Source: Streptomyces sp. B1I3 (GTDB taxonomy: Bacteria; Actinomycetota; Actinomycetes; Streptomycetales; Streptomycetaceae). Taken from it: a DNA stretch of 64,000 nt. The first letter of the stretch is position 1. Every line of letters starts with the position of its first letter. A program made the translations under genes and the position numbers. Below, one piece after another: positions 1-64,000 of the stretch. The notes beneath the pieces were generated by a model. It made no database searches. It was not told the DNA's origin and saw nothing but the letters and a program-made list of their open reading frames with translations. The stretch is taken from positions 1,054,001-1,118,000 of the forward strand of contig NZ_JAUSYD010000001.1 in the NCBI RefSeq assembly GCF_030816615.1, read 5' to 3'.

Positions 1-347
1 CGGACGTTGAGGTCGATGATCTCCAGTTCGTCCGCGAGATCGTTCTCCCGGAACGCGCCCCCGTGTCCGACCCCGGCGTTCAGGACGACCACGTCGAGGG
101 GCCGCCCCGGCGTCGTGGCCGTGACGAACAGGGCCTCCGTCTGCTGGGGGACACGGAGGTCCGCCGTGACGGTCTCGACGACGGCGGCGCCCGCCGCGCG
201 GATCTCCCGAGCCGCCTGGTGGAGCCTCGTCTCGTCCTCGGCGTTGATGACGAGGTCGTAGCCGCGTTCGGCCAGTTGCCTGGGCACCTCGAGACCGATG
301 CCGCTGGAGGCGCCGGTGACGAGGGCGAGAGGTCTCGTACTGCTCAT
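1..347 (-). CDS. SDR family oxidoreductase, N-terminal part
   Basis: Short-chain dehydrogenase/reductase, cut by the left edge so that about the first 115 residues remain. Visible are the Rossmann cofactor motif TGASSGIG near residues 12-19, an acidic residue after beta-2 (INAEDE) and the NAGVG motif. The catalytic Tyr-Lys region lies outside the window, so substrate and cofactor preference cannot be judged. The ATG at 347 is followed directly by the canonical SDR start (LALVTGASSGIG). A pair of 16-bp direct repeats lies about 105-140 bp upstream and may be its control region. It could be a stress SDR, but the function is not determined by what is visible. Confidence 0.85.
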   Translation of the reverse strand, partial: MSSTRPLALVTGASSGIGLEVPRQLAERGYDLVINAEDETRLHQAAREIRAAGAAVVETVTADLRVPQQTEALFVTATTPGRPLDVVVLNAGVGHGGAFRENDLADELEIIDLNV

Positions 348-451
348 GATGTCGCCTTTCGGGCAGGGGTGGGACGGGGTGCGGACACGGCGTCATGACC
401 CGGTTGAAACGGCGGCCCTCGGGGAGGGGCAGGTACGCGCGCACCCGGTGT

Positions 452-488
452 GAACACTCATCTCACCGAGGCGAACACTCACCTCACC
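452..488. promoter_or_regulatory. 16-bp direct repeat pair upstream of SDR gene
   Basis: Two copies of GAACACTCAYCTCACC (452-467 and 473-488) differ at one base and start 21 bp apart, i.e. two helical turns on one face of the DNA. They lie in the 169-bp gap before the minus-strand SDR gene, where an activator or repressor binding two tandem sites would act. The regulator is unknown. Confidence 0.45.
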
Positions 489-516
489 CGATGCACATGT
501 GGCGGCGGTCCACGTG

Positions 517-1617
517 TCAGTCCGCTGTTGTGTCGGCGATGATCAGATCGGTCACCGCCTTCAGACCTCCTTCTCCGAGTGCCCGGCGCTGGCGGTCGGC
601 CGGTGTGCCCTGCTGCAGGAGACGGTGCACGAGTGAGGTGAGTTCCCGGGTGTCTCCTGTCGCGTCCAGCGACGGCGCGATGTGCTCCATCAGGCGCGCG
701 ACCGCGTCACCGGCGCTGATGCGTTCACCTGTCGCAGTGATCAGGTGGCCGCTGAGGCCGTGTCGCGCAGCGTGCCAGGTCGCGGCCTGGAGCACTTCAG
801 GGAGGAACCGGGGCGTGGGCGTTCCCGCGTCGGTTTCCCGCATGGCGGTGGCCACGAGTGCGCGTACGATGCCGGCGAACATGACCGCTTCGTCAGCTCG
901 TAGCTGGACGTCGCAGCACCGGACTTCGACGGTCGGGTAGCGGTCGGACAGCTGGGCCTGCCAGTACAGCTGTCCGGTGTCGCGAATGATCCCGCTCCGC
1001 ATGAGCGTCTGGATCCGCCTGGCCGCGTCTGCGGCGTCTTCGAAGGCGGGCGGCGGGCCGCTGACGGGCCAGCGGTTGAAGATGACGGTGCGCCAGCTGG
1101 CGAATCCCGTGTCCTGCCCGTCCCACAGCGGCGAGTTCGCCGACATGGCGATGAGGACGGGGAGCCAGCCCCGCAGGCGGTTCATCACCGCCACACCGGC
1201 TTCCCGGTCCGGCACCGACGCGTGCACGTGCATGCCGTTGATCAACTGCTCGGCCACCAGCTGAGGCGCCTGTGACCGCAAGGCCCGGTAGCGCGCCTCC
1301 CCGGTCACGGGAGCGGACGAGTCACCACGGCGGGGTGGGGTGCCGCAGGCCGCCAGACGACAGCCCTGTGCTTCGGCAGCGGCACCGGCGGCGAGTCGCA
1401 GGCGCAGCAGGTGCCCGCCGACCTCCTCCAGCTCTGCGCAGACAGGCGTGGCCACCTCGACCTGCACCTGCAGGAGCTCCGGCTGCAGTTCGTCCTCACC
1501 GAGGATCGCCCCAGCTCCGGCGGCAGCTCGCACCTGGTCCCCCGCGGCGACCGGCAACCCGGTCTCCGAGTCGAGCAGCAGGTATTCCTCTTCCACTCCG
1601 ATGGTGACCGGTTCCAT
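517..1617 (-). CDS. YbdK-family carboxylate-amine ligase (glutamate-cysteine ligase 2-like)
   Basis: Member of the GCS2/YbdK family, ATP-grasp-like enzymes resembling glutamate-cysteine ligase. Of 366 residues, the N-terminus carries the family signature GVEEEYLL (about 7-14) and HVHASVPD lies near residues 130-137; both belong to the metal/ATP and substrate site. The length matches the usual 360-390. The ATG at 1617 puts the GVEEE motif at its normal distance from the start; an in-frame upstream start would add 13 non-conserved residues. YbdK proteins have only weak ligase activity in vitro and their physiological product is unsettled. In actinomycetes the family also includes EgtA-like enzymes, but nothing from an ergothioneine pathway is adjacent. 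Confidence 0.88.
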
Positions 1618-1871
1618 CGGGTCAGTGTCAGGGCTCGCCCCATGGGATCGGCGCACGACACGGCCTCACCGGGCAACCGGTGAGCCGACGAAAGGGAGAC
1701 ACATCTCCGGTGCAGAACGCTCGGCATCGGCATCAGCGGGACTCGGTTCAGGCAGTTCGTGCGCGAGCACCCTGCGGGGGCGGGGTGAGGTGACCGACCG
1801 TCCAGGCGGATGAGTGGCTCGCCAGGGCCGGACAGAGCCGACAGGGCCGGCATGGGCGGCCGGGCATGGCT

Positions 1872-2720
1872 TCACCTCACGTGCTTCACCTCACCGGCGG
1901 CAGGGCCGACGAGGACGCGCTCGCCCCTCCGGCAGCGCACCACGTCGGCCGCGAAGCCGCCCAGCTCCGCCTCGGCGAGGAAGTCGGACAGCGGCGAACG
2001 CATGACCCCGTACTCCTCGTAGTGCACGGGCAGCGTCCGGCGCGGGCGCAGGGTCCGGACGAGTGCGGCCCCCTGGCGGGCGTCCATGGTCACCAGCAGG
2101 CCGCCCGGCAGGGTGGTGCCGCCCAGGTGCAGCACGGCCAGATGGAGGTTCGGGCAGCGGCGGGCGATCTCCTCGATGCCGGGGAACATCAGGGTGTCAC
2201 CGCTTATGTAGAGGCGCAGTACCGGTGGCGCGCCCAGCGGGCCGAGCTCCAGCAGGCTTCCCATGACGGGTGGGAGGAGTGCCTGGGCGAGGCCGGGGCC
2301 GTGGCGGCCCGGCAGCGCCGTGACGTGCGCCTGTGTCCCGTCACGGGAGAGGGTCTGCGACTGCCAGGTTCGCAGTCCGACCGCCCGGGAGAAGGCGTGC
2401 AGCCCCTGGAGACGGCGGGAGGCGTGCGGGGTGGTGATGATGGGCAGCCCACGGTCCAGCCCCCGGCGGGCGACCCTGTCCCAGTGGTCTCCGTGCAGGT
2501 GCGACAGGATGACGGCGTCCAGGTCGGACGGCAGATCACGGACCCCGAGGGCCGGCTCGGTCGACCGGCGGGAGAAGAGGCCGTTGCCCAGATAGGCGAA
2601 GCTGCCCCGGTGCAGGAAGTTGGGGTCGGTCAGCAGTGTCAGCGATCCGTACCGGATGAGCAGTGTGGCGTTGCCGATGAAAAGGATTTCCGCGAAGCCT
2701 TCGGGCGGGCGGTCGGACAT
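1872..2720 (-). CDS. MBL-fold metallo-hydrolase
   Basis: Metallo-beta-lactamase-fold hydrolase of 282 aa. The metal-binding signature SHLHGDHWD (about residues 73-81) has the HxHxDH pattern, and a later SGDT supplies the bridging Asp. The N-terminal LIRYGSLTLLTDP resembles UlaG/NAPE-PLD-like members that cleave phosphodiesters or lactones. The ATG at 2720 is preceded by a good ribosome site (GGAGGTG, 7-8 nt away), so the longer in-frame start at 2750 is rejected. It is monocistronic, with a gap of about 250 bp to the YbdK-type gene downstream. The substrate cannot be predicted. Confidence 0.87.
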   Translation of the reverse strand: MSDRPPEGFAEILFIGNATLLIRYGSLTLLTDPNFLHRGSFAYLGNGLFSRRSTEPALGVRDLPSDLDAVILSHLHGDHWDRVARRGLDRGLPIITTPHASRRLQGLHAFSRAVGLRTWQSQTLSRDGTQAHVTALPGRHGPGLAQALLPPVMGSLLELGPLGAPPVLRLYISGDTLMFPGIEEIARRCPNLHLAVLHLGGTTLPGGLLVTMDARQGAALVRTLRPRRTLPVHYEEYGVMRSPLSDFLAEAELGGFAADVVRCRRGERVLVGPAAGEVKHVR

Positions 2721-2929
2721 GGTGCGCACCTCCGGGGCCGGAACCGGCAATGCCTGTCCTTCATCGGTACTCCCGAACGTCCGCCGACGCGACCGGGTGG
2801 CCGGTCGCCTCCGGCCCTTGCCTGAGTTCAGGCAGGCGGGTCCGGCCCGCCGTTCGGATGGCGGTGCGGGCGGGGGGGGTGCCGTCCGCCCGGCCGCGGG
2901 CTCGCCGGACGTCAGGGTGTGCCTCCGAG

Positions 2930-3190
2930 TCCTTCGGCCTGGCAGAGCTCGTCCGCCAGGCGGAACTCGCCGAAGCCGCAGGCTTCGACATCGTGCGGAT
3001 GAGTGACCACTTCCACCCCTGGCTGGACCTTCAGGGCCACTCCCCCTTCACCTGGACGGTGCTCGGCGCGATCGCGGCGAAGACCGACCGCGTCGGCCTG
3101 GTGACCGGCGTGACATGCCCCACCGTCCGCTACCACCCGGCGGTCATCGCGCAGGCCGCCGCGGCCCTCGCCCTGCTCTCCGGCCCCAGG
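2930..3190 (+). pseudogene. Truncated F420-type LLM oxidoreductase
   Basis: An 87-codon fragment strongly resembles the N-terminal part of luciferase-like F420-dependent oxidoreductases of the G6PDH/TIGR03557 type: ELVRQAELAEAAGFD, then SDHFHPWLDLQGHSPF, then TCPTVRYHPAVIAQ. These proteins are normally about 320 aa. The similarity stops after ALALLSG, where the conserved DGRFxLGxGSGE strand should follow but unrelated sequence appears. The first residues before SFGLAELV are also lost. The reading frame is open but has no convincing start or ribosome site. It is read as a decayed remnant squeezed between two minus-strand genes. Confidence 0.75.
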
Positions 3191-3239
3191 GCCGCCGCTC
3201 ACAGCTCGCCGCCGGCGCACCCGTACGCCGGGCCGGTGC

Positions 3240-4517
3240 TCAGCTCTGCGGCAGGGGTACCCCCGCGAGGGAAGCGAGATCCGGTGTGGGCAGGGAGCCG
3301 GGCCCGAGCCATTCGCACAGCAGGACGGTGGCGTCGTCGCGGAGATGCCCTTCGTGATGCGCCAGCAGGGAATGGATGAAACGGCGCAGGGTCTCGGGAA
3401 CGGACAGGCCGTCGGAGTGGTGCCGCAGGAGGAAGTCGATGAAGGCGACTTCCCCGAACTCCTGCCCTGCGGGAGTCCGGGCTTCGGTGATGCCGTCGGT
3501 GTAGAGGACGAGTCGGTCCCCGGGCTGTAGCTGTTCCCGGCACAGGACGGTGGGCAGGCCGAAATCGCTGCCCATGGGATGCGCGGGCGGGCAGTCCAGG
3601 AACGTGCTCCAGCGCCCGTCGCGGATGACGACCGGTGGCAGGTGCCCCCGGTTCGCCCACGTGAGCACGCCGCTCACGGTGTCCAGTTCGGCCAGGATGC
3701 CCGTGACCCAGCGGTCGGCGCGGAACTGTTCCAGCAGGACCTTCTCGATCGCGTCACCGAGTTCGGCGAGCGGAGTGCCCTGGCGACGCCGGTTGCGGCA
3801 CGCGCCGATGGCCAGATTGGCCGTCAGGCCAGCGGCCGTGTCGTGCCCCATGGCGTCGAAGAGGGCCAGGTGCACGGTGTCGCTCGCCGTGGCGTAGTCG
3901 TACGCGTCCCCGCTGACCTCGTAGGCGGGCTCCATCGCCGCGGCGATGGTGACGCTGCCGTCCGCGTAGGTGCGCGGCGGCATCAGCTGCCACTGCATCT
4001 CCGCCGCTACGTTCATCGGCTTGACGCGGGCCAGCCTGGCGTAGGAGTCACTGACGTCCCGGGCCCCGACCACCAGCATGGCCACCAGCGACGCGAGCGA
4101 CAGGACGGCCTCCTCCACATCCCTGCCGCCCGTCGCCGCACTGAGGTGCAGCACGCCGAGCCGCTCCGTCCCGTCGAGCAGCGGCACCCACCACCGGTGT
4201 ACGCCCTCGGCACGGACGGGAGTGAGACGGCCGTGCTGGTAGGCACGCCCGGCCACCGTCCCTTCGACCGGCACCTCCGCCGGAAGGCCCGGGGGCCGGG
4301 GCTGCTCCGGCTCGCCACGGTCGCCGGCAGGGCCGTCCCCGGTGACCAGCCGCAGGACGTCACGCTGGAGATCGCCGAGGTAGATCAGCACCTCGCCGAA
4401 GCCCGCGGTCGCCGCGTGCCCCGCGACCAGCCTCGGCATGCTCTCGAAGGACATCACATGGCTGTCTGCCAGCAGCCCGGCCAGCATCTGCCGTACGTCT
4501 CTGTCCCGGTCCGTCAC
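3240..4517 (-). CDS. GAF-PP2C (SpoIIE-type) serine/threonine phosphatase
   Basis: Protein of 425 aa with an N-terminal GAF-like sensory region (about 15-165) and a C-terminal SpoIIE/RsbU phosphatase domain (about 195-405). The metal-binding Asp motifs are visible: SGDAYDYA (202-209), DAMGHDTAAG (221-230), YTDGITE (339-345) and RDDATVLL (393-400). Such proteins dephosphorylate STAS anti-anti-sigma factors and so release a SigB-type sigma factor from an RsbW-like kinase. An RsbW-like gene lies about 1.2 kb away, divergently oriented, and a SigB/F/G-type sigma factor is at 36.2 kb. A regulatory link among the three is an inference. The start is the ATG at 4517. Confidence 0.9.
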   Translation of the reverse strand: MTDRDRDVRQMLAGLLADSHVMSFESMPRLVAGHAATAGFGEVLIYLGDLQRDVLRLVTGDGPAGDRGEPEQPRPPGLPAEVPVEGTVAGRAYQHGRLTPVRAEGVHRWWVPLLDGTERLGVLHLSAATGGRDVEEAVLSLASLVAMLVVGARDVSDSYARLARVKPMNVAAEMQWQLMPPRTYADGSVTIAAAMEPAYEVSGDAYDYATASDTVHLALFDAMGHDTAAGLTANLAIGACRNRRRQGTPLAELGDAIEKVLLEQFRADRWVTGILAELDTVSGVLTWANRGHLPPVVIRDGRWSTFLDCPPAHPMGSDFGLPTVLCREQLQPGDRLVLYTDGITEARTPAGQEFGEVAFIDFLLRHHSDGLSVPETLRRFIHSLLAHHEGHLRDDATVLLCEWLGPGSLPTPDLASLAGVPLPQS

Positions 4518-5683
4518 CGCGACACCTCATCCCATGGGCCGTCCACGCGCCGGGCGGTTCCGGCTCCGGCCTTCGCGCTGCAGGCCGGCCTCCGGCTCAC
4601 CACCACGCCAGCTTCGTCCATCATCGCCGATACCGCACTGATTCAAGACATTCCGCGCGGCGGCTCTTGGGTGCCGGGCTCGGTGAGAGCGAGCCACCGC
4701 GCAGGAGTGGACCGCAGAGCACCGGGCCCGGGCAGCACCGGAACGGCACCCCGCACGGGAGCGGCCACACAATTGCTCGTTACGTGTCGCTTTGTCTGGC
4801 CTCTCCCCCAGGAGGACGACCCGGCACGCGGCTTCCGGGTGCCGACGCCAGCCAGTCGCCACGCCCGCACGGTGACGCACAACTGACGTCCGAAGACGGC
4901 GGTGGCCGCCTTCGGAACGCAGTGGGGCCGATCAGGCCGTTGCCGCCGAAAGCCCGGAGGAAGCCTGGGGTGGGGTGCGAGCATGCCGTCGACGCAGCCC
5001 ACGCCGTATGCGGGACAGTCGCCGAGGCGATGGGCGGAACGGACACCGCGAGGGTACGGACGGTACGGCCGGGTGCGGCCTCCCCTTCCGGGAACGCATC
5101 GAGGGGCCCGGGTGCCGTACGGCACCCGGGCCCCGAGCTTTCAACACCATCCGCCGGCGGCTGACGCCGGCTTATTCTCTGTCCGCTGCTCCGCCTCGGG
5201 GGCAGAAGCGCGGGAATCGCGAATGCGTGACCGGGGACCACCTTCCGTTCCGGGGTCTGCGGTACCCGGGCGTCTCACCCTGCCCGGGCCATCCGATGGC
5301 GTCTGTCTGCTCCTTACCTCGTTGTCCGTTCGGTCGTGCTGGTCAATTCAGGTACTGCGCTGCATCCTCTGGGGACGCTCGGCCCGGCCGCCGGCGGGGG
5401 GCCCGCCGTTCCCGGCCCCACCGCTCCGCTGCCGTTCCGCCTTCTGCTCGAGGTTTCCGACACGGCAGTTCGTGTCTGCCGCACCTCGTCGACTTCTTGG
5501 CTACGAGAAAGACTCTAGCTCCGCCACACGCCAATGTCTATGTCCTCCAGCATAGATTTCCTCCGTGGCGCGAGGGCAAGCCTCTTCCTCCCGCATGCCC
5601 GGATGACGTTCGCCGGGAGTGAAGCCCCGGTCCGGTGGGCACGCGTAGAAAACGGCCAAACCGAAACGGACGGGGTGTTACGC
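4518..5683. other. Gene-free divergent intergenic region (about 1.17 kb)
   Basis: No open frame here shows protein-like composition or a ribosome site, so the stretch between the divergent phosphatase and ATP-binding genes is read as noncoding. It contains a perfect 32-bp palindrome (5103-5134). Nearer the plus-strand gene is a less GC-rich segment with a small inverted repeat, TCTATG-N8-CATAGA (5537-5556). Both promoters should lie here. A small RNA or decayed gene cannot be excluded. Confidence 0.5.
5103..5134. repeat. Perfect 32-bp GC-rich palindrome
   Basis: The sequence from GGGGCCCGGGTGCC to its exact complement GGCACCCGGGCCCC, around a central GTAC, can form a 14-bp stem with a tetraloop. 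There is no T-run on either side. It lies in the middle of a gene-free region between divergent genes, so it is not an obvious end-of-gene terminator. A related hairpin core (CCCGGGTGCC / GGCACCCGGG) recurs at 17811-17844, also between divergent genes. Confidence 0.6.
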
Positions 5684-6100
5684 ATGATTGAGACCACGAC
5701 CACGGTCCCGGCCGCATCCGCGAACGACTTCGTCGTCCAGGACGACACGTCGGCGGGCATCGCCCGCGCCCGGGACACAGCGCGGGCCTTCGCGGACAGC
5801 CTGGAGCCGGCGCTACCGACCGAGACCGCGCAGACGCTCGTCCTGCTGGTCTCCGAACTCACCACGAACGCGCTGCGCCACGGCGGCGGCCGTTACACCA
5901 TGGGCCTCGACGCCGCCCCTGACACCGTGCACATCTCCGTCAGCGACGCGAGCCCCTCGGCCCCACGCGTACGCGCTCCGGACCTGCGCGGCGGTACCGG
6001 CGGCTGCGGCTGGCACATGATCCGCCGCCTCGCCTGCGGCGTGGCCGTCACCCGGGGCCCCGGCGAGGGGAAGACCGTCCACGTCCACCTGCCACGCTGA
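5684..6100 (+). CDS. RsbW-like ATP-binding protein (HATPase_c_2)
   Basis: A 138-aa single-domain GHKL ATPase of the anti-sigma-factor/serine kinase class. The N-box ELTTNALRHG is at 58-67, the G1 region SVSDASP near 86-92 and the G2 region GGTGGCGWHMI at 103-113. Streptomyces encode dozens of these; they either phosphorylate STAS antagonists and bind SigB-type sigma factors, or have drifted to other roles. The ATG at 5684 follows a GGGGTG; the frame is open back to 5534, but the extra 50 residues are not family-like. The SpoIIE-type phosphatase upstream is its natural opponent; partnership is inferred from position only. Confidence 0.85.
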   Translation: MIETTTTVPAASANDFVVQDDTSAGIARARDTARAFADSLEPALPTETAQTLVLLVSELTTNALRHGGGRYTMGLDAAPDTVHISVSDASPSAPRVRAPDLRGGTGGCGWHMIRRLACGVAVTRGPGEGKTVHVHLPR

Positions 6101-6599
6101 CAGCCCGGCCACGGGCGACAGCCGGGCGTCCCGTCCGCGTCGCACCGGATGCGCGGAGTCATGATCGCGCCCCGGCCCAGCCCGGCCGGGACGAGGGGCC
6201 CCGCTCACGAGAGCCCCGACCCCACCCGCTCGCCCGCGGGTTCCGGCTCCCTCCAGGCGCCCGCGCAGCAGGTCGTAGCCGGTGGGCAGACGGAGCAGTG
6301 ATCCCTCCCTTCAGCCCTTCCCGGGCGGTGTCGGCCACAACGCCGGGCGCGCCGCCGACATCCCGGTTCGCTGTCCGCCCGGCCGCTCGACCCGCCCTTC
6401 GGGCAACATGCGCCGCGGGCCCGCACAGCCGAGAGGAACGCGCCCCCTCGCACCGGCGCGACCACCTCGCCCCGCGCAGGCACAGCCACCCCGCCCCCGG
6501 CGGCCCGCCGCACGGCCGGACGGACTGTGGGGGACGGTGCTCACGGTGCGCCCCTCCCCGGCCGGGCACCCCTGCGCACTCTCCCCGGACACCCGCCCA
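6101..6599. other. Convergent intergenic region without gene
   Basis: About 500 bp between the ends of the ATP-binding gene and rheA. The open frames here are very rich in Arg, Pro and Gly and look like antisense GC-rich artefacts; no ribosome site or family motif was found. Presumably it serves as a bidirectional termination region. Confidence 0.5.
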
Positions 6600-7241
6600 T
6601 CACCCGTGGCCACCCCCCGTGAGGGCGTCGAGCTGGGCAGCGAGGTCAGGGTGCGAGGTGGCCAGGTGCGGACGGGTGGCCCGCAGCGGGCCGATGAGCA
6701 CGGTCGGGTCGTCGTGGGCGAGAGCCGCGTCCAGACGGCCGACCGGGGCCCTCGCCGTCGCCGGAAGGTCGTCCAGAGCCGCGATCTGCCCGGCGAGCCG
6801 ACGCAGGCCGGCGGCGTTGTCGCGGGCCCACGCCGTGAGGGTCCGGTCGGCCGCGCGCCGTTCCCGTGTGGCCTGCACCCGTTGCTCACCGGTGGTCCCG
6901 GCAGGGCCCGGGCGATTGCGCAGGTAGCGGCGTTCGGCGGCCTGGCGGCTCGCGACTCCGAGGGGTTCCGCGAGGTCCGCCCAGCTGGCTCCCGCGTGCC
7001 GCGCCGTTTCGATGAGGCCGGTCTCCCATCCCGCGAGCTGTTCGCGGAGCTCACGCAGGAGCAGCAGGGAGGCCAGGGCCCGTTCCGGGCCGGTGCCACC
7101 TCCGCCGGACTCCTCCGCGTCACCGCGCTCGGCGGCGCGCACGGCGACGTCGATGGCTTCCAGGGCTGCCGCGGCGGCCAGGAAGGACGACGGGCCCTGC
7201 CCGTCGGCCGTCGGGGGAATCGGCTGGTCAGCTGCTGTCAC
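6600..7241 (-). CDS. rheA: RheA-type heat-shock repressor of hsp18
   Basis: A 213-aa DNA-binding protein divergent from hsp18, matching the place and kind of RheA, the Streptomyces albus thermosensor that represses hsp18 and itself. A helix-turn-helix-like segment, SWADLAEPLGVASRQAAERR, is at 86-105; the N- and C-terminal parts are Ala-rich helical. The GTG start at 7241 has AGGAG about 8 nt upstream. Two copies of the RheA box TGTCATC-N5-GATGACA lie between the genes (7261-7279 and 7287-7305). Established for RheA: heat changes its conformation, it leaves the operator and hsp18 is induced. The name rests on operator and context as well as on the HTH. Confidence 0.85.
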   Translation of the reverse strand: MTAADQPIPPTADGQGPSSFLAAAAALEAIDVAVRAAERGDAEESGGGGTGPERALASLLLLRELREQLAGWETGLIETARHAGASWADLAEPLGVASRQAAERRYLRNRPGPAGTTGEQRVQATRERRAADRTLTAWARDNAAGLRRLAGQIAALDDLPATARAPVGRLDAALAHDDPTVLIGPLRATRPHLATSHPDLAAQLDALTGGGHG

Positions 7242-7260
7242 GACTCATCTCCTCAGCTGC

Positions 7261-7279
7261 TGTCATCCTTTCGATGACG
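7261..7279. promoter_or_regulatory. RheA box, rheA-proximal
   Basis: TGTCATC-CTTTC-GATGACG matches the published RheA operator TGTCATC-N5-GATGACA at 13 of 14 positions. It starts 20 bp upstream of the rheA GTG and is probably the autoregulatory site. Confidence 0.85.
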
Positions 7280-7286
7280 ACTGGCT

Positions 7287-7305
7287 TGTCATCCATTGGA
7301 TGACA
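7287..7305. promoter_or_regulatory. RheA box, hsp18-proximal (perfect)
   Basis: TGTCATC-CATTG-GATGACA is an exact match to the RheA operator and lies 63 bp upstream of the hsp18 start. The centres of the two boxes are 26 bp apart, so two RheA dimers could sit side by side across the divergent promoters. Confidence 0.9.
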
Positions 7306-7367
7306 TGTTACAACGTTCTCAGTGCAGCGCATTGGCAGCAACTGCCCAAACCTTCTGGAGGTGTTCC

Positions 7368-7802
7368 ATGATGTTGATGCGCACCGACCCCTTCCGTGAA
7401 CTCGACCGGCTCGCCCAGCAGCTGACCAGCTCGGGCACCTGGACACGCCCCTCCACGATGGCGATGGACGCCTACCGCGAGGGTGACGAGTACGTCGTGG
7501 TCTTCGACCTCCCGGGTGTGCCCGCGGACGCGATCGACATCGACGTCGAGCGGAACATGCTGACGGTCAAGGCCGAGCGCAGGCCCGCGACCAAGGCCGA
7601 CGACGTGCAGATGGAGCTGTCCGAGCGGCCCCTGGGCGTCTTCTCCCGCCAGATCGTGCTGGCCGACACGCTGGACACCGAGCACATCGCCGCCGACTAC
7701 GACGCCGGGGTCCTGACCCTGCGCATCCCGATCTCCGAGCGCGCCAAGCCGCGCAAGATCACCGTCGGCGGGGCGTCCTCCCGCAAGCAGATCTCCGGCT
7801 GA
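7368..7802 (+). CDS. hsp18: Small heat-shock protein Hsp18 (Hsp20/alpha-crystallin family)
   Basis: ATP-independent chaperone of 144 aa that binds unfolding proteins. The alpha-crystallin domain spans about 33-130 and ends with the conserved [10 protein letters not shown] (113-122); a C-terminal tail PRKITV follows. The ATG at 7368 follows GGAGG at the right distance; a second ATG is directly adjacent. Transcription is expected to be repressed by RheA from the two boxes upstream and induced by heat. A strong hairpin at 7851-7875 ends the unit. Confidence 0.95.
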
Positions 7803-7850
7803 GCCGGCACCCGGCGCGGGGCGGGACCGGAAGACCGACGCGAGAAAGCC

Positions 7851-7875
7851 GGGGGCGGGCGGTGCGCCCGCCCCC
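7851..7875 (+). terminator. Hairpin after hsp18
   Basis: GGGGGCGGGCG pairs perfectly with CGCCCGCCCCC (11 bp) around a GTG loop, 48 bp after the hsp18 stop. There is no T-run, which is common for Streptomyces terminators. Confidence 0.7.
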
Positions 7876-8040
7876 TCTCGCCCTCGTCCCACCACCCCGC
7901 GCCCCTTCTCGCCCTGCGGGGCCGGCCGCACCGCCATCCGCGCCTCCAGCCACCCCGCCCCGCCCCACTGACGTGTCCAGCACACGCCCATCGGGGCCCC
8001 CATCAGCCACCTCAACCCGAGAAAGGCAACAACCGCAGCG

Positions 8041-8475
8041 ATGTCCATCCAGCGTGAGGCGGTCCGGCGCGTGACCGCGACGACGTTCGATCAGCTGCTC
8101 GAGAAGGTCCGTTACGACGGCGCCTATCCCACCCGGGAACGGGCCGAGGAAGCAGTCCGCCTGGTCCTCGCAGGCCTGGGGCGGCAGCTGACCGGCGAGG
8201 AACGCGTCGACCTGGCCGCCCGTCTGCCTGTGGAGGCCGCCGGCATCCTCACGGCCGAGATCCCGGACATCCATCCGCTCACCGGTTGGGGCTTCGTCAA
8301 GGAGCTCGCCACCCGCACGGGCGCCACTCCCGCCACCACCCGCTGGGACACCGGGGCCGTCCTCACCAACGTCGCCGCCCTGGCCGGCCCCGAACTCATG
8401 GCACGCATCCTGCGCCGGCTCCCCTCGGGCTACGCACTCCTCTTCGGCCGTGTCGAGCTCATGCAGGCCGCCTGA
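8041..8475 (+). CDS. DUF2267 domain protein
   Basis: A 144-aa protein that is almost entirely one DUF2267 domain. Family traits visible are a predicted all-helical fold, the early segment TFDQLLEKVRYDGAYPTRER (14-33), EEAVRLVLAGLGRQL, and the later GAVLTNVAALAGPELMARIL. DUF2267 proteins often occur in stress clusters with Hsp20, CBS proteins and universal stress proteins, as here, but no biochemical function is established. The spacing from hsp18 (238 bp with a terminator) argues for a separate transcript. Confidence 0.85.
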   Translation: MSIQREAVRRVTATTFDQLLEKVRYDGAYPTRERAEEAVRLVLAGLGRQLTGEERVDLAARLPVEAAGILTAEIPDIHPLTGWGFVKELATRTGATPATTRWDTGAVLTNVAALAGPELMARILRRLPSGYALLFGRVELMQAA

Positions 8476-8605
8476 CCCGTAGCCGGGCCGGATGCCCCAC
8501 GCCCCGTAGGGCGCCCGGCCCGCCGGACGGGCGACGCAGTGCTCCGTCCGGTGCCGGTCGCGACGTCGGCCGCATTGTTCCGGCGTCAGGGGATACCCGG
8601 ACCGG

Positions 8606-9685
8606 ATGAACCACGATGACGAGCAGTGGCCGCAGCACGAGGACGACTCCCCTGCGGCACGCGACCGCGCGGGTGAGCCCCGGCCGCCCGAGGACGGCCG
8701 GGACTCACGCGAGGGCCCGAGCCGCGAGACGCAGGAGGCCGCCCCGGACAAACCGACCGACCTGCCGAAGAAGTCCTTCGGACAGGTCCTGCGCCGTACG
8801 TTCAAGGAGTTCAAGGACGACGAGCTGACCGACCGCGCCGCCGCCCTGACCTACTACGGCGTGCTGGCGCTCTTCCCGGCGCTTCTGGTGCTCGTCTCGA
8901 TCCTGGGCATCGTGGGGCACGGCACGACCCAGGCGGTGCTGGACAACATCCAGAAACTCGCCCCGGGTGCCGCCCGCGACGTCATCACCAATGCCGTCAC
9001 CCAGCTGCAGGGTGGTTCCGGCACGGGTTCGGTCCTGGCGGTCGTCGGTCTCCTCGTCGCGGTCTGGTCCGCCTCCGGCTACGTCGCCGCCTTCATCCGC
9101 TCGTCCAACGCCGTCTACGACCTGCCCGAGGGCCGCCCCGTCTGGCTGGTGCTGCCCGTCCGTGTCGCTCTGACGGTGGCACTGATGGTGATGGCCTGCG
9201 CGAGCGCGCTCATCGTCGTCCTCTCGGGAGGTATCGCCCGGCAGATCGGCACCGCGCTCGGCGTGGGGGACACCGCCATGACGGTCTGGTCGATCGCCAA
9301 GTGGCCGGTCCTGGTCGTCCTGGTCACCCTCATGATCGCCCTGCTGTACTGGGCCGCCCCGAACGCCAAGGGCCGTGGCTTCCGGTGGGTCAGCCCCGGT
9401 AGCTTCCTCGCCGTGGTGATCTGGATGGTCGCCTCCGCCGGCTTCGCGTTCTACGTGGCGAACTTCGGCTCGTACAACAAGACCTACGGAACCCTCGCCG
9501 GCGTGATCATCTTTCTGGTGTGGTTGTGGATCACCAACCTCGCCATTCTCCTCGGCCTGGAGTTCGACGCCGAACTCGCCCGGGAACGGGCCATCGCCGG
9601 CGGCCACCCCGAGGAGTCCGAGCCCTACGTCGAGCCGCGTGACACCCGTAAGTGGACCGACCAGGACCGTCGACGGCTCGGATGA
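8606..9685 (+). CDS. YihY/BrkB-family membrane protein
   Basis: Integral membrane protein of 359 aa. About 70 hydrophilic, acidic residues come first, then the family opening SFGQVLRRTFKEFKDDELTD and ALTYYGVLALFPALLVLV. Roughly six membrane segments follow (about 88-108, 143-165, 185-210, 228-250, 268-290 and 300-320). A charged tail (ESEPYVEPRDTRKW) ends it. The family was once called ribonuclease BN in error; its real transport or envelope role is unsettled. The start ATG is at 8606. Confidence 0.9.
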   Translation: MNHDDEQWPQHEDDSPAARDRAGEPRPPEDGRDSREGPSRETQEAAPDKPTDLPKKSFGQVLRRTFKEFKDDELTDRAAALTYYGVLALFPALLVLVSILGIVGHGTTQAVLDNIQKLAPGAARDVITNAVTQLQGGSGTGSVLAVVGLLVAVWSASGYVAAFIRSSNAVYDLPEGRPVWLVLPVRVALTVALMVMACASALIVVLSGGIARQIGTALGVGDTAMTVWSIAKWPVLVVLVTLMIALLYWAAPNAKGRGFRWVSPGSFLAVVIWMVASAGFAFYVANFGSYNKTYGTLAGVIIFLVWLWITNLAILLGLEFDAELARERAIAGGHPEESEPYVEPRDTRKWTDQDRRRLG

Positions 9686-9974
9686 CACACCGCCCCGGGT
9701 CCGGCACGGGTGCCTGCCGGGCGCCTGGGCCGGGGCGGGTACCCGGGTACCCGGTGCGGCAGTGGTGAGACGCCACCGGGCGGCGCCGCACACGACGCCG
9801 GCAGCGGACCACCCCACACCCCGGCGCAGGGACACGGCACTCCACACATGGCGTGGGGACGGCACACCGGTCACGGGAAGGAGTCGAACGGTCACAGCAT
9901 CTTCACCTCTCATGGCGGTGTCCCCCGCCCCACCGGCAACCCGAACAGACAACGCCGGACAGAGGGAACCTGCC
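9686..9974. other. Intergenic region with GGGTACCC pair
   Basis: About 290 bp without a convincing gene. It holds two adjacent GGGTACCC palindromes (9737-9752). They resemble the -10 element of SigB promoters, but no matching -35 lies upstream on the plus strand. Confidence 0.4.
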
Positions 9975-10166
9975 GTGTCAGCCCTGGCCCTGCTCATCCC
10001 GCCCCTCCTGCTCGTCCTCGTCGTCCTCATGGACCACTACGAGGAGCGCCTCCTGCGCTCCCCCGGCAGACCCCGCCACGCGCGGGAGCGTCACCTGCGC
10101 CTCCTGCCTCCACCGGCGGAAGCCGAGAGGGGTGGGCCGGTCCGCACCGTCGATCGCGCCGCCTGA
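9975..10166 (+). CDS. Small single-pass membrane protein
   Basis: Putative 63-aa protein from a GTG start. A strongly hydrophobic N-terminal helix (ALALLIPPLLLVLVVLM, about 3-19) is followed by DHYEERLLR and a basic, proline-containing tail. Small actinobacterial proteins of this layout are common and unnamed. The support is the membrane-helix pattern, which random GC-rich frames rarely show, and a purine-rich stretch before the GTG. The function is unknown, and the gene could be artefactual. Confidence 0.5.
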   Translation: MSALALLIPPLLLVLVVLMDHYEERLLRSPGRPRHARERHLRLLPPPAEAERGGPVRTVDRAA

Positions 10167-10450
10167 GCGCCGCCTGAGGGACCCACATGGCCGAGCCACC
10201 GGCAGCACACCGTGCCGGTGGCCCGGCCCGGGTGTGTCGTGGCGGCACCGCACTCCCCCCGCCCCGTACTCCGCCCGTCGGCGACGCTCCGGGTCCCCGG
10301 CAGGCACCACGCCACCCCCTTCGTCACCGGTCCCCGCCCCGCTCAGGCTGCTTCACAGCCGACTGAGCGGAACACTGGTGGGCAGACGGACACCCGTGAC
10401 CACAGGCACCAGCGCCGCTGAGAAGTGAGGACGGGGGGAGAGGAAGCGAC
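10167..10450. other. Intergenic region
   Basis: About 280 bp of GC-rich DNA between the small membrane-protein gene and the ANTAR gene. No gene or clear hairpin was recognised; a purine-rich ribosome site for the next gene is at its end. Confidence 0.4.
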
Positions 10451-10855
10451 ATGGCGGACCACACCGAGGCACGGGGCACCCGCACCCGCGTCGCACCGGC
10501 CGCTCCGAAGCGGGCCGAACACCAGCAGGCCGAGCACGAACACCCGGCGCACCGCCCGCACGCCGAGGAGCAGTCCCCGGACGCGGACGTGGCCGCCCTG
10601 CGCAGCGAGGTCGAAGGCCTGCGCACCGCGATCGCCTCGCGTCCGGTGATCGACACCGCGCGCGGCATCCTCATGGCAGTGGGTCCGTGTACGGCACAAC
10701 AGGCCTGGGAGACACTCGTCCAGGCCTCGCAGCACAGCAACATCAAGCTGCGCGACCTCGCCCGTCAGCTCGTCGAGAGCTACCACGGCACGCCCCTCCC
10801 CCCGGCCGCCCGCGACGCCCTCCGGACCGCCATGAAGAAGACCCTCGCACGCTGA
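10451..10855 (+). CDS. Stand-alone ANTAR-domain protein
   Basis: A 134-aa protein. The first 45 or so residues are low-complexity and rich in His, Glu, Ala and Arg. A coiled segment (VAALRSEVEGLRTAI) leads into an ANTAR domain at about 60-110, with the typical IDTARGILMAVGPCTAQQAW. ANTAR domains bind paired hexaloop RNA hairpins and prevent transcription termination. They are usually fused to GAF or receiver domains; no sensor is present here, so control must come from elsewhere. The ATG at 10451 follows GGGGAGAGGAAG. A partner riboleader was not identified. Confidence 0.85.
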   Translation: MADHTEARGTRTRVAPAAPKRAEHQQAEHEHPAHRPHAEEQSPDADVAALRSEVEGLRTAIASRPVIDTARGILMAVGPCTAQQAWETLVQASQHSNIKLRDLARQLVESYHGTPLPPAARDALRTAMKKTLAR

Positions 10856-11106
10856 GCGGCCCTGTCCGCCTCGGACGGGGAACCGTGCCGCGCCACGCAC
10901 GCCCGCAGGCGCGCGACCCGCCCTTGGAAGGCCTCACCACCGATCGCCGCCCGGAGAACCGCCCGGGGTGCGCGAGCGCCGTCAGGGGGCGTCCGCGTGC
11001 AAGGGGCATCCGTGACAGTGGGCCCCCGCGCAGGGCCGGAGCCCCACCCCGTGCGGGACGTGGGGGCGTGCCCCGCCGGCCGCCGGCCGGGGTGTGCCGC
11101 CGGCCC

Positions 11107-12150
11107 TCATCCCACCCGTTTCCCTGCCAGCGGAGCCGTGTCCTCGCCGTCACCGCGTCGCACGCCGCGCAGGAAGGCGCTCAGGGCCTCGTCGGCGGTG
11201 TGCGCGGGCTGCCAGCCCAGCACCGTACGGGCCCGCCTGGAGTCGAGTACGGGCAGTCGCAGCACGGCGTCGAACAGGTGCGGTGAAGCCGGGACGGCGT
11301 GCGCCCGCCAGGCGGCGGAGAGCGCGGTACGCACCAGGGACCTGGGGACGCGTACGACGCGGGTGTCCAGCAGCTCGCCCAGCCGCCGGGCGTCCGTCAC
11401 GGTGTCGGCCGCCAGGTTGAAGGGCCCGCGCACGTCGTTCAGGACGGCGAGCCGGTACGCCTCCGCCGCGTCGTCGGTGTGCAGGACCTGGAACCGGAGC
11501 CCGTCCAGGTCGGGTACGAAGGGCAGAAGGTCCGGCCGGAGAAGCGGGCCGGGGAGGTACCGTCCGCCGAAGATGCGGCGCTGCTCGCTCGCCGCCGTCT
11601 CCTTGAACAGGAAACCGGGCCGCATCCTGACCACCCGGACCCCCGGATGCCGCAGCTCGAAGGTGTCGAGCACGCGCTCCAGATACGCCTTCTCCCGGCA
11701 GTACGCCGCGTCCGGCCAGCCGTTGGTGGGCCATTCCTCGTCGACTCCGGGCTCGTCCTTCGGCCCTGGTGAATAGGCACCCACCGACGAGGCGTGCACG
11801 AGGGCGGGGACGCCCGCCTCCGCCACCGCGGAGAAGAGCCGGAGGGACCCGAGGACGTTGCTCTGCCAGGTGACCACCGGGTCGTGCGTCGGCTGGAACC
11901 GCCACGCCAGATGGACGACCGCGTCGGCACCGCGCAGCAGGCCGGCCAGCGTGCGGGAACTGTCCGGGCGGGAGAGGTCCACCGTGCCCCACTCCACACC
12001 GTCGACCGCGAGGCGCGGCCGTCTGCGGGCCAGGCCGAGGACGGAACCGACAGCGGGGTCACCCGCCAGGGCACGGACCACGCTCGTGCCCACGTTGCCG
12101 GTTGCTCCGGTCACCACCACACGGACGCCGGAGGACGGATCGATGGCCAT
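11107..12150 (-). CDS. NAD-dependent epimerase/dehydratase family protein
   Basis: Extended SDR protein of about 347 aa. It has the cofactor motif TGATGNVG (14-21), an Asp in TVDLSRPD, and the catalytic-type DAAYCREK (YxxxK) with a preceding SSVGAYSPG. The substrate is unknown; members act on nucleotide sugars or small ketones. The frame is open 100 codons further upstream, but that part is Arg/Pro-rich and not family-like. The ATG at 12150 is preferred; the ATG at 12183 is the alternative. It is divergent from the PfpI-family gene, sharing a 253-bp promoter region. Confidence 0.85.
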   Translation of the reverse strand: MAIDPSSGVRVVVTGATGNVGTSVVRALAGDPAVGSVLGLARRRPRLAVDGVEWGTVDLSRPDSSRTLAGLLRGADAVVHLAWRFQPTHDPVVTWQSNVLGSLRLFSAVAEAGVPALVHASSVGAYSPGPKDEPGVDEEWPTNGWPDAAYCREKAYLERVLDTFELRHPGVRVVRMRPGFLFKETAASEQRRIFGGRYLPGPLLRPDLLPFVPDLDGLRFQVLHTDDAAEAYRLAVLNDVRGPFNLAADTVTDARRLGELLDTRVVRVPRSLVRTALSAAWRAHAVPASPHLFDAVLRLPVLDSRRARTVLGWQPAHTADEALSAFLRGVRRGDGEDTAPLAGKRVG

Positions 12151-12403
12151 GCTGAGCTCGCTTCCACCGTGAGGTCGTGACATCGGCTCCGGTCGGCCCC
12201 TTCCCGCCGCGGGAGCCGTCGGCCACGGCGCGATGCGCCTCGGGTAACCAGCGGGCGGCGGAGGAAACCTGCCGTCGCACGGGCCCCGGCCTTCCCGCCG
12301 ATGGGGCGGACGCCCGCATACCCGCCGAATTTGCGGGAACCCACGAGGCCAGGCCGTTCGCGGCCGCCATGTGTGCCGACGTGTATCCGGAAGGGGCCCA
12401 GCA

Positions 12404-12973
12404 ATGGATGAGAACGAAGTGAGCGTGCGGAAGGTACTGGCGATCGTCACGAACTACGGTGTCGAACAGGACGAGCTGGCGGTACCGCTGGAGCACCTGC
12501 GCGGCTGGGGCGCCGTGGTGGACGTGGCGGCGGTCTCGGCGGACGACATCGAGACCCTCGTCGGCGACAAGGATCCCGGGAAGAAGGTCAAGCCGGACCT
12601 CACGCTGAGCGACGCGGACGCGGAGGCGTACGACCTTCTGCTCATTCCCGGAGGCACCCTGAACGCCGACACCCTGCGCGGCCAGGACAGCGCTCTGGAG
12701 ATCGTCCGGTCGTTCACGAGTTCGGGTCGCCCGGTCGCGGCCATCTGCCACGGACCGTGGGCGCTGGTCGAGGCCGATGTCGTACGGGGCAAGAAGCTGA
12801 CCTCGTACTCGTCGTTGAGCACCGACATCAGGAACGCGGGGGGCCACTGGGTCGACGAGCCCGTCGTCACGGACGGCACCGGCGGCTGGAAGCTGATCAC
12901 TTCCCGGAATCCGGGCGACCTGGAGGACTTCTTGCGCGAAACGGATGCGGCACTCGAGCGCGCCACCCTGTGA
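12404..12973 (+). CDS. PfpI/DJ-1 family type 1 glutamine amidotransferase-like protein
   Basis: Protein of 189 aa with the DJ-1/PfpI fold. The nucleophile elbow AICHGPW (Cys near 115) and IPGG (about 81-84) are present. Family members are glyoxalases/deglycases or proteases acting on damaged proteins and are typical of general stress regulons. The ATG at 12404 has a ribosome site (GGAAGGGG). A 20-bp-stem terminator lies about 50 bp after the stop. Confidence 0.9.
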   Translation: MDENEVSVRKVLAIVTNYGVEQDELAVPLEHLRGWGAVVDVAAVSADDIETLVGDKDPGKKVKPDLTLSDADAEAYDLLLIPGGTLNADTLRGQDSALEIVRSFTSSGRPVAAICHGPWALVEADVVRGKKLTSYSSLSTDIRNAGGHWVDEPVVTDGTGGWKLITSRNPGDLEDFLRETDAALERATL

Positions 12974-13020
12974 GGAACGACACCTGACGGTGTATACACC
13001 CCGCTCCGGCGGAAGTTGGG

Positions 13021-13061
13021 CGTGAGGAGCGGCGGGGACGACGTCCCCGCCGCTCCTCACG
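13021..13061. terminator. Strong hairpin terminator
   Basis: A perfect 20-bp stem (13021-13040 with 13042-13061) around a single central A, so the real loop must open a few pairs. It is followed by TTTCCC on the plus strand. It ends the PfpI-family transcript. Confidence 0.9.
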
Positions 13062-13222
13062 TTTCCCGCGACCGGAGGCGTTTGTGAAGATGAGCGTGCC
13101 GGAAGGCGGGTGGCCCGAGTACGACGTGAGCGGCCCCCGCCCGGCACCGAGGCACCCACTGCACCGCTTTCACACAGCCCGACGTGTGTCTCTCCCCCGC
13201 CCTCGTCGGAAAAGTACGTGCC

Positions 13223-14608
13223 GTGCCTCCTCCTTCCTTCCTCACCGCTGCCCGCTTCCGGACATCGGCGGCAGCCGCCGACCGCTCCGCCGACAGGAGC
13301 CCTTGGCGTTGCCTCCGCAGCCCCAGCATGCGCTGGTGGTCCGTCGCCAACCTCGTGTCGAACACCGGCGCCTGGATGCAGCTCACCGTGCAGAACCTCC
13401 TGGTGTTGCAGATCACGGGCTCGGCAGCGGCCACCGGGCTGTCTCTCGCGGTGCAGGCCGGCCCGGGGCTGCTGCTCGGTGTACTCGGCGGCGCGGCCGT
13501 CGACCGGTGGCCCCGCAGGACCACCGCGGCGGTGAGCCAGGTGGTGCTCGGGGTGGTCGCCTTCGCCACGGCCGCCCTCATGGCCGGTGATCTGCTCAGC
13601 ATGCCGGTGCTGCTGCTCCTGGCCGCCGTCACCGGCGTCGTGAACACGATCGACGGTCCCGCGACCTCACTCCTGGGCAACGACCTGGTGCCCGCCCGTG
13701 ACGTGCCGTCGGCCATCGCCCTCGGTTCGGTGGTGCACAGCTCCGGACGGCTCGCCGGTACGGCGGTGGCGGCGGTCGCCGTGGGAACGCTCGGCACGGC
13801 GTCGGCGTACGTGGCGAACGGCCTCTCCTTCGTCTTCGTCGCGGCCGTCATCCCGTTCCTCCGTCCGGTACGCGGCTCGCACCGCGGGGTCGGGGCCACC
13901 GGAGCCCCCGCGGTCCCGGCACGGACGAACGCCGCCCGCGCCGGGGACGACGGAGGCGCGCGGGCCGGACTCACGTACTTCCTCCAGCGGCCCCGGCTCG
14001 TGGCTCTCGCCGCCATCACCGGGCTGAGCTCGGTGTGCGGCCGGAACTATCAGCTGACCCTGGCGGTGCTGGTCGTCGGCCCGCTGCACGCCGACGAGAG
14101 CGACTTCGGCACGGTGTCCACCGTCCTGGCCGTCGGCGGAATCGCCGGCGCCGTGGTCGCGGGCCGGCTCCGGAAGCCGTCCGTCCGGCTGGTGGGCGTC
14201 CTGGCGGCGTGCGGCGGGCTCCTCCAGACCGCAGCCGGGCTCTCGCCCGGGTTGTTCGTACTGGTCCTGCTGGTCGTCCCCATGGCGGTGGTCGAGTCCG
14301 TCTCCGACACGGCGGGTGCCACGCTGCTGCAGACCGATCCCGCACCCGAGATGCGGGGCCGGGTGCTCGGGGTGTGGCGCAGTGCCAGCACCGTGTGGGG
14401 CCTGGCCGGCCCTCCGCTGCTGGGTCTGCTGCTGGAGTACGCGGGCGCCCGGGGTGCCCTGGTCTCCGGCGGGCTGCTGATAGCCGGCGGAGTCGCCTAC
14501 GGCGCGCTGCGTCACAGCCGGGCCACCCCGCGGACGCTGAGGCCGGTCCCGGTGGTGCCGGCTTCGGTGGCCGCGCCGTCCGCGGAAGGGCTCGTGCCCG
14601 CTTCGTGA
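13223..14608 (+). CDS. MFS transporter (EntS-like, MFS_3)
   Basis: Major facilitator of about 461 aa with 12 hydrophobic segments. The early MRWWSVANLVSNTGAWMQ and DRWPRRTTAA (loop 2-3 motif A) are typical of the MFS_3/enterobactin-exporter-like group. The GTG at 13223 follows GGAAAAG at 8 nt; an ATG inside the first helix (13328) would cut the N-terminus, and an upstream ATG (13184) lacks a ribosome site. The substrate is unknown. It stands alone between terminators. Confidence 0.85.
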   Translation: MPPPSFLTAARFRTSAAAADRSADRSPWRCLRSPSMRWWSVANLVSNTGAWMQLTVQNLLVLQITGSAAATGLSLAVQAGPGLLLGVLGGAAVDRWPRRTTAAVSQVVLGVVAFATAALMAGDLLSMPVLLLLAAVTGVVNTIDGPATSLLGNDLVPARDVPSAIALGSVVHSSGRLAGTAVAAVAVGTLGTASAYVANGLSFVFVAAVIPFLRPVRGSHRGVGATGAPAVPARTNAARAGDDGGARAGLTYFLQRPRLVALAAITGLSSVCGRNYQLTLAVLVVGPLHADESDFGTVSTVLAVGGIAGAVVAGRLRKPSVRLVGVLAACGGLLQTAAGLSPGLFVLVLLVVPMAVVESVSDTAGATLLQTDPAPEMRGRVLGVWRSASTVWGLAGPPLLGLLLEYAGARGALVSGGLLIAGGVAYGALRHSRATPRTLRPVPVVPASVAAPSAEGLVPAS

Positions 14609-14839
14609 GGCTCGTGCCGGCTTCGGGCGCCCGGACCGTCACAGGCGAGGCTCGTGCCGGCTGCGTGAGCGGGCCGGCTGGGGCCCGGGGTGTCCGGCAT
14701 CGACCGGGTGGGTGATTCGAGCCGGCGGGCGGGCACGGCCGCACGCGTCCTGCGGCTCCCGGGGAAGCATGAGGTGTGCCGGATGCGTGAGCCGGGCACT
14801 CGCAAGGCTCGCCAACCCTGAGATTTGGGAGAGCACGCC

Positions 14840-16393
14840 ATGACGGATCCGCGCGGACTTCCCGGGCACGACGAGTCCTTCTGGATGGACAGCACCGACT
14901 CCGCCCCGCACGCTCCTCTGAGCGAGGACATCGAGGTGGACGTGGCGGTGGTGGGCGGTGGTATCGCCGGTCTGAGCACCGCCTGGGAACTGGCCAGGGC
15001 AGGCCGGACCGTCGCCGTACTGGAGGCCGACCGTATCGCCGCGGGTGTCAGCGGCTACACCACCGCCAAGGTGTCGGCCCTGCACTCGCTCGTGTACGAC
15101 CGGCTGCAGGAGACGAGGGGCCCCGAGGGAGCCCGCCTGTACGCGACCTCGCAGCAGGACGCGGTCGAGCGCGTGGCGGGCATCGTCGACGAGCTCCACA
15201 TCGCCTGCGACTTCGAACGTGTGAGCGCTTACTCCTATGCGGTCACGCCCTCGTCGGCCGACAAGCTCCGGGCCGAGACCCATGCGGCGATCGAGGCGGG
15301 ACTGCCCGTGACGTACGGGACGGAGACGGAGCTGCCGTTCCCGGTCGGCGGGGCCCTGCGGCTGGACGGACAGGCCCAGTTCCACCCCCGCAGGTACCTG
15401 CTGGCCCTGGCCGACGACCTCCTGCGCCGGGGCGGCCGCATCTTCGAGCGAAGCCGGGTCACCGGCCTGTCCGAGGGTGCTCCGTGCCGGGTCACCACCG
15501 AGGCGGGACGGACGGTCACGGCGGGTGACGTCGTGGTCGCGACGCACTACCCCGTCTTCGACCGGGCGCTCCTCTTCGCCCGTCTCTCCCCGCGCCGGGA
15601 GCTGGTGGTCGCCGCGCCGATCGCCGCGGACCTTGCGCCGAAGGGCATGTACATCACCGAGGACGAAGGCAAGCGTTCGGTGCGTTCGACGCCTCTGGAC
15701 GAGAGCCGGCGGCTCCTGATCGTCACCGGGGAGTCCTTCACGCCCGGCACGGGCAACGTGTCCGAGAGCTTTCTGCGGCTGGACGCGTGGATGCACGAGC
15801 GCTTCCCGGTGGAAGCCACCGCCTACCGCTGGGCCGCCCAGGACAACGACCCGACCGATACGGTGCCGCTCGTCGGTCCGCTCCACGCCGGTGCCCGGCA
15901 CACGTATGTGGCCACGGGGTTCGGCGGCTGGGGAATGACCGGCGGTGTCCTGTCGGGCCGGCTCCTCACGGCCCTGATCACGGGCGGAACCCTGCCGTGG
16001 GCCGGGCTGTACGACCCCCGTCGCCTCAAGAGCACCCTGCGCGAGGCGCCCGCGCTGCTGAGCCAGCAACTCGACGTGGCGAAGCACTTCGCCGGCGACC
16101 GGCTGCGCACCGCCCATGTGGACACGGTGGAAGAGGTCGCTCCCGGCACCGGCGCCGTGGTGCGCCTCAAGGGCCGTCGCTGTGCGGTCTACCGCGACCC
16201 GGAGGGCGCGGCGTCCGTCGTGTCCGCCCGTTGCACGCACCTGGGGTGCCTGGTGGCGTTCAACGAGGCGGAGACCGCCTGGGAGTGCCCCTGCCACGGC
16301 TCGCGCTTCGGGGTCGACGGAGCGGTGCTCCAGGGGCCTGCGGTACGGCCCCTGGAGCGGATGGACGAGGTGTTGGGCGGCGACGGCTCCTGA
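14840..16393 (+). CDS. FAD-dependent oxidoreductase with C-terminal Rieske domain
   Basis: A 517-aa fusion. The N-terminal 400 residues are a DAO-type flavoprotein with the dinucleotide motif VVGGGIAGLSTAWELA (about 41-56); a second conserved stretch is ATGFGGWGMTGG. The last 90 residues form a Rieske [2Fe-2S] domain with CTHLGCLV and CPCHGSRF (Cys-His pairs). This fusion is widespread in actinobacteria and bacilli, but its substrate is not established. The ATG at 14840 has GGGAGAG upstream. It converges on the zinc alcohol dehydrogenase gene. Confidence 0.92.
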   Translation: MTDPRGLPGHDESFWMDSTDSAPHAPLSEDIEVDVAVVGGGIAGLSTAWELARAGRTVAVLEADRIAAGVSGYTTAKVSALHSLVYDRLQETRGPEGARLYATSQQDAVERVAGIVDELHIACDFERVSAYSYAVTPSSADKLRAETHAAIEAGLPVTYGTETELPFPVGGALRLDGQAQFHPRRYLLALADDLLRRGGRIFERSRVTGLSEGAPCRVTTEAGRTVTAGDVVVATHYPVFDRALLFARLSPRRELVVAAPIAADLAPKGMYITEDEGKRSVRSTPLDESRRLLIVTGESFTPGTGNVSESFLRLDAWMHERFPVEATAYRWAAQDNDPTDTVPLVGPLHAGARHTYVATGFGGWGMTGGVLSGRLLTALITGGTLPWAGLYDPRRLKSTLREAPALLSQQLDVAKHFAGDRLRTAHVDTVEEVAPGTGAVVRLKGRRCAVYRDPEGAASVVSARCTHLGCLVAFNEAETAWECPCHGSRFGVDGAVLQGPAVRPLERMDEVLGGDGS

Positions 16394-16400
16394 GGGCGGC

Positions 16401-16440
16401 CGCGCCCCGGCGGACCGTAGGACCGGTTCGTCGGGGCGCG
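16401..16440. terminator. Bidirectional hairpin between convergent genes
   Basis: CGCGCCCCG (16401-16409) pairs with CGGGGCGCG (16432-16440) across a 22-nt loop. It sits 8 bp after the FAD-Rieske stop and 50 bp beyond the dehydrogenase stop. Confidence 0.6.
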
Positions 16441-16489
16441 TGGCCTCACAGGCCAGGGCGTCGGCGCAGGGCCTCGGAAGGCCGGTGGC

Positions 16490-17674
16490 TCAGGGCGTCA
16501 GGAGGGTCTTGATCATGCCGTCGGCCTTCTCCTGGAACGTCTTGTAGGCCTGGGGGCCTTCCTCGAGCGGGAGCCGGTGGGTGGCGAAACTGTCGACGCC
16601 CAGCGGGTCCTCGTCGGTGAGCAGCGGCAGGATGTCGTCCACCCAGCGATGGACGTTCGCCTGGCCCATCCGGAGCTGGATCTGCTTGTCGAACATGGTC
16701 AGCATCGGCATCGGGTCCACGGCTCCGCCGTACACGCCGGAGAGCGAGACCGTGCCGCCGCGGCGCACGATGTCGATGGCCGCGTGCAGTGCGGCGAGAC
16801 GGTCGACGCCAAGGGTGTCCATGAGACGTTCGGCGACGGCATCGGGCAGCAGCCCGACGGCCCAGTGCGCCGCCTTGGCCATGGGCGCGCCGTGCGCCTC
16901 CATTCCGACCGCGTCGATCACGGCGTCCGTGCCCCGTCCGTCCGTGAGCTCCCGTACGGCGTCGCCCAGGTTCTTCCCGTGCCTGCGCAGGTCGAGGCAC
17001 TTCGCCCCGTACTCGGCGGCCCGGGTCAGCCGTTCGGGGACCAGGTCGACGCCCACCACCAGGCTCGCGCCGCGCCGCTGCGCGATGCGTGCCGCCATCG
17101 CCCCGATCGGGCCGAGACCCAGCACGGTCACGGTGCCGCCGGGCGGGATGGCCGCGTACTCCACGGCCTGCCAGGCGGTGGGCAGCACGTCCGAGAGGTA
17201 GACGAAGCGGTCGTCGGGCGGCCCGTGCGGGACCTTGACCGGCAGCCGGTTGCCGAAGGGGACGCGCAGCAGCTCCGCCTGTCCACCGGGCACCTGGCCG
17301 TAGAGCTTGGTGTAACCGAACAGGGCGGCGCCCTTGCCCTGATCGCGCACCTGGGTGGTCTCGCACTGGGAGTGCAGTCCCTGATCGCACATGTAGCAGT
17401 GGCCGCACGAGACGTTGAAGGGGATGACCACCCGGTCGCCCGGGGCCACCGCGGTCACTTCGGGGCCCACCTCCTCCACGATTCCCATCGGTTCGTGGCC
17501 GAGGATGTCACCCGGCTCCAGGTAGGGGCTCAGGACCTCGTAGAGGTGCAGGTCGGAGCCGCAGATGCCGGTCGAGGTGATTCTGACGATGATGTCGGTC
17601 GGATCCTGGATCTGCGGATCGGGGACGGTGTCGACCCGGACGTCCCGCTTTCCCTGATAGGTCAGTGCGCGCAC
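16490..17674 (-). CDS. Zinc-dependent alcohol dehydrogenase (formaldehyde-dehydrogenase-like)
   Basis: Medium-chain dehydrogenase of 394 aa. Catalytic zinc ligands are in TGICGSDLH and GHEPMG (about 59-64); the structural zinc loop has closely spaced cysteines in CGHCYMCDQGLHSQC; the cofactor motif is GLGPIGAMAARIA. The long insertion and overall pattern resemble glutathione-independent formaldehyde dehydrogenases. The GTG at 17674 has GGGAG upstream and gives the normal MDR start (VRALTYQG); a longer frame to 17776 is not family-like. It is divergent from the CBS gene, with a hairpin between them. Confidence 0.9.
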   Translation of the reverse strand: MRALTYQGKRDVRVDTVPDPQIQDPTDIIVRITSTGICGSDLHLYEVLSPYLEPGDILGHEPMGIVEEVGPEVTAVAPGDRVVIPFNVSCGHCYMCDQGLHSQCETTQVRDQGKGAALFGYTKLYGQVPGGQAELLRVPFGNRLPVKVPHGPPDDRFVYLSDVLPTAWQAVEYAAIPPGGTVTVLGLGPIGAMAARIAQRRGASLVVGVDLVPERLTRAAEYGAKCLDLRRHGKNLGDAVRELTDGRGTDAVIDAVGMEAHGAPMAKAAHWAVGLLPDAVAERLMDTLGVDRLAALHAAIDIVRRGGTVSLSGVYGGAVDPMPMLTMFDKQIQLRMGQANVHRWVDDILPLLTDEDPLGVDSFATHRLPLEEGPQAYKTFQEKADGMIKTLLTP

Positions 17675-17810
17675 GGTGCAACTCCCTTTCCACGCCATTA
17701 CGGATGGGTCCCGGGTTCCCCTGGCACCCCGCGCGAAACACCGGGCGTACTGTCCCGGAACGCCCGGACATGTCACGCCGGACGTGTCACCCAGGCCGGT
17801 CCGTTACGCG

Positions 17811-17844
17811 GCCCGGGTGCCGGGTACCCGGACGGCACCCGGGC
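17811..17844. repeat. Hairpin with internal GGGTACCC in divergent promoter region
   Basis: GCCCGGGTGCC (17811-17821) pairs with GGCACCCGGGC (17834-17844), and CGGGTACCCG (17821-17830) in between is itself a palindrome. It lies between divergent starts, so it is not an end-of-gene terminator. GGGTAC with a GTTA 15 nt upstream loosely resembles a SigB promoter reading into the CBS gene, but the -35 breaks the consensus. Confidence 0.5.
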
Positions 17845-17885
17845 CCGGGCGAGGAGGGCCCAGTCCCCCAGGAAGGGAGTCGACC

Positions 17886-18302
17886 ATGACGACGGCACGC
17901 GACATCATGACCGAGGGCGCGGAGTGCGTGGGCGAGCGGGAGAGCGTGCTCGACGCGGCGCGGAAGATGACGGAGCTGGGCGTCGGAGCCCTGCCCATCT
18001 GCGGTACGGACGACAAGCTCAAGGGGGTCCTGACCGACCGCGACATCGTGGTGAAGGTGCTGGGGAAGGGCAAGGACCCGGCGGGGACGACGGCCGGTGA
18101 GCTGTCCCAGGGCGAGGCGGTCACCATCGGTGCGGACGACGACGCGGGCGAGATCCTGCGCACCATGACGGCGCACAAGGTCCGCCGGCTCCCCGTGATC
18201 GACGGACACCGTCTCGTCGGCATGGTCTCCCAGGCGGACGTGGCCCGCGCCCTGCCCGACCCCCAGGTCGGGGATCTTCTGCAGGCGCTGTCCACCGACT
18301 GA
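17886..18302 (+). CDS. Two-CBS-domain protein
   Basis: A 138-aa protein consisting of a pair of CBS domains: ARDIMTEGAECVGERESVL starts the first and RRLPVIDGHRLVGMVSQADV ends the second. CBS pairs bind adenine nucleotides (AMP, ATP, NADH) and act as energy sensors. Free-standing versions are common in actinobacterial stress and dormancy regulons. The ATG at 17886 follows AGGAAGGGAG. The next SDR gene starts 69 bp downstream and may be cotranscribed. Confidence 0.92.
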   Translation: MTTARDIMTEGAECVGERESVLDAARKMTELGVGALPICGTDDKLKGVLTDRDIVVKVLGKGKDPAGTTAGELSQGEAVTIGADDDAGEILRTMTAHKVRRLPVIDGHRLVGMVSQADVARALPDPQVGDLLQALSTD

Positions 18303-18371
18303 CGCACACGCCCCGCGGGCCGGCCGGCCCGTGACCGCGGAGTCCCGCTCCCCCGGCACCGAGGAGTTCCC

Positions 18372-19250
18372 GTGACTGCTGGAGAACACGTCCTGCGTGG
18401 CCGTACGGCGGTGGTGACCGGCGCCGCCCGAGGTGTCGGGGCGGCCGTCGCCAGGGATCTGGCCGCCCGGGGGGCGCGCGTGGCCCTGCTCGGGCTGGAG
18501 GAGGATCTGCTCGCCGAGGTCGCCGCCGCGCTCCCGACGGCCTCCCACCACTGGTTCGTGGACGTCACGGACGACGAGGCGATGGCGGCGGTCGCCGAAG
18601 AGGTACGCGAGCGGCTGGGCCCGGCGTCGGTGGTGGTGGCCAACGCGGGCGTCGCGGAGGGTGGTCCCTTCGTCGACTCCGACCCCGGCACCTGGCGGCG
18701 CGTCATCGAGGTCAACCTCATCGGCAGCGCCGTCACCGCGCGGGTGTTCCTGCCGCAACTGCTGGACACGTGCGGCTACTACCTCCAGGTGGGCTCCCTG
18801 GCGGGGATCGGCTCGGCACCGATGATGAGCGCCTACTGCGCGTCCAAGGCGGGTGCGGAGTTCTTCGCCCACTCGCTGCGCGCCGAGCTCTCGCCGCGTG
18901 GGGTCTCCGTGGGTACCGCCTATCTGAACTGGACCGACACCGACATGATCCGCGACGGCGACAAACAGGCCGTGCTGCGTGAACTGCGCGCGCACATGCC
19001 CCCACCCGCCAGGAAGATCTATCCCGTCACACACGTGGCGGCCCGAATGGTGCGCGCGATCGAACGGCGTGCGCCCACGGTGTACGTCCCGGGCTGGCTG
19101 CGCGGGGTGCAGGCGGTCCGCGGGGCGTTGCCCGGCCTGGTCACCCGGCTCGCACGGCAGGAGCTGATGCGCTCGGAGTTCTCGGCGACGGGCCTGCTGG
19201 GGGCGGGTGGCAGGGCGGCGGAACGGGCCGGGGAAGCCGGACACCGGTGA
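18372..19250 (+). CDS. SDR family oxidoreductase
   Basis: Classical SDR of 292 aa. It has TGAARGVG (16-23), NAGVAEGG, catalytic Ser in GSLAGIG, and SAYCASKAG with the Tyr-Lys pair; the C-terminal extension of about 60 residues contains PTVYVPGWL. Close relatives are annotated as short-chain dehydrogenases of unknown substrate. The GTG at 18372 follows GAGGAG. An IS element lies 80 bp after the stop. Confidence 0.88.
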   Translation: MTAGEHVLRGRTAVVTGAARGVGAAVARDLAARGARVALLGLEEDLLAEVAAALPTASHHWFVDVTDDEAMAAVAEEVRERLGPASVVVANAGVAEGGPFVDSDPGTWRRVIEVNLIGSAVTARVFLPQLLDTCGYYLQVGSLAGIGSAPMMSAYCASKAGAEFFAHSLRAELSPRGVSVGTAYLNWTDTDMIRDGDKQAVLRELRAHMPPPARKIYPVTHVAARMVRAIERRAPTVYVPGWLRGVQAVRGALPGLVTRLARQELMRSEFSATGLLGAGGRAAERAGEAGHR

Positions 19251-19330
19251 CACGGACGCGAAGCCGCCCCACCGCGCACCCGGCCGGCGGGGCGGCCTGA
19301 GCGCACCCGCGCACCACCCCTCCCGGCCTA

Positions 19331-19348
19331 GGGCGTGTGTCGGAAGTG
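19331..19348 (+). repeat. IS left terminal inverted repeat
   Basis: GGGCGTGTGTCGGAAGTG, preceded by CTA. It matches the right end at 16 of 18 positions and is only 16 bp before the passenger gene's likely start. Confidence 0.85.
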
Positions 19349-19364
19349 CTTTAGGTTGGCTGAC

Positions 19365-19886
19365 GTGAGTGCGCGGGGGCAGAGTTACCGATATGTCGGA
19401 CCGGTTGAGCTGAAGGCTGCGGTCCGGCCTGGCAGCGGCGGGTGCCGGATAGGCTCGGCGGCTGACTTCGACGGCTGGATCGCTGGGCGATCGGCGGCAG
19501 AACTGACCGAACCGTTCACCTTCGTGGTCGGCATGGATGGTGTCCTTCGGCTGGCGCCGCGGCGGAGCGAGCACGTGGCCTGCGCCGGCGGGGACATGGT
19601 TCTGAGTGCCGGCGAGATCGGCTTCGTGCGTGAGGCGGACCGGTGGACCGTGGACGAGGTCAGCAACCAGTCCACCGGTTACTGCCCGGACGTGACCTCC
19701 TGGTCGGCAGTCGCCCGTGCTCTGGACCGTGTAGAGCTTGGGCGGCCCTCCGGCTTCACCCACGAGGTGGTGTTCCGGCGGTGCCCTGACTGCCAGGAGC
19801 ACAACATCGTGCGCGAGGACGACTTCGTCTGCGTCTTCTGCGGCAGCGATCTGCCGGAGAGGTGGAACGTGGATCCCACCGCGTAA
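19365..19886 (+). CDS. Hypothetical passenger gene of IS element, C-terminal zinc-ribbon
   Basis: A 173-aa protein of unknown function encoded inside the IS, reading towards the transposase with 10 bp between stop codons. The GTG at 19365 is the likely start; the upstream ATG would begin about at the terminal repeat. The C-terminus holds CPDCQEHNIVREDDFVCVFC, a CxxC-CxxC zinc-ribbon-like pair. Before it lie alternating hydrophobic strands and no membrane segments. It may be a passenger affecting host or element, or a host gene captured between a second copy of the end. It was not recognised as part of any known transposition module. Confidence 0.7.
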   Translation: MSARGQSYRYVGPVELKAAVRPGSGGCRIGSAADFDGWIAGRSAAELTEPFTFVVGMDGVLRLAPRRSEHVACAGGDMVLSAGEIGFVREADRWTVDEVSNQSTGYCPDVTSWSAVARALDRVELGRPSGFTHEVVFRRCPDCQEHNIVREDDFVCVFCGSDLPERWNVDPTA

Positions 19887-19896
19887 CGGTCGAGGG

Positions 19897-20772
19897 TCAC
19901 AGCCACTCGTTGATGGCAGCGACAAGCACAGTAGCCTCGTAGCGGACCGCGAGCTTGTCGTATCGCGTGGCAACAGCGCGGTGCCTCTTGAGCCGGTTGA
20001 TCCCGCACTCGACCGCGTGACGTTCGCGGTAGTCGACCGGGTCGAAGTGCGGCGGCCGGCCGCCGCGAGAGCCGAGCTTCTGGCGATTGCGCGCCTGGTC
20101 GGCCTTGTCTGGGATGGTGCAGCGGATTCCGCGGCGGCGCAGGTAGGCACGGTTCCTGCGGGAGGCGTACGCCTTGTCCGCCCGCACCCGGTCGGGGCGG
20201 ACGCGTGGCCGGCCCGGCCCGAGGCGGGGCACGCGGACCTTCTCCAGCACCGGTTCGAACTGCGGCGAGTCCCCGCGCTGCCCTGCCGTGATCACGATCG
20301 ACATGGGCTTCTGGCCCTGTTCGACGGCCAGGTGCAGCTTGGTGGTGAACCCGCCGCGCGAGCGTCCCAGCCCGTGATCACGTGGCTCGGTGAAGACACC
20401 GCCCGGTGGTTCCTTTTGCAGATCGCCCTGCTTGCGGGCCCCGGCCGCATGCTGATGGGCACGGCATACCGTGGAATCGACGCTCAAGTCCCACGTGATC
20501 GCCCCCTTCGCGTCGGCCAGGGCCTGGAGCCGGCTGAGGATCCGCTGCCAGGTGCCGTCCCGCTGCCACCGGCGGAACAGGTCGTAGACCCGGCCCCACG
20601 GCCCGTACTCGACGGGCACGTCCCGCCACGGCACACCGGTCCGGACCCGGAACCGTATGCCGTCGATCAGCAGCCGCCGGGGCCAGACGGGCGGTCGCCC
20701 CGACTTCTTCCCCTTCGGTAACAACGGCTCCAGCACCGCCCACTGCTCGTCCGTGAGATTTCCCCGACCCAT
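19897..20772 (-). CDS. IS5-family DDE transposase
   Basis: A 291-aa transposase in a single frame. The N-terminal domain starts [15 protein letters not shown] and has the typical [23 protein letters not shown] residues are seen in [16 protein letters not shown] (first Asp), [13 protein letters not shown] (second Asp) and [19 protein letters not shown] (Glu). No frameshift or internal stop was seen, so it looks active. The start ATG is 46 bp inside the right end. Confidence 0.95.
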
Positions 20773-20800
20773 GACCTGTGATCATTCACAGCCCAAGATC

Positions 20801-20818
20801 CACTTTCGACACACGGCC
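20801..20818 (-). repeat. IS right terminal inverted repeat
   Basis: Read inwards on the minus strand, GGCCGTGTGTCGAAAGTG. It is followed outside by TA, matching the TA left of the other end. Confidence 0.85.
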
Positions 20819-20894
20819 TAGGGGGCACGAGACACGGGTCGCTGTCCCCGGCCTCCTTGGGCCGGGGCGCGGGTAGCGCTCCTCGCACAGGCAG

Positions 20895-20940
20895 GACCGC
20901 GTCGCCGAAAGACCTGACCGGGGCTTTCGGCGACGCGGTC
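20895..20940 (-). terminator. 17-bp-stem terminator after catalase gene
   Basis: GACCGCGTCGCCGAAAG (20895-20911) pairs perfectly with CTTTCGGCGACGCGGTC (20924-20940) around a 12-nt loop. It is 19 bp downstream of the catalase stop, and also insulates catalase from the IS. Confidence 0.9.
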
Positions 20941-20959
20941 GTGCGTGTGGGCGGCGCGG

Positions 20960-23236
<2,277 letters not shown>

Positions 23237-23339
23237 GACGCTCCAAACGTGGCGGGGTCCGTGTGTCCCTGGTGACCGCGACGACCCGTCAGGACCCGAG
23301 GCGAGGGGTGAGGCGGCACGGTCGGTCCGAGGCCTCCCA

Positions 23340-23364
23340 GTACCCGCATTCCGGACGGCAAATC
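23340..23364 (-). promoter_or_regulatory. SigB-type promoter for catalase
   Basis: On the minus strand GATT, 15 bp, then GGGTAC: an exact fit to the Streptomyces SigB consensus GNNT-N14-16-GGGTAC/T. The -10 element is 104 bp upstream of the catalase ATG. No transcript data are available. Confidence 0.65.
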
Positions 23365-23426
23365 ACCCGGGCGGTCCGGGACGGCAGAGGCCGTGGCGGT
23401 GCTGGACGGGAGAGGCCGTCACGCCG

Positions 23427-24323
23427 TCACCCGACGTACCGGCGCGCGCTCGATCTCCGCTGTTCCCGCTCGAGCAGCATCAGACGGGCTTCGAGTTCGT
23501 GCGGTACGGGCCGGCGCTGCCTGAGCACCCAGGGCAGGCCCGCCACCGCGCGGGCGAACGCCCGCACCGACGCCCCGTCCCGGGGCACCGTGCGCAGCAG
23601 GTAGGCGGTGCGCCGGACGGCCGGCCCCCACGGGCGCCGCAGCCAGGTGTACCAGAGCGTGTTCCTCAGCCCGGCGATCCGCCGCTCCCTGCTGTCCCGG
23701 ACCGTGGAGGCCGCGTGGTGGATCAGCAGGTCGGGCACATAGCTGAGCCACCACCCCTGCCGGAGGAGGTCGGTGGCGAGCAGTTCCTCCTCGCCGCCCA
23801 GCCACAGCCCCGGGTGGAAGCCGCCGGCCGTACGGAAGGCGTCGGTCCGCATCACGGTCGCGGCTGCGAGGAACGACCCGAGGGCGGGGCCGGGGAGCCA
23901 GTCGGGCCCGGTGAGGGGGGAATCCCGCAGCTCGGCGACGACGGGGTCCTCCTCGCCGGACGGCTCGACGACGATACGGGCCGTCACGGCAGCCAGCCTC
24001 GGGCGCGTGTCGAGGAGGTCGGCGGCGTGGCGCAGCGAGCCGGGTTCCCACCAGGTGTCGTCGTCGCAGAACGCCACGTAGGGGGTGCCCACCTGACGTA
24101 CCGCGAGGTTACGGCCGACAGCGCCCAGGTTGCGGCCCGGCCTCAGCAGGGTCATATCGGGGAACAGCCGTGCGACGGCATCCGCTGTGCCGTCGTGCGA
24201 GTCGTTGTCCGTCACGATGACGTGGGGCCTTTCCGGGAGCGCCCGCAGCAGCCCCAGGGTGTGCAGGAGTTCGGGGCGACGGTTGCGGGTGATCACCACC
24301 ACGGTCGTACGGGTGTCTCTCAT
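23427..24323 (-). CDS. Family 2 glycosyltransferase
   Basis: GT-A enzyme of 298 aa, last gene of the heptose-glycan run. It opens TTVVVITRNRRPELLHTL; the nucleotide-sugar site has VTDNDSHDGT and a DxD-type motif CDDDTWW near 92-98; GGFHPGLWLGGEEELLATD follows. No membrane helix is evident, so it should be cytoplasmic or peripheral. The start overlaps the stop of the preceding gene (ATGA). It is a clear paralogue of the gene immediately upstream. Donor and acceptor are unknown; ADP-heptose is one possibility. Confidence 0.9.
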   Translation of the reverse strand: MRDTRTTVVVITRNRRPELLHTLGLLRALPERPHVIVTDNDSHDGTADAVARLFPDMTLLRPGRNLGAVGRNLAVRQVGTPYVAFCDDDTWWEPGSLRHAADLLDTRPRLAAVTARIVVEPSGEEDPVVAELRDSPLTGPDWLPGPALGSFLAAATVMRTDAFRTAGGFHPGLWLGGEEELLATDLLRQGWWLSYVPDLLIHHAASTVRDSRERRIAGLRNTLWYTWLRRPWGPAVRRTAYLLRTVPRDGASVRAFARAVAGLPWVLRQRRPVPHELEARLMLLEREQRRSSARRYVG

Positions 24324-25249
24324 CGGCCCTTCTCCTCCCGGTCGTGTTCCGTGCGCGCCTGGCGTTCGAGAAGCCGGACCGCGTGTTCGACCCTGGCCGG
24401 CAGCCGGCGCCGCTGCCGCAGGGCGGCGGGCAGTCTGACCGCGGCCCCGCGCAGTGCCGTCGCCGCTCCCGGGTCTCCCCGCACCGCGGCGGCGGCGAGT
24501 CCCGCGGTGTGCCGCACGGCCACGTGCGCGGGCCGGCGCAGCCAGTCGGTGAGCAGGGCGTTGCGGCGCAGGAGGGCGGAGCGGCCGGGCCGCTCGCCGG
24601 GGTCGGGGTGGTGGTGCGCGACGACGGTGGGCTCGTACGCCACGCCCCACCCGGCCGCGGTGAGGTCGTAGGCCAGCAGCGTCTCCTCCGCGCCGAAGAA
24701 GAGCAGCGGGTGGTAGCCGCCGGTCTCGAGGTGGGCACGGCGGCGGACGACGCACGCGCAGCCGAGGAAGCCCAGGACGGGGCGGCCGGGCAGGTCGGGT
24801 TCCGGTGGCAGCGGCGAGCCGGCCAGCAGGGCGTTGACCGGGTCCTCGTCCTCCTCCGGACCGACCAGGCTGCGGGCCGCGAGCAGCCCGAGGCGGGGGT
24901 GCGCGTCGAGGAGGTCGGCCGCGCGCCCGAGGGCGCCGGGTCCCCACCAGGAGTCGTCGTCGCTGAAGGCGACGTAGGGCGTCGACGCGTGACGCGCCGC
25001 CAGGTTCCGCCCGAGGGCCCCGGTGTTGTGCCCGGGGCGCAGTACCTCGGCGCCGATGGGGTGGGCGCGCAGGGCCTCGGTCGCCACCGGGTCCGTGCCG
25101 TTGTCCACGACGACGACCGGCGGGCGCTCGGGCAGTGCGGCGAGCTGGTCCAGGGTGTGCAGGGCGCTGCGCGGCCGGCCCCGGGTGATCATCGCGACGG
25201 TCGTGCGGCCGTCGGCCGGGAGGTGGTGCGGTCCGGTGCCGTCAGACAC
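24320..25249 (-). CDS. Family 2 glycosyltransferase
   Basis: GT-A enzyme of 309 aa. It has TVAMITRGRPRSALHTLDQL at the start, VVVDNGTD, then RNLAARHASTPYVAFSDDDSWW with the DxD-type metal site, and GGYHPLLFFGAEETLLAYD. It is a tandem paralogue of the next gene, suggesting duplication and two related linkages in one glycan. The GTG at 25249 overlaps the upstream GT9 stop by 8 bp. Confidence 0.9.
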   Translation of the reverse strand: MSDGTGPHHLPADGRTTVAMITRGRPRSALHTLDQLAALPERPPVVVVDNGTDPVATEALRAHPIGAEVLRPGHNTGALGRNLAARHASTPYVAFSDDDSWWGPGALGRAADLLDAHPRLGLLAARSLVGPEEDEDPVNALLAGSPLPPEPDLPGRPVLGFLGCACVVRRRAHLETGGYHPLLFFGAEETLLAYDLTAAGWGVAYEPTVVAHHHPDPGERPGRSALLRRNALLTDWLRRPAHVAVRHTAGLAAAAVRGDPGAATALRGAAVRLPAALRQRRRLPARVEHAVRLLERQARTEHDREEKGR

Positions 25250-26264
25250 GTCCGGACGCCTCCGTCGGTTCGTACGCGCCGTGCCGGCCGGCCGCCCCCG
25301 GCCGTGCGGACCGTTCCAGGACGGCGGCGAGCACCTCGTCGGTGCCGATGCGGAGCAGCGCGGGGTCGGGGGTACGGCCGTGCGGATCGCCGGGCGGCCC
25401 GGGGTGCCACAGGACTCCGTGGGCCGGGCCGTCCGGCGGACCCCAGAGGTGCGGGGGCACCGGGCCGAAGAGGGTCACGGACGGCGTGCCGTGGGCGACG
25501 GCCAGGTGCGCAGGTCCGGTGTCGCCGCTGAGCAGGCAGGCGGCCCGGGCGACGAGCGCGGACAGCTCATCGAACGGCAGTCCTCCGGCCAGGACGTGTT
25601 CCGGGCCGAGCCCGGCGCCGGAGGCCACCATGGCGGTCAGCGCCTCCTCCCCGGGGCCCCCGGTCAGCACGACCCGGAGGCCGGCCGCCACCAGCCGCCG
25701 GACGACGGCGGCGTACCGGCCGGCGGGCCAGCACCGGGCGGGCGCGTCGGCGCCGGGGTGCACGACGACCGCGCCGGGCGCGGGAGAGGGGCGGGTGGGC
25801 GGCGGCAACCGCACGTCGTCCGGGTCGGCGCCGATGCCGTACGCCCGCAGGAAGCGGCACCAGCGCTCCCGCTCGTGCTCGTCCCGGCGCCACCGGGGCG
25901 GGTCGGGGACGGACGGGTCCGGACGGGCGTACGACAACAGCCGGCGCGGTCGGAGTGCGGCCAGCGCTTCGTGGCTCTCGGGCCCGTTGCCGTGCAGATC
26001 GATCGCGAGGTCCGGCGGCTCCCCCGTCCAGCCCGTGAGGACGGGCACACCGCGTCCGGGCGCAGCCGCCGGGAGGACGGTGTCGACGGTGCCCGTGGCG
26101 AGCGCGGCGTCACGCAGGCCCCCCGGGATCGCGAGGACGGTCTCGTGCCCCGGGAAGGCGCGGCGTACCCCGCGCAGGGCCGGTACGCCCGCGAGCAGGT
26201 CGCCCAGGCCCAGGGCGCGCAGGACGAGGACACGGGGGCGCGGCGGGGTGTGCGGTCGGGCCAT
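25242..26264 (-). CDS. Family 9 glycosyltransferase (heptosyltransferase-like)
   Basis: A 340-aa GT-B enzyme of the ADP-heptose:LPS heptosyltransferase family. It has VLVLRALGLGDLLAGVPALRG at the N-terminus, VVVHPGADAPARCWP in the middle and LSGDTGPAHLAVAHGTPSV at the nucleotide-sugar site. The ATG at 26264 has GGAG at 9 nt; an ATG 9 bp earlier is too close to that site. In Gram-negatives the family extends LPS core; here there is no LPS, but the neighbouring HldE, GmhA and GmhB would supply an ADP-heptose donor. Confidence 0.9.
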   Translation of the reverse strand: MARPHTPPRPRVLVLRALGLGDLLAGVPALRGVRRAFPGHETVLAIPGGLRDAALATGTVDTVLPAAAPGRGVPVLTGWTGEPPDLAIDLHGNGPESHEALAALRPRRLLSYARPDPSVPDPPRWRRDEHERERWCRFLRAYGIGADPDDVRLPPPTRPSPAPGAVVVHPGADAPARCWPAGRYAAVVRRLVAAGLRVVLTGGPGEEALTAMVASGAGLGPEHVLAGGLPFDELSALVARAACLLSGDTGPAHLAVAHGTPSVTLFGPVPPHLWGPPDGPAHGVLWHPGPPGDPHGRTPDPALLRIGTDEVLAAVLERSARPGAAGRHGAYEPTEASGRV

Positions 26265-26269
26265 GGCTG

Positions 26270-27763
26270 TCATCTCCGGGCGCTGCGGGGCCGGGTGGCG
26301 GGGCGGGGAGCCGGGCCGCGGGCCGCCCGTTCGGCGAGCGCGGTGGTCGAGCGGCCGTCGAGGTAGGGCAGGAGGACGACCTGCCCGCCCCAGCTCCGCA
26401 CCAGCCTCGCCTCGGGGAGCTCCGTCAGGGCGTAGTCGCCGCCCTTGGCCCAGATGTGCGGACGCAGCTCGCCCAGCAGCCGTTCGGGGGTGTCCTCCTC
26501 GAACACGGCGACCGCGTCGACGCATTCGAGCGCCAGGAGCACCCTGACACGGTCGGTGACCGGGACGAGGGGGCGCGTCCCGCCCTTGCGCCGCCGCACC
26601 GAGGCGTCGGAGTTGACGCAGACGATGAGGCAGTCACCGGTACGCCGGGCCGCCTGGAGCAGGGCGACATGGCCCGCGTGCAGCAGGTCGAAGCAGCCGC
26701 CCGCCGCGACGACGGTGCCTCCCTCCTCGCGTACCCGGACGGCCAGCCGTGCCGCGTCCGGTGCGCAGGGGTCCGTCTCCACGTCGTCCCCGGCCGTGTC
26801 CTGCGGTGCGGTGGTGACGGGTCCGACGGCCAGGGCACGGGCTCCGCCGTCCGCCACGTACTGGGTGGCGGCGCGCACCGCGCCCTGGACGGCCGTCTCC
26901 GGGAGCGCGTCGTCGGCCAGCAGCCCGGCCGCGGTCACCGCGAACCGGTCGCCGGCGCCGCACGCGTCGCCGTCCGCCGTCCAGGGGGCGGGGACCAGCA
27001 GTGGCTCCTCGCCGTGGGACAGCAGCGCCCCGCGGTCTCCCAGGGTGACGGCGACGGAGGTGACACCCCAGGCCGCGATGAGCCGGCGGGCGTCCGCGGC
27101 GGAGCGGTGCAGCTCGGCCTGCGGGCCCTGCGGCGGCGGTTCACACGCTCCGTCGTGACCCGCACGGGTGGGTGCCCGGGCCGCGTCCCGGGTGGCGAAC
27201 CCACGGGCCTCCGCCGCCGAGGGGGTGGCGAGCCGGACTCCCTTCACCGGCGGCCCGCCTCTCGGGTGGGGGTCCCAGACGACGGGCACCCTGGCGGCGG
27301 CCCGGGTGAGCGCGTCACGGAGGACGTCGGCGGCGCCGCGGCCGTAGTCGGCGACGAGAACGGCCCTGGCCCCCTCGACGGCGGCGCGCGCCTGGTCGGT
27401 CGCCGAGGCCGCGCGGCCGTCGCCGTCGTCCAGTCTGAGCAGGGGCACGCCCCGGGCCATGATCCGCGTCTTGCAGGGGAGTTCGCCCGTGAGCGGAAGC
27501 TCGATCAGCCGGACGCGGCCCTGCAGCAGCCGCCGCAGCGTCCGGCTGGCCTCGTCGTCGCCCAGCGCCGTGACGAGGGTGACCTCACGGCCGTCCGCCG
27601 CCCCGAGGCACGCGGCGAGTGCCGCGCCACCGGGCCGGGTGGTGCGGCGTGCGCCGTTCACCACCGGTACGGGGGCGTCGGGAGCCAGCCGGTCGGCGTG
27701 GCCGGACAGGTCGTGGTCGAGCAGGGCGTCCCCGACGACGAGAAGGGGCGTGGGGCCGTTCAT
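26270..27763 (-). CDS. hldE: Bifunctional heptose-7-P kinase / heptose-1-P adenylyltransferase
   Basis: RfaE/HldE-type fusion of 497 aa. The N-terminal PfkB-type kinase (about 1-320) has VVGDALLDHDL and the anion-hole DACGAGDRF. The C-terminal nucleotidyltransferase (about 350-480) has GGCFDLLHAGHVALL with HxGH, and DGRSTTALAER. It phosphorylates glycero-manno-heptose 7-phosphate at C1 and later joins AMP to heptose 1-phosphate; the 7-phosphatase GmhB encoded nearby acts between these steps. The kinase part carries an insertion of about 25 polar residues around 195-225. Start ATGA overlaps the gmhA stop. Confidence 0.93.
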   Translation of the reverse strand: MNGPTPLLVVGDALLDHDLSGHADRLAPDAPVPVVNGARRTTRPGGAALAACLGAADGREVTLVTALGDDEASRTLRRLLQGRVRLIELPLTGELPCKTRIMARGVPLLRLDDGDGRAASATDQARAAVEGARAVLVADYGRGAADVLRDALTRAAARVPVVWDPHPRGGPPVKGVRLATPSAAEARGFATRDAARAPTRAGHDGACEPPPQGPQAELHRSAADARRLIAAWGVTSVAVTLGDRGALLSHGEEPLLVPAPWTADGDACGAGDRFAVTAAGLLADDALPETAVQGAVRAATQYVADGGARALAVGPVTTAPQDTAGDDVETDPCAPDAARLAVRVREEGGTVVAAGGCFDLLHAGHVALLQAARRTGDCLIVCVNSDASVRRRKGGTRPLVPVTDRVRVLLALECVDAVAVFEEDTPERLLGELRPHIWAKGGDYALTELPEARLVRSWGGQVVLLPYLDGRSTTALAERAARGPAPRPATRPRSARR

Positions 27764-28392
27764 ACGATGCCCTCCCCGACCGGTGCCGGGGCCGGGGCGG
27801 GCCGGTGGCCGGCCCCGGTGGCGTGGTCGTCGACGGCCTGGTCGAACGCCTCGCAGATCATGTGCACCGCCACCAGGTGGAGTTCCTGGACCGTGGCGGA
27901 GACCGGTGCGTCGACGCACAGGGCTTCGTCGCAGGCCGCTTCGAGGGGGTTGGGGGCGGGCCCTGTGAGGGCCCAGACCGTCATGCCGATGCGGTGCGCC
28001 TGGGTCGCCGCCGCCAGCAGGTTGGCGCTCGCGCCGCTGGTCGACAGCAGCATGAGGACGTCCCCCGCCCTGCCGTGGGCGCAGGTCTGACGGGCGAACA
28101 CCTCCTGGACGCCGTAGTCGTTGGCGATGGCGGTCGTGGACGAGGTGTCGGCGTGCAGGGCGAGCGCGGAGAACGGCGGCCGGTCCTCGCGGTAGCGGCC
28201 CACCAGCTCGGCGGTCAGGTGCTGGGCCTGGGCGGCGCTGCCGCCGTTGCCGGCGACGAGGAGCCTGGCCCCGCCGCCGAGGCGCCGTGCGAGCTCGGCG
28301 CCCCAGCGGTGGACGACGGGACACGACTCACGGAACGCGGCGAGGGCGTCCATCAGATCGTCGCAGTGCTGGCCATCAGGGGTCACGTTCAT
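27760..28392 (-). CDS. gmhA: Sedoheptulose-7-phosphate isomerase (GmhA-like, SIS domain)
   Basis: SIS-domain protein of 210 aa. The phosphosugar loop LLVAGNGGSAAQAQHLTAEL is near 44-63, and the second site is LLSTSGASANLLAA. The family length is about 190-200; the extra C-terminal tail is Ala/Pro-rich. It should turn sedoheptulose 7-phosphate into D-glycero-D-manno-heptose 7-phosphate, the first committed step of ADP-heptose synthesis. Overlaps at both ends place it in the coupled run. Confidence 0.9.
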   Translation of the reverse strand: MNVTPDGQHCDDLMDALAAFRESCPVVHRWGAELARRLGGGARLLVAGNGGSAAQAQHLTAELVGRYREDRPPFSALALHADTSSTTAIANDYGVQEVFARQTCAHGRAGDVLMLLSTSGASANLLAAATQAHRIGMTVWALTGPAPNPLEAACDEALCVDAPVSATVQELHLVAVHMICEAFDQAVDDHATGAGHRPAPAPAPVGEGIV

Positions 28393-29627
28393 CGGACTGC
28401 TCCCGAGAGTGAGGGGGCGGCTCGTACGGCGCTGTAGACGCGGGCGACACCGTCGGTGACCCGGTCCCAGGTGTAGTGGGTGAGGACTCGTTCGCGGCCG
28501 GCGGCACCGAGACGTTCCAGCCGTTCAGGGTCGTCGATCAGACCTCTGATGACGCCCGCGAGAGCGTGGCTGTCGTCGTCGGGCGGGACGAGGGCGCCCG
28601 TGACGCCGTCGACCACGGTGTCGAGGTGACCGCCGACCGCCGTGGCCAGGACCGGGGTGCGGCAGGCCATGGCCTCGATGGGCACGATGCCGAACGGTTC
28701 GTAGTCGGGGAGGGACAGCACCAGGTCCGCACCGGACATCAGGCGGGGCATCTGGGTGTGGGGCACCGCACCCAGCAGCGTGACGCGGTCCTGGACGCCG
28801 TACTCCTCGGCCACCTTCCGCAGGCGTTCGGCCTCCGGTTCGGCGAACAGCAGCGCGGCCTCGGGCCCGCCGGCGACGAGGAGTTCCGCGTCGGGCACCT
28901 CGGCGAGCGCCCGGACGGCACGGTCGAACCCCTTGCGCCGTACGAGCCGGCCGACGGCCAGCAGACGCCGGGGGCCGGACGCGGGGCGGCGGGCGTCCTC
29001 GATCGGCGAGAAGTGGACGGGGTCGACTCCGCACGGCACGACCGAGATCCGCTCGCGCGGCACACCCATGGCAGCCAGCTCGGCGACCTCGTCGGCGCAG
29101 GTCGCCAGGACCCGCCTGCACTCCTGCCCGATCGCCGCCTCCACGGCCAGGCGCTGGGGCGGGCTGGTGTCCTCGGCACCCTGGTGGCGCCTCTTCACCG
29201 TGCCGAGGGCGTGGTAGGTCTGGACGACCGGGACACCGAGGCCGCGGACCCCTGCGAGCGCCGCCGTACCGGACATCCAGAAGTGCGCGTGCACGACGTC
29301 CGGCGGTCCTGACCGCCAGCGGCGTGCGAGGAAGGCCCCGAACTCCGGCATGTGGGCGAGGAGTTCGTCCTTGGGCACCGGGGCGGGTGGCCCGGCGGGC
29401 ACGTGCGCGACCTGGTAGCCGCCCGGCGTGGTGACCTGCCCCGGCAGGGCCGGGTCGTCGCGGCGCGTGTAGACGGTGACCGCGTGACCGCGCCGGGCGA
29501 GGTGTTCGGCGAGTTGGGCCACGTAGACGTTCTGCCCGCCCGCGTCCGGCCCGCCGAGCTCGGCCAGGGGGCTGGCGTGCTCGGAGACCAGGGCGACGCG
29601 GACGGGGGCTGGAGTGGCGTTCCTCAT
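28389..29627 (-). CDS. Family 4 glycosyltransferase
   Basis: GT-B enzyme of 412 aa. It has LAELGGPDAGGQNVYVAQLA (Gly-rich acceptor loop), DVVHAHFWMSG, LLAVGRLVRRKGFDR, and the EX7E motif in PDYEPFGIVPIEAMACRTPV. It resembles MshA/sucrose-phosphate-synthase-like transferases that use UDP or GDP sugars. The ATG at 29627 overlaps the upstream stop. It acts in the cytoplasm on a soluble or membrane-linked acceptor; the acceptor is unknown. Confidence 0.92.
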   Translation of the reverse strand: MRNATPAPVRVALVSEHASPLAELGGPDAGGQNVYVAQLAEHLARRGHAVTVYTRRDDPALPGQVTTPGGYQVAHVPAGPPAPVPKDELLAHMPEFGAFLARRWRSGPPDVVHAHFWMSGTAALAGVRGLGVPVVQTYHALGTVKRRHQGAEDTSPPQRLAVEAAIGQECRRVLATCADEVAELAAMGVPRERISVVPCGVDPVHFSPIEDARRPASGPRRLLAVGRLVRRKGFDRAVRALAEVPDAELLVAGGPEAALLFAEPEAERLRKVAEEYGVQDRVTLLGAVPHTQMPRLMSGADLVLSLPDYEPFGIVPIEAMACRTPVLATAVGGHLDTVVDGVTGALVPPDDDSHALAGVIRGLIDDPERLERLGAAGRERVLTHYTWDRVTDGVARVYSAVRAAPSLSGAVR

Positions 29628-30586
29628 CGCGTGACCTCTTTCATCAGGTGTTCCCAGTCGTCCAGGAAGCGCTGCACCCCGTAGCGGGCGAGTGCGGCGG
29701 CCCTGGCCCCCTCCCCCACGCGCCTGGCGTGACCGTGGTCGGCGAGGAAGGCGCGGACGGCCTCCTCCAGGACGTCGGGGCGGTTGGAGACGACTCCGGC
29801 GCCGTCCGGCACCGCTTCGCGGACCTCCGTGGTGTCCAGCGCCACGACCGGCATGCCGAGGAACATCGCCTCCAGGAGCGACAGGCCGAGCGATGTCCAG
29901 CGCACGGGGTGGAGGTAGAGCCTGCGGCGGGCCATCGCCGGATGGAGTTCGCTCTGCGGCAGGTCCCAGGTGCGGCAGCGGTCGGCAGGCAGACCGAGAT
30001 GTGCGGCGAGTCCCTCGGTGCGCATGCCGAAGACGTCCAGCGGCGCGGCGCGGGAGAAGGCGGGCAGCAGGTCGGTCCCGGTGGTGCGGCCACGCCGTAC
30101 CGGCTCATTCACCACCACGGCGGCCCTCGGCTCCTCGCCGGTCCACAGTCCGCCCGGGTCGATGATGCCGTGCTCGATGACCGTGGCCGGGGCCCGGCCG
30201 GTGTCCCACATCAGCCGGTTGAAGTGCGTGACGTGGACGACGGGGATGTCGTCCCGTCCGGCCAGCGGGTGCCGGGTGTCCACCGCTGTTCCGTCCGGGC
30301 TGTTGTGCTCGACGTACACGGCCGGGACGTCCGTGCCCGGCCGCCGGCCCGTCCAGGCGTGGGCCAGTCCGATCTCGTGGGGCCGCTGGAGGACCATCAG
30401 GTCGATGTCGCTCTCCCGGAGAGCGCCGGGACTCACCTCCCGCACCCGGTCAGGCCACTGCCAGGTGCGGGCCCGCCCGAGACCGTCGGGTCCGCGGTCC
30501 GGTGTGACGGGCACGAGGCAGGTGTGCGGTCCCTGGACGAACGACGTGATCCAGGAACCGTGGACGTGCCAGATGAGGATGTTCAT
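29624..30586 (-). CDS. GT-B glycosyltransferase (family 1/4-like)
   Basis: A 320-aa protein with a divergent N-terminal half: MNILIWHVHGSWITSFVQG, then DLMVLQRPHEI and VYVEHNSPDG. The C-terminal Rossmann half is recognisable: LYLHPVRWTSLGLSLLEAMF carries the EX7E-like donor-site segment, followed by GMPVVALDTTEVREAV. Start ATGA overlaps the GT9 stop. The exact family is uncertain, but the glycosyltransferase fold is well supported by context and C-terminus. Confidence 0.8.
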   Translation of the reverse strand: MNILIWHVHGSWITSFVQGPHTCLVPVTPDRGPDGLGRARTWQWPDRVREVSPGALRESDIDLMVLQRPHEIGLAHAWTGRRPGTDVPAVYVEHNSPDGTAVDTRHPLAGRDDIPVVHVTHFNRLMWDTGRAPATVIEHGIIDPGGLWTGEEPRAAVVVNEPVRRGRTTGTDLLPAFSRAAPLDVFGMRTEGLAAHLGLPADRCRTWDLPQSELHPAMARRRLYLHPVRWTSLGLSLLEAMFLGMPVVALDTTEVREAVPDGAGVVSNRPDVLEEAVRAFLADHGHARRVGEGARAAALARYGVQRFLDDWEHLMKEVTR

Positions 30587-31590
30587 GCGGTCACCTCGAT
30601 GAGCTCGCGGACGGCCCGCACCACGCGCTGGGGCGTGACCTCGTCCAGGCACGGATGTCCGGGGACGGGGCAGTGCCGGGCGCGGCTGCCGGCACACTTC
30701 GCGGACTGGTCGCCGAGCAGGACGGACGGCACCCCGAAGGGCCCCCAGCGTTCCGCGGGCACCACCGGGGCGAACAGGGAGACGACGGGTGTGCCCACCG
30801 CGGCGGCCAGGTGGGCGGGGCCGGTGTTGCCGCTGACGAGGGCGTCGGCGCCGCGCAGGACGCCGGCCAGGGTGCGGGGTTCCGTCCGGCCGCCGAGGTC
30901 CAGTCCGGCCGTGCCGCTCACCCTCCGGGTCAGCGCCGTCTCGTCCGGTCCGCCGGTGACCACCACGCGGTGTCCGGCATCGGCGAGCCGCTGCACTGTC
31001 TCGGCGCAGCGCTCCGGACTCCAGGCACGCGCCGGGGCACTGGCTCCCGGATGGACGACGACGTAGGGGCCGTTGCCGGTGAGGGCGGCGGTGTCGGGAG
31101 CGGGCAGCACCCGGAGCCTGCCGTCGTCCCCCCGGGCCGGCGCGAAGCCCATGGCGACGGCGGTGTCCAGCGCGGCCTCCGCCTCGTGGCGGCCGGGGAG
31201 CCTCCGGTGCCTGACGTCGAGCAGGGTCCCCGGGTGGTCGGCGCTGTCCGCCCCGATCCGGCCCACTCCGGCCATCCTGAGCAGCAGCGCGGTGGGCAGG
31301 GGGCTCTGGTGGAAGGAGGTCAGGACGAGCCCGGTGTCGTACGCGCCGTCCCTCAGCCGCCGGGTCACCGTCTCGATTCCGGCCTCCTCGACCGTCGGCG
31401 GCCGTACCCCCTCCCAGGGGGCCTCCCAGACGAGTACGTCGTCGACGCCCGGCAGCAGCCGGGCGGCGGGTTCGCCCCGCGGCCCGCACAGCAGGGTGAC
31501 GTGGGTGGCGTTCGCGGCGACCGCGCGGACGGCGGGTCCCGCGAGGAGTACGTCGCCGAAGCTGTCCAGCCGGGTGACCAGAACCCTCAT
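30583..31590 (-). CDS. Family 9 glycosyltransferase (heptosyltransferase-like)
   Basis: A 335-aa GT9 protein. It opens MRVLVTRLDSFGDVLLAGPA and has VVVHPGASAPARAW and LVSGNTGPAHLAAAVGTPVV. The C-terminus contains several cysteines (SAKCAGSRARHCPVPGHPC), as in many GT9 members. Second heptosyltransferase-like enzyme of the cluster. Start ATG at 31590 overlaps the gmhB stop. Confidence 0.92.
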   Translation of the reverse strand: MRVLVTRLDSFGDVLLAGPAVRAVAANATHVTLLCGPRGEPAARLLPGVDDVLVWEAPWEGVRPPTVEEAGIETVTRRLRDGAYDTGLVLTSFHQSPLPTALLLRMAGVGRIGADSADHPGTLLDVRHRRLPGRHEAEAALDTAVAMGFAPARGDDGRLRVLPAPDTAALTGNGPYVVVHPGASAPARAWSPERCAETVQRLADAGHRVVVTGGPDETALTRRVSGTAGLDLGGRTEPRTLAGVLRGADALVSGNTGPAHLAAAVGTPVVSLFAPVVPAERWGPFGVPSVLLGDQSAKCAGSRARHCPVPGHPCLDEVTPQRVVRAVRELIEVTA

Positions 31591-32141
31591 GCGCGGGCCT
31601 CCTGACGGTCGAGGACCATGCGCACGGCGGTCAGCACGTCCGGTGCGGTCCACCGTTCGACCGCCACCTCGGCGGGCAGGGTCACCGCGTTGGGGACCAG
31701 GACGCCTCGGGCCCCCGCCGCCCGTGCCGCGAGGACGTCGGCCCGGATGTCACCGATCACCACGCACTCCGCCGGCGGTACGCCCAGCCTGCGGGCGGCC
31801 TCCAGGACGAGCCCCGGCCGCGGTTTGCGGCAGGTGCAGCCGGCGTCGGGGCTGTGCGGGCAGAACACCCAGGTTCCGAGGGTGCCGAGCAGGGCGTCGG
31901 CCCGTGCGTTGACCCGCAGCACCTCGTCCTCGCGGAGCAGTCCCCGGCCGATGCCCGACTGGTTGCTGACCACTCCCGTGGGGATGCCCGCGGAACGCAG
32001 GAGGTCCACCGCTTCGCGCGCCCCCGGCAGGAGCCGGACCAGCTCGGGGTCGCCGTTGTAGGGGACGTCCTCGACGAGGGTGCCGTCGCGGTCGAAGAGG
32101 ACCGCGGACACCCGGCCGTACGGTGGCGCGCCGGGGGTCAC
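31587..32141 (-). CDS. gmhB: Heptose 1,7-bisphosphate 7-phosphatase (GmhB-like, HAD-IIIA)
   Basis: HAD phosphatase of 184 aa. It has FDRDGTLVEDVPYN (motif I, nucleophile Asp), VSNQSGIGRGLL (motif II), the zinc-binding loop FCPHSPDAGCTCRKPRPG, and VIGDIRADVLAARAAGA (motif IV). The zinc loop is typical of GmhB. It removes the C7 phosphate from glycero-manno-heptose 1,7-bisphosphate so that HldE can adenylylate C1. The GTG at 32141 overlaps the upstream GT2 stop (GTGA). Confidence 0.92.
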   Translation of the reverse strand: MTPGAPPYGRVSAVLFDRDGTLVEDVPYNGDPELVRLLPGAREAVDLLRSAGIPTGVVSNQSGIGRGLLREDEVLRVNARADALLGTLGTWVFCPHSPDAGCTCRKPRPGLVLEAARRLGVPPAECVVIGDIRADVLAARAAGARGVLVPNAVTLPAEVAVERWTAPDVLTAVRMVLDRQEARA

Positions 32142-33130
32142 GGGGCGCCTCCCGGTGACCGGACGTTACGGTGCCTGACCAGGCCCGTGAGCCAGTGGCG
32201 GACCGCGAGCGGCGGAATGGCGGCGCTGGTCACGGTCATCGTGAGGATCTCGTGCCGGGTCCGGGGCCCGGGGATGATGCGCGCGGCGGCGAACTCGGCC
32301 GTGCCCAGGGCCCACAGCGTGCCGGCGACGGCCGCCGCGCGGTGCCGGCCGGCCGCCGCGCAGACGGTGGCCAGGCAGGCCAGCCCGGTGACGGCGAGGT
32401 GGGCGGGGAGCCGGCCCCGGGGGGCGTGGGCCCGTATCCACCAGTCGGCGCCGTGCAGACGGTTCATCAGGACGTCGTCGGCGTTGCCGCGCTGCGCCCG
32501 CAGGGACACCCAGCGGTCCGCAGGGCGGACGGGGTGACGGGTGACACGGCCGCCCGTGCGGAGGGTCCAGCCGGCGTCCATCATGCGCAGTGCGAGGTCG
32601 GCGTCCTCCCGGAAGGCGCGGCGGAAGCGTTCGTCGAAGCCGCCCACCTCCTTGAGCGCGACCGCGCGGTAGGCCATGTCGGCCGTGGCCCAGGCCGCCT
32701 GCTCCAGGCCCGCCGTCCCCCTCTCCCAGTCCGTCGGCCTGCGGTCCTCGGGGAGGGGGACCGTGAGCCGCCCCTGGACACCGCCGGTGCGGCCGTCCGC
32801 CGCCACGAGGTCGTCGGCGAGCCGGTCGGCCCAGTCGGGGAGGACCTGGACGTCGTCGTCGAGGAAGACCACCCAGGGCGCGGTGACGGCCCGCAGGCCG
32901 GCGTTGCGGGCGGCGGCCGGGCCCCGGCCGCCGGTGGCCAGGGTGCGGACGCGGTCGCAGAGTTCGCCGGCCGCCTCGACGGGCAGGATGTCCTGCGGCG
33001 CGGGGCGGTCGTCGACGACGACCACCTCGGCCGGCCTGGGTCCGGAGGCGGACGCCAGCGCCCGCAGGCAGTCGGTGAGGCAGGCCCGGCCGATGGTGGG
33101 GACGACCACCGCGTACTCCGGGGCGTTCAT
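32138..33130 (-). CDS. Family 2 glycosyltransferase with C-terminal membrane segments
   Basis: A 330-aa GT-A protein. It has YAVVVPTIGRACLTDCLRAL, VVVDDRPAP, the DxD motif in VVFLDDDVQVLPDW, and FREDADLALRMM (ED motif). The last 80 residues contain one or two hydrophobic stretches (AVTGLACLATVCAAAG and later AIPPLAVRHWL), so it may sit at the membrane. Its size fits rhamnosyl- or mycolyl-arabinogalactan-like transferases, but the sugar is unknown. It overlaps both neighbours. Confidence 0.9.
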   Translation of the reverse strand: MNAPEYAVVVPTIGRACLTDCLRALASASGPRPAEVVVVDDRPAPQDILPVEAAGELCDRVRTLATGGRGPAAARNAGLRAVTAPWVVFLDDDVQVLPDWADRLADDLVAADGRTGGVQGRLTVPLPEDRRPTDWERGTAGLEQAAWATADMAYRAVALKEVGGFDERFRRAFREDADLALRMMDAGWTLRTGGRVTRHPVRPADRWVSLRAQRGNADDVLMNRLHGADWWIRAHAPRGRLPAHLAVTGLACLATVCAAAGRHRAAAVAGTLWALGTAEFAAARIIPGPRTRHEILTMTVTSAAIPPLAVRHWLTGLVRHRNVRSPGGAP

Positions 33131-34761
33131 GCGTACGCCTTCGCTCGCCGTACCGCGAACGGTCCGAGGGCCAGGAGGTCGACGGGCGCCGAGCCGAAGC
33201 ACTCCAGCGCGTCCCGGGGGTCGTCGACCATCGGCCGGCCTGCCGTGTTCAGGCTGGTGTTCACGACGACGGGCAGCCCGGTGCGCCGTTCGAAGGCGCC
33301 GAGCATGCGGGCCACGAGAGGTTCGGAGACGGGGTCCACCGTCTGGATCCGGGCGGTGCCGTCGACGTGGACGACAGCCGGGATGCGGGCGCGCCATTCC
33401 TCGGCGACCTCGTGGACGAAGAGCATGTACGGGCTGGGAATCGGGCCGTCGAAGAGTTCCGCCGCCCGCTCGGCGAGCACCATGGGTGCGACCGGGCGGA
33501 ACTCCTCGCGCCCCTTGACGGCGTTCAGCCGCTCCAGGTTCTCGGCCCGACCGGGGTGCGCGAGCAGCGAGCGGTGGCCGAGGGCGCGGGGGCCGAATTC
33601 GGACCGCCCCTGGAACCAGGCCACGACACCGTCGCGGCTCAGTTCCTCGGCGACGGTCTCGGCGATGTCGTCGGGCTCCTCGTACGGCACGGCCGCCCGT
33701 TCCAGCCAGCCGCGCAGTTCCTCGTCGCTCCAGCCCCGCCCGAGTGCCGCGGTCGGCATGGCCGCCACGGGCTCCTTCTCGCCGGCGACGTGCAGGGCGG
33801 CGCCGAGTGCCGTCCCCGCGTCGCCGGCGGCCGGCTGCACCCAGATCTGCCGGAACGGGCTCTCCCGGTACAGGCGGGTGTTGGCCACGCAGTTGAGAGC
33901 CACTCCGCCGGCGAGTGTGAGCACGTCCTCGCCCGTGCGGCCGTGCAGCCACCGCGCCAGGTCGAGCATGACGTCCTCCAGGCACTCCTGGGCACTCGCG
34001 GCCACGTCGGCGTGCTCCTGGGACCAGGGGGCTCCGGGCTCCCTCCCCGGTACGAGCGAGGCCCAGGGGACCGGGCGGGCCCGGAAGCCGCCGTCCCCGT
34101 CCGCGTGCACGAACTCCCGCAGCCGGTCCTTGAAGCGGGGCTTGCCGTAGGAGGCGAGCGCCATGACCTTGAACTCGTCGCTGCTGCGCAGGAACCCCAG
34201 GTGCTGGGTGAGGTCCTCGTAGAACAGTCCTACGGAGTCCGGAAGTTCCTGGGACGCCAGGACGGTCAGCTCCCGGTTCACATAGCGGCCCGCGAGGTGT
34301 GAACCGCATTCGCCCCGGCCGTCGAGCACGAGGACCGCGCAGTCGGGGTGCGGTGACGCCTGTCCGGCCGAGGCCGCGTGCGCCACGTGGTGTGCCACGA
34401 AGCGGACCTTGCCGGGGTCGAGCCCGGGCAGCGCCTCGGCGAGGAACTCCGGGGCGCGCCGCGCGTACTCCTGGCGGAGGTGGTCCCACGGGTCGTGGAG
34501 CCCCATCTGCTCGGCCGGACGGGAGAGGTGCGCGTCGTAGGAGTAGGCGACCGCGTCGAGGTCGGCCGGGGTCAGCCCGGCCTGTTCCAGGCACCAGCGG
34601 GCGCTGAGTTCGGGCAGTTCCCAGGCGGAGAACGGGAGCGGGCGCTTGCCGTGCTTACGCCGGCTGAAGCGCTCCTCCTCCGCCGCGGCGACGATCCTGC
34701 CGTCCACGACGAGGGCGGCGGCGGGGTCGTGGAAGAGTGCGTTGATACCGAGGACGCGCAT
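33127..34761 (-). CDS. NodU/CmcH-family O-carbamoyltransferase
   Basis: Carbamoyltransferase of 544 aa. The N-terminal Kae1-like domain has NALFHDPAAALVVDGRIVAA and the metal-binding FVAHHVAHAAS. The C-terminal YrdC-like domain has WFQGRSEFGPRALGHRSLL and VVNTSLNTAGRPMVDDP. Such enzymes transfer a carbamoyl group from carbamoyl phosphate, via carbamoyl-AMP, to a sugar hydroxyl (NodU, TobZ) or an antibiotic. Placed among sugar genes, it should decorate the glycan or its heptose. ATG at 34761; 11 bp after the epimerase stop. Confidence 0.93.
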   Translation of the reverse strand: MRVLGINALFHDPAAALVVDGRIVAAAEEERFSRRKHGKRPLPFSAWELPELSARWCLEQAGLTPADLDAVAYSYDAHLSRPAEQMGLHDPWDHLRQEYARRAPEFLAEALPGLDPGKVRFVAHHVAHAASAGQASPHPDCAVLVLDGRGECGSHLAGRYVNRELTVLASQELPDSVGLFYEDLTQHLGFLRSSDEFKVMALASYGKPRFKDRLREFVHADGDGGFRARPVPWASLVPGREPGAPWSQEHADVAASAQECLEDVMLDLARWLHGRTGEDVLTLAGGVALNCVANTRLYRESPFRQIWVQPAAGDAGTALGAALHVAGEKEPVAAMPTAALGRGWSDEELRGWLERAAVPYEEPDDIAETVAEELSRDGVVAWFQGRSEFGPRALGHRSLLAHPGRAENLERLNAVKGREEFRPVAPMVLAERAAELFDGPIPSPYMLFVHEVAEEWRARIPAVVHVDGTARIQTVDPVSEPLVARMLGAFERRTGLPVVVNTSLNTAGRPMVDDPRDALECFGSAPVDLLALGPFAVRRAKAYA

Positions 34762-34772
34762 GGGGGCCTCCG

Positions 34773-35768
34773 TCAGAGCCGCTGGGCCGTCGCGGCGGTT
34801 TCGGGCAGGGACGAGAAGTAGGCGATGGTGCGTTTGATGCCTTCCTCGCTGCTCACCCGGGGCTCCCAGCCGAGCAGTTCGCGCGCCAGGGTGGTGTCGG
34901 GCCTGCGCCGTTCGGGGTCGTCGACGGGGCGCTCGACGAAGGTGAGTGTGGAGGCGGAGCCGGTCATGGCGATCACACGACGGGCGATGTCGGCGACCGT
35001 GACCTCCTCGCCTCCGCCGATGTTGACCGGGCGGACCGCGTGGCTGGCGGCCACCGCGAGGACGCCGTCGATCGTGTCGTCCACGTAGCAGAGCGAGCGC
35101 GTCTGGCTTCCGTCCCCGGCCACGGTCACCGGCTTCCCGGCCAGTGCCTGGGAGATGAAGGTCGGGACCGCCCGTCCGTCGTCGGCCCGCATCCGGGGGC
35201 CGTACGTGTTGAACATCCGTACGATGCCGGCGTCCAGCCCCTTCGCGCCGACGTGCGCCGTGACCAGGGCCTCGGCGAACCGTTTGGACTCGTCGTACAC
35301 GCTGCGCGGGCCGACGGGGTTGACGTTGCCCCAGTAGTCCTCACGCTGCGGGTGGACGAGCGGGTCGCCGTAGACCTCGGACGTCGAGGCGAGGAGGAAG
35401 CGCGCGCCGTCGCGGTGCGCGATCGCCAGCGCGTTGCGGGTGCCGAGGCTGCCGGCGTCCATGGTCTCCAGCGGGTGGCTCATGTAGTGCACGGGCGAGG
35501 CTGGGCACGCGAAGTGCAGGACCAGGTCGTAGGGGCCGGTCAGGTCGGCGGCCACGGTGTCCGAGGACACGTCGCACTGCACGAAGCGGAATCCGGGCCG
35601 GCCGGTCAGGTGGGCGATGTTGCGGCTGGATCCCGAGATCAGGTTGTCCGCGCAGTCGACTTCGACTCCCGAATCCAGCAGCCGCTCGCACAGGTGTGAG
35701 CCGAGGAAACCGGCGCCCCCGGTCACAGCGGCGCGGCGCCATGGGGGCGGTGTCGTCATGGATGTCAT
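34773..35768 (-). CDS. UXS-like NAD-dependent sugar-nucleotide epimerase/decarboxylase
   Basis: Extended SDR of 331 aa and first gene of the run. It has TGGAGFLGSHLCERLL, FACPASPVHYMSHPLET (typical of UDP-glucuronate decarboxylases), STSEVYGDPLVHPQ, and GPRSVYDESKRFAEAL with YxxxK. Such enzymes make UDP-xylose from UDP-glucuronate; heptose epimerases (HldD) look different. So either a pentose donor is made, or the enzyme has been recruited to act on the heptose nucleotide. The start ATG is at 35768, with an alternative three codons later. Confidence 0.88.
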   Translation of the reverse strand: MTSMTTPPPWRRAAVTGGAGFLGSHLCERLLDSGVEVDCADNLISGSSRNIAHLTGRPGFRFVQCDVSSDTVAADLTGPYDLVLHFACPASPVHYMSHPLETMDAGSLGTRNALAIAHRDGARFLLASTSEVYGDPLVHPQREDYWGNVNPVGPRSVYDESKRFAEALVTAHVGAKGLDAGIVRMFNTYGPRMRADDGRAVPTFISQALAGKPVTVAGDGSQTRSLCYVDDTIDGVLAVAASHAVRPVNIGGGEEVTVADIARRVIAMTGSASTLTFVERPVDDPERRRPDTTLARELLGWEPRVSSEEGIKRTIAYFSSLPETAATAQRL

Positions 35769-36153
35769 AGGACGGCCTTTCGTCCGCTGCGAGAGGGCTT
35801 CCCGCCGGTCGTTCGGGGGCCGGCGGGAGCTGCCCGGTCCGGATGACCGGCTCGTTCCGGTACCGGTTCGCGCCGGGTGGTACCCGGGGCGGGTGCCTTT
35901 CCGCGCGCGGCCGCCGTGGTCCCGACGGCACGGCCAGCCGGGTAACCAGGTCAGTTGGTTTCACACATTAAATCCTGCTTCGTTAGTCGAAGTCCTGACA
36001 TTTGCGCAGGTGGACGCGCGGGCCTCGGCCCGATCGCACCCGATCGGAGGTATGGCGCGGTTGCCGGGATTCAGCGGTGCGCCCGCGCCGGTGCCGGGCG
36101 CCGCGTGCCGCCCGCCGGCCCGCCGGCGGGACCCCCGGCGGGCCCGTGTTCCT
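35769..36153. other. Leader region of the heptose-glycan run
   Basis: 385 bp without a gene, between the sigma-factor stop and the first gene of the run. It contains an AT-richer patch (about 35958-35998) unlike its surroundings, where the promoter probably lies, and a terminator hairpin at its far end. A GGGTAC on the minus strand (35880-35885) lacks a SigB-type -35. Confidence 0.5.
36117..36144 (-). terminator. Hairpin after sigma-factor gene
   Basis: GGCCCGCCGG (36117-36126) pairs with CCGGCGGGCC (36135-36144) around an 8-nt loop, starting 10 bp past the sigma-factor stop. Confidence 0.7.
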
Positions 36154-36924
36154 TCAGGCCCCCTCGCGGAGGCTGCGGCAGGCCTTGCTGATCAGGCGCG
36201 ACACGTGCATCTGGGAGATGCCCAGTTCGGCGGCGATGGCACTCTGCGTTATGCCGGCGAAGAACCGGAGGTAGAGCACGTGGCGTTCCCGCTCCGACAG
36301 CCGGCGCAGGCCCGGTTTCACCGATTCGCGGTCCACCACGAGATCGAACGCGGTGTCGATCCTGCCCAGGCTCTCGCCGAGGGACAGACCGCCGTCGCTG
36401 CCGGCGATCTCGGCGTCGGTGGAGAGGGCACTGAAGCTGTGAAGGGCCTCGCTGCCCTGGCGGACCTCCTCCTCGGTGAGGCCGGTGTGGGTGGCGATCT
36501 GCCGCTCCGTCACGGCGGAGCCGTCGCCGCCCGCGGCCAGTTCGGCATGGGCGGCCCGCACGACGTTGCGCAGGTCCTGGACGCGGCGCGGCACGTGCAC
36601 CGACCACGTGCGGTCCCTGAAGTGCCGTTTGATCTCCCCGGTGATGGTGGGGACGGCGTAGCTCGCGAACGCGTTGCCCAGGGCGGGGTCGTAGCGGTCG
36701 ACCGCGTTGACCAGTCCGACGGCCGCGACCTGCCGCAGGTCCTCCAGGGACTCACCGCGGTTGCGGAAGCGGCCGGCCAGGCGGTGGGCCATGGGGAGCC
36801 AGGCGCGGATGGTGTCGTCCCGCAGCCGGTCCCGCTCGGCGCCCTCGGGCAGTTCGGCGAGGCGCCGGAAGGCCGCTGCCGTGTCCGGATCGGCACGCCG
36901 GTCGTCGGCACACATCTGAGCCAC
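36154..36924 (-). CDS. SigB/SigF/SigG-family RNA polymerase sigma factor
   Basis: Sigma factor of 256 aa of the stress/sporulation group with regions 2, 3 and 4. Region 2 contains GLVNAVDRYDPALGNAFASY and GEIKRHFRDRTWSVHVPRRV; the C-terminal HTH is GITQSAIAAELGISQMHVSR. Streptomyces have about nine such factors, controlled by RsbW-like kinases and STAS antagonists through partner switching. No anti-sigma gene is adjacent; one RsbW-like gene and a SpoIIE-type phosphatase lie more than 30 kb away. The GTG at 36924 (GAGGAG 5 nt upstream) is preferred over the ATG three codons later. Confidence 0.95.
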   Translation of the reverse strand: MAQMCADDRRADPDTAAAFRRLAELPEGAERDRLRDDTIRAWLPMAHRLAGRFRNRGESLEDLRQVAAVGLVNAVDRYDPALGNAFASYAVPTITGEIKRHFRDRTWSVHVPRRVQDLRNVVRAAHAELAAGGDGSAVTERQIATHTGLTEEEVRQGSEALHSFSALSTDAEIAGSDGGLSLGESLGRIDTAFDLVVDRESVKPGLRRLSERERHVLYLRFFAGITQSAIAAELGISQMHVSRLISKACRSLREGA

Positions 36925-37144
36925 TCAACTCCTCGCCGTACACGGATGCGCCCCGCCTCCAGTGCGATGTAAACAAAGGATGGCCGCGTCCGCTCGCCGG
37001 CGGCCGGGATCTCCGCGGCACGGCGTGAGGCATTCGGCCGATGGGGTGCACACCGGGGGGAGGGAACGGCCGCCGCGCAGTCACCGGCGTGCCCGGCGGA
37101 GCCCGTCCCGGGTTCCGGCCCTGCCCCGGGACGGGCGGAGCGCT

Positions 37145-39259
37145 CTACGCCGCGCTGTCCGCCTTCTCGCCGGGGTCGGGTGTGCGGCTCAGGGCGCCGG
37201 GCCACCAGGCGGTCCGGCCGATGTCCCTCACGAGAGCGGGCACGAGGAGCGAGCGGACGACCAGCGTGTCGAGCAGGACGCCGAAGGCCACGATGAAGGC
37301 GATCTGCACCAGGAACGCCAGGGGGATGACTCCGAGGGCGGCGAAGGTGGCCGCGAGGACGACACCGGCCGAGGTGATGACCCCGCCGGTCGTCGTCAGC
37401 CCGCGGAGCACGCCCTGGCGCGGTCCGTGGATCAGCGACTCCTCGCGGACCCGGGACATGAGGAAGATGTTGTAGTCGACGCCGAGTGCCACCAGGAAGA
37501 CGAACCCGTACAGCGGTACGGAGGAGTCGGTACCGCTGAAACCGAAGACGTGCCGGAAGACCAGGGACGAGATGCCGAGCGTGGCGAGGAAGTTGAGCGC
37601 CACCGTGGCGACGAGGAGCACCGGCATCAGCAGGGAGCGGAGCAGGCCGACGAGGATCACCAGGATGATCAGGAGTACGACCGGCACGATGACGCTGCGG
37701 TCGTGCTCGGCGGTCCTCTGGGTGTCGTACCGCTGGGCGGTGTAGCCGCCGACGAGGGCGTGGGCGCCGGGAACGGCATGGACCGCTTCCCGCAGCCGGG
37801 TGACGGTCTCCTTGGCGGCGTCGCTGTCGGAGGCGTCCGTCAGCGTGGCGTCGACGCGGACCCGGCCGTCGACGACGAGTGGTTCCCCCTGGCCGGGACG
37901 GCCCGAGGCGGTCGCCGGGAACGCGGCGGCGACACCGGGCGTGCTCCGGACGGCCTCGGTCACCTGCCCGGCACTGTCCGCGTCGGCGATCACGACCGCG
38001 GGGGTGCCCGAGCCGCCGGGGAAGTGCTCGCCCAGGGTCTTCTGCGCGGCGACGGACGGTGCGTCGTTGACGAAGATCTCCTCGAGCGGCACCCCCTTCG
38101 CGTTCAGCGTCGGGGCGAAGGCGGCGCAGGCCACGAGCACGACCAGGGTGGCGGCCCACACCTTGCGCGGGGCACGGTCGACCAGCGCGGCGATCCGCGA
38201 CCAGACACCGGCGGAACCGGAGCCGGCCCCGTCCGCCTTCGGCCTGGCCGGCCAGTACGCGGCCCGGCCGAGCAGCACCAGGACCGCGGGCAGGAACGTC
38301 AGGGCGCTCAGGACGGAGCAGACGATGCCGATCGCGCCCACCGGCCCGAGGGAGCGGTTGTTCGTGAGGTCGCTGAGCAGGAGGGCGAGCAGGCCGAGGG
38401 CGACGGTGGCGGCGCTCGCGACGATCGGCCCGGCCGACTCGCGGAGCGCCGCGCGCATGGCTGTCCAGCGGTCCGGATGCCGGGTCAGTTCCTCGCGGAA
38501 CCGCGCCGTGAGCAGCAGGGCGTAGTCGGTGGCGGCGCCGATGACGAGGATGGAGAGAATGCCCTGGACCTGTCCGTCGACGCGGACGACGTCGTGGTCG
38601 GCGAGTACGTACACGACGGCGCAGGCCACACCGAGCGCGAAGACGGCGCCGACGATGATGATCAGCGGCAGCAGCACGCTGCGGTAGACCAGCAGCAGGA
38701 TGACCAGCACGGCCACCAGCGCCACGCCGACCAGCAGGCCGTCGATCCCGCCGAAGGCGTCGGAGAGGTCGGCCTGGCTGGCCGCCGGCCCGGCCACCTG
38801 GGCAGTCGTCCCGGGCACCCTGTCGGCCGCTTCCTGGACGGCGGCAAGCGTGTCGGGCAGCTCGTCGCCGAGGTCGGGCCGCATCTGGACGACGCCTTCG
38901 AGTGCCTGCTCGTCCTTCGACGGCAGCGCGGGACTCACCTCACCGGTCACACCCGGCTTCCCGTCCAGCGAGGCGAGCGCGGCGGTGGCCGCCCGCCGCT
39001 GCTCACCACCGAGCTTCCCGCCGTCCTCGCGGGAGGTCCAGACGACGACGGCCGGCACGGTCTCCTGCCGGCTGAACGCCTTCTGTTCCTCGATGACCCG
39101 GGTGGACTCGGCGCTCTGCGGCAGGAAGGCGGCCTGGTCGTTGGTGGCCACCTCGCCGAGCTTGCCCGCGTACGAGCCGAACGCGCCTCCGACGGCGAGC
39201 CAGATCACGACGAGTAGTACGGGGATCAGCCGGCGAACCGGCCGCGGTACGGCGGACAT
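37145..39259 (-). CDS. MMPL-family RND exporter
   Basis: Membrane protein of 704 aa with two repeated halves, each having one N-terminal helix, a large extracytoplasmic domain, and five helices. It starts RRLIPVLLVVIWLAVGGAFG; the conserved SIV/GAATDYALLL and GVDYNIFLMSRVREE (Asp-Tyr proton relay pairs) are visible. The family (MmpL, YdfJ) exports lipids, siderophores or drugs. The ATG at 39259 starts just before the first helix; the longer frame upstream is rejected. A MarR gene lies 131 bp upstream on the same strand, with an inverted repeat between them. Confidence 0.92.
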   Translation of the reverse strand: MSAVPRPVRRLIPVLLVVIWLAVGGAFGSYAGKLGEVATNDQAAFLPQSAESTRVIEEQKAFSRQETVPAVVVWTSREDGGKLGGEQRRAATAALASLDGKPGVTGEVSPALPSKDEQALEGVVQMRPDLGDELPDTLAAVQEAADRVPGTTAQVAGPAASQADLSDAFGGIDGLLVGVALVAVLVILLLVYRSVLLPLIIIVGAVFALGVACAVVYVLADHDVVRVDGQVQGILSILVIGAATDYALLLTARFREELTRHPDRWTAMRAALRESAGPIVASAATVALGLLALLLSDLTNNRSLGPVGAIGIVCSVLSALTFLPAVLVLLGRAAYWPARPKADGAGSGSAGVWSRIAALVDRAPRKVWAATLVVLVACAAFAPTLNAKGVPLEEIFVNDAPSVAAQKTLGEHFPGGSGTPAVVIADADSAGQVTEAVRSTPGVAAAFPATASGRPGQGEPLVVDGRVRVDATLTDASDSDAAKETVTRLREAVHAVPGAHALVGGYTAQRYDTQRTAEHDRSVIVPVVLLIILVILVGLLRSLLMPVLLVATVALNFLATLGISSLVFRHVFGFSGTDSSVPLYGFVFLVALGVDYNIFLMSRVREESLIHGPRQGVLRGLTTTGGVITSAGVVLAATFAALGVIPLAFLVQIAFIVAFGVLLDTLVVRSLLVPALVRDIGRTAWWPGALSRTPDPGEKADSAA

Positions 39260-39301
39260 TGTGCTCCCAGGTCGACCGACGGTCCTTCGGACATCGAAGA
39301 G

Positions 39302-39336
39302 TATTTCAAAGACAAAGAATCTCAATGATTGAAATA
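39302..39336. promoter_or_regulatory. Putative MarR operator upstream of the MMPL gene
   Basis: TATTTCAA (39302-39309) and TTGAAATA (39329-39336) form perfect 8-bp arms 19 bp apart; overlapping it is TCAAT-G-ATTGA (39322-39332). This AT-rich island within GC-rich DNA lies 43-77 bp before the MMPL start, where the promoter should be. Confidence 0.65.
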
Positions 39337-39390
39337 TATTACCGCGCCTGTGCCGGGCGCTGTCCAGCGACAGCCCCGGAAGGATTCGGT

Positions 39391-39891
39391 TCAGCGCGGA
39401 GGTGCCGGTATCCGGGCCAGTTCGCCGTTGAGGCGGCCGAGGAAGCGGAGCGCCGCCTCGATCTCCCCGGGACCGGCACCGGCACAGGCCCGGGAGGCCG
39501 CGTCGGCCAGGGGCATGAAGAACGAGCGTGCGACCGCCTTGGCCGTGGGCTCGTAGTGAAGGTGCACCACGCGGCGGTCGGCGCTCTCGCGTGAGCGGCG
39601 GATGTGGCCGGACCGCTCCAGGCGGTCCAGGCATGCCGTGACGGCGCCGGAAGTCAGGCCGAGGTGGTCACGCAGCCGTCCTGGGGTCAGCGGAGTCTCG
39701 GCGTCGAGAATGGCCGCGAGGGCCTGTACGTCGGTCGCGTGCAGCCCTTGGGCGTGCGCGAAGGCGTGGACCAGACGGTTGATCTCGCCGTTCGCCCGGC
39801 GCAACTGGACGGCGAGCGCCTGGAGCTCCGCCCCGGCGGATCCGTCGGCGTGGGTTCCCCCGCGAGCGTCAGCACTGTCCACGGCACCCAT
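39391..39891 (-). CDS. MarR-family transcriptional regulator
   Basis: Winged-helix regulator of 166 aa. HATDVQALAAILDAETPLTP leads into the recognition region LRDHLGLTSGAVTACLDRLE and the wing SADRRVVHLHYEP. The N-terminal 20 residues are variable. It probably represses the MMPL exporter gene downstream and is released by an exported ligand, the usual MarR arrangement. It is divergent from crtY (196-bp gap), so an effect on the carotenoid genes is possible but unsupported. Confidence 0.9.
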   Translation of the reverse strand: MGAVDSADARGGTHADGSAGAELQALAVQLRRANGEINRLVHAFAHAQGLHATDVQALAAILDAETPLTPGRLRDHLGLTSGAVTACLDRLERSGHIRRSRESADRRVVHLHYEPTAKAVARSFFMPLADAASRACAGAGPGEIEAALRFLGRLNGELARIPAPPR

Positions 39892-40086
39892 AGTAGGGCG
39901 CGCCCGGACCGCCGCCCGGGTGCGCCTGCCGAGCCGTCCGCGGCCGAGCCCGCCGCAGGAGTTCCGCTCCGTCCGCGCGTCGTGTACGCCCAGGAGGGCC
40001 CCGGCTCAGGAAGGATCGGCACCGGAGGTCACCCGCCGGAAGGCTCTCTCCCCGAGCCACCCGGCCGCACGACAGAAGGGGGCGCC

Positions 40087-41328
40087 GTGCCGCACGCGGA
40101 CGTGGTCGTCGTGGGCGCGGGTGCGGCCGGACTGAGCCTGGCCCACCGGCTGTGCGCCGAGCCCCACACCGGGTCGCCCTCGGTGCTCCTCGTCGACCCG
40201 CCCCCGGGCCGGCTGCGGCCACCACCGCGCACCTGGTGCTTCTGGGAACCGCCGGGCGGCGAGTACGATTCCGTCCTGTCGGCCTCCTGGCAGCGGCTGC
40301 GGGTACGGGACGCCACGGGGGCGGCCACCGTGGCCGAGCCCGGCCGGCTCCGCTACAAGATGCTGCGGTCGGACGCCTTCGAGGCGCTGGTGAACGCACG
40401 GCTCGACACCGCGCCGAACATCCGCAGGGTGGAGGCCACGGCGGACATCGTGCGGGACGCCCCGGACGGCGGGGGCGAGGTGATCGCGCACGACGCCAGG
40501 GGGAAGAGGATCGTCCTGCGGGCGACATGGGTCTTCGACTCGCGGCCCCCCGGACGGCTCCCGCCGGCCCGCACCACGCTGCTGCAGCACTTCACGGGCT
40601 GGTTCGTGCGCACCGCACAGCCTGTGTTCGACCCCGCCGTGGCGGATCTGATGGACTTCCGGACACCACAGCCGCAGCACGGGCTCTCATTCGGCTACGT
40701 ACTGCCGCTCGGGCCCCGTGAGGCACTCGTGGAGTACACGGAGTTCTCCCGCGCCGTGCTGCCCGCCGAGGAGTACGAGCGGGCTCTGCGCCACTACACC
40801 GGTGAGGTCCTGGCGATCGGCTCCTTCACGGTGTCGGCGGTCGAGCACGGCGTCATCCCCATGACGGACGGCCGCTTCCCGCACCGCGTGGGCCGGTCGG
40901 TGTTCCGCATCGGGACGGCGGGGGGCGCGACCCGGCCGTCCACTGGCTACACCTTCGCCGCCGTGCAGCGGCAGAGCCGGTCCGTCGCCGCGCAGTTGCG
41001 CGACGGCCGGCCGCTGCGGGTGCCGCCCCCGTACCGGGCGTGGCCGCGGGCCATGGACGCGGTGATGCTGCGCGCACTGGACAGCGGAAGGGTGAAGGGG
41101 AGCGACTTCTTCCCCGCTCTCTTCCGCTCCGTCCCGGCTGAGCGGCTGCTGCGCTTCCTGGACGGCAGCAGCCGGATGCGAGAAGACCTGCTCGTCGGGA
41201 TACGGACGCCCGTGCTCCCCATGCTCCGCACGGTCGCCGAACTCCCCCTCCTGAAGCCGCGACGCGGCCCGGCCATGCCCTCCCCGTACCTCCCCCGCAC
41301 GTCCGACCAGGAAGAGACCGACCGATGA
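40087..41328 (+). CDS. crtY: Lycopene beta-cyclase
   Basis: Flavin-dependent lycopene cyclase of 413 aa. It has the dinucleotide motif VVVVGAGAAGLSLAHRL at the N-terminus, RTWCFWEPP, PLGPREALVEYTEFS (corresponding to the FLEET-like catalytic region) and GTAGGATRPSTGYTFAA, characteristic of bacterial CrtY. It closes both ends of lycopene to beta-carotene. The GTG at 40087 has AAGGGGG upstream. It starts a crtYTU run: the crtT ATG overlaps its stop. Streptomyces griseus and S. coelicolor have the same order. Confidence 0.93.
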   Translation: MPHADVVVVGAGAAGLSLAHRLCAEPHTGSPSVLLVDPPPGRLRPPPRTWCFWEPPGGEYDSVLSASWQRLRVRDATGAATVAEPGRLRYKMLRSDAFEALVNARLDTAPNIRRVEATADIVRDAPDGGGEVIAHDARGKRIVLRATWVFDSRPPGRLPPARTTLLQHFTGWFVRTAQPVFDPAVADLMDFRTPQPQHGLSFGYVLPLGPREALVEYTEFSRAVLPAEEYERALRHYTGEVLAIGSFTVSAVEHGVIPMTDGRFPHRVGRSVFRIGTAGGATRPSTGYTFAAVQRQSRSVAAQLRDGRPLRVPPPYRAWPRAMDAVMLRALDSGRVKGSDFFPALFRSVPAERLLRFLDGSSRMREDLLVGIRTPVLPMLRTVAELPLLKPRRGPAMPSPYLPRTSDQEETDR

Positions 41329-42047
41329 CCCTGCTCCGCGACGACGAGTTGTCCGCCGCCTTCGACCGCGCATCGGTTGCCTACGACCGGCTCGTGGCGG
41401 TCAATCCGGGCTACCACTCCCATGTACGCCGTTCGGCACGCAGGCTGGGCCTCGCGGACGGCGGGCGCGGCAGACGCCTGCTGGACCTGGGCTGCGGAAC
41501 CGGTGCCTCGACCGCCGCACTGCTGGAAGCGGCCCCGCACGCGGACATCGTGGCGGTGGACGCCTCCGCGGGGATGCTGGAGCGGGCGGCGGCCAAGAAC
41601 TGGCCCGGGAACGTCTCCTTCGTGCACGCGCCGGTGGAGCGACTGGCCGCCGCCGACGTGCGGGGCCCCTTCGACGCCGTGTTCGCCGCCTACCTCTTCA
41701 GGAACGTCGGCGATCCCGACGGCGTCCTCGCCGACGCGCGCGGGCTCCTCGCACCGGGCGGCCGCATCGGCGTGCACGAGTACACGCTCGGGGGCGGTCC
41801 GGTGCACCGCGCCCTGTGGACGGCGGTCTGCAGGGCCGTCGTGATGCCGGCCGGGCGGCTGGCCGGGGACACCCCGCTGTACCGCCATCTGTGGCGCAGC
41901 GTACTGGACTTCGACACGGCCCCGGCGTTCGCGGGCCGGCTGCGCCGGACCGGTTTCGAGGACGTGCGCGTGCTGCCGCTGCCCGGCTGGCAGACGGGCA
42001 TCACCCATACCTTCGTCGGCCGCGCGCCCGGCGCGGGCCTCGGATGA
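41325..42047 (+). CDS. crtT: SAM-dependent methyltransferase CrtT
   Basis: Class I methyltransferase of 240 aa. Motif I is LLDLGCGTGASTAALLEAAP (about 46-65), with the acidic AVDAS next and FDAVFAAYLFRNVGDPDGVL later, resembling UbiE. It lies between crtY and crtU with stop-start overlaps at both ends, the position of crtT in other Streptomyces. Its substrate in carotenoid biosynthesis has not been clearly established; isorenieratene needs no obvious methylation. Confidence 0.9.
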   Translation: MTLLRDDELSAAFDRASVAYDRLVAVNPGYHSHVRRSARRLGLADGGRGRRLLDLGCGTGASTAALLEAAPHADIVAVDASAGMLERAAAKNWPGNVSFVHAPVERLAAADVRGPFDAVFAAYLFRNVGDPDGVLADARGLLAPGGRIGVHEYTLGGGPVHRALWTAVCRAVVMPAGRLAGDTPLYRHLWRSVLDFDTAPAFAGRLRRTGFEDVRVLPLPGWQTGITHTFVGRAPGAGLG

Positions 42048-43588
42048 GGGGCGGGACGCCGCGGCGGGGCAGGGACCGCCGGGCGGCGGTGCTGCGGTCG
42101 CCGGGCGGCGCCGAGCGCTTCGCGGGCTCCGCACCCGGCGTCGCCGTGATCGGCGGCGGCATCGCCGGGTTGTCGGCCGCCACCACACTGGCCGAGCGGG
42201 GCGCGCACGTCACGCTGTACGAGAGCGGGACGCAGCTGGGCGGGCGGCTCGCGGGATGGCCGGTACGGCTCGCCGACGGCTCGGGGGCCACCATGAGCCG
42301 GGGCTTCCACGCCTTCTTCCGCCAGTACTACAACCTGCGCGGGTTGCTGCGCCGGGTGGACCCGGGGCTCACCACGCTGACTCCGCTGCCGGACTACCCG
42401 CTGCGGCACAGCTCCGGCCTGTACGACAGCTTCGCCCGTGTACCGCGTACCCCGCCCTTCAGCGCCATGGGCTTCGTCGCGCTCAGCCCCGCGTTCGGCT
42501 GGGGCGACCTGCTCCGGATGAACCCACGGGCAGCGCTGCCCCTGCTGGACGTACGCGTCCCCGAGGTCTACGAGCGGCTCGACGGGACGAGCGCCCGCGA
42601 CTTCCTGACCCGTATCCGCTTTCCCGAGGCCGCGCATCACCTGGCCTTCGAGGTGTTCTCGCGGAGCTTCTTCGCCGACCCACGGGAACTGTCGGCGGCC
42701 GAACTCGTCCTGATGTTCCACATCTACTTCCTCGGGTCGAGCGAGGGCCTGCTGTTCGACGTGCCGGCCGAGCCGTTCCCGCAGGCGCTGTGGGAGCCCT
42801 TGGGGCGGTACCTCGAGGGACACGGCGTACGGGTGCGTACCGGGACGGCCGTGGAGCGGGTGGCTCCGGTGGCGGGCGCCGGGCTCGACGTCACCGCCGC
42901 CGGCCGGACACGGCGCCACGACGCGGTCGTCCTCGCCCTGGACACCGGTGGGCTGACGAAGGTCGTCGCCGCCTCCCCCGGGCTGGGGGACGCGGACTGG
43001 CGGGCCCGGATCGCCCGGCTGCGGACCGCTCCGCCCTTCCTGGTGTCCCGTCTCTGGCTGGACCGTCCGGTGGCGCGGGACCGGCCGGGCTTCCTGGGCA
43101 CGAGCGGGTACGGCCCGCTGGACAACGTCAGCGTGCTGGAGCGGTGGGAGGGCGAGGCGGCCCGGTGGTCGCGGCGCGGCGGCGGGTCGGTCGTCGAACT
43201 GCACGCCTACGCCGTGGACCCGGGCGCGGACCGCGCGGACGTGCAGGCCGAGGTGATCGCACAGATGCGGCGGGTCTACCCCGAGACCGGCAGCGCGCGT
43301 CTCGTCGACGTCCGGCACGAGTGGCGTGCCGACTGCCCGCTGTTCCCGGTGGGCGGCTATGCGGAACGGCCCCGCGTGCGGACGCCCGACCCCCGGGTGG
43401 TGATGGCGGGCGACCTGGTCCGCACGGAACTTCCGGTGGCGCTGATGGAGCGTGCGGCGACCAGTGGGTTCCTCGCCGCCAATGCCCTGTTGCGGGGGTG
43501 GGGGGTGCGGGGGCAGACGCTCTGGACGGTTCCCCGGGCCGGACGGTCGGCGGCGATGCGGGCGCTGGCCCGGCTGGGGACGGGATGA
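42044..43588 (+). CDS. crtU: Beta-carotene desaturase/methyl-shifting CrtU
   Basis: Flavoprotein of 514 aa. It has VAVIGGGIAGLSAATTLAER near 33-52, SRGFHAFFRQYYNLRGLLRR, FEVFSRSFFADPRELSAAE, and VVMAGDLVRTELPVALMERA at the end. CrtU desaturates beta-ionone rings and shifts a methyl group, turning beta-carotene into isorenieratene. The ATG at 42044 overlaps the crtT stop. It faces crtV, with only 56 bp between the stops. Confidence 0.92.
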   Translation: MRGGTPRRGRDRRAAVLRSPGGAERFAGSAPGVAVIGGGIAGLSAATTLAERGAHVTLYESGTQLGGRLAGWPVRLADGSGATMSRGFHAFFRQYYNLRGLLRRVDPGLTTLTPLPDYPLRHSSGLYDSFARVPRTPPFSAMGFVALSPAFGWGDLLRMNPRAALPLLDVRVPEVYERLDGTSARDFLTRIRFPEAAHHLAFEVFSRSFFADPRELSAAELVLMFHIYFLGSSEGLLFDVPAEPFPQALWEPLGRYLEGHGVRVRTGTAVERVAPVAGAGLDVTAAGRTRRHDAVVLALDTGGLTKVVAASPGLGDADWRARIARLRTAPPFLVSRLWLDRPVARDRPGFLGTSGYGPLDNVSVLERWEGEAARWSRRGGGSVVELHAYAVDPGADRADVQAEVIAQMRRVYPETGSARLVDVRHEWRADCPLFPVGGYAERPRVRTPDPRVVMAGDLVRTELPVALMERAATSGFLAANALLRGWGVRGQTLWTVPRAGRSAAMRALARLGTG

Positions 43589-43644
43589 CCGGACGGGGCA
43601 CGCCCCCCTCGGTCGTGCGGCACCCCGGCCGGCCGGGGAACCGG

Positions 43645-44661
43645 TCAGCCGGGGAACCGCCCCGTGCTGCGGAGCTCGTAGCGCCGTTCCGCGTAGGCGA
43701 GGTCGTCCCGCCACAGCCGCCCCGCGGAGGCGCGCATCAGTGGGCGCAGCAGGGGCGCCGCCGCCCGGGCCACGGCGAAACCGCGCCGGTCGGACGCGGC
43801 CACGACCGCCTCCGTCACCAGGGTCCGCGGCCGGGCCGCGCCGTCCGGCCCCAGCGGCGTGGCATGGGTCTCGACCACGGACCCCTCCCCCTCCCCCTCG
43901 ACGATGCGCATGACGACGGTGCGGGGCTCCGGGGCTGTGAAGAGTGCCCGCACGGGGACCACGACCCGCCCGGCCAGCTTGAAGGACACGTCCACGGCGA
44001 AGCCCTCCCCGCCCGTGATGTCGTCGCCGCCGCAGGGGTCGAGCACCGTGAGGTCGACGAAGGAGTACGGGTGGAACCAGGCACCGTGCCACGGGTCCAG
44101 GCGGTTGGCGACGACGTCCTCGGGTTCGCAGACGCCGGTCGCCTCGTACACGGCGTCGAGGGCACGGGCCGCTGCCGGGCGGGGCGGGACCACCGGGCGG
44201 TCCAGGGGCGTCCCGCCACCGGCCGCGTCCAGCCGCACCCAGGCCAGTACGCCGTCGTCGTGTGCGGGCAGGGGCTCCCAGCCGGCGAACGGCTGACCGT
44301 CGAGCGCCAGTCCGTGCCAGTGGCAGACCAGGGTGCCGCAGCGGACCCGGCTGTCGCGCAGCGGGGCGCCGAGGTGGGGGCAGGCGCCCGGCCCGGCGTG
44401 CAGCCGGCCCGAGTCGTCGCGCCAGGCCACCACCTCGTGCCCCGCCACGGTGCGCCCGAAGGGCCGGTCCGCGGTGACGGCTCGGGAGGCGCCGATGACG
44501 TACCAGTTCCCGGAGGGCCGGGCCCGGGCGCGTGCGAGGGCCTCAGCGATCACCGCGGGCCTGGCGTCCTGCCAGGTGGGGCGCTGCTTCTCCCAGGGGA
44601 CGGACGCGGGACGCAGGCGCAGAGGGATGCGGCTGCGTGCGCTCCGGCGCTCCCGTTTCAC
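43645..44661 (-). CDS. crtV: Rieske-type DUF5914 protein in crtV position
   Basis: A 338-aa protein. The Rieske [2Fe-2S] domain is at about 55-150, with CPHLGAP and CHWHGLAL as the Cys-His pairs. The C-terminal 180 residues form a domain seen in carotenoid-cluster proteins, with [15 protein letters not shown]. No membrane segment was seen. It is last of crtEIBV; this slot is called crtV in S. griseus, but its reaction is not established. A ring hydroxylase role is suggested by the Rieske centre. The GTG at 44661 follows GGAGG and overlaps the crtB stop. Confidence 0.85.
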
Positions 44662-45656
44662 GCCGCCTCCCCGTGCGCCCGCCGCACCGGCCGCCGGCCG
44701 GTGCGTCGCTGCCTGCCGGTGCCGGAGGCCACCGCCCTGGTGGCCAGGGCGCGTACGAATCCGTCGAGGGCGACGGCGGCGCGGCGCCGGCGCGGGACGA
44801 CCGCCCGGCGGTGGAGGACCGCGTAGCCGTCCGCCTCGATCGCGTCGAGGATGCCGCTGTAGAGGACGAAAGCGGTGCGGATGCACGGCCGCGACACGGG
44901 AGCGAGCAGGGCCAGCCCGGGCAGCGCCTGCCGGTAGACGGCGCGGTTGTGGGCGGCGGCCGCCTTCAGCACCTCGTCGACACGCCGGTCGCGGGCGCCG
45001 GTCGCTCTGCTCCGTTCGAGCCGCTGCCGCTCCACTCCGTGAGCGGCGAGCAGGTCCTGGGGGAGGTACAGGCGGCCGCGGTCGAGGTCCTCGCCCACGT
45101 CCCTGAGGAAGTTGGTGAGCTGGAAGGCGACGCCGAGCGCCGCCGCGTACGGCGCGGCCTCGGCGCGGGGGACCACCGTGCCCAGCACCGGCAGCATCTG
45201 CAGGCCGATGACGGCGGCCGAGCCGTGCGTGTACCGGCCCAGTTCCTCGTAGGTGGCGTACCCGGTCACCGTGAGGTCGTTGCGCATGGAGGCCATGAAG
45301 TCGGTGAAGAGGCGGTGTTCGATGCCGTGGGAGGCGGCCGTGTGGGCGAGCGACCGGATCACCGGTTCGTGGATGGGGCCTCCGCGCAGCCCGGCCTCCA
45401 GTTGCGCCTCGAGGCGGGTGAGGGCGAGCGCGCGCTCGTGGGCCGTGGCTCCGCCGCCGAGGTCGTCGACGATGTCGTCGGCCCAGCGGGCGAAGCCGTA
45501 GAGGGCGTGGACGGCCGGCCGGCGGTCGGCGGGGAGCAGCCGTGTGGCCAGGAAGTATGTCCTGCCGTGGCGGGCGTTGAGCCGGCGGCAGGCGGTGTAG
45601 GCGGCGCGCAGGGTCGGCTCGCGGATGCCTGCCGCGTCGAGTTCGCGGGCGGTCAT
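44658..45656 (-). CDS. crtB: Phytoene synthase
   Basis: Squalene/phytoene synthase of 332 aa. The two aspartate-rich motifs are WADDIVDD (near 58-65) and [31 protein letters not shown] is the typical N-terminal segment. It condenses two geranylgeranyl diphosphates to phytoene. A basic C-terminal tail ([18 protein letters not shown]) extends beyond the domain. It is coupled to crtI by ATGA and to crtV by GTGA overlaps. Confidence 0.95.
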
Positions 45657-47176
45657 GCGGGGCTGCCTTTCGGTACGGCGCGGGGTGCGGTACGCGTGCG
45701 GAGGCCGGTGATCCTCTGCGCCGCCAGCTTCCCGGAGATCAGCACGGTCGGCACGCCGACGCCCGGGGTGGTGCCGCAGCCGGCGAGGACGGCGTTGCGG
45801 ATGCCCCGTACGAGGTTGCGGGGGCGGAAGGGACCCGTCTGCGGGAAGGTGTGGGCGACGGAGAAGGGGGTTCCGGCCGCGTGCCCCTGGGCGGTCCAGT
45901 CGACGGGGGTGACCAGGCACTCCTCCTCGATGGCGGAGCCGATGCCGGTCAGCCCCCGCTGTTCGAGGACGGTGAGCAGGCTGTCGCGGTAGCGGGGCGC
46001 GAGCTCTCCCCAGGCCCGCACGTCGGGTCCGATGTCGGTGTTGGGGCACGGCGCCAGGATGTAGTGGAGGTGTCTGCCCGGAGGTGCGAGGCCGGGATCG
46101 GTGGCCGTGGGGCGGGTGACGAGCAGGGAGGGGTCGGTCATGAGGGTGCCCGCGCGCGTCAGTTCGTGGAAGGTGCGTTTCCACGCGGCGCCGAACGAGA
46201 GGGTGTGGTGCCCGAGTCCGGCCCAGGTGCGGTCCGTGCCGGCGTGCAGGACCACCGCCGAAGGGGCGTGGCGCAGGGCGAGGGGGCGCAGGGGCCTGCG
46301 GCCCAGGAGCCGGTAGGCGAGGGGGAGATCGGGGGTGAGGACGACGGCGTCACAGGGGATGCGGTCCTGGTCGGTGACGACGGCGGTGATGCGGTCGCCG
46401 GAGCGCTCCAGCCGGGTGACGGTCTGTCCGTGGAGGAATCGCGCACCCGCCTCGGCCGCCGACGCCGCCAGGGCGCGGGGCAGGGCGTGCATGCCGCCGC
46501 GCGGGAAGTAGACGCCGGCCACGGTGTCCATGTACGCGATGACCGCGTAGGCGGCCAGCGCCCGGGCCGGGGGCACTCCCGCGTACAGGGCCTGGAAGGA
46601 GAAGACCCGGCGCAGCCGCTCGTCCTTGACGAAGTGCCCGATCCGCGCGTCGAGGCGGCCGAAGCCGCCGAGCGCGGCGAGGCGGGCGAGGTCGGGGTGC
46701 AGGAGCTGGAGGGGCGAGTCGAAGTTTATGTCGATGAAGCGGCGCATCTGTACGTGGTAGATGCGCTCCAGCCAGGCCCGGAGTCCGCGGTAGCCGGCCG
46801 CTTCGCGGGCACCGGCGAACTGTTCGACCGCGGCCTCCATGGCGCCGGCTTCCGTGTGGACGTCCAGGTGGCTTCCGTCGGCGAACCGGGCGACGTAGGC
46901 GGGGTGGAGCGGAATGAGCTCCAGCCGGTCGCGGAGGCTGTGGCCGACCGCGGCGAAGGCGTCCTCGACCAGGCCGGGCATGGTCAGGACGGTGGGCCCG
47001 GTGTCGATGCGGTAGCCGGCCAGGTCCAGGCGCCCGGCGCGTCCTCCGGGCAGGCCCTCCCGCTCGACGACCGTCACCCGGCGGCCGGCGCCGAGCAGGT
47101 GGAGTGCTGCGGAGAGGCCCGCCAGGCCCGCGCCGACCACCACCACGTGATCGGTCTTCCCGTCGACGGTCAGCAC
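45653..47176 (-). CDS. crtI: Phytoene desaturase
   Basis: CrtI-type FAD enzyme of 507 aa. It has [20 protein letters not shown] (12-31), [20 protein letters not shown] next to it, and the C-terminal [20 protein letters not shown] conserved in CrtI. It introduces four double bases-steps of desaturation converting phytoene to lycopene. The GTG at 47176 overlaps the crtE stop by 7 bp. Confidence 0.95.
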
Positions 47177-48573
47177 CGGCGTTCCCCCCCTTCGGCCGGG
47201 ACGTCCGGGTCCCGGCGCCCGGGGGCCGGGGGGTGCGGGCGGGCCGGCCGGTCACGTGCCGGAACCTGTCCGGGCGGTACGGAGGCCTGTCCGGGCGGTA
47301 CGGGCGGTACGGGCGGCCCGGAGGCCTGTCCGGGCGGTACCGGCCGGACCGCGTGGTGGCCGGCGGCAACGCCCTCGAACAGCGCGACGAGTGCGCGGCG
47401 CGCGTCCGGATCGACCGCCGTCCCGTCCAGGTGATGCGCGGCCTGTTCGGCGAGCCGGCGCGCCTCGTCCTCGACGGCGGCGCGGGCGCCGGTCGCCGTC
47501 AGCACTTCGCGTACCCGTGCCAGCGCGTCCTCGGCGAGTCCGGCGTCGCCCACCACCCGGTCGAGGAGGCGCACGGCCTCCCGGTCCCCGGCGGCCTCGG
47601 CCCGCGCCCGGGCCACCGCCAGCAGGTAGGTCGCCTTCCCCTCACGGATGTCTCCCCCGGACGGCTTGCCGCTGCCGGCCGGGTCCCCGAACACCCCCGT
47701 CAGGTCGTCGCGCAGCTGGAACGCGACCCCCGCGGAGCGGCCGGCCGTGCAGAGGGCACGGACGACGTCCCGCCCCGCGTCCGCCAGGGCCGCGCCGAGC
47801 GCCAGCGGGCGCTCCACGGTGTACAGCGCGCTCTTGAGGCAGGCGGCACGGAGGGCCTGCTCCGGTGACCGGGAGCGGGTGATCTGACCGTGCAGGTCCA
47901 GGTACTGCCCCGCCACCATCTCGGTGCGCATCGCCTGCCAGATGCCCGCCACGCGCCCGCGGCACTCCGCAGGCATGGGAGTGTCGGCGACGGTGTCGTC
48001 CGCCCAGGCCAGGGCGAGGTCCCCGGCGAGCACCGCCGCGGACCTGCCGAACGACTCCGCCCGGGCGGGGCCTTGCGCCGTGTCGGCCAGGGCCGCGAGG
48101 CCTACGTGCACGGCCGCCCGGCCCCGGCGCAGGGACGAGCCGTCCATGACGTCGTCGTGGACCAGCGCGCAGGTCTGGATGAGTTCGAGGGCGACCCCGA
48201 GGCGCAGCGCGGCCGTCACCGCTCCCCCGCCGCAGGCCCGCATCCCCCACCAGAGGAACGCCGGCCGCAGGCGCTTTCCGCCGTCCAGGGTGAACTCCGC
48301 CACCCGTTCGGCCACGTCCCGGGCGAAGACCGGGTCGACGGCGGCGGACCTGGTCACCCGTTCCCGCAGGACGGACCGGGCCGTGCGCAGGACCGCCGCG
48401 GCGACGTCCGCGTCCACCGCCGCGGCGTCCTCGGCCGGGGGCGGGGGGTGCGGCGGCTGCTCCCCGGTGCGGCCGTCCTGCTCGTCGGCGCGCACGGGCA
48501 CGGGATGGGCGCGGCCCTCCGGGCCCGGCCGGAGGTCGGCGGAGGCGGGGTCCTCCGTCGGGTGACTGCGCAT
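47170..48573 (-). CDS. crtE: Geranylgeranyl diphosphate synthase
   Basis: Trans-isoprenyl diphosphate synthase of 467 aa. The first Asp-rich motif is in TCALVHDDVMDGSSLRRGR, the second in FQLRDDLTGVFGDP; GGKRLRPAFLWW is the early substrate-binding segment. It makes the C20 precursor for CrtB. Family members are about 350 aa: here about 60 N-terminal and 70 C-terminal residues are low-complexity, the tail having Pro-Pro-Gly-Gln repeats encoded by an 18-bp DNA repeat. The ATG at 48573 is preferred because GAGGGA precedes it; the ATG at 48594 lacks such a site. First gene of crtEIBV. Confidence 0.92.
   Translation of the reverse strand: MRSHPTEDPASADLRPGPEGRAHPVPVRADEQDGRTGEQPPHPPPPAEDAAAVDADVAAAVLRTARSVLRERVTRSAAVDPVFARDVAERVAEFTLDGGKRLRPAFLWWGMRACGGGAVTAALRLGVALELIQTCALVHDDVMDGSSLRRGRAAVHVGLAALADTAQGPARAESFGRSAAVLAGDLALAWADDTVADTPMPAECRGRVAGIWQAMRTEMVAGQYLDLHGQITRSRSPEQALRAACLKSALYTVERPLALGAALADAGRDVVRALCTAGRSAGVAFQLRDDLTGVFGDPAGSGKPSGGDIREGKATYLLAVARARAEAAGDREAVRLLDRVVGDAGLAEDALARVREVLTATGARAAVEDEARRLAEQAAHHLDGTAVDPDARRALVALFEGVAAGHHAVRPVPPGQASGPPVPPVPPGQASVPPGQVPARDRPARPHPPAPGRRDPDVPAEGGERRC
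47265..47342. repeat. 18-bp repeats in the 3' end of crtE
   Basis: Three copies of CCTGTCCGGGCGGTACSG at 47265, 47286 and 47325, with extra GGGCGGTAC units between them. On the coding strand they give PPGQAS-like repeats in the disordered CrtE tail. Confidence 0.75.
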
Positions 48574-48770
48574 CGCATGTCCCTCGAATCGCATCGGGTG
48601 GGTGGGCGTGATCCGAGGGGACCACAGCGGGAAGCTCCGTCCCGTTGTTGCCGGGCCCGCAATCGTGTGAAGGCGTCACGTAGCCGGTGTTCCCGGCGCA
48701 ACACGCCGACGGGCGGAATGAGCCCGGAAGTGCGCCGGGGAGGAAAAACTACGGGCCGGAGCGGAGGACC

Positions 48771-50282
48771 ATGGGAAGCGACAGCAACGAAGCGGGTCTG
48801 CGGTGTCTGGTGACCGGCGCGACGGGGTACATCGGGGGCCGCCTGGTGCCCGGACTCCTGGAGGCCGGTCACCGGGTGCGCTGTCTGGCGCGCAACCCGG
48901 GAAAACTGCGGGACCATCCGTGGGCGGGCGAGGCCGAGGTGGCCAGGGGTGACGTGACCGACGCGGGGTCCGTCGGGGAGGCGATGCGGGACATCGACGT
49001 CGCGTACTACCTCGTGCACGCGATGGGCGCGGGGAGCGGGTTCGAGGAGACGGACCGCACGGCGGCCCGGATCTTCGGCGAACAGGCGCGGGCCGCCGGG
49101 GTGCGGCGCATCGTGTATCTGGGCGGGCTCACGCCCGCCGGTGTCCCGGAGAAGGAGCTGTCGCCGCACCTGCGCTCGCGTGCCGAGGTCGGCCGGATCC
49201 TCCTCGACTCGGGCGTGCCGACGACCGTGCTCCGTGCGGCGGTCATCATCGGTTCCGGCTCCGCCTCGTTCGAGATGGTGCGGTACCTCACCGAGCGGCT
49301 TCCGGTCATGGTGACACCGAGCTGGGTGTCGACTCGGATCCAGCCGATCGCGGTCCGGGACGTGCTGCGCTACCTCGTGGGCAGCGCGCACATGCCGGAC
49401 GAGGTGAACCGAACCTTCGACATCGGGGGCCCAGACGTCCTGACGTACCGGGAGATGATGCAGGAGTACGCGCGGGTCGCCGGACTGCGGCACCGGGTGA
49501 TCCTGCCGGTGCCGATGCTGACCCCGGGGCTGTCCAGTCACTGGATCGGGCTGGTCACCCCCGTGCCCCGCTCGATCGCGCGCCCTCTCGCGGAGTCCCT
49601 GCGGTACGAGGTCGTCTGCCACGAGCACGACATCGAGCGCTACGTACCGGACGGCCCCGGGCAGCCCTTCTCCTTCGGTACGGCCCTGTCGCTCGCCCTG
49701 CAGAGGGTCCGCGAGGCCGGGGTGACGACGCGGTGGTCCTCGGCGTCCACGCCGGGGATCCCGAGCGATCCGTTGCCCACCGACCCCGACTGGGCGGGTG
49801 GCAGCCTGTACACGGACGTGCGCGAGCTCGACGTGGACGCCTCGCCCGAGGCGCTGTGGCGGGTCGTCGAGGGGATCGGCGGTGACAACGGCTGGTACTC
49901 CTTCCCCCTGGCCTGGGCCGTCAGGGGGTGGCTGGACCGGCTGATCGGGGGTGTGGGCCTGCGCCGGGGCCGGCGGGACGCCGAACGTCTCCGCGTCGGG
50001 GACTCACTGGACTTCTGGCGGGTCGAGGAGATCGAACCGGGCCGTCTGCTCCGGCTGCGCGCCGAGATGCGGCTGCCGGGTCTCGCCTGGCTGGAGATGT
50101 ACGCGCTGGAGGGCCCGGGCGGCCGGTCCCACTACCGGCAGCGCGCCGTCTTCCATCCGTCCGGTCTGCTCGGCCACGCGTACTGGTGGGGCGTGTCGCC
50201 TTTCCACGCCGTCGTCTTCGGCGGGATGGCACGCAACATCGCGCGGGCGGCGGGCCGGGAGACGGCCGGGCGGCGGACGTGA
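48771..50282 (+). CDS. SDR-type oxidoreductase with C-terminal DUF2867-like domain
   Basis: Protein of 503 aa. The N-terminal 300 residues are an atypical SDR (LVTGATGYIGGRLVPGLLEA; YYLVHAMGAGSGFEETDR). The C-terminal 170 residues resemble DUF2867, ending with WWGVSPFHAVVFGGMARNIA. Similar proteins lie beside photolyase or carotenoid genes in other actinobacteria. The substrate is unknown. The ATG at 48771 follows GGAGG. Its stop overlaps the phr start (GTGA), so the two are cotranscribed, divergently from crtEIBV. Confidence 0.88.
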   Translation: MGSDSNEAGLRCLVTGATGYIGGRLVPGLLEAGHRVRCLARNPGKLRDHPWAGEAEVARGDVTDAGSVGEAMRDIDVAYYLVHAMGAGSGFEETDRTAARIFGEQARAAGVRRIVYLGGLTPAGVPEKELSPHLRSRAEVGRILLDSGVPTTVLRAAVIIGSGSASFEMVRYLTERLPVMVTPSWVSTRIQPIAVRDVLRYLVGSAHMPDEVNRTFDIGGPDVLTYREMMQEYARVAGLRHRVILPVPMLTPGLSSHWIGLVTPVPRSIARPLAESLRYEVVCHEHDIERYVPDGPGQPFSFGTALSLALQRVREAGVTTRWSSASTPGIPSDPLPTDPDWAGGSLYTDVRELDVDASPEALWRVVEGIGGDNGWYSFPLAWAVRGWLDRLIGGVGLRRGRRDAERLRVGDSLDFWRVEEIEPGRLLRLRAEMRLPGLAWLEMYALEGPGGRSHYRQRAVFHPSGLLGHAYWWGVSPFHAVVFGGMARNIARAAGRETAGRRT

Positions 50283-51655
50283 GCGTGTCGGTCGTCCTGT
50301 TCACCTCGGATCTGCGGCTGCACGACCATCCGCCCCTGCGCGTGGCCCTCGCGTCGGCCGACGAGGTGGTGCCGCTGTTCGTCCTGGACGACGGCATCGG
50401 GCGCGCCGGGTTCGCCGTGCCCAACCGGCGTGCGTTCCTCGCCGACTGCCTGCGTGATCTCGACGCCGGGCTCCGGGACCGCGGTGGCCGGCTCGTCGTC
50501 CGTTCGGGTGAGGTGACGGCCGAGGTCTGCCGGATCGTGGACGGGACCGGCGCGGACGCCGTGCACATGTCGGCCGGTGTCAGCGGTTACGCGCAGCGGC
50601 GTGAGGAGCGGCTGCGCGAGGCGCTCGGTGGCCGAGGGTGCCGGCTGCACGTGCACGACACGGTGATCACCGCGGTCGCACCGGGAGAGGTGACTCCCTC
50701 CGGTCCGGGCAGGGACCACTTCGCCGTGTTCACCCCGTACCTCCGGCGCTGGTCAGGGGTGCGGCTGCGCGCCCCCTTCGCCGCGCCCCGTGCCGTGCGC
50801 GTCCCGCCGGAGCCCGCTTCGGCATCGCTCCCCGTCCGGTCGGACGTCGCCGGGGTGTCGCCCGGGCTCGCCGAGGGCGGGGAACGGGCGGGCCGGGCGC
50901 GTTTCGCCGCCTGGCGCCGTCAGGGTCTCGGCGCGTACGAGGCCCGGCACGACGACCTCGCGGGCGATGTCACCTCACGTCTGTCGCCGCATCTGCATTT
51001 CGGCACGATCTCCTCGACGGAACTGGTCCGGCGGGCACGCGAGGCGGGCGGGCCGGGGGCGGAGGCCTTCGTACGGCAGTTGTGCTGGCGGGACTTCCAC
51101 CACCAGGTACTGGCCGCCCGGCCGCAGGCCGCGCACCGCGACTACCGCTCCCAGGGTGACCGTTGGCGCGGCGAGCGGTCCGCCCAGGAGGAGATCGACG
51201 CGTGGAAGGAGGGCCGCACCGGCTATCCACTGGTGGACGCCGCGCTGCGGCAACTGCGGCACGAGGGCTGGATGCACAACCGGGGGCGGCTGGTGACGGC
51301 GAGTTTCCTCGTCAAGACGCTGTACGTGGACTGGCGCGTAGGGGCACGCCACTTCCTGGACCTGCTGGTGGACGGGGACCTCGCCAACAACCAGCTGAAC
51401 TGGCAGTGGATGGCGGGGACGGGCACGGACAGCCGGCCCAACCGGGTGCTGAACCCCCTGCTGCAGGCCAGGCGGTACGACCCGGAAGGTGTGTACGTGC
51501 GCCGCTGGGTTCCGGAGCTCGCGGGTATCGGGGGAGCCGCGGTGCACGAGCCGTGGAAGCTGCGGGCGGCGGGGCGCTGTGACGGATATCCGGAGCCGCT
51601 GGTCGAGCTGGGCGAGGGCCTGGCCCGCTTCAAGCACGCACGGGGGCTCGACTGA
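50279..51655 (+). CDS. phr: Deoxyribodipyrimidine photolyase
   Basis: Class I cryptochrome/photolyase of 458 aa, using blue light to split cyclobutane dimers. The N-terminal antenna domain starts VVLFTSDLRLHDHPPLRVAL. The FAD domain has WRDFHHQVL, GYPLVDAALRQLRHEGWMHN, VDGDLANNQLNWQWMAGTG and NPLLQARRYDPEGVYVRRW. It shares an overlapping stop-start with the oxidoreductase upstream, and lies beside a carotenoid locus, consistent with a light response. The GTG at 50279 is the start. Confidence 0.95.
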   Translation: MSVSVVLFTSDLRLHDHPPLRVALASADEVVPLFVLDDGIGRAGFAVPNRRAFLADCLRDLDAGLRDRGGRLVVRSGEVTAEVCRIVDGTGADAVHMSAGVSGYAQRREERLREALGGRGCRLHVHDTVITAVAPGEVTPSGPGRDHFAVFTPYLRRWSGVRLRAPFAAPRAVRVPPEPASASLPVRSDVAGVSPGLAEGGERAGRARFAAWRRQGLGAYEARHDDLAGDVTSRLSPHLHFGTISSTELVRRAREAGGPGAEAFVRQLCWRDFHHQVLAARPQAAHRDYRSQGDRWRGERSAQEEIDAWKEGRTGYPLVDAALRQLRHEGWMHNRGRLVTASFLVKTLYVDWRVGARHFLDLLVDGDLANNQLNWQWMAGTGTDSRPNRVLNPLLQARRYDPEGVYVRRWVPELAGIGGAAVHEPWKLRAAGRCDGYPEPLVELGEGLARFKHARGLD

Positions 51656-51722
51656 GCGGACCGGGGCCGCCGTCGAGCCGGGTGCGGGTGGTGCCGTCCC
51701 GACGGGCGGAACGGCCTGCCGT

Positions 51723-52565
51723 TCAGATCCTGCGGTAGCGGGCGGAGGCCCAGGAGAAGGCGCCGAAGGCGGCCAGGCCGAGCGCGATCAGGGCCAGCAG
51801 CCAGGGTCCCGCGGGGGTGTCGGTGAACGAGCGCAGGGTGTCGTCCATGCCCTTGGCCCTGCCCGGTTCGTGCCGCACGGCCGCGGCGACGGCGAATCCG
51901 CCCGCTGTCGCGAAGAGGACACCGCGTGCGGTTCCGCCGAAGACGCCGAGGACGTCGACGACACGACGGATCTTCGTGGTCATCTCCGCCATCTTGAGGC
52001 GCTTGTGGAACGCGCGCGTGACGGCCCGGTAGACCATCCAGAGCCCGGTACCGACCACGGCGGCACCCGCGATGCCGACGATCCACTGGCCTCCGGTCCA
52101 GCCCAGGGCCCGGGCGGTGACGTCCTCGGTCTGCCGATCGCTCGATCCGCTGCCGCTGCCCTGGTCACCGGCGGCGTAGGACAGCACGGAGTAGGACACG
52201 AAGGCGTAGAAGACGGACCGCGCGGCGGCCATCACCCGCTTGCCCGGCTTGTGACCGTCGGGGCCGGCCTGGCCGAAGACCGCCTCGGAGAGGCGCCACA
52301 GGGCCATCCCGGCCAGTCCCACACCGAGCGCCCACAGCAGGATGTTCCCGAAGGGCTTCTCGGCTATCTCCGCGATGGCGCCACCGCGGTCGGCCTGCTC
52401 TCCGCCGCCGTCCGAGAAGGCGATGCGCAGTGCCAGCACGCCGACCAGGAGGTAGATCACCCCGCGCGCGACGAACCCGGCTCGCGCCCCTACGTCCATG
52501 GCCTTGCTGTTGGCCGCCCCTCTGGCGCGGCCCCGTCCGTTCGCCATCCACGCGTTCGTATTCAT
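51723..52565 (-). CDS. DUF1206 membrane protein
   Basis: Membrane protein of 280 aa with six helices arranged as three repeated two-helix units, the DUF1206 pattern: ARAGFVARGVIYLLVGVLAL, later SVFYAFVSYSVLSYAAG, and GVFGGTARGVLFATAGGFAV. No enzymatic motif; function unknown. The ATG at 52565 is likely, with a second at 52547. It converges on phr. Confidence 0.88.
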   Translation of the reverse strand: MNTNAWMANGRGRARGAANSKAMDVGARAGFVARGVIYLLVGVLALRIAFSDGGGEQADRGGAIAEIAEKPFGNILLWALGVGLAGMALWRLSEAVFGQAGPDGHKPGKRVMAAARSVFYAFVSYSVLSYAAGDQGSGSGSSDRQTEDVTARALGWTGGQWIVGIAGAAVVGTGLWMVYRAVTRAFHKRLKMAEMTTKIRRVVDVLGVFGGTARGVLFATAGGFAVAAAVRHEPGRAKGMDDTLRSFTDTPAGPWLLALIALGLAAFGAFSWASARYRRI

Positions 52566-52640
52566 GAACTGCCGGATGCCCCTGAACGGGCGATCAATGC
52601 CGGGGACGCTCCCGACGGGTCCGCGGACACCCCCCGGGCC

Positions 52641-52742
52641 CCTTCGGACGCCGGGCGCCTTCGGACGCCGGGCGCCTTCGGACGCCGGGCGCCTTCTGAC
52701 GCCGGGCGCCTTCTGACGCCGGGCGCCTTCTGACGCCGGGCC
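52641..52742. repeat. 17-bp tandem repeat, six units
   Basis: Six head-to-tail copies of CCTTCKGACGCCGGGCG. The first three have G and the last three have T at the sixth position; degenerate copies continue to about 52766. Each unit contains a GGCGCC at its junction. It lies between the DoxX stop and the DUF1206 start. Confidence 0.9.
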
Positions 52743-52761
52743 CCTTCAGGCCCCGGCGCCT

Positions 52762-53292
52762 TCAGGCCTCGTCGTCACCCGCTGCCGCGGCGTTGTCCTT
52801 GGCGCGGCGGCCCACGACTGCGGCCGCGGCGAGGGCACTGCCCGCGAACGCGAGGGCGACCGTCCACGGCTGGTCGAAGAGGTGACCGGTGACGTGGTCG
52901 AGGGAGTAGCGGCCCGCACCCGTCAGGCCGATCGCGGCCGCGGTGAAGCCGAGGAACGCCGGGTACTCGTAACCGCCGCCCATCGCGAAGAATCCGGCCG
53001 GCGCGTGCACGGCCACCGCGCCTGCCATCGTGCCGGCGGCCGCGGCCCCGGCCGCCGGGGTGGCGAGGCCGAGTGCCAGCAGGACCCCGCCGCCCGCCTC
53101 GCCGATTCCGGCGGCGACGGCACTGTGCTTCGGCGGATGGAAGCCCATGGCCTCCATCGCCGCGGTGGTGCCCTGGATGCCGCCGCCGCCGAACCAGCCG
53201 GCGAGTTTCTGGCTGCCGTGGGCGGCCAGCACGGCTCCCGTGCCGACCCTGAGTACGAACAGTCCGAGGTCACGTCGGTTGAGGGCCGTCAT
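52762..53292 (-). CDS. DoxX-family membrane protein
   Basis: A 176-aa membrane protein with four helices. DLGLFVLRVGTGAVLAAHGS opens it, followed by GWFGGGGIQGTTAAMEAMGF, the DoxX/DoxD signature region. The final helix is followed by a charged, Ala-rich tail (KDNAAAAGDDEA). DoxX proteins are linked to thiosulfate/thiol redox membrane complexes in some bacteria; their role in Streptomyces is unknown. The ATG at 53292 follows GGAG. Confidence 0.9.
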   Translation of the reverse strand: MTALNRRDLGLFVLRVGTGAVLAAHGSQKLAGWFGGGGIQGTTAAMEAMGFHPPKHSAVAAGIGEAGGGVLLALGLATPAAGAAAAGTMAGAVAVHAPAGFFAMGGGYEYPAFLGFTAAAIGLTGAGRYSLDHVTGHLFDQPWTVALAFAGSALAAAAVVGRRAKDNAAAAGDDEA

Positions 53293-53440
53293 GGGTGTCT
53301 CCTGTCGGCGCGGAACGGGCGGGTAGTGAGCCGTACGCAACCACTGTCGCCGGGTCCGGGCGGCGAGGTGCGCCGGTGTTACGCCGTTCGTGGCCCGCCC
53401 CGTGCGGCGACTGCCCGAACCCTCCGACGAGTGGGACGAA

Positions 53441-55536
<2,096 letters not shown>

Positions 55537-55613
55537 CGGCCCCCGCCCTTCCCGTGTGCCCGTCCGTGGCGGGGCGCGGTCCGCGGGAAGGGCCCCGTCC
55601 GACCGTCCCTAGG

Positions 55614-55624
55614 ATGCACTGCAT
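55614..55624. promoter_or_regulatory. Small palindrome at the padR start
   Basis: ATGCA-C-TGCAT overlaps the chosen ATG of the PadR gene. TAGGAT just before it resembles a -10 box, so a nearly leaderless transcript with autoregulation is conceivable. Confidence 0.35.
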
Positions 55625-56189
55625 GTCACTCCCGCACGCGATCCTCACCGCCCTGCTCGAGAAGCCGTCGTCGGGGCTGGAGCTGACCCGTAGGTTCGAC
55701 CGGTCGATCGGCTACTTCTGGCCCTCGACGCACCAGCAGATCTACCGCGAGCTGGGCAAGCTGGAGCAGGCGGGGCACATCAGGGTCCTGCCGACTTCGC
55801 AGCCGGCCCGGGGGCAGAAGAAGGAGTACGAGGTGCTGCCCGCAGGACGCGAGGAGCTGGCGGCCTGGGTTGCGCTCGCCGAGGACCCGCGCCCGATGCG
55901 CGATCCGCTGCTGCTGAGGATGCGGGCGGCGGCGGTGGTCGGGGCGCCCGGCCTCGTCGCGGAGCTGCGCAGGCACCTGGCACTGCACCAGGGGCAGCTG
56001 GCGGAGTACGGGGAGATCGAGCGCCGCGACTTCCCGCCGGAACGCACGGCCGAGGAGGACCGGCTGCGGCATCTGGTGCTGCGCGCGGGCATCGACCTCG
56101 AGACGTTCTGGACGGGGTGGCTGGCCACGGCGATCGGCGAACTCGAGGGGCCTGGCAGCGGGCGGGCCGACCTCGGGACCGGGCCCTGA
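55623..56189 (+). CDS. PadR-family transcriptional regulator
   Basis: A 188-aa protein. The winged helix is at about 1-85: LPHAILTALLEKPSSGLELT, then FWPSTHQQIYRELGKLEQAG and the wing GQKKEYEVLPAGREEL. The C-terminal helices (about 100-180) form the PadR dimerisation/Vir_act_alpha region. It probably controls fadH, from the palindrome upstream of that gene, and itself. The ATG at 55623 fits the family start; an ATG three codons before is possible. Confidence 0.9.
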   Translation: MSLPHAILTALLEKPSSGLELTRRFDRSIGYFWPSTHQQIYRELGKLEQAGHIRVLPTSQPARGQKKEYEVLPAGREELAAWVALAEDPRPMRDPLLLRMRAAAVVGAPGLVAELRRHLALHQGQLAEYGEIERRDFPPERTAEEDRLRHLVLRAGIDLETFWTGWLATAIGELEGPGSGRADLGTGP

Positions 56190-56306
56190 CCCTGACCCGG
56201 GTCCGGCTTCCGGGCTTCCGGGCTTCCGGGCTTCCGGCTTCCGGCTTCCTACTCCGAGATCGCGGTCTCCCGCCAGCCCGTTCCTTCCCGGGCGGCGGCC
56301 GTTCGG

Positions 56307-57293
56307 TCAGGGGCCGCCGACCGAGGTCCTGACCGGCTCGGCATGCAGCGTCCGCGGCCCCGGAGCGGACGCTGCGGTGCGTGACGGCCCGGTGCGGGAC
56401 GGGCCCGCGATGACGACGCGTGGCGGTGTGCTCACGACGCTGCCGGCAGCCGGGGCCTCGGCGGGGGCGGGCCGGTCCTGCGCGCGGCTGAGCAGCATGA
56501 CTCCCCGTCCGGCTGCCGCGGCGCCGATGAGGGCCGGGACCAGGCCGATCGCCCCGGCCTGCAGGTGTTCGCCGAGCAGGACGAGGCCGATGGCCGCGGC
56601 GGCGACCGGGTTCGCGAGGGTGACCACGGCGAGCGGAGCCCCGAGACCTCCGCGGTACGCCGTCTGGGAGAGCAGCAGGCCGCCCATGGCGAAGAGGGAG
56701 ACGAGCAGCGCCACGGTCACCAGTCGCCAGCTGAGCAGGGGACCGGTGTGGTCGGTGGAGGCGACCGTCAGTGTCTGCGTGAGCGCGGAGGCCACACCCG
56801 AGGTGATGCCGGACGCGGCTGCGTGCCGGAGTCCGGGACGTGTGCCGGGGCGGCTGAGACCGGCCACGAGCGCCATGGTCACCGCGCCGACGGCGAGGGC
56901 TTCGGTCAGGGTGAGCGTGTCGTGCGGTGCGGATCCGCCCGCGGCCAGCAACAGCGCGCCGAGGCCGAGCAGGGTGAGGACCGTGCCGCGCCATTCGGTA
57001 CAGCTGACCCGGCGTCCCGCGGCGCGGGCCCCGAGCGGGACGGCCGCGACGAGGGTGAGCGCACCGAGCGGCTGGACGAGGGTGAGCGGTCCGTATTTCA
57101 GCGCGGCGACGTGCAGGAGTGCTCCGCCCGCGTTGAGGCCGACCGCCGACCACCAGGCACCGCGGCGCAGCATGCTCAGGACGCCGGTCGACGCTTCGGT
57201 CCGGCCGGCGAGGCGGGCCTGCGCCACCGCTGCTGCCGCGTATGCGCCCGCGGAGACGAGGGACAGCAGGACGGCTATGAGCGTGGCGTTCAT
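56307..57293 (-). CDS. DMT-superfamily (EamA-like) transporter
   Basis: Membrane protein of 328 aa with about nine to ten helices: LIAVLLSLVSAGAYAAAAVA, ALKYGPLTLVQPLGALTLVA, and late PLAVVTLANPVAAAAIGLVL. This is the pattern of DMT permeases related to the NIPA/EamA group. A Pro/Ser/Arg-rich cytoplasmic tail of about 50 residues ends it. The substrate is unknown. Start ATGA overlaps the PAP2 gene stop, so the two act from one transcript. Confidence 0.88.
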   Translation of the reverse strand: MNATLIAVLLSLVSAGAYAAAAVAQARLAGRTEASTGVLSMLRRGAWWSAVGLNAGGALLHVAALKYGPLTLVQPLGALTLVAAVPLGARAAGRRVSCTEWRGTVLTLLGLGALLLAAGGSAPHDTLTLTEALAVGAVTMALVAGLSRPGTRPGLRHAAASGITSGVASALTQTLTVASTDHTGPLLSWRLVTVALLVSLFAMGGLLLSQTAYRGGLGAPLAVVTLANPVAAAAIGLVLLGEHLQAGAIGLVPALIGAAAAGRGVMLLSRAQDRPAPAEAPAAGSVVSTPPRVVIAGPSRTGPSRTAASAPGPRTLHAEPVRTSVGGP

Positions 57294-58132
57294 CGGCCCA
57301 CTCCGGTCCGTGCGTAGCTGTGGGACGGGTGGGACCCGTGGGAGGCGTAGGCCGGGGCCGGGAGAACCACCGGCGCGGTCGGCCAGGGCAGGTGGACCGG
57401 GGTGCCGTCGGGGCTGGGCAGCCGGAGCGCGGCGAAGGCGACCGAGAGCAGCGCGGAGACCACGAGCGCGTCGAGCCAGTAGTGGTTGGCCGTGCCCACG
57501 ATGACGAGGAGGGTGAGCAGCGGGTGCAGCAGCCACAGCACCCGCCAGCGCGAGCGGGTGGCGACGATCAGCCCGACGGCGACGGTCAGGGCCCAGCCGA
57601 AGTGCAGGGAGGGCATCGCGGCGAACTGGTTGGCCATCGAGTCGGTGGACGGCGTGGCGCCGTAGACCGTCGGGCCGTACAACTGGCCGGTGTCGACGAG
57701 GCCCGTCGCGTGCAGCAGGCGCGGGGGTGCGAGCGGGAACAGCAGGTGCAGGGCGAGTGCGGCCCCGGTGAGGGCGGCGAGTATGCGGCGCGACCACACG
57801 TAGTGGAGCGGGCGCCGCCAGTACAGCCAGACCAGGAAGAGCAGCGTGGCCGGGAAGTGCACGCTCGCGTAGTAGGTGTTGGCCGCCTGCACCAGCGTGT
57901 GGCTGTGCATGAGCACGCTCTGCACGCCCCCTTCGCCGGGAAGGTGGAGGGCCCGTTCGAGGTCCCAGACGTGCCCGGCGTTGCGGAACGCTTCCTCGGT
58001 GTGTCCGTTCGCGGCCTGGCGGCCGAGTTTGTAGACGAGGAAGAGTCCTGCGACCAGGAGGAACTCGCGGAGCAGGGGCGGTCGGGCACAGGTGTCCGGC
58101 TCCCGGTCCGCAGGCTCGCTGCGGGTGTGCAT
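57290..58132 (-). CDS. PAP2-family membrane phosphatase (inositol phosphoryl transferase-like)
   Basis: A 280-aa membrane protein with about six helices. The PAP2 signature is split: AAMPSLHFGWALTVAVG carries the catalytic His and GTANHYWLDALVVSALL the second His-Asp. The long first part (VWDLERALHLPGE, HFPATLLFLVWLYWRRP) resembles the AUR1-like group acting on phosphoinositol or polyprenyl lipids outside the membrane. It is divergent from a tetR gene with a dense operator array. Start ATG 58132; GTG at 58135 is possible. Confidence 0.88.
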   Translation of the reverse strand: MHTRSEPADREPDTCARPPLLREFLLVAGLFLVYKLGRQAANGHTEEAFRNAGHVWDLERALHLPGEGGVQSVLMHSHTLVQAANTYYASVHFPATLLFLVWLYWRRPLHYVWSRRILAALTGAALALHLLFPLAPPRLLHATGLVDTGQLYGPTVYGATPSTDSMANQFAAMPSLHFGWALTVAVGLIVATRSRWRVLWLLHPLLTLLVIVGTANHYWLDALVVSALLSVAFAALRLPSPDGTPVHLPWPTAPVVLPAPAYASHGSHPSHSYARTGVGR

Positions 58133-58189
58133 CACCCGTGCCCCTTTGCTGACGAAGCGCTGTTACGGGACCGGCATGGTGGTCCATGC

Positions 58190-58261
58190 CGTATCGATAC
58201 GCCAGTGTACCGATACGGAGGCGTATCGGTACACGCACGTATCGGTACACTGGCGTATCGG
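58190..58261. promoter_or_regulatory. Multi-copy TetR operator array
   Basis: Five occurrences of the CGTATCG core in 72 bp: palindrome CGTATCGATACG (58190-58201), its neighbour GTGTACCGATACG (58205-58217), CGTATCGGTACAC twice (58222-58234 and 58238-58250), and CGTATCGG (58254-58261). Overall, 58195-58217 and 58238-58260 are an exact 23-bp inverted repeat 20 bp apart. It lies between the PAP2 and tetR starts. Confidence 0.85.
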
Positions 58262-58298
58262 AGGTCCCCGTCGCAGGTGAGCGCAGAGAGGGAAGCAC

Positions 58299-58928
58299 AT
58301 GCAGTCGTCCGTTTCCGCACAGGAGTCACCGCCGGCGTCGCGCCGGTCGAAGATCACGCCGGAGCGGGCGCAGGAGCTCTACACGGCCGTGCTGGAACTG
58401 CTGCGCGAGGGTGGCTACGAGTCCCTGACCATGGAGGGGGTCGCCTCGCGCACCCGGTGCGGCAAGTCGACCCTCTACCGCCAGTGGGGCTCCAAGCCCG
58501 AGCTGGTCGTCGCCGCCCTGCACGGCACCCGCACCCCCCTGCTGGCCCACATCGACACCGGCAGCCTCAGCGGTGACCTCCGCGAGGCCGCGCGGGCCAT
58601 CGACGCGGCGTCGAACCGCGACACGGCCCTGATGCACGCGCTGAGCCACGCCGCCCTGCAGAACCCGGGCCTGCTGTGCGCGCTGCGCGAGGCCCTGATC
58701 GCGCCCTCGATCGCCGCGATCGACGCGATGGTGCGGCGCGCCGTCGAGCGCGGCGAGGTCGCGGCGGACAACCCCGCCGTACCGTTCGTCGCCGCCCAGC
58801 TGCTCGGCGTCATGCGCGCCCGGCCGCTGCTGGAGGGGCGGTACAACGAGGATGGGTTCCTCACCAGCTTCATCGAGTGCGCCGTGCTTCCCGCACTCGT
58901 GACCCCGGGGCCCCCACCCAGGTCCTGA
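58299..58928 (+). CDS. TetR-family transcriptional regulator
   Basis: A 209-aa regulator. The HTH is at about 25-70: AVLELLREGGYESLTMEGVA then TRCGKSTLYRQWGSKPELVV. The C-terminal ligand domain is helical with a TetR_C_16/11-like pattern. It should repress the divergent PAP2-DMT pair and itself from the operator array. The ATG at 58299 follows GAGAGGGAAG. The inducer is unknown. Confidence 0.92.
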   Translation: MQSSVSAQESPPASRRSKITPERAQELYTAVLELLREGGYESLTMEGVASRTRCGKSTLYRQWGSKPELVVAALHGTRTPLLAHIDTGSLSGDLREAARAIDAASNRDTALMHALSHAALQNPGLLCALREALIAPSIAAIDAMVRRAVERGEVAADNPAVPFVAAQLLGVMRARPLLEGRYNEDGFLTSFIECAVLPALVTPGPPPRS

Positions 58929-59057
58929 TGAACGTGGACCGTCGTCCTCGCGGATGACGACGGCCCGCCGCGCCGCACCGTGGGGACGGGGTCGGCGCAC
59001 CTCCGGCCGGTGGTTTCCACGGAAACCACCGGCCGGCCGCGTTTCCGCGCGCCCCCC

Positions 59058-59112
59058 TTTTCGTCCTCTTGACGATATACAGGGACGCGCGTTATCGTCG
59101 CTATGACGAAAA
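59058..59112. promoter_or_regulatory. Long inverted repeat overlapping SPFH-operon promoter
   Basis: TTTTCGTC-N5-GACGATA (59058-59077) mirrors TATCGTC-N5-GACGAAAA (59093-59112): outer arms 8 of 8 and inner arms 7 of 7 pair, 15 bp apart. TTGACG at 59069-59074 could be a -35 with TATCGT (59093-59098) as -10, 18 bp apart. A regulator bound here would block it. Confidence 0.65.
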
Positions 59113-59126
59113 AGAGGGGGTCCTGA
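59103..59126 (+). CDS. Possible 7-codon leader ORF
   Basis: ATG at 59103 encodes MTKKRGS and stops with TGA at 59124-59126, one base before the SPFH start codon. It contains the AGGGGG ribosome site of the SPFH gene. It may affect translation, or be chance. Confidence 0.25.
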   Translation: MTKKRGS

Positions 59127-59127
59127 T

Positions 59128-60141
59128 ATGGCCGACATCACCCGGCGCTTCGGCCGGCGGCACCTGCGCTCCGCGCCCACCGCCCACATCCGCCATCACA
59201 AGCGCGGCAGACTCGCCCACGACGGCCCCGGCCTCAGCTTCTGGTTCCGGCCCCTGTCCGCCGCGATCTCCGAAGTCCCCGTGAACGACCGCGAGCTGGC
59301 CACGGCGTTCCACGCCCGTACGGCCGACTTCCAGGACGTCACGGTGCAGGCCACCGTCACCTACCGGATCAGCGACCCCGCCGAGGCCGCCGCCCGGCTC
59401 GACTTCTCGGTGGACCCCGACACCGGCGTGTGGCGCGGCGCCCCGCTGGAGCAGATCGCCACCCTGCTCACCGAGACGGCGCAGCAGCACACCCTGGACG
59501 CCCTGGCCCGCACGCCCCTCGCCGTGGCACTGGTGGACGGGGTCGCCACCGTGCGGGAACGCGTGGCCACCGGGCTCGCGGCCGAGCCGCGGCTGCCGGC
59601 CACGGGGATCGACGTGGTGGCCGTACGCGTGGTCGCCATCCGCCCCGAGGCGGAGGTGGAGCGAGCCCTGCGCACCCCGGCCAGGGAACAGATCCAGCAG
59701 GACGCCGACCGTGCCGTCTACGAACGCCGGGCCGTGGCGGTCGAGCGCGAGCGGGCCATCGCCGAGAACGAGCTGGCCAGCAAGATCGAACTGGCCCGCC
59801 GGGAGGAGCAGCTGGTCGACCGGCGCGGCATCAACGCCCGCCGCGAGGCCGAGGAGAAGGCGGCTGCCGACACGGTGCGCACGGAGGCCGAGGCCGGCCG
59901 CACGGTGCGTCTGGCCCGCGCGGAGGCGGAGGCCGCCCGCGACATCGGGGCGGCGCGCGCCGAGGCCCAGGCGGCCTGGCTGCGGGTCCACTCCGAGGCG
60001 GACGCCGGCACGCTCCACGCGCTCGCCGCGACCAGGGTGGCCGAGAACCTCCCCCGCATCGACAGCCTCACCCTCTCCCCCGACGTACTCACCGGCCTGC
60101 TGGCCAGGCTCGGCAGGGCCGAACCGGGGGCGGGCGCGTGA
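59128..60141 (+). CDS. SPFH/Band-7 domain protein
   Basis: A 337-aa protein of the stomatin/prohibitin/flotillin family. The SPFH domain covers about 25-175 (FHARTADFQDVTVQATVTYR; then TLLTETAQQHTLDALARTPL). A long charged coiled coil follows (about 180-300, AVERERAIAENELASKIELA). There is no N-terminal membrane helix, unlike most family members; the protein starts with basic RRFGRRHLRS, so it may be soluble or peripheral. It forms an operon with the NAD-kinase-like gene, whose GTG overlaps the SPFH stop. Confidence 0.9.
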   Translation: MADITRRFGRRHLRSAPTAHIRHHKRGRLAHDGPGLSFWFRPLSAAISEVPVNDRELATAFHARTADFQDVTVQATVTYRISDPAEAAARLDFSVDPDTGVWRGAPLEQIATLLTETAQQHTLDALARTPLAVALVDGVATVRERVATGLAAEPRLPATGIDVVAVRVVAIRPEAEVERALRTPAREQIQQDADRAVYERRAVAVERERAIAENELASKIELARREEQLVDRRGINARREAEEKAAADTVRTEAEAGRTVRLARAEAEAARDIGAARAEAQAAWLRVHSEADAGTLHALAATRVAENLPRIDSLTLSPDVLTGLLARLGRAEPGAGA

Positions 60142-61040
60142 GCCTGGCGCCACGGGCGGTGCTGGTGCACCGCAGGACCGAGTACGAGGAACTGCTGGAG
60201 CGGCACGGGACGCACGGGCAGGCGGCGTTCTTCCTCTCCACCCGCGGGCAGTCCATCGAGGAGGTGGCCGAGCGCCACGCACGCAACCGGCGGGCGATCA
60301 GCGACGTCGCGGGTGCCGTACCGCTGCAGTGGCGCCGCACCCGGGTGGAGCGGGCGGACCTGGACCGCTTCCTGTTCGCTCCCGAGGACGTGGTGCTCGT
60401 CGTCGGACAGGACGGCCTGGTCGCCAACGCCGCGAAGTACCTGTCCGGACGGCCGGTGATCGGCATCGACGCGGACCCCGGCCGCAACCCCGGCGTCCTC
60501 GTACGCCACCGGGCCGCCGACACCGCGGCACTGTGCCGGGCCGCCGTCGCGCCCGGTGACCGGACGGAGGCGCTCACCATGGTCGAGGCCGTCGCGGACG
60601 ACACTCAGCGGCTGCTCGCCCTGAACGAGATCTACCTCGGACCGCCCGGCCACCAGACCGCCCGCTACCGCATCCGCCCCGACGGCGCCGCCCCGGTCGC
60701 GGAGGAGCCCCAGGCCTCCTCGGGTGTGCTGGTCGGCACCGGTACGGGCGCCACCGGCTGGCTGCGCTCACTGTGGACCGAGCGCGGCAGCACGCTGCGG
60801 CTTCCCGGACCGGCCGATCCCCGGCTGCTCTGGTTCGTGCGCGAGGCCTGGCCCTCCCCCGCGACAGGTACCGCGCTGGTGGCGGGCGAGCTGGGACGCG
60901 GGGACGGTCTCGCGCTCACGGTCGAGTCGGACCGGATGGTGGTCTTCGGCGACGGCGTGGAGTCGGACGCACTGGAGCTGACGTGGGGCCAGAGCGTCCG
61001 GCTCGCGATCTCCCCCACCTCCCTCGACCTGGTCGTGTGA
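60138..61040 (+). CDS. NAD(+) kinase-like protein
   Basis: A 300-aa protein related to ATP-NAD kinases. The nucleotide region shows VVLVVGQDGLVANAAKYLSG where canonical enzymes have GGDGT. The later SGVLVGTGTGATGWLRSL matches the Gly-rich NADK segment. The change of GGDGT to GQDGL makes NAD kinase activity uncertain; the protein may bind or phosphorylate another nucleotide. N-terminal residues 1-70 include a small helical region (RGQSIEEVAERHARNRRAIS). It lies between the SPFH and NUDIX genes, with no gaps. Confidence 0.82.
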   Translation: MSLAPRAVLVHRRTEYEELLERHGTHGQAAFFLSTRGQSIEEVAERHARNRRAISDVAGAVPLQWRRTRVERADLDRFLFAPEDVVLVVGQDGLVANAAKYLSGRPVIGIDADPGRNPGVLVRHRAADTAALCRAAVAPGDRTEALTMVEAVADDTQRLLALNEIYLGPPGHQTARYRIRPDGAAPVAEEPQASSGVLVGTGTGATGWLRSLWTERGSTLRLPGPADPRLLWFVREAWPSPATGTALVAGELGRGDGLALTVESDRMVVFGDGVESDALELTWGQSVRLAISPTSLDLVV

Positions 61041-61042
61041 GG

Positions 61043-61597
61043 ATGACGGAGTCGCGTCCGCCCACCCCCGACCAGCCGGGAGCAGAGCAGCCCATGGCCA
61101 CCGACTCCGCACACCCCTCCACCCGCAACACCCGCCCGCCGCTCGCCCAGGCGGCCTTCGGAGTAGGTGTCGTCGTCCAGGACGGGGAGGGCAGGATCCT
61201 CCTCGGCCGGCACCGCGACGGCACCTGGGAACTGCCCGGCGGCAAGATCGATCCGACGCACGAGTCGGTCGCGGCCGCCGCCGCGCGTGAACTGCGCGAG
61301 GAGACGGGGCTCCGTGTGTCCGAGGGGGCCGTGAGCGTGTTCGCGATGCTGTACGACGTGGTCGGCGGCATCAACCGGATCAGCATGGCGGCGCTGGTGA
61401 GGGTGGAGGCGGCCGACGCCGAGGTCACCGAGCCCCACCTCATCAGCGCGTGGCGGTGGACCGCGCCGGACGAGCTGCCGGACGCCTTGTTCGATCCCTC
61501 CGCCCAGATCCTCGCCGCCTGGCGCCCGGACCTCGGCATCCGGCACCCCCCGGCCCACCACCTGCCCATCGCCCTCCCGTCAGGCGCTGGCCTATAG
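61043..61597 (+). CDS. NUDIX hydrolase
   Basis: A 184-aa protein with an intact Nudix box: GGKIDPTHESVAAAAAREL then REETGL (GX5EX7REUXEEXGU). GVGVVVQDGEGRILLGRHRD is the first strand pair. Nudix enzymes cleave nucleoside diphosphates linked to another group; ADP-ribose, NADH and dinucleotides are candidates in view of the neighbour. The ATG at 61043 lies 2 bp after the previous stop, so it is the third gene of the operon. Confidence 0.92.
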   Translation: MTESRPPTPDQPGAEQPMATDSAHPSTRNTRPPLAQAAFGVGVVVQDGEGRILLGRHRDGTWELPGGKIDPTHESVAAAAARELREETGLRVSEGAVSVFAMLYDVVGGINRISMAALVRVEAADAEVTEPHLISAWRWTAPDELPDALFDPSAQILAAWRPDLGIRHPPAHHLPIALPSGAGL

Positions 61598-61609
61598 CTG
61601 TTAATCATT

Positions 61610-61628
61610 TGCCTAAAGCTCATAGGCA
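61610..61628. promoter_or_regulatory. Inverted repeat upstream of the FBP gene
   Basis: TGCCTA-N7-TAGGCA (61610-61615 and 61623-61628) is a perfect 6-bp palindrome pair 18 bp before the next gene. GCCTATAGCT about 20 bp earlier is a further partial copy. It may be a binding site for an unknown regulator. Confidence 0.5.
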
Positions 61629-61645
61629 GATCTAGCCTCGCCGAC

Positions 61646-62140
61646 ATGAGAGCAGTCAGTGAGCAGGACATCCGGGGTTCGTTCGTCAATTGTTCCAAGG
61701 GCGAGGCGAAGCGCCTGCCGCTGCCCCGCGACCTCGACGAGCAGCCGTGGGACGACCTGGACTTCCTGGGCTGGCGGGACCTCTCCGCGCCCGACCGGAG
61801 CTACATCGTCACCGAGCACCACGGCGAGCTGACCGGGGTCACGCTCCGCTTCCCGTCCCAGCAGCGCGGCTTCCTGCACCGCAGCATGTGTTCCGTCTGC
61901 CTGACGACGCATCCGGGCAACGGCGTCTCGCTGATGACCGCCCGCAAGAGGGGGCAGGCCGGCCGGGAGGGGAATTCGGTGGGCATCTACGTCTGCACCG
62001 ACCTCGACTGCTCGCTGTACGTCCGGGGCAGGAAGCTCCCGGCGTCCGGACGGCGCTTCGAGGAGTCACTGACCGTGGAACAGCAGATCGAGCGGACCAG
62101 GAACAAGCTCTCCGCCTTCCTGGACACCCTCGCCGCCTGA
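61646..62140 (+). CDS. FBP-domain (FusB-like) zinc protein
   Basis: A 164-aa protein of the FBP family, whose FusB/FusC members bind elongation factor G and confer fusidic acid tolerance. The C-terminal zinc region has CSVCLTTHPGNG and, about 35 residues later, CTDLDCSLYVRGRKLP: four Cys in the FusB pattern. The N-terminal half carries DLDFLGWRDLSAPDRSYIV. In Streptomyces the role is unknown, probably ribosome rescue or EF-G recycling. The ATG at 61646 begins the domain. Confidence 0.85.
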   Translation: MRAVSEQDIRGSFVNCSKGEAKRLPLPRDLDEQPWDDLDFLGWRDLSAPDRSYIVTEHHGELTGVTLRFPSQQRGFLHRSMCSVCLTTHPGNGVSLMTARKRGQAGREGNSVGIYVCTDLDCSLYVRGRKLPASGRRFEESLTVEQQIERTRNKLSAFLDTLAA

Positions 62141-62213
62141 ACGCCGACCTCGCACCGTCGCCGCCCACGTCGCCCCGTCACCCGATCACCCGCGTCGCGG
62201 CCGGAACACCCTC

Positions 62214-62243
62214 ACGGCCGGCCCCTCCTCCGGGGCCGGCCGT
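62214..62243. terminator. Bidirectional terminator
   Basis: ACGGCCGGCCCC pairs perfectly with GGGGCCGGCCGT (12 bp) around TCCTCC. It lies between the convergent FBP and gntR genes, 74 bp after the FBP stop. Confidence 0.85.
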
Positions 62244-62251
62244 CACCGTAG

Positions 62252-62331
62252 GCGGTGACCGCCGAAGGCCGGCCTGCGCGGTGATCGCCGAAGGACCGGC
62301 CTACGCGGTGATCGCCGAAGGACCGGCCTAC
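62252..62331. repeat. 27-bp tandem repeat, three units
   Basis: GCGGTGATCGCCGAAGGACC-GGCCTAC occurs twice exactly (62278-62304, 62305-62331), preceded by a 26-bp variant (62252-62277). The last unit overlaps the gntR stop codon. Confidence 0.8.
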
Positions 62332-62996
62332 ACGGGGCGGGCCGGAGCGGGGGTCTCCCGGAGCGCCTCGATCACACTCTCCACGTGCGCCCGGGCCGCG
62401 GCGTCCGCCGCCCCGGGATCTCCTGCGACCACCGCGTCGATGATCGCCAGGTGCTGCGGCAGCGACTGCGCCGGGCGGCCGGGGCGCAGCGCGAGGCGGA
62501 ACTGGTACCGCACCATCTGCCCGTTCATCCGCTCGAGCAGCGCCTGGGCGACCTTCTGTTCGCCGACCTCGGCCAGGCACTCGTGCAGCCTGCGGTTCAG
62601 TACCGAGTAGGCGTCCGGGTCGCCGTCCGCCACGGCCCGGCTCATCCCGGCACCGATGTCCCGCAGTTCCTTGCGCACCGCGTCCGTGGCCAGCTCTGCC
62701 GCACGCCGGGCGCACAGGCCCTCCAGCAGGGCTCGGCACTCGGTGATCTGGATCGCCTCCTCGACGGAGATCACCCGGACCCGTGCCCCGCGCCGCGGGA
62801 TCAGCTCCACCAGACCTTCCGCGGCGAGGTCCTGCAGGGCTTCGCGCACGGAGCTGCGGGTGGCCTGGTAGACCTCGGACAACTCCTGTTCGACCAGGCG
62901 CTGTCCGGGCACCATGTCGCCGGCCGCGAGCGCCTCCCGGATGCCACTGCAGACCGCACTCCGACCCTGTCGGCCGGTGACCTGATTCGACGTCAC
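62328..62996 (-). CDS. GntR-family regulator (FadR/FCD type)
   Basis: A 222-aa regulator. The winged helix at about 10-75 has ALAAGDMVPGQRLVEQELSE and the recognition part ATRSSVREALQDLAAEGLVE. The FCD ligand domain covers about 85-215 with the metal-binding His in HLAIIDAVVAGDP. The GTG at 62996 begins TSNQVTGRQG; a ribosome site (GGAGG) is close, so a slightly longer start cannot be excluded. It should control the divergent amidohydrolase gene via the TTGT-N2-ACAA site. Confidence 0.9.
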   Translation of the reverse strand: MTSNQVTGRQGRSAVCSGIREALAAGDMVPGQRLVEQELSEVYQATRSSVREALQDLAAEGLVELIPRRGARVRVISVEEAIQITECRALLEGLCARRAAELATDAVRKELRDIGAGMSRAVADGDPDAYSVLNRRLHECLAEVGEQKVAQALLERMNGQMVRYQFRLALRPGRPAQSLPQHLAIIDAVVAGDPGAADAAARAHVESVIEALRETPAPARPV

Positions 62997-63095
62997 CCCT
63001 CCGCCTTCCGTACTCGTCCGGAAATCCCCTCCGTGGCGCGCACCCTCCACGCCGACGCTAGCAGCGATGATGCACGAAACTTTCTCGTCAGGCAT

Positions 63096-63107
63096 ATTGT
63101 CAACAAT
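63096..63107. promoter_or_regulatory. GntR/FCD-type operator
   Basis: ATTGT-CA-ACAAT fits the TNGTNNNACNA-like palindromes bound by FadR-subfamily GntR proteins. It is in an AT-rich patch between the divergent gntR and amidohydrolase genes. Confidence 0.65.
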
Positions 63108-63209
63108 TTCGTCGACGGTTACGGTGGCGTGACAGCCGGCCGGGGTGTGGCGGTACGGGGAGGACGCGCTCCGGACCGGCACGCCCCGGGTATCACGAAG
63201 AGGAACACG

Positions 63210-64000
63210 ATGATCATCGACTGCCACGGCCACTACACGACGGCCCCGCCCGCACTGGAGGCCTGGCGCAAGCAGCAGATCGCCGGGCTCGGCGGCCCTT
63301 CGCCGGCCCCCCTGCGTTCCGACCTCAGGATCAGCGACGACGACCTGCGCCGGAGCATCGAGCCGAACCAGTTGCGGCTCATGGACGAACGCGGCATCGA
63401 TCTGACGGTCTTCTCCCCCCGCGCGTCGTTCATGGCCCACCACGTCGGTGATTTCGCCACCTCTTCCGAGTGGGCGGCTCTCTGCAACGAGCTGTGCTTC
63501 CGCGTCAGCGAGCTCTACCCGGAACGCTTCGTCCCCGCCGCGATGCTGCCCCAGTCCCCGGGCGTCGACCCCGCGACCTGCATCCCCGAACTCACCCGTT
63601 GCGTGGAGGAGTACGGCGCCGTCGCACTCAATCTCAACCCGGACCCCTCGGGCGGCCACTGGACGTCACCCCCGCTCACCGACCGCTCCTGGTACCCGGT
63701 CTACGAGAAGATGGTCGAGTACGACGTCCCGGCCATGATCCACGTCAGCACGAGCGTCAACCCGGCCTTCCACACCACCGGTGCGCACTACCTCAACGCC
63801 GACACCACCGCCTTCATGCAGCTGGTGCAGGGCGACCTCTTCGCGGACTTCCCCACCCTGCGGCTGATCATTCCGCACGGCGGAGGCGCCGTCCCCTACC
63901 ACTGGGGGCGGTTCCGCGGCCTGGCGACGGCGCTCGGGAAGCCGTCCCTGGAGGAGCACGTCCTGGGCAACGTCTTCTTCGACACCTGCGTCTACCACCA
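63210..64000 (+). CDS. Amidohydrolase (LigJ/ACMSD-like), N-terminal part
   Basis: Amidohydrolase-2 family protein; 263 codons are visible before the right edge. It starts MIIDCHGHYTTAPPALEAW with the HxH metal site, and has later HVGDFATSSEW, EEYGAVALNLNPDPSGGHW and RLIIPHGGGAVPYHWGRF. This pattern fits 4-oxalomesaconate hydratases (LigJ) and related decarboxylases of aromatic catabolism. The GntR regulator next to it fits an aromatic-acid-inducible operon that continues outside the window. The ATG at 63210 follows GAGGAA. Confidence 0.88.
   Translation, partial: MIIDCHGHYTTAPPALEAWRKQQIAGLGGPSPAPLRSDLRISDDDLRRSIEPNQLRLMDERGIDLTVFSPRASFMAHHVGDFATSSEWAALCNELCFRVSELYPERFVPAAMLPQSPGVDPATCIPELTRCVEEYGAVALNLNPDPSGGHWTSPPLTDRSWYPVYEKMVEYDVPAMIHVSTSVNPAFHTTGAHYLNADTTAFMQLVQGDLFADFPTLRLIIPHGGGAVPYHWGRFRGLATALGKPSLEEHVLGNVFFDTCVYH

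Follow-up and report, generated by a model that had tools for sequence, protein, structure and literature searches.

Introduction

The cwg operon of Streptomyces coelicolor was reportedly described by Hong et al. in 2002. In the available portions of PMC6767563, PMC5839063, PMC3902916 and PMC4630627 it is listed as SCO6179–SCO6190 (cwgA–L) and is presented as an operon with a putative role in cell-wall sugars, responsive to antibiotics that damage the wall. The accessible part of PMC5839063 names the products of eight cwg genes, including the phosphoheptose isomerase cwgH and the bifunctional cwgI. A search of the open-licence literature found no report of the chemical structure or sugar of the cwg product. 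Elsewhere in actinomycetes, heptose pathways are already known from septacidin and hygromycin B, as given in the source excerpts at hand. Tridomain NDP-heptose synthetases were reportedly published by Tang in 2022.

Here, a run of 12 genes was analysed in a 64,000-nucleotide stretch of the genome of Streptomyces sp. B1I3 (the window). A preliminary description had predicted a heptose-containing, carbamoylated glycan, which remains the natural reading of the genes. The cluster is no unexplained find: the run is the strain's ortholog of the cwg operon and thus already known.

Results

Organization of the 12-gene run

Codon-position analysis and start-codon placement resolved 12 consecutive genes on the minus strand (35768..34773 to 24323..23427; Table 1), and between 35768 and 23427 the codon-position composition of that strand switched reading frame as expected for 12 genes. 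Nine of the 11 junctions were 4-bp overlaps, one was an 8-bp overlap, and the first was an 11-bp gap. The listed open reading frames were sometimes longer than the likely genes and ran past their probable starts, as in the last gene (506 amino acids). The co-directional, mostly 4-bp-overlapping arrangement first described was therefore borne out, and Pfam and NCBIfam searches confirmed the gene content then named (GmhA, HldE, GmhB, two GT9 enzymes, five other glycosyltransferases and a NodU-type carbamoyltransferase).

Table 1. Features of the cwg locus in the window, with the principal evidence for each.
Feature	Coordinates	Strand	Evidence
Conserved 5′ block, two inverted-repeat pairs in relatives	35893..35973	-	37-sequence alignment; pair counts
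cwgA ortholog, UDP-glucuronate decarboxylase / UDP-xylose synthase (SDR)	34773..35768	-	human UXS1 structures ~1e-94; TSE, YxxxK
cwgB ortholog, O-carbamoyltransferase (NodU/TobZ/NovN type)	33127..34761	-	PF16861 2.1e-65, PF02543 1.7e-48
cwgC ortholog, GT2 with hydrophobic C-terminal part	32138..33130	-	PF00535 3.1e-16; hydropathy peak residues 241-259
cwgD ortholog, GmhB-type heptose-bisphosphate phosphatase (HAD-IIIA)	31587..32141	-	PRK08942 3.1e-31 (below cut-off); 4pnh 8e-22
cwgE ortholog, GT9 heptosyltransferase-like	30583..31590	-	PF01075 1.1e-23
cwgF ortholog, GT4 glycosyltransferase	29624..30586	-	PF00534 1.2e-12
cwgG ortholog, GT4, MshA paralog	28389..29627	-	PF00534 1.3e-39; TIGR03449 227 bits (below cut-off)
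cwgH ortholog, GmhA sedoheptulose-7-phosphate isomerase	27760..28392	-	TIGR00441 7.5e-43 (below cut-off); 1tk9 2.6e-35
cwgI ortholog, HldE, heptose-7-P kinase + heptose-1-P nucleotidyltransferase	26270..27763	-	PRK11316 3.4e-77 (below cut-off); TIGR02199; GRSTT
cwgJ ortholog, GT9 heptosyltransferase-like	25242..26273	-	PF01075 2.3e-22
cwgK ortholog, GT2 glycosyltransferase	24320..25249	-	PF00535 8.9e-13
cwgL ortholog, GT2 glycosyltransferase	23427..24323	-	PF00535 4.6e-17

As had been noted before for polymerase, flippase and export genes, Pfam matched no polymerase, flippase, ABC exporter or sugar-1-phosphate transferase family among the 12 genes. Pfam likewise found no aglycone-forming gene in the run, and neither Pfam nor NCBIfam matched a lipid A or Kdo family there. 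Streptomyces is not known to have a lipid A/Kdo acceptor or an outer membrane.

Identity with cwg

The window held 12 co-directional genes of the types listed for cwg in the order cwgA–L (UDP-glucuronate decarboxylase, O-carbamoyltransferase, GT2, GmhB, GT9, GT4, GT4, GmhA, HldE, GT9, GT2, GT2), and the eight products given in PMC5839063 agreed with this order. The promoter string printed for sco6179–6190 in PMC6767563 was searched across 392 Streptomyces genomes; it was present with at most two mismatches in six and exactly in one, G245. The corresponding locus of G245 (L067) encoded homologs of all 12 window proteins in the same order and on the same strand at 60–77% identity. Just upstream of its cwgA, the SCO6178 promoter string as printed could be read on the opposite strand. 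From the matching promoter strings, G245 was taken to be of the S. coelicolor type. Gene identity, catalytic motifs and cwg orthology can be read from these comparisons and those below; from them we infer the substrates, step order, acceptor, carbamoyl position and envelope location of the glycan.

Heptose-donor enzymes

An isomerase, a kinase, a phosphatase and a nucleotidyltransferase for the ADP-heptose pathway were all encoded, with motifs intact save for a Gln in GmhA. HldE retained GAGD and HxGH, and GmhB retained DxD and the CxH..CxC loop. Only the HldE nucleotidyltransferase domain passed among the heptose-specific NCBIfam models tried on the 12 genes (TIGR02199, 185 bits against a cut-off of 181.5), and it was the one match over that cut-off genome-wide; the models for GmhA, GmhB, both GT9 enzymes and whole HldE scored below theirs. 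The Gln of GmhA stands where solved relatives have Asp, a position that we take to be a zinc ligand; of the 104 homologs readable there, 103 had Gln or Glu (motif counts here and below draw on 110 loci, 52 + 58, the window's own excluded, and some organisms may occur in both collections).

The HldE sequence YLDGRSTT places Arg at the fifth position of the (F/L)XXGXSTT motif, with Tyr replacing F/L, and a GRSTT-type Arg was present in 93 of 107 readable homologs. Arg in this motif is tied to CDP/UDP-heptose synthesis in PMC11461863; the available portion of PMC11573728 associates the same STTR5 Arg with that synthesis and terms the roles of CDP/UDP-heptose elusive. The C-6 epimerase HldD was sought across the whole genome with TIGR02197 and no match exceeded the cut-off of 274.6 bits (the best scored 102.6); the heptose therefore probably remains D-glycero-D-manno. 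Taken together, the HldE Arg and the lack of an HldD over cut-off point to an NDP-D,D-heptose as the probable donor. The cwgA product was also considered as HldD and was ruled out by its scores (UXS1 ~1e-94; no TIGR02197 match over cut-off). The earlier claim that GmhA, HldE and GmhB make ADP-heptose thus held, on motifs, for the pathway enzymes; the HldE Arg is of the kind linked to CDP/UDP-heptose.

UDP-xylose synthase, carbamoyltransferase and glycosyltransferases

Against the PDB, CwgA matched human UDP-glucuronate decarboxylase at ~1e-94 and the best UDP-glucose 4-epimerase at 2.9e-35, and TSE and YxxxK were retained in 56 of 56 homolog rows (some loci counted twice). Its most plausible identity is UDP-glucuronate decarboxylase (UDP-xylose synthase), so that it should make UDP-xylose; of the "UXS-like epimerase" first described, the UXS-like SDR was upheld and the epimerase was not. 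The L042 cluster contains a gene of the UDP-glucose/GDP-mannose dehydrogenase family, which would likely supply UDP-glucuronate.

CwgB carried both the Carbam_trans_N and Carbam_trans_C domains and was the sole PF16861 (carbamoyltransferase-C) match of the genome. Its PDB matches were the carbamoyltransferases NovN, TobZ and GdmN, which act in antibiotic pathways. In the part of PMC8005017 available, WapO is a putative carbamoyltransferase for the heptose of the Pseudomonas LPS core; because of this precedent, heptose is the likeliest carbamoyl site, and CwgB would most likely place its O-carbamoyl group there.

A far better MshA was encoded elsewhere in the genome (TIGR03449, 641 against 227 bits), and cwgG was accordingly rejected as the strain's MshA. 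Paralogy of CwgG to MshA allows for a glycan built on an inositol-type or lipid acceptor. Single hydropathy peaks were seen in CwgC, CwgE, CwgF and CwgJ, and one was also seen in the adjoining catalase; by eye, only the C-terminal part of CwgC resembled more than one membrane-associated stretch. Membrane contact of the Cwg enzymes is weakly indicated.

Distribution and variants of the locus

Of 101 Streptomyces genomes, 34 carried an HldE homolog at E<=1e-60; across the class, at E<=1e-40, 33 of 148 genomes did, spread over 20 of 81 genera (the window's genome included in both searches); not all matches were cwg, L118 and L119 showing only GmhA-HldE. With 67 of the 101 Streptomyces genomes lacking an HldE match at E<=1e-60, the product does not qualify as a general component of the wall. 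Twelve separate genes in the order and strand of the window were present in 28 of 52 homologous loci, and 32 loci held all 12 if one gene may count as both cwgK and cwgL. The 24 remaining of the 52 included loci cut by contig ends, loci without cwgK/cwgL and loci of other types (L042, L044, L046, L049, L056). The HldE matches and the conserved gene order both show that the suggestion of similar clusters in other Streptomyces was right.

Fifteen non-Streptomyces loci were compared, 13 hand-picked from the class search together with L042 and L044, absence meaning absence from ~20 kb. Homologs of GmhB, both GT9 enzymes, the MshA-like GT4 and HldE were present in all 15, and GmhA and the other GT4 in 13 each. 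The carbamoyltransferase, UXS and first GT2 were jointly present in the same 10 loci, an all-or-none pattern that suggests a heptose core plus a xylose/carbamoyl module.

A short SDR like that at L152:9778-10464 came after HldE in all 15 loci. In the genus and class searches together it was present in 25 of 26 non-Streptomyces loci (60–100% identity; L146 is the locus without it, and L129 is the query's own genome) versus none of 32 Streptomyces loci. Among the 52 collected loci, a close relative was found only in two Nocardioidaceae. In seven distinct genomes (L042, L044, L118, L119, L126=L151, L127, L139=L159), a single open frame spanned GmhA and HldE.

These distributions bear on whether heptose is made at all. 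Were the GT9 and HldE-like enzymes to use ordinary hexoses, the glycan would lack heptose, and the GT9, GmhA and whole-HldE scores below the NCBIfam cut-offs would be accounted for; E. coli and Vibrio HldE take mannose 1-phosphate in vitro, according to the available part of PMC10948575. We regard this as very improbable, since isomerase, kinase, phosphatase and nucleotidyltransferase all lie in one run, the nucleotidyltransferase domain exceeds a heptose-specific cut-off, HldE, GmhB and GT9 homologs stand together in all 15 non-Streptomyces loci, and several genomes carry a GmhA-HldE fusion.

A conserved block upstream of cwgA

A block consisting of CAACGTGTGAAA..ACTGG, inverted repeats and GGGAAC was common to 37 of 43 upstream regions examined; the window has TTAATGTGTGAAA and GGTTAC instead. 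Omitted from the alignment were L010, in which the block is broken, and L020, L035, L037, L040 and L047, in which it was not recognised. The resulting model matched the window at 35893-35973 with E 2.7e-13, the window having been part of the model, and an Rfam search of the block gave only a chance-level match.

RNAalifold predicted the second stem from the alignment and not the first, which was paired in 81% of cells. The two stems together were paired in 88.0% of cells versus 86.1% in shuffles, with 10 both-side changes versus 3.2, an excess that can arise from kinship of sequences without structure. When nine block sequences were folded singly, only that of L030 was clearly stabler than its shuffles (z -3.13), and the fold of the window block was no stabler than shuffles (z 0.39). 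The evidence that the block forms an RNA structure is modest.

Among 41 relatives (own included), strong matches to the block model were found in G000, G003, G016 and G020 and weaker ones in G014 (2e-4) and G010 (0.004); the latter two have no HldE match at E<=1e-60, and therefore not every hit lies at cwg. Four of 26 further Streptomyces (24 of the 33 other HldE-positive genomes, together with G245 and G118) matched at E<=0.01, and the promoter-matched G245 was among the 22 that did not. By these searches the block is clade-limited, in a subset of Streptomyces, and may be either an RNA leader or a DNA site.

Regulation

As far as the available part of PMC6767563 goes, cwg is among the targets of sigma-E in S. 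coelicolor, where vancomycin induces it in a partly sigma-E-dependent manner, and is absent from the 21 sigma-E targets conserved in the genus. Salt raises cwgA (PMC13011467), all cwg genes are raised in an argR mutant (PMC5839063, portion available), and SCO6185 (cwgG) ranked among the most stably expressed S. coelicolor genes (PMC4630627, portion available); such stable expression is a poor fit with a purely stress-induced role.

No sigma-E promoter (AAC, ~17 bp, CGTC-like) was matched within 420 bases upstream of the window cwgA, and envelope-stress control may therefore not hold in this strain. A loose AACN15-18CGTC pattern was matched in 8 of 43 upstream regions, which include the window, itself without a match, against ~5 expected (background 0.12 per region), no clear excess. 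The sigma-E promoter is a trait of the S. coelicolor copy of cwg. That cwg is governed by sigma-E and induced by vancomycin in S. coelicolor speaks for an envelope role of the product.

Discussion

The run is likely to be a cwg ortholog that makes a heptose- and xylose-containing, carbamoylated cell-envelope glycan or glycolipid. In the proposed pathway, GmhA, HldE and GmhB would convert sedoheptulose 7-phosphate to NDP-heptose, and CwgA would convert UDP-glucuronate to UDP-xylose. The glycan would then be assembled by the seven glycosyltransferases, with the two GT9 enzymes adding heptose alongside two GT4 and three GT2 enzymes, on an acceptor in the cytoplasm that may be linked to the membrane. 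CwgB would carbamoylate it, most likely on heptose, and the finished product would end up in the cell envelope as a glycan or glycolipid.

The product might instead be a small glycoconjugate, soluble or secreted, for example a heptose-containing glycoside made as a specialised metabolite. The lack of matched export or polymer genes among the 12, the antibiotic-pathway origin of the solved CwgB relatives TobZ, NovN and GdmN, the use of heptose pathways for septacidin and hygromycin B in the excerpts at hand, the patchy distribution of HldE in Streptomyces, and the paralogy of CwgG to MshA, whose family has a soluble acceptor, would all fit such a product. It is nonetheless unlikely, because the run has no aglycone-forming gene, synteny is kept in 28 of 52 loci with a core common across the class, and a cell-envelope sigma factor governs cwg in S. 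coelicolor, in the literature as available.

Beyond the preliminary description, the analysis adds the class-wide heptose core, the co-varying module and the extra SDR, the HldE Arg with no HldD over cut-off, and the 5′ block. We offer only tentatively, as less likely than not, the broader idea that cwg belongs, as one variant, to a heptose-glycan system that extends across the class Actinomycetia and does not depend on LPS, in which the native donor would be CDP- or UDP-D,D-heptose and not only ADP-heptose, xylose and O-carbamoyl would be added in some lineages, and the non-Streptomyces SDR would modify the heptose further. The gene analysis predicts a testable product composition (D,D-heptose, xylose and O-carbamoyl), and cwg offers a possible job for CDP/UDP-heptose. 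If confirmed, the product would connect the physiology of antibiotic stress, in an LPS-free genus, with a defined glycan of the envelope.

Comparison with known systems

With the Gram-negative LPS core pathway, the window shares heptose-donor enzymes, GT9 enzymes and a carbamoyltransferase (WapO); it differs in that its genome has no HldD over cut-off, and the run adds UXS and GT4/GT2 enzymes and has no lipid A/Kdo family among its 12 genes. The route from sedoheptulose 7-phosphate to NDP-heptose in actinomycetes is shared with septacidin, hygromycin B and the tridomain NDP-heptose synthetases, so far as the sources at hand describe them. GmhA-HldE fusions in relatives resemble the tridomain synthetases, whereas GmhA and HldE are separate genes in the window; unlike septacidin and hygromycin B, no nucleoside or aminoglycoside genes were matched among its 12. 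Compared with S. coelicolor cwg, the published sigma-E promoter was not found upstream of the window cwgA, where a different conserved block stands, and the genes are 60–77% identical to those of the promoter-matched genome G245; the twelve genes, their order, their strand and the matching annotated products are the same.

Variation among cwg-type loci and their flanking genes

A short-chain dehydrogenase (SDR) gene directly 3′ of HldE was found in 25 of 26 non-Streptomyces loci versus 0 of 32 Streptomyces loci returned by the genus and class HldE searches, and its product may modify an NDP-heptose. Within Streptomyces, the 3′ GT2 genes of cwg loci were variable, since no cwgK or cwgL homolog was found in L016, L034 or L037 within the 21 kb searched per locus.

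The block 5′ of cwgA was conserved in some but not all Streptomyces; in the genome of S. coelicolor type, which carries the sigma-E promoter, nothing matched this block. The sigma-70 family gene, which resembles the sigma factor of CrtS type encoded in carotenoid clusters, adjoined an MMPL gene, with a lycopene cyclase gene further out, and had counterparts at the same place in loci L006 (87% identity) and L036 (57%).

Features of the window and of compared loci
Feature	Position	Strand	Location
Sigma-70 family gene	window 36154-36924	-	immediately upstream of cwgA
Conserved 5′ block, RNA or DNA element	window 35893-35973	-	upstream of cwgA
IS4/5-family transposase	window 19897-20772	-	downstream of catalase gene
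SDR, highly conserved	L152:9778-10464 and relatives		immediately after HldE
GmhA-HldE fusion	L042:9314-11443		
609-aa protein	L042:13060-14889		within Nocardioidaceae cluster

The 609-aa protein had, as judged by eye, a Tat-like N-terminus and a PHP-like motif; a Pfam search of it returned zero matches. GmhA and HldE were fused as one protein in seven distinct genomes (L042, L044, L118, L119, L126, L127 and L139); L151 is the same as L126, and L159 the same as L139. These fusions are of the tridomain type known from an earlier publication.
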